From assembly GCF_900105185.1 (NCBI RefSeq), contig NZ_FNTJ01000002.1, positions 1,488,001-1,552,000 of the forward strand: 64,000 nucleotides of DNA, in the 5' to 3' direction. Below the pieces are notes generated by a model. That model was not told the DNA's origin, ran no database searches, and was given only the letters and a program-made list of their open reading frames with translations. Below, piece by piece: positions 1 through 64,000 of this stretch. Source of the stretch: Pseudomonas saponiphila. GTDB lineage: Bacteria; Pseudomonadota; Gammaproteobacteria; Pseudomonadales; Pseudomonadaceae. Numbering within the stretch: the first letter of the stretch is position 1; every line of letters starts with the position of its first letter. Position numbers and translations under genes: made by a program.

Positions 1-75
1 GCTGGCCAGCAGCAGGGCGCCGGCCAGCAGGCTCAGGGAGCCTTGGCCACGCGGGCTGTGGTGGTTGGCATGCAT
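1..75 (-). CDS. algG: AlgG, start of mannuronan C5-epimerase (partial)
   Basis: Only the first 25 codons are present, beginning MHANHHSPRGQG and running into a hydrophobic LSLLAGALLLA stretch that looks like a signal peptide; the gene leaves the window at base 1. Identity rests mainly on position: in the conserved Pseudomonas alginate operon algG follows algE directly, 26 bases downstream here. AlgG is the periplasmic epimerase that converts mannuronate residues to guluronate in the polymer and is part of the export scaffold. A second in-frame-like ATG lies at 71, but the one at 75 is the first. The sequence itself shows only a secretion signal. Confidence 0.75.
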   Translation of the reverse strand, partial: MHANHHSPRGQGSLSLLAGALLLAS

Positions 76-101
76 GTCGGGCACTCCTTTGGCGGTGCGC
101 A

Positions 102-1622
102 TCAGAAGCGCCAGATCACGTCGATGAAGGCGCGGTGCATGTAGGAGTCGACCTCTTTGCCGTAGGCGTCGCCGGGCTTGAACACGCCACCGCGAAACCG
201 CACCAGGGCCGAAGGTTCGTCGATCGACTGGCTCAGGGCCGCGGGCAGCAGGCCTTGCTTGAAGTACTTGGTGACCACCAGGTCCAGCTCCTGGCCGAGG
301 TCTTTCTTGCCGTCCTGCAAGGGCAGCGAAGTGCTACTGAGCAGGGCGCCGCTGGCGTCGTCGTACTGGTTGTCCACGGCATTGATGCCGTTGCTGCCCA
401 CCGGCTTGTTGCCGTCCACGCGCCAGAACTTGTGGTAGACCAGGCTGGCGTCGTAGTCCTCGCGCAGTTGCCAGGAGCCGAACAGGGTGGCGGTCTGGGT
501 GTTGTTCATTTCGCCACGGAAGGCTTCGCCGAAGCGGTGCACCCGGGAACGGGTGCCGGTGTAGTTGGAGCGGTTGCTCTGCAGGCCGTTCTGCTCGTAT
601 TCGGCGCTGGCCCGGGCATAGGCGGCGCCCACTTGCCAGTTCGGGTCCAGGCGCAGGCGCACCCCCAGGTCGGTGGCCCAGCCATCGAGGTGGTCACCGC
701 GCTTGGCCTGGGCCGGGCGGCTGCCGTCGGCGTTCAGCGGGTTGACGGTGTCGCGGTCGCCGCGCATGCCGGTGAGGCTGGCCCAGTAGTTGACGGTGTT
801 GGTGTTGCGAAAGTTGTAGGCGTCGCTGTTGGCTTCCAGGCCGAGCCAGGTCAGGTCGCCGTTGTGCTTCTTGTCCAGCGGGTCGCTGGCCACGCCGGGC
901 TGGGCGTAGTCGAGCTTGCCGTCGTCGTGGGTGTGGTGGGCGCGGATGCCGACCCACTGGCCGGGCGTCCACTGGTAGGCGGCGTCGGCGTACAGGTGCA
1001 GGCGGTCCTTGTCCTCGGGCGCCAGCTTCTTGAGGTCGGTGCGGTATTCGCTGAAGCGCTCGGCGGCGCCGACGTTGGCCCGCAGCAGGGTGGTGTCGAA
1101 GGTCCAGTTCAGTGCCTCGATGTTGGTGTCGCGCCATTGCCCGTCGTCGTTGCGCAGGCGCTGGCGACCGAACTTCAACTGCTCGCCGGGGTAGGCGGTG
1201 AAGCCGCTGTAGCCGATCCAGAACTCGCGCATCGCCAGGTAGCTCTTCTTGGTCTTGCGGTCGTCGTTGCCGGACTGCTGGCTGGCGTCGTCGCCGGAGG
1301 TTTGCAGGGTGTCGGTTTCGATCACGTCGCTGGACGTCACCGCCTGGCCCATGGCGTAGGCGCTCCAGTTGCCGCTTTCGCCATAGACCCAGGGCCGCAG
1401 GTCGAGGCCGACGCCGTTGACGTCGCCACCGCGCTGGGTGCCCAGGTCGCGGTCGTCCTCGGACTGGCCGGTGATCTTCACTTCCAGGCCGAAGTTCTGG
1501 GTGTCGCTGAGGGCGGCCAGGGCCGGAGTGGACCCGAGCATGGCAAAACCCAGGGCCATGCCCAGTTTCGACAGGCTGAAACGTCCAGGGACAGCAGTGG
1601 TGAGTGCAAGCTTGAGTGTCAT
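102..1622 (-). CDS. algE: AlgE, outer-membrane alginate export porin
   Basis: 506 residues, close to the roughly 490-residue P. aeruginosa AlgE. A cleavable signal peptide ends near TPALA-A (about residue 36). The mature part has the alternating polar/aromatic strands of a beta-barrel and ends in the C-terminal phenylalanine signature (IDVIWRF) used by the BAM machinery. Arginine-rich strands such as [16 protein letters not shown] fit the positively charged lumen that selects the polyanionic polymer. The ATG overlaps the algK stop by four bases (ATGA), so the two are probably translationally coupled. It works with the AlgK lipoprotein to secrete alginate across the outer membrane. Confidence 0.95.
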
Positions 1623-3124
1623 AGGGATTCCTCGCCGTCTTCTTCCTGCAGGGCGTGCAGTTGCAGCGTGTTCTGGGTCAGGGCGCCACGCACCGCTTGT
1701 TCCTGTTGCAGCAGGCGCTGGGCTTCGGCGCGCTGGCCGGGGGGCAATTGCTCTTCAACCTGCTGGGCCAGTTCGTTGGCCTGGGGCGTGTCCTGGACCT
1801 TGGCCAGCTGGCTGAAGACGTAGGCGTTGACCGGATTGGGCTGGGTGCCGCGGCCCTGGGAAAACAGTTGGGCAATGGCGAAATCGGCGCTGTTCTGGCC
1901 GTTGCGCGCGGCGGTCAACAGGTGGTCCAGGGCTTTTTGCGGGTACACCTGGCCCAGGTAGCCACGGCGGTAGATCTGCCCCAGGTAGTAATCGGCGGCG
2001 ACTTCGCGGCCCACGGCTTTCTGGAAGTGCGCCTCGGCCACCTTGGCATCGGCCGGCACCCATTTGCCTTCGTAGTAGAGCTTGCCCAGCAGCAGTTCGG
2101 CCCGGGGCTGGTCGGCGGCGCGGCCGTTTTCCAGGTATTCCAGCATCTTCTCGACGTCCCCCAGTTCGGGGAAGTCGTAGAGCAGTTGCGCCAGGCTGAC
2201 CCAGGACGCCGGGTAGCCCGGGGCCACTTGTTCCAGCAGGGCCTGGGCGGTCTTTTCGTCCGGCTTGCCGAGGCTGGCATCGCCCAGCACCCGGGCCACG
2301 CTGTCGACCCGCTGGGCGCTGACGGCGCCGCGGCTGTAGCCGGCCTGCAGTTGCTTGATCAGTTCGGCCTGTTGTTCTGGCTGGCCGCGCTTCTGGTAGA
2401 CGGTGGCCAGCTCGACGTAGCAGATGTCGGTGCTGTTGAGGGCGGCCTTGCAGATGCTTTCCACCTGGTCCAGGTGCTGGTCGTAGCTGCCCTGGGTGCG
2501 ATACAGCAGGACTTGCGCCAGGCCGGCTTCCGGGTAGCCGGCGCTGCGCCATTGGCTGATCTGCTGCTGGGCGTTGATGTTGGGGAAGCTGTGGGGGTAT
2601 TGCAGGTACAGCATCGCCAGGGGGATCAGGGTGTTGCCTTCGCCCTGGGCAAAGGCTTTTTTCAACAGGCCCTCGGCTTCGTGCTGCTCGGCTTCGGTGG
2701 CACCGGGCTTGGCCACCAGCAGCCGGCCCAGGCGCGCCTGGGCCCGGGGCGAAGTGTCGGCGGCGGCGCGGTAGGTGGCCTCGGCCTGCTTGATCTGCGC
2801 CGGGTCGCGGCTTTCCACCTGGATGTCCGCCAGGCCCACTTGCGCCTCGCTGTAGCCCAGGTCCGCCAGCTGGCGGTAGTTCTGCTGGGCCAGGGCGGTG
2901 TCGCCGCGCTTCAGGGCTTGGTTGGCCAGGCGCTGGTCCGGCAGGCCGGCGCAACCGGCCAGGGTCACGGCCAGCGCCAGTGAGCACAGGGCCAGGTGGC
3001 GGCGGCCTTGAGCGCTTTCGCGAGCAAGCTCGCTCCTACGGGGGGCGGCGGTGTTCTGGTAGGAGCCAGCTTGCTCGCGATCGAGTGCGCAGCACTCGCC
3101 AATGAAAAGGCTAGTCACAGGCAT
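1619..3124 (-). CDS. algK: AlgK, TPR/Sel1-repeat outer-membrane lipoprotein
   Basis: 501 residues. After a lipobox (TLAGC, Cys at about 58) the chain is a series of Sel1/TPR-like helical repeats (for example [20 protein letters not shown] and [17 protein letters not shown]). AlgK is the scaffold that helps place AlgE and contacts the periplasmic alginate complex. The start at 3124 has a strong GGAGG ribosome site six bases upstream, and no ATG, GTG or TTG start was found between it and the lipobox. The first 58 residues are unusual: normally the signal peptide is about 20-30 residues, but here about 35 extra residues (including [11 protein letters not shown] and RRSELARES) are encoded by a REP pair at 3019-3101. 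The hydrophobic core [15 protein letters not shown] is intact, so lipidation may still occur. Confidence 0.92.
3019..3101. repeat. REP pair inside the 5' coding region of algK
   Basis: Two REP cores face each other: CGAGCAAGCTCGCTCCTAC at 3021-3039 and the inverse GTAGGAGCCAGCTTGCTCGC at 3059-3078, followed by the palindromic tail CGAGTGCGCAGCACTCG. These are the REPs found elsewhere in this window between genes (8917, 9010, 15833). Here they are translated as part of the algK N-terminus. The inverted pair can form a stable hairpin in the mRNA shortly after the start codon. Confidence 0.88.
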
Positions 3125-3133
3125 GTCCTCCGC

Positions 3134-4303
3134 TCAGAGACCGGCGGCCATGGCTTTGTCGATCAGCCAGTTCAGCGAGGGACCGCGGTCGCTGCTGACT
3201 TCCACCGGGCGCCCGGCGAAGGCGCTGCTCAGGGGCGCGTCGGGCTTGATCTGCACGCGGATGTCGGAGGACAGGTCATCGCTGTTGAGGCTGGTGCTGC
3301 TGACGATGGTGCCGGTGCGTACTTCATCCTCGCCGGCGATCTGGAAGTTGACCTGGGTGCCCGGGCGCACGTCGCCGAACTGGCGATAGGAGAAGCGCGC
3401 CTCGACGTTGGCCTGGCTGTTGCGGGGCACCAGTTGGAAGATCACGTCGCCCTTGCTCGCGTACTGACCGTCGGCCACCCGTTGCTGGGCCACGGTGCAG
3501 TCGCAGGGGGAGGTCAGGGTGCCGGTCATCTGCTTGCCGAACAGTTCCTCGACCTTGGCCGGTTGCAGCTGGTTTTCGTCCAGGTGGCCCTTGAGCACGT
3601 CGAGCATGCTGGTGCTGAAGCTGGCCAGGGGCGCGCCCTTGGCCACGGCGCCATCGACCTGCACCAGGCTTTGCACGGTGCCATCGCGGGGCATGGTGAC
3701 GTTCATCCCCGGCACGTTGACCAGCCCGGCCTGGGCGTGGCTGACGAAGGTCATGCCGTACACCGACTTGAGCACGAAGCCGAAGGCGGCCAGGCCAACG
3801 ATGAAGATCCCGGCGCTGAAGGTTACCGCCCGCAGCCGGCCCAGTGGGGTCATGCCACTGCCGCTGTCCTTGGTCTTGCGCGCCTTGGTGAAGTTGTCGC
3901 GCTGCAGGGTGGCGAGCACGTCGCCCATGCTGACGATGTCGCCGGCTAGGTGCGAGGTGATCAGGTGGCGCAGGGTGGAGATGTCCTGGGGTTCCAGGTT
4001 CTGGAACTGGCAGCCGACGCGGCCGCTCTGGCGGTCGAAGGAGCGGATCTGCAGCTCCACGTCCATGGCCAGGCCGAGGTTGTCGATGACGAACTGCAGG
4101 CGGCCCTTGTGCACCGAGCCGATGCTCAGCATCTGCTGCCCGGCGTTGAAGCTCAGGCCGCCGGCGGAGAGATCGTGGATCCGCACTTCCAGCGGTTTGG
4201 CTTCGGTCCCGAAGAAGCGCAGCTTGGCCGGGATCTTGACCCGGGCGTGCTGGCGCTGGGCTTCGGATTCATGCACTACGTTGACGTTCACGGCGGTGTT
4301 CAT
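3134..4303 (-). CDS. alg44: Alg44, PilZ c-di-GMP receptor / alginate polymerase co-subunit
   Basis: 389 residues, the usual length. The N-terminal PilZ domain has the c-di-GMP motif RxxxR at R17-R21 and D44-x-S46-x-x-G-G (DLSAGG). One transmembrane segment follows (about residues 155-180, TFSAGIFIVGLAAFGFVL). The periplasmic part resembles membrane-fusion (HlyD-like) proteins. Alg44 activates the Alg8 glycosyltransferase when c-di-GMP is bound. It starts 34 bases after alg8 and ends nine bases before the algK start codon. Confidence 0.96.
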   Translation of the reverse strand: MNTAVNVNVVHESEAQRQHARVKIPAKLRFFGTEAKPLEVRIHDLSAGGLSFNAGQQMLSIGSVHKGRLQFVIDNLGLAMDVELQIRSFDRQSGRVGCQFQNLEPQDISTLRHLITSHLAGDIVSMGDVLATLQRDNFTKARKTKDSGSGMTPLGRLRAVTFSAGIFIVGLAAFGFVLKSVYGMTFVSHAQAGLVNVPGMNVTMPRDGTVQSLVQVDGAVAKGAPLASFSTSMLDVLKGHLDENQLQPAKVEELFGKQMTGTLTSPCDCTVAQQRVADGQYASKGDVIFQLVPRNSQANVEARFSYRQFGDVRPGTQVNFQIAGEDEVRTGTIVSSTSLNSDDLSSDIRVQIKPDAPLSSAFAGRPVEVSSDRGPSLNWLIDKAMAAGL

Positions 4304-4337
4304 AGAGTCGATTTCCTAATCAATTCGGGCAGGCGGT

Positions 4338-5819
4338 TCAGACCATCAGCAGCAGGGCGGCGACGAACACGCTGCCGGCGGAGAAGGTCATGGTTCGAGA
4401 CGACCAGGTGTTGAACCAACGTTGAAAACTGGCCAGATCGCGGGTCAGCTTGGTGTCCTGGCGGGTCCAGGATTGCTGGTCGAGGCGGAAGAACACGTAG
4501 ATCTTCACCAGCGCGCCGACGATCTGGTTGTAATAGAGAATCAGCGGGTAGGCCGGGCCGATGCGGTGCCCCGAACAGGACAGCAGCAGGGTCAGGATCA
4601 GGCGGGTGATACCGATCCACAGCAGGTAGGCGAGGATGAAGGCGGTGCCGTACTTGACGCTGGCGATGATGGCCACGGTCAGGCCCAGCAGCGAGGTCCA
4701 CATCGACACCCGCTGGTCGAACAGCACCACGCTGGTGAACAGCCCCAGGCGTTTGATCCCCAGCCCCAGGGCCCGGGCGTTCTGCCGCAGGTTGTTGCCG
4801 TACCAGCGGAACATCAGCTTGCGGCTGGCCTTGATGAAGCTCTTCTCCGGCGGGTGTTCCACGGTGTTGATCGCCGCGTCGGGCACGTAGAAGGTGTCGT
4901 AGCCCAGACGCATCAGGCTGTACCAGCTGGACTTGTCGTCGCCGGTGAGGAACTTGAAGCGGCCCAGGCGCCAGTGCTGCAGGGAGTCGCTTTCGACGTC
5001 GGCGATGAAGTCGGGGTCGGTGACCACGGTGGCGCGAAATACCGACATGCGTCCGGTCATGGTCAGCACGCGTTTGGACAGGGCCATGGAGCACATGTTG
5101 ATGTGGCGCTGGGCGAAGCGCAGCTTGTGCCATTGGCTCATCACGTAGCCGCCGCGCACTTCGCAGAATTCGTTGGTGGTCAGGCCGCCGACGTTGTCGA
5201 ACAGTTGGAACCAGGGCACGGTCTTGCGCACCACGCCTTCGCCGAGCACGGTGTCGCCATCGATCACCGCCACCACCGCGCGGTTGTCCGGCAGGTGCCG
5301 GGAGATGGCGCGGAAACCGAAGGCCAGGCCGTCACGCTTGCCGGTGCCGGGAATGCGCACGAAGTCCAGCTTGACCCGCTGCGGCGGATTCATCCGCGCC
5401 CACAGGCTTTTCACCAGCAACTCGTCGGACATTTCCACGATCGAGCAGACCACGGTGGTGGGGAAGCCGCAGTCGATGGCTTCGCGGATCACCGAGCCGT
5501 AGACCTGGGCGGTGGTCAGCGCGTCGATGCGAAAGCTGGTGACCATCAGGAACACGTGGGACGGATCGGCCGCGCTGCCGAGCTTGCGTACCTTGCGCCG
5601 CAGGTGCGGGTAGACCACGTAGAGAAACAGCATGCCGCGCACGAAGTGCGTGGCGCCCATGGAGTAGCGCCAGATGCCCACGGCGCCAATCAGGAAAATG
5701 AAGTCCTTGGATTGCGAGTCGAAAGTCGACGCGGGCAGCAGCAAGGCCATGCCCATCAGCAAACTCAAGTAAAACAGCCAACCGGCGGCCTGAAGCAGGC
5801 CGTGCTTTAGCCTGTGCAT
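4338..5819 (-). CDS. alg8: Alg8, alginate polymerase (GT2 glycosyltransferase)
   Basis: 493 residues from the ATG at 5819 ([14 protein letters not shown]), matching the 494 of P. aeruginosa. An upstream in-frame ATG at 5942 lies inside algD and is rejected; AGGA lies about eight bases before 5819. Transmembrane helices flank a cytoplasmic GT-A domain with the UDP/GDP-sugar DxD (AVIDGDTVL) and the catalytic DVESDS region, with the FRWYGNN motif near the acceptor-binding position. Alg8 polymerises GDP-mannuronate into polymannuronate at the inner membrane with Alg44. Confidence 0.96.
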
Positions 5820-5846
5820 AATCGAAGTCCTAAAATCAGTTGCAAG

Positions 5847-5893
5847 CTCCAAGCCGCAAGCTTCAAGCGCGGTGCTCTCACTTGCGGCTGGAG
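5847..5893 (-). other. Intercistronic hairpin between algD and alg8
   Basis: CTCCAAGCCGCAAG (5847-5860) pairs with CTTGCGGCTGGAG (5881-5893) with one bulged base. It fills most of the 94-base gap between the algD stop and the alg8 start, in a stretch of CAAGCT-like short repeats common between pseudomonad genes. In the operon mRNA it could slow 3'-5' decay of algD or lower readthrough into alg8. That role is inferred. Confidence 0.5.
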
Positions 5894-5913
5894 TCTCGAA
5901 GCTTGCCGCTGCC

Positions 5914-7230
5914 TTACCAGCAGATGCCTTCGGTACGGCCATTGGCGCTGGTGGCCTTGGACATGAAGCCCACCAGGTCGATGACCTGCTTGCCGTGGGG
6001 CACGTCTTCGGCCAGGGCGCGGAACTTCTCGTCGCGGTTGCCGAGGATGATCAGGTCGGAGTTATCGATCACGGCGTCGAAGTCCGAATTGAGCAGGGAT
6101 GAGACGTGGGGGATCTTCGACTCGATGTAGTCGCGGTTGGCGCCGTGGACCCGGGCGTATTCGACGTTGCTGTCGTAGATGCTCAGGTCGAAGCCCTTGC
6201 CGATGAGCATTTCCGCCAGTTCCACCAGCGGGCTCTCGCGCAGGTCGTCGGTGCCGGCCTTGAAGCTCAGGCCGAGCAGGGCGACCTTGCGCTTGTCGTG
6301 GCTTTCGACGATGTCGAAGGCGTTCTGTACCTGGGATTCGTTGCTGCGCATCAGCGAGTTGAGCAGCGGCGCCTCGACGTCCAGGGCGCCGGCGCGGTAG
6401 GTCAGGGCGCGCACGTCCTTGGGCAGGCAGGAGCCGCCGAAGGCGAAGCCCGGGCGCATGTAGTACTGGGACAGGTTGAGGGTCTTGTCCTGGCAGACCA
6501 CGTCCATCACTTCACGGCCGTCGACGCCCACGGCCTTGGCGATGTTGCCGATCTCGTTGGCGAAGGTGACCTTGGTCGCGTGCCAGACGTTGCAGGTGTA
6601 CTTGATCATCTCGGCGACTTCGATGTCCTTGCGGATGATCGGCGCGTCGAGCTCTTCGTACAGCGCTTGCAGCACATCGCCGGAGGCCTGGTCGAACTGG
6701 CCGATCACGGTCATGGGCGGGAAGTCGTAGTCCTTGATCGCGGTGCTTTCGCGCAGGAACTCGGGGTTCACCGCGACGCCGAAATCCACCCCGGCCTGCT
6801 TGCCCGAGCAGTCTTCGAGAATCGGGATCACCACGTTCTTCACCGTGCCCGGCAGCACCGTGCTGCGCACCACGATGGTGTGGCGGGTGGTCTTGTCGCG
6901 CAGGACGAAACCGATCTCGCGGCACACCGATTCGATGTAGTCCAGTTCCAGGTCGCCGTTCTTCTTGCTCGGGGTGCCGACGCAGATCATCGATAGGTCG
7001 GTATCACGGATGGCTTCGGCGAAATTGGTGGTGCCGCGCAGACGAGCGGTCTGGATGCCTTGCGCCAGAAGTTCACCCAGACCCGGTTCAACAATCGGCG
7101 ATTTACCGGCGTTGATCAGGTCGATCTTCTCTTTCGAAATATCTACGCCAACCACTTCATGGCCCCGTGCGGACAGGCAACCGGCACAGACTGCGCCGAC
7201 GTAACCCAAACCGAATATGCTGATGCGCAT
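5914..7230 (-). CDS. algD: AlgD, GDP-mannose 6-dehydrogenase
   Basis: 438 residues from the ATG at 7230 ([17 protein letters not shown]); an upstream in-frame ATG at 7254 would add eight residues not seen in the family, and AGAGG lies eight bases before 7230. N-terminal Rossmann NAD-binding motif [11 protein letters not shown], central dimer helix, and the catalytic cysteine in FGGSCLPKD (about residue 260). The C-terminus ends EGICW, as in P. aeruginosa. It oxidises GDP-mannose twice to GDP-mannuronate, the committed step of alginate synthesis, and is the first gene of the operon, behind more than 800 bases of non-coding DNA. Confidence 0.97.
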
Positions 7231-7452
7231 CGCATTTACCTCTGTGTTATTCACGCCATTAGATGGCCGGAGTTAATGTTTGCCAGCTGTTTTTGCGCAC
7301 TCGGAAGTACAACGAAGTACGTTGTAGTGCCGCGTGCAGGCAGACTAATTTCCGAGTGTCTGAATAAGTGCACTCAAGTGTGCGCAACCGATCCTTGTTG
7401 TTCTGATTTGCCCTTGATTGTTGCCGGCGGCTCCTGCTGCAGGGTTCGCGAG

Positions 7453-7510
7453 AAAAACCATCCGCAATCCTTTGGATGGCTGAAAGCCGCGTATTGCGGG
7501 CTTTTCAGTT
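7453..7510 (-). other. Terminator-like hairpins in the algD leader
   Basis: Read on the minus strand, CCATCC (7479-7474) pairs with GGATGG (7463-7458) and is followed at once by TTTTT (7457-7453), the form of a weak intrinsic terminator. A second imperfect stem (AAAGCCGC with GCGGGCTTT) lies just before it at 7483-7505. The loop AAAGGATTGC contains GGAT, which can pair with ATCC in the 5' arm, giving an alternative fold. If the promoter at 7703-7729 is right, this lies about 215-240 bases into the leader. Confidence 0.35.
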
Positions 7511-7702
7511 GATTTTCACGGTCCTTGAAGGCCAGCTGTTCCTTGGCTCGTTAGGGGATAGTTGTGGTGCCTTATCTCCTGTTGTTTACCCTTTAGTTAA
7601 TGTTTGTGACTCATTGGTCAAACCAATTTTGCAACTTGATTAGTTTGTCTTGAGTCGGTGTAAGTCATCTCTTACAAACTCGTTGAGAATCGTTACCGGT
7701 GG

Positions 7703-7729
7703 TATGAGCGGTGTCTGCGGGCATAGTTC
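7703..7729 (-). promoter_or_regulatory. Candidate AlgU (sigma-22) promoter of algD
   Basis: Minus strand: GAACTA (7729-7724), 16-base spacer, TCATA (7707-7703). The AlgU/RpoE-type consensus is GAACTT, 16-17 bases, TCTGA. The match is good at -35 (five of six) and partial at -10 (T, C and the final A). It would give a leader of about 465 bases, longer than the roughly 370 known for P. aeruginosa. A GAACTT at 7941-7936 lacks a matching -10. Confidence 0.4.
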
Positions 7730-8003
7730 CGGCCCGCTCATCCTGTTTTGCGAAATTTCTCGAAATATTGAGAAAGATGGCACTGCTTTCAAATTGATAG
7801 CACTTAAGGTTTGGGCCTTTAGTTGTGGGGAGTTGAACTGAGGAGATAGTTTTGTGCCACTACCGAATAAAAAAAGTGGTGCCACTACTGAAAAAAATCA
7901 CTCTTGTCGAGTGAAAGAAAAGTTATGGAAAACGCGGAAAGTTCTATGGTGCCAAAAAAATGGCTTATTGAAGGCGGGGAATGTGCGGGTGATCACATTC
8001 TGG

Positions 8004-8030
8004 CGCGCTCGCCAGGTGGCAACGAGCGCG
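8004..8030 (-). terminator. Possible terminator after yaaA
   Basis: CGCGCTCG (8004-8011) and CGAGCGCG (8023-8030) form a perfect 8-bp GC-rich stem 14 bases past the yaaA stop. No T-run follows on the minus strand, so intrinsic termination is uncertain. Confidence 0.35.
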
Positions 8031-8043
8031 GCAGGGGAACGCT

Positions 8044-8823
8044 TTATTCCGTTGCGTGGTCGCGCAGGAATACCAGGTTGTCGGCCTTGGAGTGCTCCGC
8101 GCTGAAGCGGTAGCCCTGGACGTCGAATTGCTTGAGCTGGGCGGGGTCGTTGATGCGTTCCTGGATGACGAAACGGCTCATCAGGCCCCGGGCCTTCTTG
8201 GCGTAGAAGCTGATGATCTTGTACTGGCCGTTCTTCAGGTCCTTGAACTCGGTGTTGATGATCCGCGCGTTCAGGGCCGTGCGCTTGACCGCCGAGAAGT
8301 ACTCGTTGGAAGCCAGGTTCAGCAGCAGGTCGTCGCCTTGCTCGGCCAGGGCCTCGTTCAGCCATTCACTGATGCGGGTGCCCCAGAAGGCGTACAGGTC
8401 CTTGCCCCGGGCATTGGCCAGCTTGGTGCCCATTTCCAGGCGGTAGGGCTGCATCAGGTCCAGGGGGCGCAGCAGGCCGTAGAGGCCGGAGAGCATGCGC
8501 AGGTGCTGCTGGGCGTAGTCGAAGTCCGCTTCGCTCAAGGTTTCGGCGTTGAGTCCGGTGTAGACGTCGCCCTTGAACGCCAGCAGCGCCTGCTTGGCAT
8601 TGTCTGGGGTGAAGGCCGGTGTCCAGCTGCCGAAGCGCGCGGCATTCAGGCCGCCGATCTTGTCCGACACGTGCATCAGTTCGCTGATCTGCGCCGGGCT
8701 CAGTTCCCGCAGTTGCTGGATCAGTTCCTGGGAGTGGTCGAGGTATTGCGGCTGGGTAAAGCGCTGGATGACCGGCGGCGTTTCGTAATCGAGGGTCTTG
8801 GCGGGTGAAATCACCATCAGCAT
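8044..8823 (-). CDS. yaaA: YaaA family peroxide-stress protein (DUF328)
   Basis: 259 residues beginning [14 protein letters not shown], the signature start of the YaaA/DUF328 family, and carrying the conserved [18 protein letters not shown] and FYAKKARG segments near the middle and C-terminus. The E. coli member helps limit free iron and DNA damage during hydrogen peroxide stress; it is a cytoplasmic DNA-binding protein of its own fold. AGGAG lies just upstream of the ATG. It is transcribed toward the algD control region and shares no operon with neighbours. Confidence 0.93.
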
Positions 8824-8916
8824 GGGGCGTCTCCTTTAAGCGTCGGGGGATTCTAGGGGCTCGGGCGCCGGGACTCCACCTATCAAGGCGATAGCTGACG
8901 CATGGCTGATGCCCGC

Positions 8917-9049
8917 TGTGGCGAGGGAGCTTGCTCCCGCTGGAGTGCGCAGCGCTCCCAACAGGGCCCACGGGTTATTGCTGATGGATCGGGTGGGGTT
9001 GTATTGGGGCCGCTTCGCGACCCAGCGCGAGCAAGCTCGCTCGCCACAG
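8917..9049. repeat. REP pair between yaaA and the deacetylase-like gene
   Basis: Two REPs in inverse orientation: TGTGGCGAGGGAGCTTGCTC with tail TGGAGTGCGCAGCGCTCCCA (8917-8960) and its counterpart GCGAGCAAGCTCGCTCGCCACA (9027-9048). They fill most of the 292-base gap between the divergently transcribed neighbours. Such pairs (BIMEs) are mobilised by RAYT transposases and bind gyrase or IHF in other bacteria. Confidence 0.85.
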
Positions 9050-9115
9050 GGATGCCTTTGTTGCCCGGCGGATCGGCTATAGTGCCGCGCGGGTTTTGTT
9101 CTGGAGGCATCCCTT

Positions 9116-10240
9116 TTGCGTATCGCGTTACTGTTCTCGGCCTGGCTACTGAGTGTCAGCGTGCTGGCGGCGCCCAATGATCCGGCGACCCTGGATCGCA
9201 GCACCTGGCCGGAAAAACTCGACAATCCGACCCTGTTCGACGTCGCCTCGCGGGCCGAGATCCTCACCTTCGCCCGTGCCCTGCTGGTCAGCGAGGCCTG
9301 GGACGAGGCCTCGCTCAAACAGCGTCTGGGCCTGCGCATGATCAACATGGGGGCGATCAACGAGCTGCGCGAGCATCTCTGGGCACGCCTGCTGGAGAAC
9401 TACAACTTCGCCCAGCAGAGCTGCGATCAGGACGCTTCGTTCTGTTTCCTGGTGGAAAACATGCAGCAGTTGCGCAAGCAGGCCGGCAAGTTCCAGCTCG
9501 GCGAGGATTCCTACTACGCCCGTTGGGGTGAACCCAGCCGCAGCTTCCATGAGCAGTACCTGGATGAGTTGCTGCGCAAGGCGGCGTTGTCACCGCAGAC
9601 CAGCAGCGAGGTGCTGCGTTTCGGCGACTACGAGCGCAATGGCGACGAACTCAATGACCGGCTGTTCCTGCTGACTTTCGACAGCGCCGCCAACCTGGCA
9701 CCGGACAATACCCCCTGGCTCACCCATTACCTGCGCAAGGCCAATCTCAGCGGCACCTTCTTCGTGCTTGGCAACGACATCCAGAACCGTCTCGACAAGG
9801 CCTCGGTGGCCAGCCTGCAGTCGCTGTATTCCCGCCAGTGCGTTGGGGTCCAGGGCTGGGAGTTCCGCTCCCACAGCCACTGGCAGGACTGGCAGTATTC
9901 GATCCAGCGCAGCGCCGATCTGGTGAAGAGCAAGCTGCCGGAAAACTACGTGCCGCTGTTCCGCCCGCCCCTTGGCCAGCGTCGCGCCGACGCCGAGGGT
10001 TTCTTCAATGCCCAGGGCATGCAGGTGGCGCTGTGGGACATCGACGCCCAGGACGGCCCCGGCAAGCTCAAGGCCGAGGACAGCGGGCAAAGGGTGCTGA
10101 CGTTGATGCTGCTGTGGCGGCGCGGGGTGATTGCCTTCAATGCCAAGCAGGACGGGGTCAAGACCAGCCTGCCCTGGTTGCTGGCACAGACTGCGCAGAG
10201 CGGCATCGGTTGGGAAGACTGCCAGGATGCATTTCGCTGA
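9116..10240 (+). CDS. Secreted NodB-fold polysaccharide deacetylase-like protein
   Basis: 374 residues starting at a TTG (9116) with GGAGG eight bases upstream. A signal peptide (MRIALLFSAWLLSVSVLAA) directs it to the envelope. An all-helical N-terminal region (about 20-190) precedes a NodB/CE4-like barrel: LLTFDSAAN (motif 1), SHSHWQDW (motif 2), FRPPLGQRR (motif 3), LWDIDAQDG (motif 4). CE4 enzymes remove N- or O-acetyl groups from glycans. Motif 1 normally reads TFDDG and motif 2 H-S/T-x-x-H; here the metal-binding second Asp is Ser and the second His is not at +4, so activity is uncertain. Substrate unknown. A TATAGT at 9078-9083 could be its -10. Confidence 0.72.
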   Translation: MRIALLFSAWLLSVSVLAAPNDPATLDRSTWPEKLDNPTLFDVASRAEILTFARALLVSEAWDEASLKQRLGLRMINMGAINELREHLWARLLENYNFAQQSCDQDASFCFLVENMQQLRKQAGKFQLGEDSYYARWGEPSRSFHEQYLDELLRKAALSPQTSSEVLRFGDYERNGDELNDRLFLLTFDSAANLAPDNTPWLTHYLRKANLSGTFFVLGNDIQNRLDKASVASLQSLYSRQCVGVQGWEFRSHSHWQDWQYSIQRSADLVKSKLPENYVPLFRPPLGQRRADAEGFFNAQGMQVALWDIDAQDGPGKLKAEDSGQRVLTLMLLWRRGVIAFNAKQDGVKTSLPWLLAQTAQSGIGWEDCQDAFR

Positions 10241-10450
10241 AAGCGCCAAAGGCCCGGAAACACGGGGTGTGGGCGGGAAAGGGGGCGGATTTTTGCGGGA
10301 TTTCGAGGCGGGCGGACTTTCGACTTTAACGGTGAGCGGGCAGTGCGCCAAGGGCTTTTCGTCACTCTGAAAAATAAACATCAAAAAAGCGTCAAAGTGC
10401 GTTTTCCTGTCACGGTTTTTGGAGTATTACGAACTCAGACCGCCGAAACC
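10241..10450. other. Gap before the phoH leader (no gene)
   Basis: No coding sequence is visible. The stretch is A-rich around 10370-10390 (GAAAAATAAACATCAAAAAAG), where a phoH promoter could lie, but no clear -10/-35 pair was found and no strong terminator for the upstream gene was seen. Confidence 0.4.
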
Positions 10451-10560
10451 TGCGACACAGGTGGCGTCTCCCAAGACTCCTTGTGTGTGCAGGCCACCTG
10501 AACCCTCGCGGGTGAATTCGGTGGTCATTCGAGGCGCGATACCCCATGGTATTGCGTCGA
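10451..10560 (+). ncRNA. Candidate structured 5' leader of phoH
   Basis: About 110 bases hold four compact stems. CAGGTGGC (10458-10465) pairs with GCCACCTG (10493-10500), enclosing GTCT-CCCA-AGAC; next comes ACCC-TCGC-GGGT (10502-10513); then CGCGATACC-CCAT-GGTATTGCG (10535-10556). The last ends 30 bases before the phoH start codon. The density of perfect short stems with tetraloops is unlike the surrounding DNA and suggests a folded regulatory leader. No known riboswitch class was recognised. Confidence 0.45.
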
Positions 10561-10586
10561 CTGGCTCCCACATAAGGTGACCGAGT

Positions 10587-11981
10587 ATGGATGACCACGG
10601 ACGTAGCTCTTCTTCCAACCAGCCAATCCTTTATGTACTCGATACCAATGTATTGATTCACGATCCCAACGCCTTACTGAATTTCGAAGAACACCACGTC
10701 GCCATTCCCATGACCGTCCTTGAAGAGCTGGACAAGCTCAAGAGCGGGCATCACAGCGTGGCCGCCGAATGCCGTCAGGCGATCCGCCTGATCGACAAGA
10801 CCCTGGGCGAGGCCTCGCCCGAGGACGTCGAGCTGGGGGTGCCGATCCAGCGTGGCAAGAGCGGGCCCAAGGGCTTGCTGTCGATTCTGATGAGCAAGCG
10901 CAACGAGCCCAACAGCCTGTTGCCGGAGAACCTCAACGACAACATCATCATCAACCAGCTGATCGACCTGCACGCGCGCAACAAGGACCTGCCCGTGGTG
11001 CTGGTGACCAAAGACATCAACATGCGCCTCAAGGCACGGGCCTGCGGGATCGCCGCCGAGGACTACAGCACCGACCAGCTGGTGGACGACGTGTCCCTGC
11101 TGCCCAATGGTTTCCACAACATGAGCGGCTCGTTCTGGGACCGCGTGAGCAAGGTGGAAACCCGTCAGGATCACGGCCGCACCTGGCACCAGGTGCAGTT
11201 GATCGACAACCTGCCGGCGGTGCATATCAACGAATTCATCATCGATGAACAGGGCTTTGTCGGCTGGATCAAGGAAATCCGCGCCGATGTGCTGCTGATC
11301 CTCGACCTGCATCAGGAACCCCTGTTGCACCAGGAAGCCTGGGGCCTGAAACCGCGTGACATCTACCAGGGCCTGGCGCTGTACGCGCTGCTCGACCCGG
11401 ACATCCACCTGGTCAACCTGTCCGGCGCCGCCGGCTCCGGCAAGACCATCCTGGCCCTGGCCGCGGCCATCGAGCAGACCATGGTCAGCAAGCGCTACCG
11501 GCGCATCATCGCCACCCGCAGCGTGCAGGGGCTGGACCAGGAGATCGGCTTCCTGCCGGGCACCGAGGCGGAGAAGATGGAACCCTGGCTGGGCGCCATT
11601 ACCGACAACCTCGAAGCCCTGCACATGGACGACGAGAACACCCACGGCAGCGTCGACTACATCCTCAGCAAGGTGCCGTTGCAGTTCAAATCCCTGAACT
11701 ACATCCGCGGTCGCAGCTTCCAGCAGAGCCTGATCCTGATCGACGAATGCCAGAACCTCACCCCGCACCAGATGAAAACCATCATCACCCGTGCCGGCGC
11801 CGGTTCCAAAGTGGTGTGCCTGGGCAACCTGGCGCAGATCGATACCCCTTACCTGTCGGCCACCAGCTCGGGCCTGACCTACCTCACCGAACGCTTCAAG
11901 GACTTCCCCAACGGCGTGCACATCACCCTGCAAGGGGTGCCGCGCTCGATCCTGGCGGAGTACGCGGAGAGCCACCTGTAA
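10587..11981 (+). CDS. PhoH-family ATPase with N-terminal PIN domain
   Basis: 464 residues. A PIN nuclease-like domain (about 10-150) begins YVLDTNVLIHDP, with acidic residues D and E in EELDKLK further on. The C-terminal PhoH ATPase has Walker A GAAGSGKTILA (about 280) and Walker B SLILIDECQNL (about 380). PIN-PhoH proteins (PhoH2 type) are RNA helicase/ribonuclease enzymes in mycobacteria; the Pseudomonas role is not established. AAGGTGA lies seven bases before the ATG. The gene follows a hairpin-rich leader and ends just before a strong terminator. Confidence 0.9.
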   Translation: MDDHGRSSSSNQPILYVLDTNVLIHDPNALLNFEEHHVAIPMTVLEELDKLKSGHHSVAAECRQAIRLIDKTLGEASPEDVELGVPIQRGKSGPKGLLSILMSKRNEPNSLLPENLNDNIIINQLIDLHARNKDLPVVLVTKDINMRLKARACGIAAEDYSTDQLVDDVSLLPNGFHNMSGSFWDRVSKVETRQDHGRTWHQVQLIDNLPAVHINEFIIDEQGFVGWIKEIRADVLLILDLHQEPLLHQEAWGLKPRDIYQGLALYALLDPDIHLVNLSGAAGSGKTILALAAAIEQTMVSKRYRRIIATRSVQGLDQEIGFLPGTEAEKMEPWLGAITDNLEALHMDDENTHGSVDYILSKVPLQFKSLNYIRGRSFQQSLILIDECQNLTPHQMKTIITRAGAGSKVVCLGNLAQIDTPYLSATSSGLTYLTERFKDFPNGVHITLQGVPRSILAEYAESHL

Positions 11982-12000
11982 CTGCAACTACCTTCCAGCA

Positions 12001-12026
12001 CGGGCGGCCTTCGGGTCGCCCGTTTT
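12001..12026 (+). terminator. Intrinsic terminator of phoH
   Basis: CGGGCGGCC-TTCG-GGTCGCCCG (12001-12022) followed by TTTT. The TTCG tetraloop and T-run are typical of rho-independent termination; it lies 19 bases past the phoH stop. Confidence 0.8.
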
Positions 12027-12096
12027 GCATCCGGGCCCTGGCAACGGGTTATCCTGCACTCCCGCCGCCGAGCATTCCCCAGTTGGAAAACACCGG

Positions 12097-13014
12097 ATGA
12101 CCCGCGTTTCCCTGCGCAATATCGACCTGAATCTGCTGGTAATCCTCGATGCCTTGCTGACGGAAAAACACGTGACCCGCACCGGCGAGCGCCTGCACCT
12201 GAGCCAGCCGGCCATCAGTCATTCCCTGGGCAAGCTGCGGCTGCTACTGGATGATCCGCTGCTGATCCGCCAGGGCAACGAGGTGCTGCTCAGCCCGCTG
12301 GCCCGCAGCCTGCAGGCGCCCCTCAAGGAGATTCTCAGCCAGATCGAGACTTTGCTCGGCAAATCCCTGGACTTCGACCCAGCCACTTCCCAGCGGATCT
12401 TTCATTTGGCGATGTCGGATTACGCGGCGGCCATCGTCCTTCCTCGGTTGCTGGTGCGCCTGCGGGGCGAGGCGCCATTGATGCGCCTGGTGGTGACCCA
12501 GGGCAGCCGTCACCAGATGTCCGAGCAGATTGCCCAGGGCCAGATCGACCTGGCTCTGGGGGTGTTTCCCAGCCTCGGCGCGGAGATCGCCAAGGAGGTG
12601 CTGTTTGAAGAGACGTTCTCTTGCCTGGTGGATGGCAGCACCTTGGGCGCGGAGCAACGCCTGGACTTGAGCACCTATCTGGCGCGCCCTCATTTGCAGG
12701 TGTCGATGGACGGTTGCTTCAACGGGGAGGTCGATCAGTGCCTGGCAGACGAAGGCCTGCAGCGGCAGATTGCGGTCAGCGTGCCGCATTGGGGGGCGGC
12801 GCCGAACATGATCCGCGGCACCGACCTGATCCTCACCGTGGCCGGTCGCACCCTGGACGAGATCCCGCTGCAGCAGGGACTGCTGCGCTTGACTCCGCCG
12901 CTGAACATTGCGCCCTTCAAGTTCGTGCAGATCTGGCATTCGCGTTTCAGCGATGACCTGGCGCATCGCTGGTTGCGTGATCAGGTCAGGCTGGCCAGCG
13001 TGGCCCGTGGCTGA
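12097..13014 (+). CDS. LysR-family transcriptional regulator
   Basis: 305 residues from the ATG at 12097 (MTRVSLRNIDLNLLVILDAL); an earlier in-frame ATG at 12025 overlaps the phoH terminator and adds non-LysR sequence. The winged helix-turn-helix (about 8-67) has the family signature RTGERLHLSQPAISHSLGKL, followed by a periplasmic-binding-protein-like effector domain of the NodD/PcpR subtype (DLNLLVILDALL start). Target and ligand are not evident. It is convergent with the DMT-type gene that follows, with nine bases between stops. Confidence 0.88.
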   Translation: MTRVSLRNIDLNLLVILDALLTEKHVTRTGERLHLSQPAISHSLGKLRLLLDDPLLIRQGNEVLLSPLARSLQAPLKEILSQIETLLGKSLDFDPATSQRIFHLAMSDYAAAIVLPRLLVRLRGEAPLMRLVVTQGSRHQMSEQIAQGQIDLALGVFPSLGAEIAKEVLFEETFSCLVDGSTLGAEQRLDLSTYLARPHLQVSMDGCFNGEVDQCLADEGLQRQIAVSVPHWGAAPNMIRGTDLILTVAGRTLDEIPLQQGLLRLTPPLNIAPFKFVQIWHSRFSDDLAHRWLRDQVRLASVARG

Positions 13015-13023
13015 GGTGGCGTC

Positions 13024-13470
13024 TCAGCCACGGGTAGTAATGACGAAGCCGCCGATCACTACCAGCACGCCGATCAGCTTCTGCAGGCTGATGTCCTTGC
13101 GTGGCAGCCCCACCAGCCCGAAGTAGTCGATGATCAGCGAGATCAGCAACTGGCCGATGATCACCACCATGATGAAGTTCAGCGCCCCCAGGCGCGGCGC
13201 CATCAACAGCGCGACGGTGATGTAGAGCACCCCGGCCAGGCCGCCCATCCAGATCCACCAGGGGCCTTGCAGCGCGGCCATGAGATTGGGCTTGGGCACC
13301 TTGATGAACAGCAGCAGGCCCCCCAGCACCAGCAGGCTGACCAGCAGCGACACACCGGTGGCCCACAGCGGGTGCCCCAGCAGGGTACCCAGGCGGGCAT
13401 TGGTCCCGGCCTGCAGGGGCACGGCGAAACCGGCGAGCAGGCTGAGCAGGATCGAAACGAACAAGGCCAT
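13024..13470 (-). CDS. DMT-family (YdcZ/DUF606) small membrane transporter
   Basis: 148 residues from the ATG at 13470 (MALFVSILLSLLAGF), with AGGAG eight bases upstream; the longer in-frame form from 13518 is not favoured. Five hydrophobic segments, in the order N-terminal SILLSLLAGFAVPLQAG, VSLLVSLLVLGGLLLF, GGLAGVLYITVALLM, IMVVIIGQLLISLII, and GVLVVIGGFVIT. This is the half-size DUF606 group of the drug/metabolite transporter superfamily, which acts as dimers or with a partner. Substrate unknown. Confidence 0.85.
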   Translation of the reverse strand: MALFVSILLSLLAGFAVPLQAGTNARLGTLLGHPLWATGVSLLVSLLVLGGLLLFIKVPKPNLMAALQGPWWIWMGGLAGVLYITVALLMAPRLGALNFIMVVIIGQLLISLIIDYFGLVGLPRKDISLQKLIGVLVVIGGFVITTRG

Positions 13471-13649
13471 GAAGCGAGCTCCTCTTGTGGATGTTGGCGC
13501 TGTTGTACGTTTATCCACGGCCGGGCTCCAATTCGTTGTTCTGATGCGGGATATTCGTCGGGCTGATTGCCGGTTGGCGCGGGCAGATGCCCCGTGCGAA
13601 AAATTGACCCGCAGGTTTACAATCGGCCCACCTGATCAGGAGTAACGCC

Positions 13650-14123
13650 GTGCTGACTCATCTCGATTCCCAAGGGCGCGCCAATATGGTCGACGTCACC
13701 GACAAGGCCGTGACCTTTCGCGAGGCGGCGGCCGAAGCGCGGGTGCGCATGCTCCCGCAAACCCTGCAGATGATCGTTAGTGGCGGTCACCCCAAGGGCG
13801 ATGTATTTGCCGTGGCCCGCATCGCCGGTATCCAGGCGGCAAAGAAGACCAGTGACCTGATTCCCCTGTGTCATCCGCTGATGCTGACCAGCGTCAAGGT
13901 CGAACTCAGTGCCCAGGGCGAGGACAGCGTGCACATCCTGGCGCGTTGCAAGCTGTCGGGGCAGACCGGGGTGGAAATGGAGGCGTTGACCGCGGCCAGT
14001 GTCGCCGCGCTGACCATCTATGACATGTGCAAGGCCGTGGATCGCGGCATGATCATCGAAGGCGTGCGGGTGCTGGAGAAAACCGGTGGCAAGAGCGGCG
14101 AATACCGGGTGGCTGACGCATGA
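13650..14123 (+). CDS. moaC: MoaC, cyclic pyranopterin monophosphate synthase
   Basis: 157 residues from a GTG at 13650 with CAGGAG eight bases upstream. Hallmarks: [14 protein letters not shown] near the start, [19 protein letters not shown] (the conserved K and HP residues), and [20 protein letters not shown]. With MoaA it turns GTP into cPMP, the first step of molybdenum cofactor synthesis. The stop overlaps the moaD ATG by four bases; moaC, moaD and moaE form a tight operon. Confidence 0.96.
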
Positions 14124-14362
14124 AGATCTCGGTGAAGTTCTTTGCCCGTTACCGTGAGGCCCTGGGGCTCGATGGCCTGCTTGTCGAGGGTGACTTTGCC
14201 TGTGTCGACGATGTGCGCCAGGCGCTGCTGTCCCGCGAGGGCGCCAGCGTATTGGCCGAACAGAACCTGATGTGCGCCCGCAACGAAGAGCTGTGCCAGT
14301 TGGACGAGCCCCTGGCGGACGGCGATGAAGTGGCGTTCTTTCCCACCGTGACCGGAGGCTGA
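14120..14362 (+). CDS. moaD: MoaD, molybdopterin synthase small subunit
   Basis: 80 residues with a beta-grasp pattern and the essential C-terminal Gly-Gly (FFPTVTGG), which is thiocarboxylated to deliver sulfur to cPMP. It starts inside the moaC stop (ATGA) and ends one base before moaE. Confidence 0.95.
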
Positions 14363-14363
14363 G

Positions 14364-14816
14364 ATGGCGATCCGTGTGCAATCCGCGGCCTTCGATCCCG
14401 GCGCCGAAGTCAACGCCATGCACGCCGCCAATACCGGCGTCGGCGCGGTGGTCAGCTTTGTCGGTTACGTGCGCGACTTCAATGACGGCCAGGATGTCCA
14501 TGGCATGTTCCTTGAGCACTATCCGGGCATGACCGAAAAGGCCTTGGGCAAGATCGCGGCCGAAGCCCAGCAGCGCTGGCCGCTGTTGCAACTGGAGGTG
14601 CTGCACCGCATTGGCGCCCTGGAGCCGGGCGAGCCGATTGTCTTCGTCGGCGCGGCCAGTGCCCATCGTCAGGCCGCCTTTGATGCCTGTGCCTTTGTCA
14701 TGGACTACCTGAAGACCCGTGCGCCGTTCTGGAAAAAGGAAAACACCGTCGACGGCCCGCGTTGGGTCGAGGGCCGCGACAGTGACCACGCTGCGGCCGA
14801 GCGCTGGAACGAGTAA
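14364..14816 (+). CDS. moaE: MoaE, molybdopterin synthase large subunit
   Basis: 150 residues. It has the family segments VVSFVGYVRDFNDGQDV, LEHYPGMTEKAL, VLHRIGALEPGEP, and the catalytic lysine region FWKKENTVDGPRWVEG. It pairs with MoaD to put two sulfurs into precursor Z. It is the last gene of the moaCDE operon and is followed by a GC-rich hairpin. Confidence 0.96.
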   Translation: MAIRVQSAAFDPGAEVNAMHAANTGVGAVVSFVGYVRDFNDGQDVHGMFLEHYPGMTEKALGKIAAEAQQRWPLLQLEVLHRIGALEPGEPIVFVGAASAHRQAAFDACAFVMDYLKTRAPFWKKENTVDGPRWVEGRDSDHAAAERWNE

Positions 14817-14831
14817 TCCCCTGATGCTTGT

Positions 14832-14852
14832 CGGCGGGGCTTGAGCCCGCCG
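14832..14852 (+). terminator. Possible terminator after moaE
   Basis: CGGCGGG (14832-14838) pairs with CCCGCCG (14846-14852) around a seven-base loop, 16 bases past the moaE stop. There is no T-run, so it may only stabilise the 3' end. Confidence 0.4.
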
Positions 14853-15035
14853 CAATCCAACCTTCAATCGACTGCGACCGTTCCCGCCGACCGCTGGGGA
14901 CAAGTCGCTGCGCGCGCCGTTGACGATGTGTACGTAAAAGTCCAGTATGGATTTACAAGTACAAATACAGTGTTCTTCCGTTTCACCTCTTCCTTCTGTC
15001 TTGCCAAACCAACAACAACCCGCGAGAGAACGAAC

Positions 15036-15812
15036 ATGAAAAAATTCCCCCTCATCAGTGGCCTGGCCTTGAGCCTGTTGGCGTGCAGCAGCCTGATGGC
15101 TGCCGAGAAAACCCTGCGCCTGGGCATCGAGGCGGCGTATCCGCCGTTCGCCTTCAAGACCGCCGACGGCAAGATCGGTGGTTTCGATTACGACATCGGC
15201 AATGCCTTGTGCGCGCAGATGCAGGTCAAGTGCGAGTGGATCGAGGGCGAGTTCGACGGCCTGATCCCTTCGTTGAAAGTGAAGAAGATCGACGCTGCGC
15301 TGTCTTCCATGACCATTACCGCGGAACGCCGCAAATCGGTGGATTTCACCCACAAGTACTACTTCACCTCGTCGCGCCTGGTGATGAAGAAGGGCGCGGT
15401 GGTGGATGACCAGTACGCCAGCCTCAAGGGCAAGACCGTGGGCGTGCAGCGTTCCACCACCACTGATCGCTTCGCGACGGAAGTCTTCGAGCCCAAGGGC
15501 ATCAAGGTGGTGCGCTACAGCAACAACGAAGAGATCTACATGGACCTGGCGGCCGGGCGCCTGGACGCGATCTTCGCCGACACCATTCCCCTGGATGATT
15601 TCCTGTCGATGCCACGGGGCGCCGACTACGCCTTTGTCGGGCCTGAGTTGAAAGATCCGAAGTATGTTGGCGAGGGCGCGGGGATCGCGGTGCGCAAGGG
15701 CAACAGTGAGCTGGTGAGCGAGTTGAACAAGGCCATCGATGAGATTCGCGCCAAGGGCGAGTATCAGAAGATCCAGGCCAAGTACTTCAAGTCGGATATC
15801 TATGGGGATTGA
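15036..15812 (+). CDS. Periplasmic basic amino-acid binding protein (ArgT/HisJ-like)
   Basis: 258 residues from the ATG at 15036; the longer in-frame form from 14841 lacks a signal peptide. Signal peptide [23 protein letters not shown] is followed by the SBP-3 fold: [46 protein letters not shown]. This resembles lysine/arginine/ornithine-binding proteins. No permease or ATPase gene is beside it. It is convergent with dauR and sits next to dauBAR, as the corresponding binding protein does in P. aeruginosa, so D- or L-arginine is a reasonable ligand guess. Confidence 0.9.
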
Positions 15813-15832
15813 GGCTGTTTGGCGTTCTTGAG

Positions 15833-15900
15833 GACGCCTTCGCGAGCAAGCTCGCTCCTACGGAAATGGCCTCGTCCCCTGTAGGAGCGAGCTCGCGAAC
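15833..15900. repeat. REP pair between the binding-protein gene and dauR
   Basis: CGCGAGCAAGCTCGCTCCTAC (15841-15861) and the inverse GTAGGAGCGAGCTCGCG (15881-15897). It fills the 90-base gap between two convergent stop codons, a common REP setting, and can act as a bidirectional hairpin barrier. Confidence 0.87.
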
Positions 15901-15902
15901 CT

Positions 15903-16532
15903 TTACTGTTCCTTCAATTCCTTCAGGTGCTTGTACACCGTTGCCCGGCCCATGTTCAGCACGTTGGCCACATAGTTCGAAGCGCTCTTGCCCTTGAAGG
16001 CGCCCTCGGCGTGCAGCGCCAGTACCAGCTCGCGCTTGTGGTCGCGGGTCAGCAGGTTCAGCCCCAGTTGGCGTTCGCGCAGCCAGTTGTGCAGGAAGGT
16101 GTTGATGCGCTCTTGCCAGTCATCACGGAACAGCGAGTCGGGCTGGGGAATCAGTTTGCTCGGCGAGAGAAACAGGTCCAGCGCCGCCTTGGCGTTTTCG
16201 AACAGGGAAATATTCAGGTTGATGCACAGCACGGCCATTGGCTGGCCCTGGCTGTCGCGCAGCACGCTGCTCAGGCTGCGGATCTTCTGCCCGTCCCAGT
16301 TGAGCTTTTCATAGGGGCCGATGTTGCGCTCACTGCTGTCGCCACTGAGCAGGTCTTCCAGGGCCGCATCGTCGCCCACTTCGCGCTTGGACAGGTTGTT
16401 GGCGATGTAGTCGATCTTCTGCGTGCGCAGGTCGTGGAGCACCACCTCGGCGTGAGGGAAAAACAGTGTGGCAATGGCATCGGCTATCGCCCGGAAATTG
16501 TCCAGGGCGGGGTCCTTCGCGGGTGAGGTCAT
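15903..16532 (-). CDS. dauR: DauR, regulator of D-arginine catabolism (YheO-like PAS + HTH)
   Basis: 209 residues from the ATG at 16532, with GGAG nine bases upstream; an ATG at 16553 would add seven residues. An N-terminal YheO-like PAS domain (about 10-120, with LFFPHAEVVLHDL and GQPMAVLCINLNIS) precedes a C-terminal HTH_22 domain (ASNYVANVLNMGRATVYKHLKEL). In P. aeruginosa DauR represses dauBAR and responds to 2-ketoarginine. It ends the dauB-dauA-dauR cluster, 90 bases after dauA. A palindrome over the dauB promoter is its likely target. Confidence 0.87.
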   Translation of the reverse strand: MTSPAKDPALDNFRAIADAIATLFFPHAEVVLHDLRTQKIDYIANNLSKREVGDDAALEDLLSGDSSERNIGPYEKLNWDGQKIRSLSSVLRDSQGQPMAVLCINLNISLFENAKAALDLFLSPSKLIPQPDSLFRDDWQERINTFLHNWLRERQLGLNLLTRDHKRELVLALHAEGAFKGKSASNYVANVLNMGRATVYKHLKELKEQ

Positions 16533-16622
16533 GGGTCTTACTCCAGGCGGCATCGGCGCCCGCCGTCAGCGGGCGCAGGGAGTGTGCCGCAATCGCTGGG
16601 GCACGTCATCCTGAGGGCGTTT

Positions 16623-18738
<2,116 letters not shown>

Positions 18739-18758
18739 GCAAGGGCTCCCATCAAGTT

Positions 18759-18803
18759 AAACTAATTTGTCCATTATGGACTTTTAGTTTTGTCGGGCAA
18801 TAT
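18759..18803 (-). promoter_or_regulatory. dauB promoter with overlapping palindromic operator
   Basis: Minus strand: TTGCCC (about 18801-18796), 16-base spacer, CATAAT (18779-18774), a fair sigma-70 promoter. A long inverted repeat (18759-18790) covers the -10: AAACTAA, then the perfect core GTCCATTATGGAC (18769-18781), then TTAGTTT. A repressor bound here would block RNA polymerase; DauR, encoded in the same cluster, is the obvious candidate. Confidence 0.6.
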
Positions 18804-18809
18804 CCAGGC

Positions 18810-18846
18810 AAAAAAAAACGCAGCCGGTGATGGGCTGCGTTTTTTC
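18810..18846 (-). terminator. Intrinsic terminator of rhlB
   Basis: CGCAGCC (18819-18825) pairs with GGCTGCG (18833-18839); on the minus strand nine Ts follow, and on the plus strand six Ts follow, so it can work both ways. It lies 14 bases past the rhlB stop. Confidence 0.88.
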
Positions 18847-18859
18847 GGTGCGTCGGTTA

Positions 18860-20356
18860 TCAGGCTTGCGGGCGTTTGCGCGTGACTGGGCGCAACAGCT
18901 CGGCAGGCGGCATTTCGCAGCTGATCTTGCGTCCCAGCAGGGCTTCGATCGATGGCAGCTGGTAGGAGTCGTCCTCGCCGGCGAAGCTGATGGACACGCC
19001 CTCGGCCCCGGCGCGACCGGTACGGCCGATACGGTGCACGTAGTCGTCCGGCACTTCCGGCAGGGTGAAGTTGATCACGTGGCTGATGCCGTCGATATGG
19101 ATGCCGCGGCCGGCCACGTCGGTAGCCACCAGTACTCGGATCTTGCCTTCGCGGAAGCCTTCCAGGGTCTTGATCCGCTTGTGCTGCGGCACGTCGCCGG
19201 ACAGCTGGGCGGCGTTCACGCCGTCGCGTACCAGGCGTTCCTCGATGCGCCGCACTTCATCCTTGCGGTTGGCGAAGACCATGACCCGTTCCCAGCCGTT
19301 GTCGGTGACCAGGTTGTACAGCAGCTTGTACTTGTCGGCCCCGGCCACGGCATAAATGTGCTGTTCGACGTTTTCGCTGGCGACGTTCTCGGCCTCGATC
19401 TCGACAATCGCCGGGTCCGTGGTCCATTGCTTGGCCAGGTTCATCACGTCGTCGGTGAAGGTGGCGGAGAACAGCAGGGTCTGGCGTTCGCTCTTGGGCG
19501 GGGTCTGGCGAATGATCTGCCGCACCTGCGGGATGAAGCCCATGTCGAGCATGCGGTCGGCTTCGTCCAGCACCATCACTTCGACCATGTCCAGGTGCAC
19601 GTCGCCGCGCTGGTTGAAGTCCAGCAGACGGCCCGGGGTGGCCACCAGGATGTCGCAGTGGCGGGCTTCCAGGTGCTTGAGCTGTTTGTCGAAGTCCATG
19701 CCGCCAACGAAGGTCATGACGTTGAGGCCGGTGTACTTGGTCAGCGCCGCGGCATCCTTGGCGATCTGCACCACCAGTTCCCGGGTCGGGGCAATGATCA
19801 GCGCCCGCGGCTCGCCCATGTAGCGCTCCTTGGGCGGCGGAGTCTGCAGCAACTGGGTGATGATCGAAATCAGGAACGCGGCGGTCTTGCCGGTGCCGGT
19901 CTGGGCCCGGCCGATGGCGTCCTTGCCCGCCAGGGTATAGCCCAGTACCTGGGCCTGGATCGGCGTGCAATAAGGAAAGCCCAGGTCCTGGATGGCGTGC
20001 ATCAGTTCCGGTGCCAGCTTGAAGTCGTGGAAACGGGTCTTGCCTTCCTGGGGTTCGACCACGAAGTCTTCGAGTTTCCAGGTGCTGGCGGGCGGCTTGG
20101 GTGCCCGCGGACGGCGCGGCTGCTCGGGTTTGGGGTGTTCGGCCTTGGGCTTCTCTTGGCGCGGCGCTTTGGGAGAGCAAGGGGCGGCCGGTGTGTTCAC
20201 CGGTTCTCTTTTGGCTGCGGTAGCGGGTGCGCTCGGTTCCGGCTGACGGCCGTCACTGCGGCTGCTGGAACTGGGGGTAGGGGCACTGGGGCTTGGCGCG
20301 AGCGGCTCAGCCTCGCTTTTACCGAAGATTTTCTTGAGTGCTTTGAGCACGGTCAT
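18860..20356 (-). CDS. rhlB: RhlB-type DEAD-box RNA helicase
   Basis: 498 residues. A Pro/Lys/Ala-rich low-complexity N-terminus (about 1-90) precedes the helicase core: Q-motif region, Walker [12 protein letters not shown], motif [14 protein letters not shown] (LLFSATF), motif [12 protein letters not shown], and motif [12 protein letters not shown]. The core is like E. coli RhlB, a partner of RNase E in the degradosome; P. aeruginosa has an equivalent next to dauB. The disordered N-terminal tail may mediate RNA or protein contacts. Single-gene unit with its own terminator. Confidence 0.9.
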
Positions 20357-20453
20357 CTCATCAATTGGTTAAGGAATGTACGCCGGCCAGTGTAATGCAA
20401 GAAACGGGCGCGGCGTAGTCTGTTGCTCTGGCCTCCGGCTTGAGGCGGTTTTT

Positions 20454-21583
<1,130 letters not shown>

Positions 21584-22612
21584 ATGAAGATGTTGAAATC
21601 CACCCTGGCCGCTGTCACGGCGGCTACGGTGCTGGCTACAAGCGGTTTCGCACAGGCGGGTGCGACCCTCGATGCAGTACAGAAGAAAGGATTCGTACAG
21701 TGCGGTGTCAGTGACGGTTTGCCGGGTTTCTCGGTACCGGATGCGACCGGCAAGATCCTCGGTATCGACGCCGACGTCTGCCGCGCCGTGGCCGCTGCGG
21801 TATTCGGTGATGCGACCAAGGTCAAGTTCAGCCAGTTGAACGCCAAGGAGCGCTTCACCGCGCTGCAATCCGGCGAAATCGACGTGCTGTCGCGCAACAC
21901 CACCTGGACCAGCTCCCGCGATGCGGGCATGGGCCTGATGTTCGCCGGTGTCACCTATTACGACGGCATCGGCTTTCTGGTGAACAACAAGCTGGGTGTG
22001 AAAAGTGCCAAGGAACTGGACGGCGCGACCATCTGTATTCAAGCCGGTACTACTACCGAGCTGAACGTGTCGGATTACTTCCGTGGCAATGGTCTGAAAT
22101 ACACCCCGATCACCTTCGATACCTCCGATGAAAGCGCCAAGTCCCTGGAATCCGGGCGTTGCGACGTGCTGACATCCGACAAGTCCCAGCTCTACGCACA
22201 GCGCAGCAAGCTGGCCACCCCGACCGATTATGTCGTGCTGCCGGAAACCATCTCCAAGGAGCCGCTGGGCCCGGTGGTGCGTAAGGGCGACGAAGAGTGG
22301 TTCAGCATCGTCAAGTGGACCCTGTTCGCCATGCTCAACGCCGAAGAGGCGGGCATCACTTCGAAAAACGTCGAAGCTGAAGCCAAGTCGACCAAGAACC
22401 CTGATGTAGCACGTCTGCTGGGCGCGGACGGTGAATACGGCAAAGACCTGAAACTGCCGAAGGACTGGGTAGTACAGATCGTCAAGCAAGTAGGTAACTA
22501 CGGTGAAGTGTTCGAGAAAAACCTCGGCAAGAGCACGCCACTGGCCATCGACCGCGGCCTGAACGCGCTGTGGAACAACGGCGGCATCCAATACGCACCA
22601 CCTGTGCGCTGA
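21584..22612 (+). CDS. aapJ: AapJ, general L-amino acid binding protein
   Basis: 342 residues. Signal peptide ending near SGFAQA-G, then a SBP-3 fold with VQKKGFVQCGVSDGLPGFSV, ILGIDADVCRAVAAAVFGD and IDVLSRNTTWTSSRD, typical of AapJ/BztA. Two or more Cys (QCGV, CIQAG) are placed as in the family. It captures acidic and neutral amino acids for AapQMP. GGAGG lies six bases ahead of the ATG. A hairpin after the gene probably keeps its mRNA more abundant than the permease part. Confidence 0.94.
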   Translation: MKMLKSTLAAVTAATVLATSGFAQAGATLDAVQKKGFVQCGVSDGLPGFSVPDATGKILGIDADVCRAVAAAVFGDATKVKFSQLNAKERFTALQSGEIDVLSRNTTWTSSRDAGMGLMFAGVTYYDGIGFLVNNKLGVKSAKELDGATICIQAGTTTELNVSDYFRGNGLKYTPITFDTSDESAKSLESGRCDVLTSDKSQLYAQRSKLATPTDYVVLPETISKEPLGPVVRKGDEEWFSIVKWTLFAMLNAEEAGITSKNVEAEAKSTKNPDVARLLGADGEYGKDLKLPKDWVVQIVKQVGNYGEVFEKNLGKSTPLAIDRGLNALWNNGGIQYAPPVR

Positions 22613-22619
22613 TGGTTCT

Positions 22620-22648
22620 ATCACCCGGCGGGCCAACCGCCGGGTGAT
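22620..22648 (+). other. Hairpin between aapJ and aapQ
   Basis: ATCACCCGGCGG (22620-22631) pairs perfectly with CCGCCGGGTGAT (22637-22648) around GCCAA. The 12-bp stem sits just past the aapJ stop without a proper T-run. Such a structure often protects the binding-protein mRNA or partially terminates, giving excess binding protein over permease. Confidence 0.75.
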
Positions 22649-22677
22649 GTTCTGTTCCATTATTCCTGGGGCACTTC

Positions 22678-23859
22678 ATGCAAAATTCAATCGGCGCACC
22701 CAAGCAGAGGCTTAGCCTCAGCGATCCGCGTGTGCGCGCCTGGCTGTTTCAGATCATCACCCTCGTGGCGGTGGTTTCGCTGGGCTGGTTTCTGTTCGAC
22801 AACACGCAAACCAACCTTCAGCACCGGGGTATCACCTCGGGTTTCGACTTTCTTGAGCGCAGCGCCGGTTTCGGCATCGCTCAACACCTGATTGCCTACA
22901 CCGAAGCGGACAGTTATGCCCGGGTCTTCGTCATCGGCCTGCTCAATACGCTGCTGGTGACCTTTATCGGAGTGATCCTGGCGACCCTGCTGGGGTTCAT
23001 CATCGGGGTGGCGCGGCTGTCGCAGAACTGGATCATCAACAAGCTGGCGACGGTGTATGTGGAGGTGTTCCGCAACATTCCGCCGCTGCTGCAGATCCTG
23101 TTCTGGTACTTCGCGGTGTTCCTGACCATGCCGGGGCCGCGCAACAGCCACAACTTCGGCGACACCTTCTTTGTCAGCAGCCGGGGCCTGAACATGCCGG
23201 CGGCGCAAATGGCCCCGGGGTTCTGGGCGTTCGTGGCGAGTGTGGTGCTGGCCATAGTCGCCATCGTGCTGATGTGCCGCTGGGCCAACAAACGCTTTGA
23301 AGACACCGGGGTGCCGTTCCACAAGTTCTGGTGCGGATTGGCGCTGCTGCTGGTGATTCCGGCGTTGTGCACACTGCTGTTCGGCTCGCCCGTGCATTGG
23401 GAGTTGCCCAAGCTGCAAGGCTTCAACTTCGTTGGCGGCTGGGTGCTGATCCCCGAGCTGCTGGCCCTGACCCTGGCCCTGACCGTCTACACCGCAGCAT
23501 TCATCGCCGAGATCGTGCGCTCCGGGATCAAGTCGGTGAGCCACGGCCAGACCGAGGCGGCCCGCTCCCTGGGGCTGCGCAACGGCCCGACCCTGCGCAA
23601 GGTGATCATTCCCCAGGCCCTGCGGGTGATCATTCCGCCGCTGACCAGCCAATACCTGAACCTGGCGAAGAACTCGTCCCTGGCCGCCGGTATCGGCTAC
23701 CCGGAAATGGTGTCGCTGTTCGCCGGCACGGTGCTCAACCAGACCGGCCAGGCCATCGAGGTGATTGCCATCACCATGAGCGTGTACCTGGCGATCAGCA
23801 TCAGCATTTCCCTGCTGATGAACTGGTACAACAAGCGCATTGCGCTGATCGAGCGGTGA
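22678..23859 (+). CDS. aapQ: AapQ, amino-acid ABC permease
   Basis: 393 residues with about eight hydrophobic segments and the long insert characteristic of AapQ/BztB. The cytoplasmic EAA loop EAARSLGLRNGPTLRKVIIP docks on AapP. Forms the channel with AapM. It precedes aapM by ten bases. Confidence 0.94.
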   Translation: MQNSIGAPKQRLSLSDPRVRAWLFQIITLVAVVSLGWFLFDNTQTNLQHRGITSGFDFLERSAGFGIAQHLIAYTEADSYARVFVIGLLNTLLVTFIGVILATLLGFIIGVARLSQNWIINKLATVYVEVFRNIPPLLQILFWYFAVFLTMPGPRNSHNFGDTFFVSSRGLNMPAAQMAPGFWAFVASVVLAIVAIVLMCRWANKRFEDTGVPFHKFWCGLALLLVIPALCTLLFGSPVHWELPKLQGFNFVGGWVLIPELLALTLALTVYTAAFIAEIVRSGIKSVSHGQTEAARSLGLRNGPTLRKVIIPQALRVIIPPLTSQYLNLAKNSSLAAGIGYPEMVSLFAGTVLNQTGQAIEVIAITMSVYLAISISISLLMNWYNKRIALIER

Positions 23860-23869
23860 GGAAGCGCCC

Positions 23870-24967
23870 ATGACGACTCATACTTTCAAACCCGACATGC
23901 CGCCGCCCAGCCGCAGCATCGGCGTGCTGGCGTGGATGCGCGCCAACATGTTCTCCAGCTGGCTCAACACCCTGTTGACCCTGTTTGCCTTCTACCTGAT
24001 CTACCTGGTGGTGCCGCCACTGCTGCACTGGGCGATCCTCGACGCCAACTGGGTCGGCACCACCCGTGCCGACTGCACCAAGGACGGCGCCTGCTGGGTG
24101 TTCATCCAGCAGCGTTTCGGCCAGTTCATGTATGGCTATTACCCGGTGGAGCTGCGCTGGCGGGTCGACCTGACCGTGTGGCTGGCGGTGATTGGTGTGG
24201 CGCCGTTGTTCATCTCGCGCTTTGCCCGCAAGGCGATCTACGGCTTGTGTTTCCTGGTGTGGTACCCGGTGGTTGCCTACACCCTGCTGCACGGCGGTTA
24301 CCTGGGCTTGAGCAATGTCGCCACCAGCCAATGGGGCGGCCTGATGCTGACCCTGGTGATCGCCACGGTGGGGATTGCCGGAGCCCTGCCGCTGGGGATC
24401 CTGCTGGCATTGGGACGACGTTCCAACCTGCCGGCGATTCGCGTGGTCTGCGTGACCTTCATCGAGTTCTGGCGCGGCGTGCCGCTGATCACCGTGCTGT
24501 TCATGTCCTCGGTGATGCTGCCGCTGTTCCTGCCCGAGGGCATGAACTTCGACAAGCTGCTGCGGGCCTTGATCGGGGTGATCCTGTTCCAGTCGGCCTA
24601 TGTGGCCGAGGTGGTGCGCGGTGGCTTGCAAGCCATTCCCAAGGGCCAGTACGAAGCCGCTGCGGCCATGGGCCTGGGTTACTGGCGGGCCATGGGCCTG
24701 GTGATTCTGCCCCAGGCCCTGAAGCTGGTGATTCCCGGCATCGTCAACACCTTCATCGCCCTGTTCAAGGACACCAGCCTGGTGATCATCATCGGCCTGT
24801 TCGACCTGCTCAACAGCGTCAAGCAAGCCGCCGCCGATCCCAAATGGCTGGGCATGGCCACCGAAGGCTATGTCTTCGCGGCCCTGGTGTTCTGGATTTT
24901 CTGTTTCGGTATGTCCCGCTACTCCATGCATCTGGAGCGTAAGTTGGACACAGGCCACAAGCGTTAG
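23870..24967 (+). CDS. aapM: AapM, amino-acid ABC permease
   Basis: 365 residues, several membrane segments, a periplasmic stretch ([19 protein letters not shown]) typical of AapM/BztC, and the EAA loop [20 protein letters not shown]. Partner of AapQ in the transmembrane channel. Ten bases follow before the aapP start. Confidence 0.94.
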
Positions 24968-24977
24968 GAGTATCTCC

Positions 24978-25742
24978 ATGAGTGAAGCGAACAAAAAGCC
25001 TGTGGGCCCTGAAGGCATTATTCAGATGCAGGGTGTGAACAAGTGGTACGGCCAGTTCCACGTGTTGAAGGACATCAACCTCAACGTCCGCCAGGGTGAG
25101 CGCATCGTGTTGTGCGGGCCGTCGGGTTCGGGCAAATCCACCACCATCCGCTGCCTCAACCGCCTGGAAGAGCACCAGCAGGGACGCATCGTGGTGGACG
25201 GCGTGGAACTGACCAACGACCTCAAGCAGATCGAGGCCATTCGTCGGGAAGTGGGCATGGTGTTCCAGCACTTCAACCTGTTTCCGCACCTGACCATCCT
25301 GCAGAACTGCACCCTGGCGCCGATGTGGGTGCGCAAGATGCCCAAGCGCAAGGCCGAGGAAATCGCCATGCATTACCTGGAGCGGGTGCGCATTCCGGAG
25401 CAGGCCAACAAGTACCCGGGCCAGCTGTCCGGTGGGCAGCAGCAACGGGTGGCGATTGCCCGGGCACTGTGCATGAAGCCCAAGATCATGCTGTTCGACG
25501 AACCGACTTCGGCCCTGGACCCGGAAATGGTCAAGGAAGTGCTGGATACCATGATTGGCCTGGCGGAAGACGGCATGACCATGCTCTGCGTGACCCACGA
25601 AATGGGCTTTGCCCGCACCGTGGCCAACCGGGTGATCTTCATGGACAAGGGCGAAATCGTCGAGCAGGCGGCACCGAACGACTTCTTCGATAACCCGCAA
25701 AACGATCGCACCAAGCTGTTCCTGAGCCAGATCCTGCATTGA
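24978..25742 (+). CDS. aapP: AapP, amino-acid ABC transporter ATPase
   Basis: 254 residues from the ATG at 24978, which has AGGAG upstream; an earlier in-frame start at 24870 lies in aapM. Walker [14 protein letters not shown]-loop [11 protein letters not shown], signature LSGGQQQR, Walker [13 protein letters not shown]-loop VTHEMGFA. Energises AapJQM uptake. Last gene of the operon, followed by a strong terminator. Confidence 0.96.
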
Positions 25743-25767
25743 CCCTGATGCACGGTTGGCGCTGACG

Positions 25768-25798
25768 ATAAACCCGGACTGGCTCCGGGTTTATTTTT
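25768..25798 (+). terminator. Intrinsic terminator of the aap operon
   Basis: ATAAACCCGGA-CTGGC-TCCGGGTTTAT followed by TTTTT (25794-25798): a long stem with a T-run, 25 bases after the aapP stop. Confidence 0.93.
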
Positions 25799-25807
25799 GC
25801 TCGGCGT

Positions 25808-26290
25808 TCAACTGCCGGCAGCACCGAGCTGTGGTTCGGGTGGGTCGCCCAAGGCTGAGGGCGCCAGCCGTGGTTCGCCAAGCTCCAGTACGTCCTTCAT
25901 CAAACGTGGGTGGCGATCCAGCAGGCGCATCAGCACGTACAGCGGCTGGGGCACGCCGACTTCGCCGCGCTCGTAACGGGAAAAGGCATTGTGTCCACCT
26001 CCGGACAGCAGCTTGACTGCCTCCTTTTGCGAGAGGTGCAGCTTGCGGCGGATGCGCTTCAGGTCTGTGGCAACCTCCTGCCGGTAATCCTCAAGCAACT
26101 GGTCGCCTGCGGCGGCGTAGCGTTCTGCACTCTGGGCATCGAATTCGATTTCACCGCACTCCTGGCATTCCCAGCCCGCCAGGCCATGCAGGTGACGCAA
26201 CAGGTGCCGGTAGTCGACGACCTCGCTGCGCTGCTCGAACGCCAGCATGCCGGTCGGGGCGCCGCAGCTGTAGCACTGTTGTCGTTTCAT
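25808..26290 (-). CDS. mqsA: MqsA-family antitoxin (zinc ribbon + HTH)
   Basis: 160 residues. N-terminal zinc site C6-x2-C9 and C42-x2-C45; C-terminal XRE helix-turn-helix with LSQKEAVKLLSGGGHNAFSRYERG, which keeps the Asn and Arg that read DNA in E. coli MqsA (NAFSRYE). MqsA binds and neutralises MqsR and represses the operon. The protein is longer than E. coli MqsA (131 residues) because of a Pro/Ala/Gly-rich tail after about residue 135 (RLAPSALGDPPEPQLGAAGS). Its ATG overlaps the toxin stop by four bases; toxin-first order is typical of mqsRA. Confidence 0.93.
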   Translation of the reverse strand: MKRQQCYSCGAPTGMLAFEQRSEVVDYRHLLRHLHGLAGWECQECGEIEFDAQSAERYAAAGDQLLEDYRQEVATDLKRIRRKLHLSQKEAVKLLSGGGHNAFSRYERGEVGVPQPLYVLMRLLDRHPRLMKDVLELGEPRLAPSALGDPPEPQLGAAGS

Positions 26291-26598
26291 GTCTGTGCCT
26301 CCTTGAAGGAGATCATTGGAGGCCCCAAGCCGGGGCGGTGGGTGATCTTGATGTAGAGCGTCCGGTCATCGAGGCTGGTGTAATACACGTCTTGCCACAC
26401 CCGGTGATCGCAATAGGTGGTCATCGATTTGTAGAACATGTTGCCCTGGAGTCCGGCTATCACTCGTTGCATGGCGGCCAAGGACAATCCGAGTTCCCTG
26501 CCGCAGCGCAATGCGCTTCGAGTGAAGGCTTGTGCCCCTTGTCGAACGACGTGCGCCTTGATCAGCGAGAGGTCGTGGTGAAGTGTTTTCTTTTCCAT
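26287..26598 (-). CDS. mqsR: MqsR-family mRNA interferase toxin
   Basis: 103 residues from the ATG at 26598, with AAGGG seven bases upstream; a longer in-frame form from 26883 runs through the neighbouring IS end and is rejected. It is clearly related to E. coli MqsR: MEKKT start, ELGLSLAAM, FYKSMTTYCDHRVWQDVY, YIKIT and the SFKE end. The residues matching the E. coli active site are kept: K57, Q69, Y82 and K99. MqsR cuts mRNA at GCU/GCA. It is co-transcribed with mqsA and preceded by a palindromic operator. Confidence 0.94.
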   Translation of the reverse strand: MEKKTLHHDLSLIKAHVVRQGAQAFTRSALRCGRELGLSLAAMQRVIAGLQGNMFYKSMTTYCDHRVWQDVYYTSLDDRTLYIKITHRPGLGPPMISFKEAQT

Positions 26599-26626
26599 GA
26601 GACACCCTTGAGGCCTGATTGAAATT

Positions 26627-26649
26627 ACCCTTATAGGGTTTTTTGTCAA
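26627..26649 (-). promoter_or_regulatory. mqsRA promoter element with MqsA-type operator
   Basis: Minus strand: a perfect -35 box TTGACA (26649-26644), followed in the spacer by the palindrome ACCCTATAAGGGT (26639-26627). E. coli MqsA binds AACCT-N2-4-AGGTT; this copy reads AACCCT-ATA-AGGGTAA. The palindrome ends 28 bases before the mqsR ATG. The -10 is weak (TAATTT about 16 bases from the -35), which fits a tightly controlled operon. Confidence 0.6.
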
Positions 26650-26731
26650 GGCCTGTTTGCCGTGGCGAAAGTGCCTCCTCCAGCCTAATCCGTTGAACTC
26701 TCGGAAAAGCCTGAATACCATGTCCGACAAT

Positions 26732-26750
26732 TCATCCGATGATTGGATGA
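26732..26750 (+). promoter_or_regulatory. Possible operator of the disrupted GntR regulator
   Basis: Inverted repeat TCATCC-GATGATT-GGATGA, ending 13 bases before the ATG of the interrupted GntR gene. GntR/FCD regulators usually bind such repeats near their own start. With the gene broken, the site may now be unoccupied. Confidence 0.45.
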
Positions 26751-26779
26751 TTGAGCGAGTCCCATGAGCGAAACATCCC

Positions 26780-26786
26780 CCCTGAT
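26780..26786. repeat. Left 7-bp target-site duplication of the IS21 element
   Basis: CCCTGAT lies immediately outside the left terminus of the IS; the identical copy is at 29428-29434. Confidence 0.9.
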
Positions 26787-26832
26787 TGCGGATTTCGGTG
26801 AACGTGACCGAGCGTTTCGCTAATACGTGACC
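26787..26832. repeat. Left-in-window terminal inverted repeat of the IS (two transposase-site units)
   Basis: CGTGACC occurs at 26803-26809 and 26826-26832, each preceded by TTCGG or TTCGC, matching the inverse units at the other end. A further inverse copy GGTCACG (26878-26884) overlaps the istB stop codon. Confidence 0.85.
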
Positions 26833-26879
26833 GGTGCTTCCACCCCGGTTGCGCGGGTTCTGGATTGTAATCGCATCGG

Positions 26880-27629
26880 TCACGATGCGGCTTGTTCCTC
26901 GGCTTTTTTTCGGCGCAGCGACTCGCCTTTCATCGTCAGTCGGTAGGCGTTGTGCACCAGGCGGTCGAGGATGGCATCGGCCAGGGTCGGGTCGTTGATC
27001 CAGCCGTGCCAGTGCTCGATGGGCAGTTGGCTCGTCAGGATGGTGGAGCGGCTGCCAGCGCGGTCGTCGATCACCTCCAGCAGGTCATGCCGGGCTCCTT
27101 CCTCCAGCGGGGCTAGCGCCCAGTCGTCCAGCACCAGGACGTCGACCTTTGCCAGCTGTTGCAGGGTACGGCCGAAGCTGCCGTCGCCATGAGCGATGCG
27201 CAGTTGTTCCAGCAGGCGCGGGGTGCGCAGGTACAGGGTGCTATAGCCCTGGCGGCAGGCCTGGTTGCCCAGGGCGCAGGCCAGCCAGGTTTTGCCGGCA
27301 CCGGTCGGGCCGGTCAGCAGCAGGTTGTGCTGCTGGCGGATCCAGTCGCCACTGGCCAGGGTGGCGATCAGACGCTCGTCCAGGGCGCGTCCGGTGCGGC
27401 GGTCGAGATCTTCCAGGCAGGCGTTGGCGTACTTGAGCTTGGCCTTCTTGCGCAGCCGTACCAGGCGCTGGTTGTCACGCCAGGCCAGTTCGCGGTCGAG
27501 CAGTAGGCCGAGGCGTTCATCGAAGCTCAGGCTGTGGCTGGCCGGCAGCGTCCATTGCTCTTCCAGGGCGCGGGCCATGCCGTCCAGGCGTAGCTGGTGC
27601 AGTTGATTCAGGGTGTGTTGCGGCATCAT
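26880..27629 (-). CDS. istB: IstB, IS21 transposition helper ATPase
   Basis: 249 residues from the ATG at 27629, with AGGAG eight bases upstream. AAA+ motifs: Walker [18 protein letters not shown], Walker [13 protein letters not shown], sensor region [14 protein letters not shown]. IstB loads on DNA and directs IstA to the target. It starts inside istA, overlapping it by 113 bases in another frame, which suggests translational coupling. Confidence 0.95.
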
Positions 27630-29202
27630 CGAACAGCTCCTGTTGCGGGGGTTGGTAGTAGTCGGCGCCACGGACGTTCTCGTGGTCGCCGGGTAAGGTC
27701 GTTTCGGCGGCACGCTGGGGCAGCGGCTGTTGATCCAGGCCTTGCTGGAGCAGGTTGCGCACGCTGCGCCCGGTGAAGGCGCGCAGGTGTACGGCACGTT
27801 CGGCAGCGGCTTCCAGGCGTGCATTGCCATAGCGCCGGGCCAGCGAGAGCAGGCCGAGGCAGGCGCGGTAGCCCATCTCCGGGTGCGGCTTGTGGGTCAG
27901 TTGGTGATCGATCAGTTGGCGCGTGTAGGGGCCGATCCGCGCGCCCCAGTCGAGCAGGCGTTGTGGCGTCCATTCGCGATGCGCCTGGTGCGCCGCGGGC
28001 ATGTGCTCGCGCTGGGTACTGTAAGCGCCGCGTCGCCCCAGCAGCAGGTGGCTGGCCACCCGCCGGTTGCCATGCAGCACTTCCAGGGTGTGTGCCGTCA
28101 GTCGCACGTCCACGTTCTGCCGGGCCAGGGCGGAGGGCACGCTGTAGAAGCTGCCATTGACCTCGATGTGGTAGTCGATGCTGACCTTGCAGCGCTTGAA
28201 GGTGGCGACCTCGTAGGGATGCACCGGCAGCGCTCGCAAGGCCGGGCGATCCAGGCGCTCGAACCAGTCGCGCCGGCAGCCATCGAGCCGCTTGAACGGG
28301 CGCCGATTCAGATCCTCCAGCAGCTCGGCGATGGCCTGGTTAAGCGCATGCAGGCTGAAGAACTGCCGATGGCGCAGCCGCGCCATGATCCAGCGCTCGA
28401 CCACCTGCACCGCCACCTCGGCCTTGGCCTTGTCCTGAGGCTTGCGTGGCCGTGCCGGCAGGATCACCGTCTGGTAATGACGCGCGCACTCCAGCGTGGC
28501 CCGGTTCAGGCCCGGCTCGTAGCGATCCGGCTGGGCGACCAGGGCGCGCGGATTGTCCGGCACAACCATTTCCGGCACGCCGCCAAAGTAGGTCAGAGCC
28601 TGGCCCAGCGAGGTCAGCCAGTCCACCTGGGTTTCGCCTGGCGTCGCGCAGGCATAGGTGTAATTCGAGGCGCCCAGGGCGGCGACGAAGATGTGCGCCC
28701 GGCGCACTTCGCCGGTGGCCGGGTCGACCACCGGCAGCGTCGGCCCGGCATAGTCGATGAATAGCTTCTCGCCCGCACGGTGCAGCTGACGCATCGAACG
28801 TTTGAGCGTCTGGGCGTAGCGCCGGTAGTGCTCGACGAACTGGGTGTAGCGGTAGGTCGGCTGGCCCGCATGCGCGGCGAGATATTCCTCCCACAGCAGC
28901 TGCAAGGTCACGCCCTTGCGTCGCAACTCGCGGTGGATGCTCAGCACATCGGGCAGCACTCGCTCACCGCGCGGCTTGTTCGTCGACGTCGGTGCAAACA
29001 AGGCGGCCGCCAGCGCGGCCTCGTCCATGGCCACCAGCGCCGGCCAGTCCAGCCCGGCCACCCGCGCCGCCGCGATGTACTTGCTAACCACGCCCTTGGA
29101 CAGCTGCAAGGCACGGGCAATCTTCTCGTGGGACAAGCCGGCCTCAAACTTGAGGCGCAGACATTCTTTGATGTTTCGCATGGCTACTCGCGGCGCCGCC
29201 AT
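27517..29202 (-). CDS. istA: IstA, IS21 transposase
   Basis: 561 residues from 29202, with GGGAG six bases upstream; a second ATG lies at 29181. N-terminal HTH ([20 protein letters not shown]), then an rve/DDE integrase core: first Asp in LFIDYAGP, second Asp in [10 protein letters not shown], Glu in [16 protein letters not shown]-terminal beta-barrel part follows ([16 protein letters not shown]). No frameshift or stop is visible, so it appears intact. It cuts and joins the IS ends with IstB. Confidence 0.95.
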
Positions 29203-29277
29203 CTTCCTCTCCCGAAATCGGTCGAGGATGGCGGCGCATCAGGTCATGCGCAACGAAGGGGAAGGCTTTCGCTAAGT

Positions 29278-29427
29278 CGTGACCGGCGATTTCGGTAAGC
29301 CGTGACCACCTGTTTCGGAACAGGCGGAAAATCGGTCACGTTGCTACCGAAATGAGCGGTCACGCGTTAGCGAAATGACCGGTCACGATCAACCGAAACG
29401 GCCGGTCACGGTGCTCCGAAATCCGCA
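29278..29427. repeat. Right-in-window terminal inverted repeat of the IS (six transposase-site units)
   Basis: GGTCACG recurs at 29334, 29358, 29381 and 29404, about 23-24 bases apart, each followed by a CGAAA-like block; two inverse copies (CGTGACC at 29278 and 29301) point back toward istA. The other end has only two to three units. These are probably IstA binding sites. Confidence 0.85.
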
Positions 29428-29434
29428 CCCTGAT
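29428..29434. repeat. Right 7-bp target-site duplication of the IS21 element
   Basis: CCCTGAT, identical to 26780-26786. Together they fix the insertion boundaries and suggest a fairly recent, unrearranged insertion. Confidence 0.9.
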
Positions 29435-30084
29435 CAAAAAATCCCTGGTCGACCAGGCCCTGGAGCAACTGCGCAAACGCATCAACAACGGTGTCTGGCG
29501 GGTCGGCCAGCGCTTGCCCACCGAACCGGAACTGGCCCAAGAACTGGGCATCAGCCGCAATACGGTGCGCGAAGCCATGCGGGTGCTGGCGTTCTCCGGA
29601 CTGATCGAGATCCGCCAGGGCGATGGCAGTTACCTGCGGGCGGTGGCCGATCCACTGGACATGCTCCAGGCGCTGTCGCAGTGCTCTCTGGAACAGGCCC
29701 GGGAAACCCGGCAGATCCTCGAAGTGGAGGCGGTCGGCCTGGCGGCCCTGCGTCGCACCGACGAGGACCTGCAGGACTTGAAGCAAGCCTTGCAGGCCAG
29801 CAGCGGGCATTTTCACGGCGACCTGGAAAGTTACATCGCCTGCGACCTGGTGTTTCACCAGCGCCTGGTGGATGCCGCCCACAATCCGACCCTCAGCCAG
29901 CTGTACCGCTACTTCTCCAGTGTGGTCGGCGCGCAGTTGCGCCAGACCTTGACCCAGGCTCCGCGTCGCCAGGACGTCTTCGATCTCCATCAGCACCTGC
30001 TGGATGCCATCGAACAGGGCGACCCCGAGCGGGCCAAGAAGCTGTCCCGCCAACTGATCAACGAATCCTGAATCCGAGACCTTC

Positions 30085-31377
30085 ATGTCCAATCACCAGG
30101 TACCCCCGAATACCCCGTCTGCTCCTCGGCGTCCTGCCGAGCTCGAAGAGCTGCTGATCGACGCCGAGGCCGATGACGAGGAGCTTCAGCAGGCCCCGCC
30201 CGCGGTACGTCGGCCCTGGCTGTTGCTGCTGGGGCTGATCCTGGTGGCGCTGAACCTGCGTCCGGCGCTGTCGAGCATGGCGCCGTTGCTCAGTGACGTA
30301 TCCCAGAGCCTGGGCCTGTCGGCGGCCAAGGCGGGGTTGCTGACCACCTTGCCGGTGTTGTGCCTGGGTTTGTTCGCGCCTTTGGCGCCGCTGCTGGCCC
30401 GGCGTTTTGGTGCCGAGCGGGTGGTGCTGGGGATTCTCCTGACCCTGGCCCTGGGCATTGTGCTGCGCAGTTCCCTGGGGGAGTTCGGGGTCTTTGCCGG
30501 GAGCATCCTGGCCGGCGCCAGCATCGGCGTGATCGGCGTGCTGCTGCCGGGCATCGTCAAACGCGACTTTGCCCGGCATGCGGGCACCATGACCGGGGTC
30601 TACACCATGGCCCTGTGCCTGGGCGCGGCCATGGCGGCCGGGGCCACGGTGCCCTTGAGCCAGCACTTCGGCAACAGCTGGGCCATGGGACTGGGCTTCT
30701 GGGTCGTGCCGGCCATGGTGGCGGCGCTGTTCTGGCTGCCTCAAGTGGGGCAGAAACACGGGGCTCACCATGTCGCCTTCCGTGTGCGCGGGTTGCTGCG
30801 CGATCCGCTGGCCTGGCAGGTGACCCTGTACATGGGGCTGCAATCCTCTCTGGCCTACATCGTGTTTGGCTGGTTGCCGTCGATCCTGATCGGCCGCGGG
30901 CTGACCCCGACCCAGGCGGGGCTGGTGCTGTCGGGTTCGGTGATCGTGCAACTGGCCAGCTCCCTGGCGGCGCCCTGGCTGGCGACTCGCGGCAGGGACC
31001 AGCGCCTGGCCATCGTGATGGTCATGCTGATGACCCTGGGCGGCCTGTTCGGCTGCCTTTATGCGCCGCTGGACGGCTTGTGGGGCTGGGCCATTCTCCT
31101 GGGCCTGGGGCAGGGCGGCACTTTCAGCCTGGCCCTGACCCTGATCGTCCTGCGTTCGCGGGACTCCCATGTGGCCGCCAACCTGTCGAGCATGGCCCAG
31201 GGCATCGGCTACACCCTGGCGTCCATGGGGCCGTTTGCGGTGGGGCTGGTGCACGACTGGACCGGTGGCTGGAACGCCGTGGGCTGGATCTTCGCGGTGC
31301 TGGGCAGCGGGGCGATCATCGCCGGGCTGGGCGCGGGTCGTGCGCTGTATGTGCAGGTGCAGAGCGAGAAAATCTAA
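30085..31377 (+). CDS. CynX/NimT-family MFS transporter
   Basis: 430 residues. A cytoplasmic tail of about 45 residues (acidic ELEELLIDAEADDEELQQ) precedes twelve membrane segments. LNLRPALSSMAPLLSDVSQS is the family signature of CynX/YeaN (cyanate or 2-nitroimidazole exporters); the segment FARHAGTMTGVYTMALCLGAA also fits. Substrate unknown. It lies 13 bases after the GntR gene that the IS disrupts, so it may have lost its normal promoter or its control, or now depend on readthrough or a promoter at the IS end. Confidence 0.88.
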   Translation: MSNHQVPPNTPSAPRRPAELEELLIDAEADDEELQQAPPAVRRPWLLLLGLILVALNLRPALSSMAPLLSDVSQSLGLSAAKAGLLTTLPVLCLGLFAPLAPLLARRFGAERVVLGILLTLALGIVLRSSLGEFGVFAGSILAGASIGVIGVLLPGIVKRDFARHAGTMTGVYTMALCLGAAMAAGATVPLSQHFGNSWAMGLGFWVVPAMVAALFWLPQVGQKHGAHHVAFRVRGLLRDPLAWQVTLYMGLQSSLAYIVFGWLPSILIGRGLTPTQAGLVLSGSVIVQLASSLAAPWLATRGRDQRLAIVMVMLMTLGGLFGCLYAPLDGLWGWAILLGLGQGGTFSLALTLIVLRSRDSHVAANLSSMAQGIGYTLASMGPFAVGLVHDWTGGWNAVGWIFAVLGSGAIIAGLGAGRALYVQVQSEKI

Positions 31378-31386
31378 CGAGCCTCA

Positions 31387-31417
31387 CTGTCGGTATTTGC
31401 CGCGCAAATGCCGATAG
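31387..31417 (+). terminator. Hairpin after the MFS gene
   Basis: CTGTCGGTATTTGC and GCAAATGCCGATAG form a 14-bp stem (two G-U pairs) around CGC, ten bases past the stop. No T-run follows; it may be a weak terminator or a stabiliser. Confidence 0.5.
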
Positions 31418-31476
31418 TCATCTCAAGGCGTGCGGATTATTGTGCTGGCATCCCTTTGCCCTTCCGGAGTCCGCCC

Positions 31477-31947
31477 ATGAGCGATGCCCACCGCGCCCTG
31501 ATCACCGAGTTCTACCAGGCCTTTCAGCGTCTGGATGCCGAGGCCATGAGTGCCTGCTATACCGAGGACGTTGTTTTCAGTGATCCGGCCTTTGGCGAAT
31601 TGCGCGGACGTGATGCCGGCGACATGTGGCGCATGCTCACCAGCCGGGCCAAGGACTTTTCCCTGACTTTCGATCAGGTGCGCGCCGACGAGCGTTCAGG
31701 GGGCGCGCACTGGGTGGCCACCTACCTGTTCAGCCAGACCGGCAACACCGTGATCAATGACATTCAGGCGCGCTTCGTGTTTCGCGACGGCAAGATTTGC
31801 GAGCACCACGATCATTTCGACCTGTGGCTCTGGGCGCGTCAGGCCCTGGGGGTCAAGGGCCTGTTGCTGGGCTGGACACCCCTGGTGAAAAACGCCGTTC
31901 GCGCTCAGGCCCGCAAAGGCCTCAAGGCCTTCCAGAGCGGTCGCTGA
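31477..31947 (+). CDS. SnoaL-like / NTF2-fold protein
   Basis: 156 residues from the ATG at 31477. The N-terminus ALITEFYQAFQRLDAEAMSACYTEDVVFSDPAF is the typical opening of the SnoaL-like cone fold, and the end of the barrel has IQARFVFRDGKICEHHDHFDLW. Such proteins are small enzymes or ligand binders (isomerase-, cyclase-like), but no substrate can be assigned. A charged helical tail (KNAVRAQARKGLKAFQ) extends past the domain. Own unit, followed closely by the GIY-YIG gene. Confidence 0.85.
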   Translation: MSDAHRALITEFYQAFQRLDAEAMSACYTEDVVFSDPAFGELRGRDAGDMWRMLTSRAKDFSLTFDQVRADERSGGAHWVATYLFSQTGNTVINDIQARFVFRDGKICEHHDHFDLWLWARQALGVKGLLLGWTPLVKNAVRAQARKGLKAFQSGR

Positions 31948-32001
31948 AAGCCATCCTCTGCTAAGATCGCGGCTTGTTATCCACAGGCCTCGATTATTCT
32001 T

Positions 32002-32322
32002 GTGAGCCGTCCAGATCCACTCCCCGAGATTGCCGCCGAACCGCCCGCGCCTGCCAGCAAACCCTGGTTTGTGTACCTGGTGCGCGCGGCCAATGGCGCC
32101 CTTTACTGCGGTATCAGCGATGACCCGGTGAAGCGCTTTGCCAAGCATCAGAGTGGCAAGGGCGCGCGCTTCTTTCTTTCCAGCCCGGCGGTGGCCCTGG
32201 TCTACACCGAAGCCTGCCGAGACAAGAGCGAGGCCCTGCGCCAGGAGCGGCTGATCAAAAAACTCAGGAAGAGCGCCAAGGAGTGCCTGGTGGCTTCTGC
32301 CAGTGCAATCGCATCAATCTGA
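32002..32322 (+). CDS. GIY-YIG nuclease domain protein (UPF0213/YhbQ-like)
   Basis: 106 residues from a GTG at 32002. A short Pro-rich N-terminal tail precedes a single GIY-YIG domain: [17 protein letters not shown], with the later Arg ([10 protein letters not shown]) and Glu ([13 protein letters not shown]) typical of the nuclease fold. The E. coli relative YhbQ is a small nuclease-like protein of poorly known role. A perfect DnaA box (TTATCCACA) lies 25 bases upstream of its start. Confidence 0.88.
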
Positions 32323-32410
32323 CTGATAGGTTCTCATCAGTTGGATCTGTAGGCCGTCCACGGATTGCGCGCTAAGCTTCAGCGCTCTCCTTCTTGTGGC
32401 GGACCCCAGC

Positions 32411-33346
32411 ATGTCAGAGTTGATTCTCCACCATTACCCGACCTCTCCCTTCGCGGAAAAAGCCCGCTTGCTCCTGGGGTTCAAGGGCCTGTCCTGGCGT
32501 TCCGTGAAGATTTCCCCGGTCATGCCCAAACCCGACCTGACGGCCCTGACCGGCGGCTATCGCAAGACCCCGGTGTTGCAGATCGGCGCGGACATCTATT
32601 GCGACACGGCCCTGATCGCGCGCCGCCTGGAGCTGGAAAAGAGCTCGCCGGCGCTGTTTCCCGAAGGCCAGGAAATGATCAGCGCGACCTTCGCCGCCTG
32701 GGTCGACTCGGTGGTGTTCCAGCATGCGGTGACCCTGGTGTTCCAGCCCGAGTCGGCCGCCGTGCGCTTTGGCAAGCTACCGCCTGAAGCGGTCAAGGCC
32801 TTCATGGCCGACCGCGCCGGGCTGTTCAGTGGCGGCAGTGCCAGCCGCCTGCCCCTGGATGTGGCCAAGCATCAGTGGCCGACCATCATGGCGCGTCTGG
32901 AGCAGCAACTGCAGCGCGAGCCGGGGGACTTCCTGTTTGGCGAGCCGTCGATTGCCGATATCGCCCTGGCTCACTCGCTGTGGTTCCTCAAGGGCACGCC
33001 GGTGACCGCACCGCTGGTGGACGAGTATCCGGCGGTATCCGCCTGGTTGGCGCGGGTGCTGGGCTTTGGTCATGGCTCCTTCACCGAGATGAGTGCCGAA
33101 GAGGCCCTTGAGGTGTCGCGCAACGCTACTCCGGTGGCGCTGCCGGATGAGCAGTTCGTCGACCCCAATGGTTTTGCGGCGGGGCAACAGGTGGTGATTG
33201 CGGCGACCGACTATGGCGTCGATCCGGTGGCGGGCGAGTTGCTGTTTGCCGGTACTGAAGAGTTGATCCTGCGTCGCGAGGATCCGCGCGCCGGCCTGGT
33301 GCACGTGCATTTTCCACGCCTGGGCTTCCACATCCAGGCGCAGTGA
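32411..33346 (+). CDS. Glutathione S-transferase-family protein
   Basis: 311 residues from the ATG at 32411. N-terminal thioredoxin-like domain ILHHYPTSPFAEKARLLLGF with the conserved cis-proline in YRKTPVLQIG and CDTALIARRLE; then an all-helical domain with FLFGEPSIADIALAHSLWFL. A C-terminal extension of about 90 residues (from about 220) goes beyond a normal GST and has no recognised motif. Substrate unknown. No strong ribosome site. Confidence 0.82.
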   Translation: MSELILHHYPTSPFAEKARLLLGFKGLSWRSVKISPVMPKPDLTALTGGYRKTPVLQIGADIYCDTALIARRLELEKSSPALFPEGQEMISATFAAWVDSVVFQHAVTLVFQPESAAVRFGKLPPEAVKAFMADRAGLFSGGSASRLPLDVAKHQWPTIMARLEQQLQREPGDFLFGEPSIADIALAHSLWFLKGTPVTAPLVDEYPAVSAWLARVLGFGHGSFTEMSAEEALEVSRNATPVALPDEQFVDPNGFAAGQQVVIAATDYGVDPVAGELLFAGTEELILRREDPRAGLVHVHFPRLGFHIQAQ

Positions 33347-33366
33347 TCGGCTAGAAACCTGCTGGT

Positions 33367-33434
33367 GTAGGAGCTGGCTTGCCAGCGAAGGCGTCCTCAA
33401 GATCAGTGCACGATCTGCGGCTTCGCCGGCAAGT
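33367..33434. repeat. REP pair after the GST-like gene
   Basis: GTAGGAGCTGGCTTGCCAGCG (33367-33387) and the partial inverse GCTTCGCCGGCAAG (33421-33434), enclosing AGATC-AGTGCAC-GATCT. Confidence 0.75.
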
Positions 33435-33454
33435 GCCTCCCGCCAGGCTCTGTA

Positions 33455-33606
33455 CGAATAGTTTTGAGACAAAGGTCAGGCAAGGCGAAAACGGTCGAGG
33501 AACGGCCGGGGTCGCGTTCGACTTTACGGGTTGTAAACGAGCATTCCGATCGGACTCGTGCACGAGGCCGTTTTCAACGCAGCATCACCGAGTATCAAGG
33601 CTTTTC
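33455..33606. repeat. Mid-size intergenic element, not a REP
   Basis: About 150 bases of non-coding sequence, running from TTTTGAGACAAAGGTCAGGC to the grx stop. GAAAACGG (about 33488-33495) and CCGTTTTC (about 33569-33576) are inverse repeats, with CTCGTGCACGAG just inside, giving a long imperfect fold. I have an impression of having seen this sequence between genes in other pseudomonads, which needs a search. It may be a MITE-like repeat or a structured RNA. Confidence 0.45.
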
Positions 33607-33969
33607 TTACAAAGCCTTAGGTTGCAGCGCCGCCATGATGGCCTCGGGATCGTAGGTGCGGATCAGGCTGCCATTCACGTCCAGGATCGGAATCCCGGCA
33701 CCGCCCAGGGCGCTATAGGCCTTGCGCGCCTCGGCATCTTTCTCGATGTCGAACTCGCGGTAGGGAATGCCCTTCTGATCGAGAAAGCGCCGGGTGGCCT
33801 TGCAGTAGCCGCACCATTGGGTGGCGTAGAGCACTACCCGGGCCTGGTTGCGGATCTCTTCGCTGACCACCGCCGAAGGGTTGAACAGGCGCTCGATCTT
33901 GCCCCAGTGCTGGTAGATCACCACCACCAGCAGGATCAGCAAGAACTTCTTCAATACCCCCTGGAGCAT
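33607..33969 (-). CDS. Membrane-anchored glutaredoxin-family protein
   Basis: 120 residues. An N-terminal membrane helix (KFLLILLVVVIYQHW) anchors a glutaredoxin-like domain with active site YATQWCGYCKATR (CGYC), the cis-proline region GGAGIPILDVNG and a Grx-type C-terminus. Likely faces the periplasm or cytoplasmic surface as a thiol-disulfide exchange protein; the partner is unknown. Its ATG overlaps the yejK stop by one base (TGATG), so they are co-translated. Confidence 0.86.
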   Translation of the reverse strand: MLQGVLKKFLLILLVVVIYQHWGKIERLFNPSAVVSEEIRNQARVVLYATQWCGYCKATRRFLDQKGIPYREFDIEKDAEARKAYSALGGAGIPILDVNGSLIRTYDPEAIMAALQPKAL

Positions 33970-34973
33970 CAGTTGCGGCGCTTGAGCTGGTCAGTCAGCT
34001 GGGTCGGCAGGCCCTTGATGATCAGGGTCCCGGCTTCTTCGTCGTACTCGATCTTCGAGCCCAGCAGGTGGGCCTCGAAGCTGATGGACAAGCCTTCGGC
34101 GCGGCCGGTGAAGCGGCGGAACTGATTGAGGGTGCGTTTATCCGCAGGAATCTCCGGCGACAGCCCGTAATCCTTGTTGCGGATGTGATCGTAGAAGGCC
34201 TTGGGGCGGTCTTCGTCGATCAGTTCCGAGAGTTCTTCCAGGCCCATGGGTTCGCCGAGCTTGGCCTGGCTGCTGGCGTACTCCACCAGGGTCTTGGTCT
34301 TTTCCCGGGCCGACTCTTCCGGCAGATCCTCGCTCTCGACGAAGTCACTGAAGGCCTTGAGCAGGGTGCGGGTTTCGCCCGGGCCGTCGACGCCTTCCTG
34401 GCAGCCGATGAAGTCGCGGAAGTACTCCGAAACCTTCTTGCCGTTCTTGCCCTTGATAAAGGAGATGTACTGCTTGGACTGCTTGTTGTTCTGCCACTCG
34501 GAGATGTTGATCCGTGCCGCCAGGTGCAACTGGCCCAGGTCCAGGTGGCGCGATGGCGTCACGTCCAGCTGGTCGGTCACCGCCACGCCTTCGCTATGGT
34601 GCAGCAGGGCGATGGCCAGGTAGTCGGTCATGCCCTGTTGATAGTGGGCAAACAGCACGTGACCGCCCACTGACAGGTTGGATTCCTCCATCAGCTTCTG
34701 CAGGTGTTCCACCGCCACCCGGCTGAAGGCGGTGAAGTCCTGGCCGCCGTCCAGGTATTCCTTCAGCCAGCCGCTGAAGGGGAAAGCGCCGGACTCGGGA
34801 TGGAACAGGCCCCAGGCTTTGCCCTGTTTGGCGTTATAGCTTTCGTTGAGGTCGGCGAGCATGTTCTCGATGGCCGCGGACTCTGCCAGTTCGGAGTCTC
34901 GGGCATGCAGAACTGCGGGGCTGCCGTCGGGTTTTTTGTCGATCAGGTGGACGATGCAATGACGGATCGGCAT
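33969..34973 (-). CDS. yejK: YejK/NdpA nucleoid-associated protein
   Basis: 334 residues of the 37-kDa nucleoid-associated family: [17 protein letters not shown] start, [49 protein letters not shown] in two segments. E. coli YejK associates with the nucleoid and modulates topoisomerases. It lies divergent from the HU gene, both being nucleoid proteins. Followed by the grx-like gene with one-base overlap. Confidence 0.94.
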
Positions 34974-35367
34974 GGGCTTCTCGGCTGATTGAAGGGGGAG
35001 GGCGGGCTCCCCGAAAAAGTGCCCAGTGTACCGCAGCCGAGGGTTCGGGCGCGGTTTGCCAGGCGATGAACGGCTCGTCGGTAACGCTTATGCATTTTTT
35101 TACCGATTTAGAGCAATAAAGCTGACCAAATGGCTAGGTAGAGGCGGATATTTCCCCGTCTGTGTGCTAGTTTTGCCCGGTCTTACGCGATGTCTCAGCG
35201 TTAAGCGTGCATTCAGCATTTGTCGGGTCGAACCAAACCCTGATTTCGGTATCTATAACCCCGATCTGTCGTGGTTGTAACCGGGGTGCCAGATTCACAA
35301 GATCTGGCTCGATGGCTGACACTGCACTCTGCAATCCAAATGAATTTGATAGGGAAGGAACACCACA
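34974..35367 (+). promoter_or_regulatory. Shared upstream region of yejK and HU, with a structured HU leader
   Basis: 394 bases without a gene. Close to HU lie two stems: ACCCCG (35258-35263) with CGGGGT (35282-35287), and GCCAGAT-TCACAAG-ATCTGGC (35288-35308). The AT-rich part at about 35090-35130 (ATTTTTTTACCGATTTAGAGC) and TATCTATAACC (35249-35259) are candidate promoter pieces, but I cannot place a firm -35/-10 pair. Confidence 0.45.
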
Positions 35368-35649
35368 ATGGCTATTACTAAAGACCAACTGATCGCTGAT
35401 ATCGCTGAAGCTATCGACGCGCCGAAAACCACCGCGCGTAACGCTCTGGACCAACTGGCCCAGATCGTTGCTGATCAATTGGAAAATGGCGGCGAAATCA
35501 CTCTGCCAGGTATCGGCAAGCTGAAAGTGACCGAGCGTCCTGCCCGTACTGGCCGTAACCCATCGACTGGCGCTGCCATCGAAATCGCTGCCAAGAAAGT
35601 TATCAAGCTGGTTGTGGCTAAAGGCCTGACCGACGCTGTTAACAAGTAA
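35368..35649 (+). CDS. hupN: HU-family DNA-binding protein (HupN-like)
   Basis: 93 residues with the HU arm: ITLPGIGKLKVTERPARTGRNP in pieces GIGKLKV and RPARTGRNPSTG, the proline-tipped beta-ribbon that enters the minor groove. N-terminal helices MAITKDQLIADIAEAIDAP. Acts as a dimer to bend and compact DNA. Its position next to yejK and rlmF fits the HupN type of pseudomonads, rather than HupA or HupB. AAGGAA precedes the ATG; codon use is that of a highly expressed gene. Confidence 0.9.
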   Translation: MAITKDQLIADIAEAIDAPKTTARNALDQLAQIVADQLENGGEITLPGIGKLKVTERPARTGRNPSTGAAIEIAAKKVIKLVVAKGLTDAVNK

Positions 35650-35660
35650 TACTTGCAGTG

Positions 35661-35693
35661 AAACCGTGCTCAGAAGTTCTCCGGGCACGGTTT
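35661..35693 (+). terminator. Hairpin terminator after HU
   Basis: AAACCGTGC (35661-35669) pairs with GCACGGTTT (35685-35693); the tail GTTTGTGTG is T-rich only in part. It lies 11 bases past the HU stop, between convergent genes. Confidence 0.7.
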
Positions 35694-35742
35694 GTGTGAC
35701 ACCGATTCACGCAAGGTGAATCGTCATTGAATCCCCGCCTCT

Positions 35743-36768
35743 TTAGCTCTTCCTGACCCAACGTTCCTGGCTCCAGGCCTGTTGCTGTGCCTTGTCCTTG
35801 AAGGTCCAGGCGACGAAGCGGCTCTGTTTCTGTCCCTGGGACATCTCTACCACCTGACTTTCCAGGGCTCCGGCCTTTTTCAGCGCGCTTTCAATCGCCG
35901 GCAGGTTCGAGGCCTTTGACACCAGTGTGCTGAACCACAGCACTTGCTGGCCGACGGCTGTGCTTTCGCTGATCAACTGGCTGACGAAGCGGATCTCGCC
36001 GCCTTCGCACCAGAGTTCCCGGGCCTGCCCGCCAAAGTTCAGCACCGGCAGCTTGCGCTTGGGATCGGCCTTGCCCAGGGCTCGCCATTTGCGCTGGCTG
36101 CCGCGGGTGGCTTCATCCAGCGAGGCATGGAACGGTGGGTTGCACATCGTCAGGTCGAAACGCTCGCCGCCTTCCAGCAGGCCGTTGAGGATCTGCTTGG
36201 GGTTGCCTTGCTGGCGCAGGTTGATGGCCTTGCTCAGGCCGTTGGCCTGGACAATCGCCTTGGCGGCGGCCAGGGCGGTGCTGTCGATGTCCGAGCCGAG
36301 GAACTGCCAGCGGTAGTCGCTGTAGCCGATCAGCGGGTAGATGCAATTGGCGCCGACCCCGACGTCCAGCACCCGCACTGCCGCGCCACGGGGGATCTCC
36401 CCCTGGTTGTGGCTGGCCAGCAGGTCGGCGAGGAAGTGCACGTAATCGGCGCGACCGGGAACTGGCGGGCACAGGAAGTCCGCCGGAATGTCCCAGTGGG
36501 CAATGCCGTAGAAGGCCTTGAGCAGGGCGCGGTTGAACACCCGCACGGCGGCCGGGTCGGCGAAGTCGATACTTTCCTTGCCGTAGGGATTGAGGATCAC
36601 GAACTGCCCCAGTTCCGGGGTGCTCTTGATCAGTTGCGGGAAGTCGTAACGCCCCTGGTGACGATTGCGCGGATGCAGGCTGGCCTTTTCCCGGGGCGCG
36701 GCGGTTTTGGCCGGGGAGGCGGGTTTGGGCTTTTTGCGCGCAGGCTTGTGGGTATTGGGGGCGGTCAT
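35743..36768 (-). CDS. rlmF: RlmF, 23S rRNA m6A1618 methyltransferase
   Basis: 341 residues. A basic Lys/Pro/Ala N-terminal tail (about 1-30) leads into [16 protein letters not shown], the signature of RlmF. SAM motif [16 protein letters not shown] and the adenine N6-methylase motif NPPFHAS are both present. Methylates A1618 of 23S rRNA. It is convergent with the HU gene and is followed by the valS unit upstream. Confidence 0.95.
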
Positions 36769-36891
36769 GGGGGATCGTTTCGGGGGTGGTTCAAAGTGGC
36801 GGGCATTGTCACACAGGAACAGCGGTAAGTTTCAAGCGGTGAGCGACAAGTGATGGACGCGTATCTCCTTGGCGCATGAGACAACGCGCAT

Positions 36892-36919
36892 AAAAAAGGG
36901 AGGCCGTTGCCGGCCTCCC
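36892..36919 (-). terminator. Intrinsic terminator of valS
   Basis: Minus strand: GGGAGGCC-GGCAAC-GGCCTCCC followed by TTTTTT (36897-36892). It lies 25 bases past the valS stop. Confidence 0.92.
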
Positions 36920-36943
36920 TCTTTCACATCGCGCGAATCGCCG

Positions 36944-39790
36944 TTACAGGCTGGAAATCCGTGCGTGCTGTTCCGCCAGCTTGCCCAGGGCCTGTTCGGC
37001 CTCGGCCAGTTTGGCGCGTTCCTTCTCGATCACTTCCGCTGGCGCCTTGTCGACGAAGGAGGCGTTGGACAGCTTGCCGCCCACCCGCTGCACTTCGCCT
37101 TGCAGGCGCTGGATTTCCTTGTCCAGGCGGGCCAGTTCCGCACCCTTGTCGATCAGGCCGGCCATTGGCACCAGCACTTCCATCTCGCCCACCAGAGCGG
37201 TGGCGGACAGCGGCGCTTCGTCGCCGGCGCCCAGTACGGTGATGGATTCGAGCTTGGCCAGCTTCTTCAGCAAGGCTTCGTTCTCGGTCAGGCGACGCTG
37301 GTCTTCGGCACCGGCGTTCTTCAGGAACAGGGCCAGGGGCTTGCCCGGACCGATGTTCATTTCCGCGCGAATGTTGCGTGTGCCGAGCATCAGGCCCTTG
37401 AGCCATTCGATGTCGTCTTCGGCGGCCTGGTCGATGCGGGCTTCGTTAGCCACCGGCCAGGGTTGCAGCATGATGGTCTTGCCTTCCGCGCCCGCCAGCG
37501 GCGCCAGGCGCTGCCAGATCTCTTCGGTGATGAATGGCATGAACGGATGCGCCAGGCGCAGGGCCACTTCCAGTACCCGCACCAGGGTGCGGCGGGTGCC
37601 GCGCTGGCGTTCGACCGGCGAGTTTTCGTCCCACAGCACCGGCTTGGACAGCTCCAGGTACCAGTCGCAGTACTGGTTCCAAATGAACTCGTACAGGGCC
37701 TGGGCGGCCAGGTCGAAACGGAACTGGTCGAGCTGGCGGGTGACTTCGGCTTCGGTGCGCTGCAGTTGCGAGATGATCCAGCGGTCCGCCAGGGACAGCT
37801 CGTAGGCTTCGCCGTTCTGGCCGCAGTCCTCGCCCTTGTCCAGCACGTAGCGCGCGGCGTTCCAGATCTTGTTGCAGAAGTTGCGGTAGCCCTCGACGCG
37901 GCCCATGTCGAACTTGATGTCGCGGCCGGTGGTGGCCAGGGAGCAGAAGGTGAAGCGCAGGGCGTCGGTGCCGTAGCTGGCGATGCCGTCGGCGAATTCG
38001 GCGCGGGTCTGCTTCTCGATGGCTTTCTGCAGTTTTGGCTGCATCAGGCCGGTGGTGCGCTTCTGCACCAGGGTTTCGAGGTCGATGCCGTCGATGATGT
38101 CCAGCGGGTCGAGGACGTTGCCCTTGGACTTGGACATCTTCTGGCCCTGGCCGTCGCGGACCAGGCCGTGCACGTACACGGTCTTGAACGGAACCTGCGG
38201 CGTGCCGTCTTCGTTTTTCACCAGGTGCATGGTGAGCATGATCATCCGGGCGACCCAGAAGAAAATGATGTCGAAGCCGGTGACCAGTACGTCGGTCGGG
38301 TGGAAGGTCTTGAGGAACTCGGTCTGCTCCGGCCAGCCCAGGGTGGAGAAGGTCCACAGGCCCGAGCTGAACCAGGTGTCGAGCACGTCGTTGTCCTGCT
38401 GTAGGGCAACGTCCGGACCGAGGTTGTGCTTGGCGCGCACTTCCGCTTCGTCGCGGCCGACATAGACCTTGCCGGATTCGTCGTACCAGGCCGGAATCCG
38501 GTGGCCCCACCATAGCTGGCGGCTGATGCACCAGTCCTGGATGTCGCGCATCCAGGAGAAGTACATGTTCTCGTACTGCTTGGGCACGAAGGCGATGCGG
38601 CCGTCTTCCACGGCGGCGATGGCCGGCTCGGCCAGCGGCTTGGTGGAGACGTACCACTGGTCGGTGAGCCACGGCTCGATGACGGTGCCGGAGCGGTCGC
38701 CCTTCGGCACTTTCAGAGCGTGGTCGTCGACGCTGACCAGCAGGCCGGCGGCGTCGAAGGCGGCGACGATCTGCTTGCGCGCTTCGAAGCGGTCCAGGCC
38801 CACGTATTCGGCCGGGATCTTGCCGTCGATGGTTTCGTTGAGGCTGCCGTCCAGGTTGAACACCTGGCAGGCCGGCAACACGGCGGCGTTCTTGTCGAAG
38901 ATGTTCAGCAGCGGCAGGTTGTGGCGCTTGCCGACTTCGTAGTCGTTGAAATCGTGGGCCGGGGTGATCTTCACGCAGCCGGTGCCGAATTCAGGATCGC
39001 AGTAGTCGTCGGCGATGATCGGGATGCGGCGGCCGACCAGCGGCAGTTCCACGAACTTGCCGATCAGGGCCTTGTAACGCTCGTCTTCGGGGTTCACCGC
39101 GACGGCCGAGTCGCCGAGCATGGTTTCCGGACGGGTGGTGGCGACGATCAGGTAGTCGTTGCCTTCAGCGGTCTTGGCGCCGTCGGCCAGTGGGTACTTG
39201 AGGTTCCACAGGAAGCCTTTCTCGTCGTGGTTTTCCACTTCCAGATCGGAAATCGCCGTGTGCAGCTTGGTGTCCCAGTTCACCAGGCGCTTGCCGCGGT
39301 AGATCAGGCCGTCTTCGTGCAGGCGCACGAAGGCTTCCTTGACCGCTTCCGAGAGACCGTCGTCCATGGTGAAGCGCTCGCGGCTCCAGTCCACGGAGGA
39401 GCCCAGGCGGCGGATCTGGCGGCTGATGTTGCCCCCGGACTGATCCTTCCATTCCCAGACTTTTTCGAGGAATTTTTCCCGGCCCAGATCGTGACGATTC
39501 TGGCCTTGGGCTTCGATCTGGCGCTCCACCAGCATCTGCGTGGCGATACCGGCGTGGTCGGTGCCCGGCTGCCACAGGGTGTTGCGACCCTGCATGCGGC
39601 GGAAGCGGATCAGGGCGTCCATGATCGCGTTGTTGAAGCCGTGGCCCATGTGCAGGCTGCCGGTGACGTTCGGCGGCGGGATCATGATGGTGTAGGAATC
39701 GCCCGCGCCTTGCGGGGCGAAGTAGTTCTCGGACTCCCAGGTCTGGTACCAGGAAGTTTCAATGGCGTGCGGCTGGTAGGTCTTATCCAT
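36944..39790 (-). CDS. valS: ValS, valyl-tRNA synthetase
   Basis: 948 residues, the usual bacterial length. Class I signatures: HIGH as [14 protein letters not shown] (about 40-53) and KMSKS in [14 protein letters not shown]. The editing CP1 domain (about 190-330, with [15 protein letters not shown]) and a C-terminal coiled-coil ([19 protein letters not shown]). Charges tRNA-Val and clears mischarged threonine. It is probably the last gene of the pepA-holC-unknown-valS cluster, 119 bases downstream of the Pro-rich unknown, with its own terminator. Confidence 0.97.
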
Positions 39791-39909
39791 GCGCGGCGGG
39801 ACCCTATTGGCATTTATTCAGGAAAAGCCGGGAAGTATAGCGGAGGGGGGCAGCAGCAAGCCACAAGCGACAAGCGACAAGATGACCATGCCCGGCTTTT
39901 GCGTGTGGC

Positions 39910-40389
39910 TTATGGTTTGCCGTTGGTGGCTGCTGCGAGCAGGCGTTCCAGGCGGGCGTCGAGGCGGCGCTTGATCTCGGTTTCGATGTGCGGGGCGAAG
40001 TCGTCGATCACGTCTTGCATGATCAATTGCGCGGCGGCGCGCAACTCGGTGTCCAGATGCAGCAGGGCGTCGGCACTGTTGCTGGCGGCTGCGGGTTTGG
40101 CTGCCGGCGTTGGCACGGGAGCTGGGGGCGGAGCAGGGGTGGGTGCGGGTGCTGCGACTTGAGCCGGGGCCGGCGCAGGTTGCGGTTTGGCTGGCGCTGC
40201 AGGCGCGGTTTCGATTGTGGCCTGTTGCTGGCCGCCTACCATGTCGAACAGCAGGGGGATTTGCACTTCACTGCTCACGGTTTCGGTCAGCAGCGGTGGT
40301 TGCAGGTTGTCATCACCGAGCAGTTTGCGGATCGACTCGAGGTCGTCCAGCAGATGCGCGGGTTTTTGCAGCGGGTTGGGAGTGTCCAT
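39910..40389 (-). CDS. Conserved protein with Pro/Ala-rich linker, between holC and valS
   Basis: 159 residues from the ATG at 40389 (MDTPNPLQKPAHLLDDLESI); a longer frame upstream overlaps holC. An N-terminal segment (1-55) with ESIRKLLGDDNLQPPLLTE, a long low-complexity Pro/Ala linker (about 63-100), and a C-terminal amphipathic part ending IETEIKRRLDARLERLLAAA. I do not recognise a domain. A gene in this place is conserved in other pseudomonads, directly after holC (seven bases here), so a replication or tRNA-related link is possible but unproven. Confidence 0.8.
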   Translation of the reverse strand: MDTPNPLQKPAHLLDDLESIRKLLGDDNLQPPLLTETVSSEVQIPLLFDMVGGQQQATIETAPAAPAKPQPAPAPAQVAAPAPTPAPPPAPVPTPAAKPAAASNSADALLHLDTELRAAAQLIMQDVIDDFAPHIETEIKRRLDARLERLLAAATNGKP

Positions 40390-40396
40390 CGGGTGC

Positions 40397-40825
40397 TCAG
40401 AGTCGCTGTAAACGGTGATCTTGCAGAGGATAGCCCTGTTCGCGATAGAAACGGAAACTCTCGCGGGCAGCCTGACGAATAGTCGGGTCTTCCACCACGA
40501 CCTCGGCAATTCGGGCAAAACGCGGGGCGAAGGCCGGTACTTTCAGGTCCAGGTTCACCAGCAGGTCGTTGTGTTCGCCGGGGTCCTGGCCCAGGCCAAG
40601 CACGATCAAGCCTTCGGGTTGGCTTTCCGCCGGGCCGTGGGGAACGAAGGTTTCGCCCTTGAAGCGCCACAGGCGGGCATCGAGTTCATCCCGTTGCGCG
40701 GCATCGCTGCAATGCAGGTAGATGCGATGGCCCATGCGCCAGGCCTTGTCGGTGAGCTTGCAGGCAAAATCCAGGCGCGCCGCAGGGTCCGCGCTGGGAA
40801 GGATATAAAAGTCGACTTTGGTCAT
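40397..40825 (-). CDS. holC: HolC, DNA polymerase III chi subunit
   Basis: 142 residues from the ATG at 40825 (MTKVDFYILPSADPAARL), the length seen in P. aeruginosa. Family marks: VDFYILP, ACKLTDKAWRMGHRIYLHC, and the Trp/Phe patch FVPHGPAESQPEGLIVL. Chi binds SSB and psi in the clamp-loader complex. It follows pepA in the same direction, 60 bases away, and its stop is seven bases ahead of the Pro-rich gene. Confidence 0.95.
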   Translation of the reverse strand: MTKVDFYILPSADPAARLDFACKLTDKAWRMGHRIYLHCSDAAQRDELDARLWRFKGETFVPHGPAESQPEGLIVLGLGQDPGEHNDLLVNLDLKVPAFAPRFARIAEVVVEDPTIRQAARESFRFYREQGYPLQDHRLQRL

Positions 40826-40885
40826 TGGGGTTCCTGAGCCGGAGAGGGCGCCGCCTTCAAGCGGCACCCTCCGCGGTCATGGTTT

Positions 40886-42682
<1,797 letters not shown>

Positions 42683-43801
42683 TTGATCGTCTTTCGTTAT
42701 CTATCCCGCGAAATCCTGCTGACCCTGAGTGCCGTAAGTGCGGTGCTGCTGGTCATCATCATGAGCGGGCGCTTCGTCAAGTTCCTCGCTCAAGCCGCCT
42801 CGGGCGCTCTGGACCCGGGCTCGCTGTTCCTGATCATGGGTTTTCGTCTGCCGGGCTTCCTGCAACTGATCCTGCCTCTGGGGCTGTTCCTCGGCATTCT
42901 TCTGGCTTATGGCCGGCTTTATCTCGAAAGCGAGATGACCGTGTTGTCCGCGACCGGCATGAGCCAGCAGCGCCTGCTGGGCATGACCATGATTCCGGCC
43001 GCCCTGGTGGCTCTGGTGGTGGCGTGGCTGAGCCTGAGCCTGGCGCCGCAGGGGGCCAACCAGTTCCAGTTGCTGCTGAACAAACAGGATGCCCTGACCG
43101 AGTTCGACACCCTGGTGGCCGGACGCTTTCAGGCGCTCAACGACGGCACCCGGGTGACTTACACCGAGCAGTTGTCGGAAGACCGGACCAATCTTTCCGG
43201 GGTGTTCATCTCCGAGAAACGCCTGAATCAGGAAAAGAAGGACCAGGGCATCTCGGTGCTGGTGGCCGAGAAGGGCCATCAGGACATCCGACCCGACGGC
43301 AATCGCTACCTGATCCTGGAAAACGGCTACCGCTATGACGGCAACCCGGGCGAGGCCAACTATCGGGTGATCAAGTACGACACCTATGGCGTGCTGCTGC
43401 AGCGTCCGGATGTCAGTGACGAGGTCACCGATCGTGATGCCATGCCGACCCGCGACCTGATCGGCAAGGACGACCTGCGGGCCCGTGCCGAACTGCAATG
43501 GCGCCTGTCCCTGCCGTTGCTGGTATTTATCGTGACCCTGATGGCGGTGCCGCTGTCCCGGGTCAATCCACGCCAGGGCCGCTTCCTCAAGCTGATCCCG
43601 GCCATTCTGTTGTACATGGCGTACCTGACCATCCTGATCGCGGTGCGCGGTGCCCTGGAGAAAGGCAAGATCTCGCCTGTCCTGGGGCTGTGGTGGGTCC
43701 ACCTGCTGTTCCTGGCCATTGGCCTGGGCTTGATGTACTGGGAACCGATGCGGTTGAAAATGGCGAGTCGTCGCAGCATGAAGGAGATGGCTCGTGGTTA
43801 A
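42683..43801 (+). CDS. lptF: LptF, LPS export permease subunit
   Basis: 372 residues from a TTG at 42683 (MIVFRYLSREILLTLSAV). That start has GGAG eight bases upstream, whereas a GTG at 42674 overlaps that ribosome site. Six membrane segments, three before and three after a periplasmic jellyroll (about 105-260), as in LptF. With LptG and LptB it extracts LPS from the inner membrane. Overlaps lptG by eight bases. Confidence 0.94.
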   Translation: MIVFRYLSREILLTLSAVSAVLLVIIMSGRFVKFLAQAASGALDPGSLFLIMGFRLPGFLQLILPLGLFLGILLAYGRLYLESEMTVLSATGMSQQRLLGMTMIPAALVALVVAWLSLSLAPQGANQFQLLLNKQDALTEFDTLVAGRFQALNDGTRVTYTEQLSEDRTNLSGVFISEKRLNQEKKDQGISVLVAEKGHQDIRPDGNRYLILENGYRYDGNPGEANYRVIKYDTYGVLLQRPDVSDEVTDRDAMPTRDLIGKDDLRARAELQWRLSLPLLVFIVTLMAVPLSRVNPRQGRFLKLIPAILLYMAYLTILIAVRGALEKGKISPVLGLWWVHLLFLAIGLGLMYWEPMRLKMASRRSMKEMARG

Positions 43802-44855
43802 GCTCGATCGCTACATCGGTAGCAGTGTGTTCATGGCCATTCTCGCGGTCCTGGGAATCATCCTCGGGCTGGCCTCGCTGTTTGCCTTCATCGATGAGAT
43901 GGGCAGCGTCAGCGATACCTACACCGTGATGGACGTGATGAGCTACGTCGTCCTCACCGCTCCGCGCCGGGTCTACGAGATGCTGCCGATGGCGGCTCTG
44001 ATCGGCTGCCTGATCGGCCTGGGCTCTTTGGCCAGCAACAGCGAACTGACCATCATGCGCGCCGCCGGTGTTTCCGTCGGTCGTATCGTCTGGGCGGTCA
44101 TGAAGCCCATGCTGGTGCTGATGCTGGTGGGTGTGCTGGTGGGCGAGTACGTGGCCCCGGCCACCGAGACTCAGGCCCAGGCCAGTCGCGCCCTGGCACA
44201 GGGTTCCGGCGATGCCCAGAGCTCCAAGCACGGCCTGTGGCACCGTCAGGGCGAGGAGTTCATCCACATCAACGCCGTGCAACCCAATGGCTTGCTGTAT
44301 GGCGTGACTCGCTACCACTTCGATGACAATCACCACATGCTGTCGTCGAGCTTCGCCCGCCAGGCGCGCTTCCACGAGAACTACTGGCAGTTGACGGATG
44401 TCACCACCACCTATTTCCGTGAAGGGCACACCGAAGTCATCAGCGTGCCCGACGAGCGTTGGGACGTGGCCCTGAGCCCGCAGCTGCTGAGCACTGTGGT
44501 GATGGCACCGGAGTCGCTGTCGATCAGCGGTCTGTGGGGCTATATCCATTACCTGGCGGACCAGGGGCTGAACAACGGTCGCTACTGGCTGGCGTTCTGG
44601 GTCAAGGTCCTGCAGCCCCTGGTGACGGCGGCCTTGGTCTTGATGGCGATTTCCTTCATCTTCGGCCCGCTGCGTTCGGTGACCCTCGGTCAGCGCGTGT
44701 TCACCGGTGTGCTGGTGGGGTTCACATTCCGCATCGCCCAGGACCTGCTGGGGCCTTCGAGCCTGGTTTTTGGCTTCTCGCCGCTGTTTGCAGTGCTGGT
44801 GCCGGCAGGCATCTGCGCCATTGCCGGCTTCTGGCTGCTGCGCCGGGCCGGTTGA
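43794..44855 (+). CDS. lptG: LptG, LPS export permease subunit
   Basis: 353 residues from a GTG at 43794 (MVKLDRYIGSSVFMAILAVL). Same architecture as LptF: three helices, a jellyroll (about 130-260), three helices. The cytoplasmic loop ASNSELTIMRAAGVS is the coupling segment to LptB. It overlaps lptF and ends before a strong terminator. Confidence 0.95.
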   Translation: MVKLDRYIGSSVFMAILAVLGIILGLASLFAFIDEMGSVSDTYTVMDVMSYVVLTAPRRVYEMLPMAALIGCLIGLGSLASNSELTIMRAAGVSVGRIVWAVMKPMLVLMLVGVLVGEYVAPATETQAQASRALAQGSGDAQSSKHGLWHRQGEEFIHINAVQPNGLLYGVTRYHFDDNHHMLSSSFARQARFHENYWQLTDVTTTYFREGHTEVISVPDERWDVALSPQLLSTVVMAPESLSISGLWGYIHYLADQGLNNGRYWLAFWVKVLQPLVTAALVLMAISFIFGPLRSVTLGQRVFTGVLVGFTFRIAQDLLGPSSLVFGFSPLFAVLVPAGICAIAGFWLLRRAG

Positions 44856-44884
44856 TTTCGCGGTTCTGCCAGGTTTCAAGCGCA

Positions 44885-44914
44885 ACGCCCCGGTCCTTGG
44901 ATCGGGGCGTTTTT
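44885..44914 (+). terminator. Intrinsic terminator of lptFG
   Basis: ACGCCCCGGTCC-TT-GGATCGGGGCGT (44885-44910, one mismatch) followed by a T-run. Confidence 0.92.
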
Positions 44915-45023
44915 GCATTTGACAAACGCTGACAGGCGAGCGTGACGCTCGTGCCGAGTATCAGGTACAATTCCCGGCTATTTTTCGGCGGGCCATGCCT
45001 GCAGCCTTTTTGAGTGTTCATCC

Positions 45024-46823
45024 GTGAGTGATTTGAGTCATATCCGCAATTTCTCCATCATCGCCCACATTGACCATGGCAAGTCGACTCTGGCCGATCG
45101 CTTCATCCAGATGTGCGGCGGCCTGGCCGATCGCGAAATGGAAGCCCAGGTTCTGGACTCCATGGATCTTGAACGTGAGCGCGGGATCACCATCAAGGCC
45201 CACAGTGTCACCCTCTATTACAAAGCCCGCGATGGCATTACCTACCAGCTGAACTTCATCGATACCCCGGGCCACGTGGACTTCACCTATGAAGTCAGTC
45301 GCTCCCTGGCGGCCTGTGAAGGCGCGCTGCTGGTGGTGGATGCCGGTCAGGGCGTTGAAGCCCAGTCGGTAGCCAACTGCTACACCGCCATCGAACAGGG
45401 CCTGGAAGTGATGCCGGTGCTGAACAAGATCGACCTGCCACAGGCCGATCCGGAGCGGGTCAAGGAAGAGATCGAGAAGATCATCGGTATCGATGCCACC
45501 GACGCCGTGACCTGCAGCGCCAAGACAGGCCTGGGTGTGGACGAGGTGCTCGAGCGCCTGGTGGCCACCATTCCGGCGCCGACCGGCAATATCGAAGACC
45601 CGCTGCAAGCGCTGATCATCGACTCCTGGTTCGACAACTACCTGGGCGTCGTATCCCTGGTGCGTGTGCGTCACGGCCGGGTGAAGAAAGGCGACAAGAT
45701 CCTGGTGAAATCCACCGGCAAGATCCACCTGGTGGACAGCGTCGGTGTATTCAACCCGAAACACACCGCCACTGCCGACCTCAAGGCCGGTGAAGTGGGC
45801 TTCATCATCGCCGGTATCAAGGACATTCACGGGGCACCGGTGGGTGACACCCTGACCTTGAGTTCGACCCCGGACGTGGAAGTGCTGCCGGGCTTCAAGC
45901 GCATCCAGCCGCAGGTCTATGCCGGCCTGTTCCCGGTCAGCTCCGATGACTTCGAGGATTTCCGCGAAGCGTTGCAGAAGCTCACCCTCAACGACTCGTC
46001 GCTGCAGTACACCCCGGAAAGCTCCGACGCCCTGGGCTTCGGCTTCCGTTGCGGGTTCCTCGGCATGCTGCACATGGAGATCATCCAGGAGCGCCTGGAG
46101 CGCGAATACGACCTGGACCTGATCACCACCGCGCCGACGGTGATCTTCGAGCTGCTGCTCAAGACCGGCGAAACCATCTATGTCGACAACCCGTCCAAGC
46201 TTCCGGACCTGTCGTCGATCGAAGACATGCGCGAGCCGATCGTGCGGGCCAATATCCTTGTGCCGCAAGAGCACCTGGGCAACGTCATAACCCTGTGCAT
46301 CGAGAAACGCGGTGTGCAGCATGACATGCTGTTCCTGGGCAGCCAGGTCCAGGTGACCTACGATCTGCCGATGAACGAAGTGGTACTGGATTTCTTCGAT
46401 CGCCTGAAGTCCACCAGCCGTGGCTACGCATCGCTGGATTACCACTTCGATCGCTACCAGTCAGCTAATCTGGTCAAGCTGGATGTATTGATCAACGGCG
46501 ACAAGGTCGATGCCCTGGCATTGATCGTGCACCGTGACAACGCCCACTACAAAGGGCGTGCGTTGACCGAGAAGATGAAAGATCTGATTCCTCGACAGAT
46601 GTTTGACGTGGCAATCCAGGCCGCCATCGGCGGGCAGATTGTGGCGCGGACAACCGTCAAGGCCCTCAGAAAGAACGTACTGGCCAAATGCTACGGCGGC
46701 GACGTCAGCCGTAAGCGCAAGCTGTTGGAAAAGCAGAAGGCCGGTAAGAAACGCATGAAGCAAGTGGGCAACGTGGAAATTCCACAGGAAGCCTTCCTTG
46801 CCGTGCTCAGGTTGGATAGTTAG
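45024..46823 (+). CDS. lepA: LepA, elongation factor 4
   Basis: 599 residues from a GTG at 45024. G-domain motifs: G1 [15 protein letters not shown]3 DTPGHVDF, G4 NKIDLP. LepA-specific C-terminus with [20 protein letters not shown] and [20 protein letters not shown] ribosome-associated GTPase affecting initiation/assembly or back-translocation. It begins the lepA-lepB unit, with lepB five bases away. Confidence 0.97.
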
Positions 46824-46828
46824 GTCCT

Positions 46829-47683
46829 ATGTCACTAAATTTCCCGCTGTTGCTGGTCATCGCTGTCTTCGTATGCGGTTTCTTGGCGTTGCTCGACTTG
46901 GTGTTTCTCGCACCGCGTCGACGCGCGGCCATCGCCAACTATCAGGGCAGCGTCAGCCAGCCGGATGGGCTGGTGGTCGAGAAGCTGAACAAGGAACCGC
47001 TGCTGGTTGAATACGGCAAGTCGTTCTTTCCGGTGTTGTTCATTGTCTTGGTGCTGCGTTCGTTCCTGGTGGAACCGTTCCAGATTCCGTCTGGCTCGAT
47101 GAAGCCGACCCTGGATGTGGGCGACTTCATCCTGGTGAACAAGTTTTCCTACGGGATCCGCTTGCCGGTGATCGACAAGAAAGTCATCGAGATCGGTGAT
47201 CCGCAACGCGGCGATGTGATGGTGTTCCGCTACCCAAGCGACCCCAACGTCAACTACATCAAGCGTGTAGTGGGCCTGCCGGGGGATGAAGTGCGCTACA
47301 CCAGCGACAAGCATCTGTTCGTCAACGGCCAGCCGGTGGCAGAGCAGTTGGTCGGCGCTGAGCCCGGCACCCTGGGCAGTGCTGAGCTGTACAAGGAGAA
47401 ACTCGGTGCCGCCGAACACTTGATCCGCAAGGAAATGAGCCGCTATCGGGCCACTCCAGACGGTCGTTGGGTTGTTCCCGCCGGGCACTACTTCATGATG
47501 GGCGACAACCGCGACAACTCCAACGACAGTCGCTACTGGGACGATCCGAGTATTCCCAAAGACCTGCTGGGCATGGTTCCCGACAAGAATATCGTCGGCA
47601 AGGCCTTCGCAGTCTGGATGAGCTGGCCCGAACCGAAACTCAGCCACCTGCCGAATTTCTCGCGGGTTGGCCTGATCAAGTAA
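46829..47683 (+). CDS. lepB: LepB, signal peptidase I
   Basis: 284 residues with an N-terminal membrane helix, a second helix (FFPVLFIVLVLRSFLVEPF), catalytic Ser in QIPSGSMKPTL, and catalytic Lys in NYIKRVVGLPGDEV; box D GHYFMMGDNRDNSNDSR. Cleaves secretory signal peptides. Directly coupled to lepA. A hairpin follows, then rnc after 215 bases with no intervening gene. Confidence 0.96.
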   Translation: MSLNFPLLLVIAVFVCGFLALLDLVFLAPRRRAAIANYQGSVSQPDGLVVEKLNKEPLLVEYGKSFFPVLFIVLVLRSFLVEPFQIPSGSMKPTLDVGDFILVNKFSYGIRLPVIDKKVIEIGDPQRGDVMVFRYPSDPNVNYIKRVVGLPGDEVRYTSDKHLFVNGQPVAEQLVGAEPGTLGSAELYKEKLGAAEHLIRKEMSRYRATPDGRWVVPAGHYFMMGDNRDNSNDSRYWDDPSIPKDLLGMVPDKNIVGKAFAVWMSWPEPKLSHLPNFSRVGLIK

Positions 47684-47690
47684 TCACACA

Positions 47691-47713
47691 CGGCGCTGTT
47701 GAACACAGCGCCG
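47691..47713 (+). terminator. Possible terminator after lepB
   Basis: CGGCGCTGT and ACAGCGCCG (47691-47713) form a nine-base-pair stem around five bases, followed by AATGCTTTTC, seven bases past the stop. Confidence 0.55.
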
Positions 47714-47898
47714 AATGCTTTTCTGGCTCTTGTATAAAACGGCGCGCCTTCGGGCCATCCGTAACAGCCTTATCGCCAGAAGCATGCAGTCAACGATATT
47801 CAGGATGTGGATTTGAACACAGCGTTAATTGCCACCCGCACTTCGTGCGCGGCCCCTAGGATGGCGAGTTTCGGCAACGAAATCAGTGTGGGTAAACC

Positions 47899-48580
47899 GT
47901 GAGCGTTTCTTTGAGCCGTCTCGAGCGTCAGCTCGGCTATTCCTTCAAGGACCAGGAACTGATGCTCCTGGCTCTCACTCACCGCAGCTTTGCCGGACGC
48001 AACAACGAGCGCCTGGAGTTTCTCGGTGACGCCATTCTCAACTTCGTCGCCGGCGAGGCGTTGTTCGAGCGTTTCCCCCAGGCCCGCGAAGGCCAGCTGT
48101 CGCGTTTGCGCGCGCGCCTGGTGAAGGGTGAAACCCTGGCGGTACTGGCCCGCGGTTTCGACCTGGGCGAATACCTGCGCCTGGGCTCCGGCGAATTGAA
48201 GAGTGGCGGTTTCCGTCGCGAATCGATCCTGGCCGATGCCCTGGAAGCCCTGATTGGTGCGATCTACCTGGACGCCGGCATGGAAACCGCCCGCGATCGC
48301 GTGCTGTCCTGGCTGGCCTCGGAGTTCGAGAGCCTGACCCTGGTGGACACCAACAAGGACCCCAAGACCCGGCTGCAGGAGTTCCTCCAGTCCCGTGCCT
48401 GCGAACTGCCGCGCTACGAAGTGGTGGATATCCAGGGCGAACCGCACTGCCGGACATTCTTCGTTGAATGTGAAGTCACCTTATTGAATGAAAAAAGCCG
48501 AGGTCAGGGTGTGAGCCGTCGTATTGCCGAACAGGTAGCGGCCGCTGCAGCACTGATTGCCCTGGGCGTGGAGAATGGCC

Positions 48581-48588
<8 letters not shown>
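47899..48588 (+). CDS. rnc: Rnc, ribonuclease III
   Basis: 229 residues from a GTG at 47899. Signature [16 protein letters not shown] with the acidic pair of the catalytic site, later [18 protein letters not shown], and a C-terminal dsRNA-binding domain ([18 protein letters not shown]). Processes rRNA and cuts dsRNA. Its end overlaps the era start by eight bases. Confidence 0.97.
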
Positions 48589-49483
<895 letters not shown>

Positions 49484-49487
49484 ACCT

Positions 49488-49540
49488 TTCGCCGGCAGCC
49501 GGCTCCTGCAACACCCTGTAGGAGCCGGCTTGCCGGCGAA
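49488..49540. repeat. REP pair between era and recO
   Basis: TTCGCCGGCAGCCGGCTCCT (49488-49507) and AGGAGCCGGCTTGCCGGCGAA (49520-49540), a 20-bp inverse pair with a single-base bulge. Confidence 0.88.
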
Positions 49541-49599
49541 CAGCTTCACCTCCTTCTCCGGACCCGGTTCCCTCTCTGCCCCTGAGATCCCCCGCAACC

Positions 49600-50289
49600 A
49601 TGTCCAGCAACGCCCCAGTCGGCCAGCTCGCCTACGTCCTGCACAGCCGCGCCTACCGTGAAAGCAGCGCCCTGGTGGATTTCCTCACCCCTCAAGGCCG
49701 CCTGCGCGCCGTATTGCGCAATGCCCGGGGCAAGGCCGGCACCCTGGCACGCCCCTTCGTGCCCCTGGAAGTCGAGTTTCGCGGTCGCGGCGAGTTGAAG
49801 AACGTCGGGCGCATGGAAAGTGCCGGCATCGCCGCCTGGCTCAATGGCGAAGCCCTGTTCAGCGGCCTGTATCTGAATGAGTTGCTGATCCGCCTGCTGC
49901 CGGCGGAAGATCCGCATCCGGCGGTGTTCGACCACTACGCCGCCACGTTGCTGGCCCTGGCCGAAGGCCGGCCCCTGGAGCCCCTGCTGCGGGCGTTCGA
50001 ATGGCGGCTGCTGGACGACCTGGGCTATGGCTTTGCCCTGGACCGCGATATCCATGGCGCGCCCATCGTTGCCGATGGTCTGTATCGCCTGCAGGTGGAT
50101 GCCGGACTGGAGCAGGTCTTCCTGCTGCAACCGGGCCTGTTCAATGGCATCGAGCTGTTGGCCATGGCCGAGGCCGACTGGAGCGCTCCCGGTGCCTTGT
50201 CGGCGGCCAAGCGCCTGATGCGCCAGGCCCTGGCCGTGCACCTGGGCGGGCGGCCCCTGGTCAGTCGCGAGCTGTTTCGCAAGCCCTAG
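49600..50289 (+). CDS. recO: RecO, DNA repair mediator
   Basis: 229 residues. N-terminal OB fold: [21 protein letters not shown], then a helical C-terminal domain. The zinc-type cysteines of some RecO proteins are not seen, as in other pseudomonads. RecO anneals ssDNA and loads RecA with RecR. It follows era after a REP-filled gap and precedes pdxJ. Confidence 0.93.
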
Positions 50290-50421
50290 GCGCACTTGCC
50301 GCTCATCCATCGGCGGTGGCCGGCCACTTGCAGCGCTCATTCTGCGTTCGCGCAAATGGCAACGGACCCTGTTCTCCCCGTATGCTGTGCGCCGAATTTT
50401 CATTTATCCAGGAGCGCTTCC

Positions 50422-51168
50422 GTGACCACCAGCAATCGCATTCTTCTCGGCGTGAACATCGATCACGTTGCCACCCTGCGTCAGGCCCGCGGCACTCGTT
50501 ACCCTGACCCGGTCAAGGCCGCTCTGGATGCGGAAGAGGCGGGTGCCGACGGCATCACCGTGCACCTGCGCGAAGACCGCCGGCACATTCAGGAGCGCGA
50601 CGTGCTGCTGCTCAAGGACGTGCTGCAGACCCGCATGAACTTCGAGATGGGCGTCACCGAAGAGATGATGGCGTTTGCCGAGCGCATTCGCCCGGCGCAT
50701 ATCTGCCTGGTGCCGGAAACCCGTCAGGAGCTGACCACCGAAGGCGGTCTTGACGTGGCCGGGCAGGAAGCACGGATCAAGGCGGCGGTGGAGCGCTTGT
50801 CGAAAATCGGTTCCGAAGTGTCGCTGTTCATCGACGCCGACGAGCGTCAGATCGAGGCCTCCAAACGCGTTGGTGCGCCGGCCATCGAGCTGCACACAGG
50901 GCGTTATGCCGATGCCCAGACGCCGAGTGAAGTGGCCGACGAGCTGCAGCGCATCGTCGACGGGGTTGCCGTGGGTCTGGCCCAGGGCCTGATCGTCAAT
51001 GCCGGCCACGGCCTGCATTACCACAACGTTGAAGCGGTGGCAGCGATCAAGGGCATCAATGAGCTGAACATCGGCCATGCCCTGGTGGCGCATGCCCTGT
51101 TCGTCGGTTTCAAGGGTGCGGTAGCCGAGATGAAAGCGCTGATCCTGGCGGCTGCCGCCAAGGCCTGA
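50422..51168 (+). CDS. pdxJ: PdxJ, pyridoxine 5'-phosphate synthase
   Basis: 248 residues from a GTG at 50422, seven bases after CAGGAG; an earlier in-frame ATG at 50296 is not favoured. [17 protein letters not shown] (catalytic His), [25 protein letters not shown] and [11 protein letters not shown] all fit the PdxJ barrel. Joins DXP and 3-amino-2-oxopropyl phosphate to make PNP, the last step of de novo vitamin B6 synthesis. Confidence 0.97.
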
Positions 51169-51173
51169 GTGCT

Positions 51174-51228
51174 CTTCGCCGGCAAGCTGATTCCTGCAAC
51201 CTCTGTAGGAGCCGGCTTGCCGGCGAAG
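51174..51228. repeat. REP pair between pdxJ and mltF
   Basis: CTTCGCCGGCAAGCTGATTC and the inverse GGAGCCGGCTTGCCGGCGAA (51208-51227) between two convergent genes; followed by CTTTTAG, so it may also end pdxJ transcription. Confidence 0.87.
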
Positions 51229-51232
51229 GCTT

Positions 51233-52980
<1,748 letters not shown>

Positions 52981-55900
52981 ATGTTGATCCTGCGCGGCGC
53001 TCCTGCCCTTTCTGCCTTTCGCCACAGCAAACTCCTTGAACAACTGAGCCAGAAGGTTCCAGCTGTCAGTGGCCTGTATGCTGAATTCGCTCACTTCGCC
53101 GAAGTCACCGGCGTCCTGACCGGCGACGAACAGCAGGTGCTTGCGCGCCTTCTGAAGTACGGCCCCAGCGTTCCGGTACAAGAGCCGAGCGGCCGTCTGT
53201 TCCTGGTCTTGCCGCGTTTCGGCACAATCTCGCCCTGGTCGAGCAAGGCCAGCGACATCGCCCGTAACTGTGGCCTGGCCAAAGTCCAGCGCCTGGAGCG
53301 CGGTATCGCTTTCTACGTGAGCGGTGAGTTCAGCGACGCCGACGCCCAGGCGATTGCCGATGCCCTGCATGACCGCATGACCCAGATCGTGGTGGCCAAC
53401 CTGGAGCAGGCCGCCGGTCTGTTCAGCCACGCCGAACCCAAGCCGCTGACCGCCATCGACATCCTCGGCGGCGGCCGTGCCGCGCTGGAAAAAGCCAACA
53501 GCGAACTGGGCCTGGCCCTGGCCGAAGACGAAATCGATTACCTGATGAACGCCTTCCAGGGCCTCAAGCGTAATCCCCACGACATCGAACTGATGATGTT
53601 CGCCCAGGCCAACTCCGAGCACTGCCGCCACAAGATCTTCAACGCCAGTTGGGACATCGACGGCCAGAGCCAGGAAAAAAGCCTGTTCGGCATGATCAAG
53701 AACACCTATCAGATGCACAGCGAAGGTGTGTTGTCGGCCTACAAGGACAACGCCGCGGTGATCGTCGGTTCCGTTGCCGGGCGCTTCTACCCGAACCCTG
53801 AAACCCGCCAGTACGGCGCGGTGCAGGAGCCGGTGCACATTCTGATGAAGGTCGAGACCCACAACCACCCGACCGCCATCGCCCCGTTCCCGGGGGCTTC
53901 CACCGGTTCCGGCGGCGAGATCCGCGACGAGGGCGCCACCGGCCGCGGCGCCAAGCCGAAAGCCGGCCTCACCGGCTTCACCGTGTCCAACCTGCAGATC
54001 CCGGGCTTCGAACAGCCGTGGGAAGTGCCTTACGGCAAGCCTGAGCGCATCGTCAACGCCCTCGACATCATGATCGAAGGCCCCTTGGGCGGCGCCGCGT
54101 TCAACAACGAATTCGGCCGTCCGGCCCTGACCGGTTACTTCCGTACCTTCGAACAGTCCATCAACACCCCCCGTGGCGATGAAGTTCGTGGTTACCACAA
54201 GCCGATCATGCTGGCGGGCGGCATGGGCAACATCCGTGACGAGCACGTACAGAAAGGCGAGATCACCGTCGGCTCCAAGCTGATCGTCCTCGGCGGCCCG
54301 GCGATGCTCATCGGCCTGGGCGGCGGCGCTGCTTCCTCCATGGCCACCGGCACCAGCTCGGCGGACCTGGACTTTGCCTCGGTACAGCGTGAAAACCCTG
54401 AGATGGAACGCCGTTGCCAGGAAGTCATCGACCGTTGCTGGCAGCTGGGGGACAACAACCCCATCAGCTTCATCCACGACGTCGGCGCCGGCGGCCTGTC
54501 CAACGCCTTCCCGGAACTGGTCAACGACGGCGGCCGTGGCGGTCGCTTCGAACTGCGCAACATTCCCAACGACGAGCCGGGCATGGCCCCGCACGAAATC
54601 TGGTCCAACGAATCCCAGGAGCGTTATGTCCTGGCAGTGGGCGCGGCGGATTTCGAACGCTTCAAGGCCATCTGCGAGCGCGAGCGCTGCCCGTTCGCCG
54701 TGGTTGGTGAAGCCACTGCCGAGCCGCAGTTGACCGTGACCGACAGCCACTTCGGTAACAGCCCGGTGGACATGCCCCTGGAAGTGCTGCTGGGCAAGGC
54801 CCCGCGCATGCACCGTTCGGCCGTGCGGGAAACCGAGCTGGGTGACGATTTCGATCCAAGCACCCTGGACATCGCCGAGAGCATCGAGCGCGTCCTGCAC
54901 CACCCGGCCGTGGCCAGCAAGAGCTTCCTGATCACCATCGGCGACCGCACCATCACTGGCCTCGTGGCTCGTGACCAGATGGTCGGCCCATGGCAGGTGC
55001 CGGTGGCCGACGTGGCCGTGACCGCCACCAGCTTCGACGTCTACACCGGTGAAGCCATGGCCATGGGCGAGCGTACGCCGCTGGCCCTGCTGGATGCCCC
55101 GGCGTCCGGGCGCATGGCGATCGGCGAAACCCTGACCAACATCGCGGCCTCGCGGATCAACAAGATCAGCGACATCAAGCTCTCCGCCAACTGGATGTCG
55201 GCCGCCGGCCACCCGGGCGAAGACGCGCGTCTGTACGACACGGTCAAGGCTGTGGGCATGGAACTGTGCCCCGAGCTGGGCATCACCATCCCGGTGGGCA
55301 AGGACTCCATGTCCATGGCCACTCGCTGGAATGAAGAGGGCGTGGATAAGAGCGTCACCTCGCCGCTGTCGCTGATCGTCACCGGCTTCGCACCAGTGAC
55401 GGACATCCGCCAGACCCTGACCCCGCAACTGCGCATGGACAAGGGCACCACCGACCTGATCCTGATCGACCTCGGTCGTGGACAGAACCGCATGGGCGCC
55501 TCGATCCTCGCCCAGACCCACGGCAAGCTCGGCAAGCAGGCTCCGGACGTCGATGACGCCGAAGACCTGAAAGCCTTCTTCGCGGTGATCCAGGGCCTCA
55601 ACGCCGACGGCCACCTGCTGGCCTACCACGACCGTTCCGATGGTGGCCTGCTGGTGACCGCCGTGGAAATGGCTTTCGCCGGTCACTGCGGCCTGAACCT
55701 GACCCTCGACGCCGTGGCGGAGAACGCCGCGGAAATCGCCGCCATCCTGTTCAACGAAGAACTGGGTGCGGTGATCCAGGTGCGTCAGGACGCGACTCCG
55801 GACGTACTGGCCCAGTTCAGCGCTGCCGGCCTGGGCGACTGCGTGGCGGTGATCGGTCAGCCGATCAACAACGGTGAAGTGACCATCTCCTACAACGGCG

Positions 55901-56877
55901 AAAGCGTATTCACCGGCCAGCGCCGCCTGCTGCAGCGTCAGTGGGCAGAAACCAGCTACCAGATCCAGCGCCTGCGGGACAACGCCGAGTGCGCCGAACA
56001 GGAATTCGACGTCCTGCTGGAAGAAGACAACCCGGGCCTGAGCGTCAAGCTGGGCTTCGACGTCAACCAGGACATCGCCGCGCCTTACATCAAGAAGGGC
56101 GTGCGTCCCCAGGTGGCGGTGCTGCGTGAGCAGGGCGTCAATGGCCAGGTGGAAATGGCCGCGGCTTTCGACCGCGCCGGCTTCAACGCCATCGACGTGC
56201 ACATGAGTGACATCCTCGCCGGTCGTGTCGACCTCAACGACTTCAAGGGCATGGTTGCCTGCGGCGGCTTCTCCTACGGCGACGTACTGGGCGCCGGTGA
56301 AGGCTGGGCCAAGTCGGCGCTGTTCAACAGCCGCGCGCGGGATGCCTTCCAGGGCTTCTTCGAGCGGACCGACAGCTTCACCCTGGGTGTGTGCAACGGT
56401 TGCCAGATGATGTCCAACCTGCACGAGCTGATCCCGGGCAGCGAATACTGGCCGCACTTCGTGCGCAACCGTTCCGAGCAGTTCGAAGCCCGTGTGGCCA
56501 TGGTCCAGGTCCAGGAGTCGAACTCGATCTTCCTGCAGGGCATGGCCGGTTCGCGGATGCCGATCGCCATCGCCCACGGTGAAGGCCATGCGGAATTCGA
56601 AAGTGAAGAAGCCCTGCTGGAAGCCGATCTGTCCGGTTGCGTGGCCCTGCGTTTCGTCGACAACCACGGCAAGGTCACCGAGCGTTACCCGGCCAACCCG
56701 AACGGCTCGCCGCGCGGGATCACCGGCCTGACCAGCCGCGACGGTCGCGTCACCATCATGATGCCGCACCCTGAGCGGGTGTTCCGTGCCGTGCAGAACT
56801 CCTGGCGTCCGGACGACTGGAACGAAGACGCGGCGTGGATGCGCATGTTCCGCAACGCGCGTGCCTGGGTGAACTGA
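52981..56877 (+). CDS. purL: PurL, FGAM synthase
   Basis: 1298 residues from the ATG at 52981, matching the large gammaproteobacterial enzyme; an in-frame ATG at 52909 would add 24 residues. Order: N-terminal PurS-like part, two AIRS-type catalytic halves ([47 protein letters not shown]), and a C-terminal class I glutaminase with nucleophile Cys in [10 protein letters not shown] and the PHPER triad region. Converts FGAR to FGAM using glutamine and ATP, step four of purine synthesis. Five bases later a small NIF3-like gene starts. Confidence 0.97.
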
Positions 56878-56882
56878 GGCTG

Positions 56883-57194
56883 ATGTACAAGCTCAGCTTC
56901 TTCGTGCCTCCCAGCCATGTGGAGCAGGTCAAGAGCGCCGTATTCGCCGCCGGTGGCGGACGTATCGGCGCCTATGACCAATGCGCCTGGCAGGTGCTCG
57001 GCCAGGGCCAGTTTCGCCCGTTGGACGGCAGTCAGCCGTTTCTCGGGCAGACCGGCCAGGTCGAGCAGGTGGAGGAATGGAAAGTCGAGCTGGTGGTGGC
57101 CGATGAACTGATCGCCCATGCGGTGGCAGCCCTCAAGCAGAGCCATCCCTACGAGACGCCGGCTTATGAAGTCTGGCGCCTCGAAGCGTTCTGA
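56883..57194 (+). CDS. Small NIF3/YqfO-like domain protein
   Basis: 103 residues from the ATG at 56883, five bases after purL. It matches the inserted domain of some NIF3 family proteins (CutA1/PII-like fold): MYKLSFFVPPSHVEQVKSAV, GRIGAYDQCAWQVLGQGQFR, QSHPYETPAYEVWRLE. In B. subtilis YqfO this domain joins two metal-binding halves; as a stand-alone protein its role is unknown. Probably co-transcribed with purL and ended by the next terminator. Confidence 0.85.
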   Translation: MYKLSFFVPPSHVEQVKSAVFAAGGGRIGAYDQCAWQVLGQGQFRPLDGSQPFLGQTGQVEQVEEWKVELVVADELIAHAVAALKQSHPYETPAYEVWRLEAF

Positions 57195-57208
57195 GGTTAT
57201 CCACCGAT

Positions 57209-57248
57209 AAAAAGCCCGCTGCACCGGAGACGGTCAGCGGGTTTTTTT
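57209..57248 (+). terminator. Intrinsic terminator after the NIF3-like gene
   Basis: CCCGCTG (57215-57221) pairs with CAGCGGG (57235-57241), with seven Ts after; the A-run before the stem allows function on both strands. Confidence 0.92.
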
Positions 57249-57253
57249 GTGGA

Positions 57254-57289
57254 CCTTCGCCTGCAGGAGCCGGCTTGCCGGCGAAGGCG
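57254..57289. repeat. REP element after nagE
   Basis: CCTTCGCCTGCAGGAGCCGG and CTTGCCGGCGAAGGCG, a single REP with its hairpin (CCTTCGCC pairs with GGCGAAGG), five bases past the nagE stop. Confidence 0.8.
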
Positions 57290-57293
57290 TCTT

Positions 57294-58997
57294 TCAGGCT
57301 CTCGCCCCCACCTTCTTGTGCAGCAGCGCTTGCAGAGCAGCCTGCAAGCCCCCGGCCTTCTCGCCGATCAATACATGCCAGACATCCCCCTCCAGCCGCC
57401 GGGTTCCCTGGCAGCCCAGGACATTGAGTGCTGACTCCGAGAGGCTGCGGCTATCGCTCAGTTGCACCCGCAGCCGGGTCAGGGCGACGCAATCGGCCTG
57501 CAACAGGTTGTCCCGACCGCCCAGGGCATTGAGCCACTGCTGGGCTTCCTGGCTGGAGACTTCAATCGACTGGGGCGCCTCGACAGCTGCCGCTGGTGCC
57601 GCGACCTGGGCCGCCGGCAGCGCCAGGCGAATCTGGTCGGCGATATTGTCGGCCATCGGTCCCACCACCACCTGCAAGCTGCCGCCCTTGCCGGGGCGCA
57701 CCACGGCCAGGGCGCCCAGGGCTTTCAATTCGGCATCAGTGGCCAGGTTGCGGTCCGCCAGCTCCAGGCGCAGGCGCGTGGTGCAAGCGCCGACCGTGAT
57801 CAGGTTGGCCGCACCGCCCAGGGCCTTGATATAGGCGGCGGCGCGTTGATCGGCGTTGAGTTCGCTCTTGTCCCCGGACGGACTGTCTTCGCGCCCCGGG
57901 GTCTTGAGGTTGAAGCGGCGGATACAGAAGTCGAACACCAGGTAGTACACCACCGCGTACAGCAGCCCCACCGGAAACACTTTCCAGCCATTGGTGGAAC
58001 GTCCCCAGCCCAGGGCCATGTCGATGGCGCCGCCGGAGAAGGTGAACCCCAGGTGGATGTTCAGCAGGTTGGTCAGGGCCATGGCCAGGCCGGTGAGCAG
58101 CGCATGAACCAGATACAGCAGCGGGGCGAGGAACATGAAGGCGAATTCGATGGGTTCGGTGACCCCGGTAAGGAACGAGGTCAGGGCCATGGACAGGAAG
58201 ATCCCGCCCATCACCTTGCGCCGTTCCGGCAGGGTGTTGCGGTACATCGCCAGGCAGGCGGCGGGCAGGCCGAACAGCATCATCGGGAACATCCCGGTCA
58301 TGAACTGGCCGCCTTTCGGGTCCCCGGCGAAGTAGCGGGTCAGGTCGCCGGTGACCACGGCACCGGTGCTCGGGTCGGTGAAGCTGCCGAAGATGAACCA
58401 GGCCATGTTGTTGAGGATGTGGTGCAGGCCGGTGACGATCAGCAGGCGGTTGAACACGCCGAAGACGAAGGCGCCGAAGCTGCCGCTTTCCAGCAGCAAC
58501 TGGCCGAAGCTGTTGATGCCATGCTGGATCGGCGGCCAGATCAGGCCGAACGCCAGCCCCAGGCCCACGGCGCTGAAGCCGGTGGCGATGGGCACGAAGC
58601 GCCGGCCGCCGAAGAACGCCAGGTATTCCGGCAGCTTGATGTCCTTGAAGCGGTTGTACAGCGCACCGGCCATCAGGCCACTGATGATCCCGGCGAGCAT
58701 GCCCATGTTGATGCTGGCGTCCAGCACCTTGAGGGTCGAGATCATCACCAGGTAGCCGATGGCCCCGGCCAGCCCGGCGGTGCCGTTGTTGTCCTTGGCA
58801 AACCCCACGGCGATGCCGATGGCGAAGATCAGCGCCAGGTTGCCGAAGATCGATTGCCCGGCATCGTGGATGATGGCGATGTTCAGCAGGTCGGTGTCGC
58901 CCAGGCGCAGCAGCAGGCCGGCGATCGGCAGGATGGCGATGGGCAGCATCAGGGCGCGGCCGAGGCGTTGCAGGCCCTCGATGAAGTACTGGTACAT
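57294..58997 (-). CDS. nagE: NagE, GlcNAc PTS IIC-IIB component
   Basis: 567 residues. The IIC channel (about 1-365, starting MYQYFIEGLQRLGRALMLPI, with repeated membrane segments) is followed by IIB (about 385-470) with the phospho-cysteine in VGACTTRLRLEL. A second IIB-like repeat (about 490-560) has LTRLRVQLSD but Ala in place of the cysteine. NagE imports N-acetylglucosamine and phosphorylates it to GlcNAc-6-P, with NagF as donor. Last gene of the nag operon. Confidence 0.95.
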   Translation of the reverse strand: MYQYFIEGLQRLGRALMLPIAILPIAGLLLRLGDTDLLNIAIIHDAGQSIFGNLALIFAIGIAVGFAKDNNGTAGLAGAIGYLVMISTLKVLDASINMGMLAGIISGLMAGALYNRFKDIKLPEYLAFFGGRRFVPIATGFSAVGLGLAFGLIWPPIQHGINSFGQLLLESGSFGAFVFGVFNRLLIVTGLHHILNNMAWFIFGSFTDPSTGAVVTGDLTRYFAGDPKGGQFMTGMFPMMLFGLPAACLAMYRNTLPERRKVMGGIFLSMALTSFLTGVTEPIEFAFMFLAPLLYLVHALLTGLAMALTNLLNIHLGFTFSGGAIDMALGWGRSTNGWKVFPVGLLYAVVYYLVFDFCIRRFNLKTPGREDSPSGDKSELNADQRAAAYIKALGGAANLITVGACTTRLRLELADRNLATDAELKALGALAVVRPGKGGSLQVVVGPMADNIADQIRLALPAAQVAAPAAAVEAPQSIEVSSQEAQQWLNALGGRDNLLQADCVALTRLRVQLSDSRSLSESALNVLGCQGTRRLEGDVWHVLIGEKAGGLQAALQALLHKKVGARA

Positions 58998-59019
58998 GGC
59001 GTCTCTCCTGGAGTTCTTG

Positions 59020-61542
59020 TTATGGGTTCAGAGGCCAGTGCCGGGCGCAGGCTTCTCGCACCGCGACGGCACCCGGGAGGTCGAGCAGCGGCTGGCTCAG
59101 CCGGCGGCATTCGGCGGCATCCAGCTGGCGCACCCGGTCCTTGATTTCCCCCACCTGCGGCGGGCTCACCGACAGTTCGCGCACGCCCAGGCCGATCAGC
59201 ACCGGGGTGGCCAGTGGATCGGAAGCCAGGGCGCCGCAGACACCGACCCAGCGTCCATGGCGCTCGGCGCCGCTGCAGGTCTGGGCGATCAGGCGCAGCA
59301 GGGCCGGGTGCAGGGCGTCGACCCGTGCCGCCAGTCCGGCATGATCACGGTCCATGGCCAGGGTGTACTGGGACAGGTCGTTGGTGCCGATGGACAGGAA
59401 GTCGGCGTGCTTCGCCAGGTGCTCGGCCATCAGCGCCGCGGCCGGCACTTCGATCATCACCCCCAGCTCCGGCTGCTGGGTCAGGCCCAGTTCGGTGGCG
59501 AGCTGATTCAGGCGCTGACGGATGTGCAGCAACTCGGCCACTTCGGTGACCATCGGCAGCATCACCCGGCAGCGTTGCACCGGGCTGACCTGTAGCAGCG
59601 CGCGCAATTGCTGGTCCATCAGTTCCGGCCTTGCCTGAGCCAGGCGGATGCCGCGCAGGCCCAGCACCGGGTTGGCTTCCACCGGCAATGGCAGGTAGTC
59701 CAGTTGCTTGTCGCCGCCGACATCGATGGTGCGGATGATCACCGGCTTGTCGCCCATGGCGTCCAGTACTGCCTGATAAGCTTGGCGTTGTTCGGCTTCA
59801 TCCGGGGCGGTCTGCCGATCGACGAACAGGAACTCGGTGCGCAGCAGGCCGACGCCATCGGCGCCCCCCTGGTGCGCGTCCCGGGCTTCGGCGCTGGAGG
59901 CAACGTTGGCCGCCACCTCGATCGGCTGGCCGTCCCGGGTCAGGGCCGGGTCACGGGCTTGCTGGCGTTGCTGCTCGCGGCGCTGTCTACGGGCCGCAAC
60001 GGCCTCTTGCACCTGGGCGATGCGTTGCGGGTCCGGCGCCAGTTCCAGGCGGCCGCCATCGGCATCCAGCACCACGGTTTGCCCACCCTCGATTTCAAGC
60101 AGAACCGGGCCCAGGGCCACCAGGCAGGGCAGGCCCTTGCCCCGGGCGAGGATGGCCACGTGGGAGGTGGCGCCGCCGGCGGCCATGCACAGGCCGGCCA
60201 CGCCCTGGGCGCTCAGTTGCAGCAGGTCGGACGGGGTCAGCTCCTGGGTGGCGACCAGGGCCCCCGGGGGCAGTTGGTACTGCCAGGCTTCGCCGAGCAA
60301 GGCCCGCAGCACCCGTTGTTGCAGGTCCCGCAGGTCGTTGGCGCGCTCGGCCAAAAGCGGATTGCCCAGTTGTTGCAGTATCTGGCATTGCTCGGCGATG
60401 GCTGCGCTCCAGGCATGGGTGGCGGCGCGTCCCTGGACGATGGCTGCGTCGGCGGCGTCCAGCAGGGTCGGGTCTTCCAGCAATCCCAGATGGGCGTTGA
60501 AGATGTCCTGTTCCTGCTGATCGCGGCGTTGCCGGGCCTGTTCCAGGGTGCGCAGGATATCTCCGCGCACTTGCTCCAGGGCCGTGCTCAGCGCCAGGCG
60601 TTGCGACTCGGGTTGATGCTGGCCGCTGTCCTCGGGCAGCTCCATGGCGCTGAGGCGCACCAGGGGGCCGCAAACCAGCCCGGGTGCCGCGCAGACACCC
60701 TGCAACACGCCATCCTCGCTGGCCGGGCGCGGCACTTGGAGCGCGGCCGGCGCAGGGGCGTGGGCATCGTCCGCCAGGGCGCTGCCGAGGGTCTTGAGCA
60801 GCGCCTGCAAGGCGGCCTGGCAATCATCGCCCTGGCAACTGACCCGTACTTCATCCTGTTCGCCGATGCCCAGGCCCATCAGGGCGATCAGGCTGGTGCA
60901 GGGAGCGCTTTTGTCGTTGAAGGTCAGCTGTGAGTGGCTGTTGAATGCCGCCGCGGTCTGCCGCACCAGCGCGGCTGGGCGAGCGTGCAGCCCGCCGCGG
61001 TGGGCGACCCTGATCAGGGCGCTGGCCTGCTCGCTGGAATCGGCACGGGAACGCTCGGGCCTGGGGGCATCCGTGCGGCGGCTGACATGCAGCAACGGCT
61101 CGCCGACCTTGACCGAGGACAGGTTCAAGTGACGCAGCTCGAAGTGTTCGCCGTTGGTCAGGATCATCAGGCTGATCAGGCTCCGGCAGTGCTGCGCCAC
61201 ATGGTCCAGGTCGACCCGCAACAGGGGCTGGCCGGCGCTGACCTGCTGGCCTTGTTCCACCAGCAGGGCAAAGCCTTCGCCTTGCAGTTCGACGGTGTCC
61301 AGGCCCAGGTGCAGCAGCCATTCGGCACCGTTGGCGGCGCGCAGCGTTACCGCGTGCCCGGTGCGTGCGATCTGTATCACTTGCCCGGCGCAGGGCGCGT
61401 GCAGCGTGTCGTTGAGCGGGTCGATGGCAACCCCGTCACCCATGGCGCCACTGGCGAACACCGGGTCGGGGACGCTGTGCAGCGGCAGGACAGGCCCGCT
61501 GAGGGGGGCACTGAGCGTCAGGTCGTTATTGTTGTTGTGCAT
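59020..61542 (-). CDS. nagF: NagF, EIIA-HPr-EI multiphosphoryl transfer protein
   Basis: 840 residues from the ATG at 61542 (MHNNNNDLTLSAPLSGPV); another in-frame ATG at 61563 adds seven residues. Order: EIIA-Glc-like (about 1-150; WLLHLGLDTVEL phospho-His), HPr (about 165-250; RGGLHARPAALV), then Enzyme I (about 275-840; GGATSHVAILARGKGLPCLV phospho-His, MIEVPAAALMAEHLAKHADF, SIGTNDLSQYTLAMDRDH). One protein carries the phosphate from PEP to NagE. Lies 23 bases before nagE. Confidence 0.95.
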   Translation of the reverse strand: MHNNNNDLTLSAPLSGPVLPLHSVPDPVFASGAMGDGVAIDPLNDTLHAPCAGQVIQIARTGHAVTLRAANGAEWLLHLGLDTVELQGEGFALLVEQGQQVSAGQPLLRVDLDHVAQHCRSLISLMILTNGEHFELRHLNLSSVKVGEPLLHVSRRTDAPRPERSRADSSEQASALIRVAHRGGLHARPAALVRQTAAAFNSHSQLTFNDKSAPCTSLIALMGLGIGEQDEVRVSCQGDDCQAALQALLKTLGSALADDAHAPAPAALQVPRPASEDGVLQGVCAAPGLVCGPLVRLSAMELPEDSGQHQPESQRLALSTALEQVRGDILRTLEQARQRRDQQEQDIFNAHLGLLEDPTLLDAADAAIVQGRAATHAWSAAIAEQCQILQQLGNPLLAERANDLRDLQQRVLRALLGEAWQYQLPPGALVATQELTPSDLLQLSAQGVAGLCMAAGGATSHVAILARGKGLPCLVALGPVLLEIEGGQTVVLDADGGRLELAPDPQRIAQVQEAVAARRQRREQQRQQARDPALTRDGQPIEVAANVASSAEARDAHQGGADGVGLLRTEFLFVDRQTAPDEAEQRQAYQAVLDAMGDKPVIIRTIDVGGDKQLDYLPLPVEANPVLGLRGIRLAQARPELMDQQLRALLQVSPVQRCRVMLPMVTEVAELLHIRQRLNQLATELGLTQQPELGVMIEVPAAALMAEHLAKHADFLSIGTNDLSQYTLAMDRDHAGLAARVDALHPALLRLIAQTCSGAERHGRWVGVCGALASDPLATPVLIGLGVRELSVSPPQVGEIKDRVRQLDAAECRRLSQPLLDLPGAVAVREACARHWPLNP

Positions 61543-61569
61543 GGCGCAGTACTCATCGATCAAAGGGGC

Positions 61570-62592
61570 TTAGTGCGTGCGGGTCACTTTGCTCAGGTGA
61601 CGCGGCTGGTCCGGGTCCATGCTGCGGGCTTCGGCCAGGCCGGCGGCCATCACATAGAAGCTCTGGATCGCCAGGATCGGGTCCAGCACCGGGTGTTCCG
61701 CGCGGCTCAGGGTCAGGTCGCGCTCGCCGATGTCATCCGGCGCTGCCAGCAGCACCTTGGCGCCGCGCTGGCGCATGTCGGCGGCCAGGCTCAGCAGGCC
61801 GCCCTGTTCGGCGCCTCTGGGAGCGAACACCAGCAACGGGTAGTCGTGGTCGATCAGGGCCATCGGGCCATGGCGCACCTCGGCACTGCTGAAGGCTTCG
61901 GCCTGGATCGCCGACGTTTCCTTAAGCTTGAGCGCCGCTTCCTGGGCGATGGCGAAGCCGGCGCCACGGCCGATCACCATCAGGCGCTGGTAATCGCGCA
62001 GGGCGTTGACCGCCAGGTTCCAGTCCTGGGTCGCGGCCTGTTGCAGACCTTCGGGCAGAGCCAGGCCGGCCTCCAGCAGGTGGCTGTCCTCGTTCCAGTG
62101 AGCGATCAGCCGGGCGCTGGCGCTGAGGGTGGCGATAAAGCTCTTCGTCGCGGCCACGCTCTGCTCGGTACCGGCGTACAGCGGCAGGGAGAATTCGCTG
62201 GCGGCCTCCAGGGGGCTGTTTTGCGCATTGACCATGGCCACGCTGAGGGCCCCGCGCTTGCGCAGCAGGCGCACGCTGTTCACCAGGTCCGGGCTCTGGC
62301 CCGATTGCGAGAAGGCGAACACTGCCTGGCCGCTGACCCGCAGGGGCGCCTGTTGCATGGTCACCACCGACATCGGCAGCGAGGCCACCGGGATACCCAC
62401 TTGTTGCATGGCCAGGTAGGCGAAGTAGCTGGCGGCATGGTCGGAACTGCCCCGGGCCACGGTCATGGCCACTTGTGGCGGCTGGCGTCGCAGGCGGCCG
62501 GCAACCTCGATCAGGGATGGGTCCAGGTGCAGCAGCTGGCTGCTGACGGCGATGTGCGAGGACTGCGCCTCTTCAAGCATTTTTGAAGTCAA
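61570..62592 (-). CDS. nagB: SIS-domain glucosamine-6-phosphate deaminase-like protein
   Basis: 340 residues from a TTG at 62592 with GGAG six bases upstream; an ATG at 62580 is the alternative. Two SIS sugar-isomerase domains, as in the GlmS C-terminal half without the glutaminase: ARGSSDHAASYFAYLAMQQ, AFSQSGQSPDLVNSVRLLR, GRGAGFAIAQEAALKLKE, EVRHGPMALI. In pseudomonads this gene takes the place of classical NagB, making fructose-6-P from GlcN-6-P. It overlaps nagA by 20 bases. Confidence 0.9.
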   Translation of the reverse strand: MTSKMLEEAQSSHIAVSSQLLHLDPSLIEVAGRLRRQPPQVAMTVARGSSDHAASYFAYLAMQQVGIPVASLPMSVVTMQQAPLRVSGQAVFAFSQSGQSPDLVNSVRLLRKRGALSVAMVNAQNSPLEAASEFSLPLYAGTEQSVAATKSFIATLSASARLIAHWNEDSHLLEAGLALPEGLQQAATQDWNLAVNALRDYQRLMVIGRGAGFAIAQEAALKLKETSAIQAEAFSSAEVRHGPMALIDHDYPLLVFAPRGAEQGGLLSLAADMRQRGAKVLLAAPDDIGERDLTLSRAEHPVLDPILAIQSFYVMAAGLAEARSMDPDQPRHLSKVTRTH

Positions 62593-63679
62593 TGTCTTCT
62601 CCTTCGACCATGACGGCGGTCAGTGTGAGTGCGCGATCCAGGCGCACGCTGTCGGCCCAGCTGCCGGGTTGCAGGCGGCCGCGTTCAGGGATGCCGAGGT
62701 AGTCGGCGGGAAATTGCGACAGGCGCTGGGAGGCTTCGGCCAGGGGCAGGCCGATCTTCACCAGATTGCGCAGGGCCTGATCCATGGTCAGGGTGCTGCC
62801 GGCCAGGGTGCCGTCCGCCAGGCGCACCCCGCCCAGGCATTTGGTCACGGTGTGGCTGCCCAGCTGGTATTCGCCGTCGGGCATGCCGGCAGCGGCGGTG
62901 GAGTCGGTGACGCAGTACAGGCACGGGATCGAGCGCAACGCCACGCGCATGGCGCCGGGGTGCACGTGCAGCAGGTCGGGGATCAGTTCGGCGTACTGGG
63001 CGTGGGCCAGGGCGGCGCCGACGATGCCCGGCTCGCGGTGATGCAGGGGGCTCATGGCGTTGTAAAGGTGGGTGAAGCTGGTGGCGCCGGCGGCCAGGGC
63101 GGCCACGCCCTCTTCGTAGCTGCCCAAGGTGTGGCCGATCTGCATGCGCACGCCGCGGGCGCTGAGTTCACGGATCAGCGCGTCGTGGCCGGCGATTTCC
63201 GGGGCGATGGTGATCACCCGGATGGGCGCCAGTTGCAGGTACTTTTCCACTTCCGCCATGAGTGCGGTGTGGGCGAAGTTGGGTTGGGCGCCGAGCTTGC
63301 CGGGGTTGATGTAGGGGCCTTCCAGGTGCACGCCGAGCACCCGGGCACAGCCCTCGGGGCGCTGTTCGGCGAAGATCCCGAGCTCGCCCAGGACCTGGCT
63401 GATTTCCGCGCTGGGGGCGGTCATGGTGGTGGCCAGCAGCGAGGTGGTGCCGAAACGCACATGGGTGCGGGTGATGGTTTCGAAGGCCGGGCGGCCCTGC
63501 ATGATGTCCTGGCCGCCACCGCCGTGGACGTGCAGGTCGATAAAGCCCGGCAGCAGGTAGGGCAGGTCATTGTCCGCCGGGTCGCAGGGGCTGCCTTGGA
63601 TGGCGACGACCTTGCCGTGCTCATGGACCAGGCGGCCACGGACCCAGCCTTGGGGCGTGAGGATGTTGTCTTCGGACAT
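62573..63679 (-). CDS. nagA: NagA, GlcNAc-6-phosphate deacetylase
   Basis: 368 residues from the ATG at 63679 (MSEDNILTPQGWVRG); an earlier in-frame start at 63754 lies in the regulator gene. Metal and catalytic motifs: GFIDLHVHGGGG, GVHLEGPYINPGK, IGHTLGS, THLYNAMSPLHHREPG, catalytic Asp in CVTDSTAAAGMPDG. Removes acetate from GlcNAc-6-P. It follows the GntR-type regulator by 29 bases and overlaps the SIS gene. Confidence 0.97.
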   Translation of the reverse strand: MSEDNILTPQGWVRGRLVHEHGKVVAIQGSPCDPADNDLPYLLPGFIDLHVHGGGGQDIMQGRPAFETITRTHVRFGTTSLLATTMTAPSAEISQVLGELGIFAEQRPEGCARVLGVHLEGPYINPGKLGAQPNFAHTALMAEVEKYLQLAPIRVITIAPEIAGHDALIRELSARGVRMQIGHTLGSYEEGVAALAAGATSFTHLYNAMSPLHHREPGIVGAALAHAQYAELIPDLLHVHPGAMRVALRSIPCLYCVTDSTAAAGMPDGEYQLGSHTVTKCLGGVRLADGTLAGSTLTMDQALRNLVKIGLPLAEASQRLSQFPADYLGIPERGRLQPGSWADSVRLDRALTLTAVMVEGEDIDFKNA

Positions 63680-63708
63680 GGGCGTTTCTCTGGCTCCAGG
63701 GGGCGGAT

Positions 63709-64000
63709 TCAGCGTCGCAGCTCGGCGACGAAGTCGTAGTAGTCGTTGCGGCAATAGGTATCGGTGACTTCGATCGGCGTGTTGTCTTCCAGGTAGCCGA
63801 CCCGGGTCATCAGCAGCATGGCGGTGCCGGGGGCAATGCCCACCAGGGCGGCAAACTCGTCCGAGGCGTTGATCGCCTGGATGTGCTGCAGGGCCCGGAC
63901 CACGGGGCGGCCGATGCTATCGAGGTATTCGTAGAGCGAATCACCGACCGCCTCGGGCTTGGCGATGATGCTGGCCGGCAGGGTGCTCATCTCAATGGCC
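63709..64000 (-). CDS. nagR: GntR/UTRA regulator of the nag operon (C-terminal part)
   Basis: The frame is open to the end of the window, so the N-terminal HTH is missing. The visible 97 residues are a UTRA effector domain: SLYEYLDSIGRPVVRALQHI, PGTAMLLMTRVGYLEDNTPI, the end YCRNDYYDFVAELRR. NagR/NagQ regulators of this kind bind GlcN-6-P or GlcNAc-6-P. Its place directly before nagA, in the same direction, supports the role. Codons start upstream of the ATG at 63990 in the same frame. Confidence 0.88.
   Translation of the reverse strand, partial: AIEMSTLPASIIAKPEAVGDSLYEYLDSIGRPVVRALQHIQAINASDEFAALVGIAPGTAMLLMTRVGYLEDNTPIEVTDTYCRNDYYDFVAELRR

Follow-up and report, generated by a model that had tools for sequence, protein, structure and literature searches.

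An insertion sequence lodged in a regulator gene raises two questions: what the insertion has done to the gene, and whether it stands alone or belongs to a larger event. We analysed such a case in a stretch of 64,000 nucleotides of the Pseudomonas saponiphila genome (the window, to which coordinates refer unless a contig or locus is named). The element, IS1474-like and 2641 bp long, occupies 26787..29427 on the minus strand and carries istA and istB, both read leftwards. It is bounded by perfect 12-bp terminal inverted repeats, TGCGGATTTCGG at 26787..26798 (plus strand) and its perfect match at 29416..29427 (minus strand), and flanked on the plus strand by the target-site duplication CCCTGAT at 26780..26786 and 29428..29434. 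The bounds, inverted ends and CCCTGAT pair of the original prediction are exact to the base. The IS21 transposase gene istA (27517..29202, minus strand, 561 aa) matched NF033546 with 301.7 bits (cut-off 160) and contains a Mu-transpos_C_2 domain. Its 3′ end is overlapped by istB (26880..27629, minus strand, 249 aa), which encodes an AAA+ helper ATPase (NF038214, 272.6 bits, cut-off 200; PF01695). At its istA-proximal end the element carries a terminal array of repeats (29279..29409, minus strand) with four GTGACC words at positions 19, 42, 65 and 89 and two GGTCAC words at 121 and 144, counted in the istA orientation. By IS21 precedent, this array would provide transposase binding sites. Two further GGTCAC words (26804..26832, minus strand) lie near the istB-distal end, at 105 and 128 within the last 150 positions, counted in the same orientation. 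The element starts with TG and ends with CA, and it is placed in the IS21 family by its IstA, the overlapping IstB, these TG..CA ends with their repeat arrays and the short target duplication. It is 99.6% identical to copies annotated as IS1474 family on plasmid pNY11382-IMP and 84% identical to copies annotated as IS1162 family. A search among near relatives (57 genomes) gave a best match outside this genome of 68%.

The interrupted gene, gntR, begins on the plus strand at 26764..26786 with an ATG, six more codons and two bases of codon 8. The remainder of its frame (29430..30071, plus strand) encodes 213 aa without a native start and matches GntR (PF00392, 68.2 bits) and FCD (PF07729, 94.8 bits). 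Both matches are above cut-off in this remainder as well as in the intact gene of P. protegens FD6, and the gene is a member of the GntR family, FCD subgroup. For a closer assignment to LldR, NanR or PdhR, no NCBIfam equivalog cut-off was reached, the best score being 99 bits against 311 for LldR. Removal of 26787-29427 and of one CCCTGAT restores, as predicted, a single frame of 30071-26764+1-2641-7 = 660 nt, or 219 codons plus a stop. Read from the left, the break sits within codon 8 (AT|C) rather than between codons 7 and 8. Both domains, winged-helix and FCD, are whole and lie entirely to the right of the element, which does not split them. Only 13 bases downstream of gntR, a gene for a CynX/NimT-type MFS transporter (30085..31377, plus strand; TIGR00896, 472.4 bits, cut-off 406) probably shares its transcription unit. 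On the other side, the toxin gene mqsR (26287..26598, minus strand; PF15723, 93.5 bits) is divergent from gntR and is followed by the antitoxin gene mqsA (25808..26290, minus strand; PF15731, 85.1 bits).

Comparison with relatives, the check proposed together with the prediction, covered 80 named Pseudomonas loci, chosen as the best among 378 that were located by way of the neighbouring transporter gene. The site is empty in P. protegens FD6 (L047): a single CCCTGAT is present, the sequence reads straight across the junction, and an intact gene of 219 aa (L047:5328-5987) is 92% identical to the gene studied here over its right-hand part. All 80 of these best 80 of 378 have an uninterrupted frame across the junction. 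In 79 of the 80 the site has a methionine seven residues ahead of it, the residues SPL precede it in 74, isoleucine or valine followed by lysine comes behind it in 77, and the part behind the junction measures 212 residues in 79 (236 in the remaining locus, L049). The mqsRA pair (25808-26598), which reads away from gntR, had a DNA match at the same locus in 51/80 relatives, one of these matches being 36 bp long. The insertion, its duplication and the empty site in a relative are thus observed directly. That it was precise and recent, as had been claimed, is borne out by the empty FD6 site, by the 80 open frames and by the 97 further genomic copies that are identical to the element.

On the best account, the element inserted by ordinary IstA/IstB transposition just past codon 7, duplicating a 7-bp target. 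In so doing it parted the domain-complete remainder of gntR from the start codon and promoter that served it, and probably also parted the CynX-like transporter gene from its native promoter. With promoter, start codon and seven codons severed, the allele is probably null, and regulator activity has probably been lost. The predicted knockout is therefore likely rather than proven, both domains being intact downstream. An alternative that we consider improbable is that the insertion is not null and that a slightly shortened protein is produced, with translation beginning close to the junction and transcription coming from a promoter in the element end. Outward promoters have been reported for the IS21-family elements ISPkr1 and ISPve1 in the available text of PMC3281130, and the GntR and FCD domains of the remainder are complete. 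However, a consensus scan revealed no sigma-70-like outward promoter, and the open frame contains no ATG, GTG or TTG from 29379 until 29514, a position already within the winged helix. Because both domains are whole downstream, a shortened protein could still arise from a rare start codon.

In order to place this insertion in its genomic context, we searched for the element in the whole assembly (7,375,852 bases in 4 contigs: the two chromosome-size contigs C1 and C2, the 398-kb contig C3, and C4). The assembly contains 104 occurrences of the left end and 105 of the right, and control patterns were absent. Among 104 end-to-end copies, 98 are identical over all 2641 bp, 4 belong to a 2618-bp variant and 2 (L180 and L229) lie at error-rich contig tails. 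Without the last two, 102 distinct copies remain. The extra right end belongs to a truncated copy (L181, C1:811550-817190), which retains element positions 691-2641 with 100% identity and looks like a sign of recent deletion at one end. An exact flanking duplication was found for 95/102 distinct copies; 8 of these duplications measure 5 bp, 48 measure 6 bp and 39 measure 7 bp, and all 95 differ in sequence. When left and right flanks of different copies were paired, only 17/10302 pairings matched over at least 5 bp, against 95/102 of own pairings, which is beyond chance. Copies are present on all four contigs and account for some 3.7% of all bases (104 x 2641), with a density on C3 three times that on C1 and C2 (3.9 versus 1.3 per 100 kb, P = 0.0006). 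The insertion in gntR is therefore one event of a recent burst that left 102 distinct copies, nearly all of them identical. In a scan of 398 Pseudomonas genomes including this one (one per species, evenly drawn from a larger group), the element end was present in 6, the other five having it once each, a lower bound because many are drafts in which repeats can collapse. Searching 398 genomes with a word from a different IS21 type, which reached 9 occurrences per genome at most, revealed no second Pseudomonas IS21 burst, and no earlier account of such a burst was found among the open-access papers searched.

At a mutation rate near 1e-10 per base and generation, and given zero differences among 98 copies, the mean copy age would be below roughly 1e5 generations, unless polishing of the assembly hid some differences; polishing could account for part of the base-perfect identity. 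That the copy number itself is an artefact of assembly is scarcely credible. Two of the 104 copies do repeat flanks found elsewhere and carry indels at contig tails, but 95 of the remaining 102 each have their own matching duplication, and misassembly would not create 95 different ones. L180, at the tail of C1, shares its left flank with L213 and its right flank with L179; for L229, at the start of C4, the partners are L226 on C3 (left) and L231 on C4 (right). Both contain indels and are either assembly leftovers or alternative arrangements. The active intermediate of IS21 is a tandem dimer or a circle. No head-to-tail pair of copies was seen among the 100 places listed nor among the further C3 and C4 copies, although dimers may collapse in assembly.

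Several side observations were made on the copies and their surroundings. The 2618-bp form (L153, L219, L221 and L225, on C1 and C3, with 3/4 copies on C3) lacks 23 bp of the istA-proximal repeat array and has one or two substitutions. One copy (L169, C1:3573072-3578712) is embedded in a repeat array whose near-identical units measure about 110 bp. A 1576-bp piece in a Priestia aryabhattai plasmid record (CP065422.1, 148153-149728) is 99.5% identical to the element; in this Gram-positive record it reflects either contamination or an odd transfer. A 12.7-kb portion of C3 (L227), searched for the origin of this contig, had no near-identity match in plasmid records, and 12 kb of C4 (L231) resembles P. 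paraeruginosa RepA plasmids (95% over 83%).

Insertions with exact duplications allowed us to assess what the element hits. A codon-usage test called 50/82 of those on the chromosome intragenic, and 1/13 on C3 and C4, two contigs on which few random positions are called intragenic either (111/520); a stricter gene caller gave 32/102. Avoidance of genes was suggested by comparison with random window positions (1519/2000, P = 0.003), but is not claimed because comparison with positions from the same neighbourhoods (1092/1640) gave P = 0.29. For 50 sites picked by a related score, one piece of each broken gene was searched against Pfam and 42 matched at 1e-5. The matches include chemoreceptors, a TonB receptor, an OprD porin, FecR, a sigma-70 region 2 protein, dehydrogenases, transporters, a LuxR-type regulator, a GGDEF/EAL protein and phage genes. 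The insertions look like a broad sample of dispensable genes, with the GntR gene among them. A target consensus was also sought: only weak position biases appeared, and complementary pairs within the duplications (72/277) fell in the range of controls (60-87/277).

We then asked how the copies are distributed along the replicons. Spacing was computed without the truncated L181, two C4 copies (L230 and L231), L180 and L229. The 84 gaps between the 86 copies on C1 and C2 had a coefficient of variation (CV) of 0.725, where random placement gave 0.983 (P = 0.0009); this is the strongest result, with simulated placement as its only control. The gaps also departed from an exponential distribution (Kolmogorov-Smirnov, P = 0.016). 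Short gaps were deficient: 3 below 10 kb against 10.2 expected (P = 0.004), 6 below 20 kb against 19.2 (P = 3e-5) and 13 below 30 kb against 27.1 (P = 2e-5). Between 20 and 30 kb, 7 gaps were observed where about 7.9 were expected (from two simulated means). These cut-offs were picked after the gaps were seen, while the CV test needs none. C3, treated as a circle, gave a CV of 0.55 against 0.91 (P = 0.015, and 0.016 in a second run). On chromosome-size contigs the copies thus lie more evenly than random. Repeat-mediated misassembly should not make gaps even, because reshuffling would keep segment lengths. Since random insertion, gene avoidance and regional preference would all leave gaps random or clumped, the evenness calls for some form of repulsion.

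Outside records served as replicates. They comprised pNY11382-IMP, with 8 copies of this element, and listed plasmid records with at least 6 places of a second IS21 element, drawn from a listing of 60 out of 89 records, so that plasmids with more copies may have escaped it. Fragments were left out, as were IS21 relatives that had diverged to 66-79% identity with the query. Copies were evenly spaced on pNY11382-IMP (P = 0.014) and pTTS12 (P = 0.028), but not on p3860P (P = 0.19), pPUV-5 (0.48, two elements pooled), pZYPA162 (0.53) or pZYPA192 (0.83). A further plasmid, p4782_002, gave P = 0.16 with its 9 near-identical copies and became even only when diverged copies were included (11 in all, P = 0.023). 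The combined value was P = 0.005 for the eight IS21 records with C3 and P = 0.028 for the seven without it, several of the P. aeruginosa plasmids being possibly related and hence not independent; a Fisher value of 6.6e-6 for four replicons used the 11-copy p4782_002. Five E. coli plasmids with at least 8 IS1 places, taken from a listing of 60 out of at least 5000 records and left with 8, 6, 8, 6 and 8 copies after removal of fragments of up to 209 bp, served as control and showed no evenness (P 0.34-0.80, combined 0.80). We regard chance or choice of replicons as an unlikely explanation. It draws on the four outside plasmids with P from 0.19 to 0.83 and on cut-offs not set beforehand, but it has to face the value for the 84 chromosome gaps, those for C3, pNY11382-IMP and pTTS12, and the difference between the IS21 records and the IS1 controls.

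The main rival to target immunity as an explanation is recombination between close direct copies, which would delete the intervening DNA and leave one hybrid copy. Direct pairs are indeed the most depleted on C1 and C2 (2 below 20 kb against 9.5 expected, P = 0.002; none below 10 kb). The three closest chromosomal pairs, all below 10 kb, are inverted and all face the same way. Moreover, 7/102 copies lack matching duplications, as expected of hybrids, and one further copy is truncated. However, inverted pairs, which such recombination spares, are also fewer than expected (4 below 20 kb against 9.7, P = 0.023), even though three below 10 kb remain. Each deletion should leave an unmatched copy, and C1 and C2 hold only four (L161, L165, L174 and L212), too few for about 13 missing pairs; deletion can therefore cover only part of the deficit. 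The evenness even persists when these four copies are removed (P = 0.0003). Taken as the sole source of the evenness, deletion is possible but doubtful. One of the unmatched copies, L161, differs from the element by one base. Reciprocal inversions were also considered as an origin of the unmatched copies, but these had no cross-matching duplications among themselves, the one 6-bp match being to a matched copy.

Target immunity, which would explain the deficit of direct and inverted pairs alike, is for this reason the mechanism that we favour, at about even confidence. IstA bound to the ends of a resident element would prompt IstB to leave DNA within roughly 20 kb, and this departure would make new copies land elsewhere. 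A deficit near resident copies was found on C1 and C2 and on C3. On the other side, the reduction is about three-fold, three inverted chromosomal pairs lie within 10 kb, four of the seven outside plasmids show no evenness, and the cut-offs were chosen post hoc. That immunity of the IS21 family acts over about 20 kb in living cells, and could space a hundred copies along a chromosome, is in our judgement a balanced proposition. If true, natural IS21 bursts would record the range of immunity, here as a roughly three-fold drop in neighbours up to 20 kb and almost no deficit at 20-30 kb. We hold with high confidence the account as a whole, in which an IstA/IstB insertion, probable loss of the regulator and a recent burst are joined to evenness by immunity, a last step that by itself could go either way.

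The gntR insertion by itself is an ordinary IS insertion, correctly read. The element resembles the IS1474/IS1162 group, IS21-family elements of Pseudomonas, in its istA/istB genes, TG..CA ends and repeat words at both ends, a likeness drawn from annotated copies and not from the IS1474 reference sequence. It differs from this group in its 102 distinct copies within one genome. The closest parallel is ISS12 (ISPpu7) of P. putida S12, an IS21 element described in the available text of PMC5658596 as present on chromosome and megaplasmid, with 28 copies of its main variant, variable duplications of about 7 bp and no target consensus. Both elements make variable duplications of this kind without a target consensus, and both interrupt a regulator gene; ISS12 inactivates the srpS repressor gene, whereas the regulator struck here has no known target genes. 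The present case is an event of that type at a greater scale. What is noteworthy here is the burst and its spacing, about a hundred copies (102 distinct) against the 28 given for the main ISS12 variant in that text (PMC5658596). Since the copies are young and most retain a duplication of their own, they come close to recording directly where an IS21 element lands and survives. Target immunity is established for Mu (MuB) and Tn7 (TnsC), and a 1985 paper reportedly dealt with IS21 immunity. For IS21 it goes back to an early suggestion, and the mechanism was said in 2024 to await study, according to the available text of PMC11208146. IstB, like MuB and TnsC, is an AAA+ helper ATPase, and insertions near a resident copy are likewise fewer. 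The burst makes the suggested immunity of IS21 measurable, along with its range, which could be set against those of MuB and TnsC.
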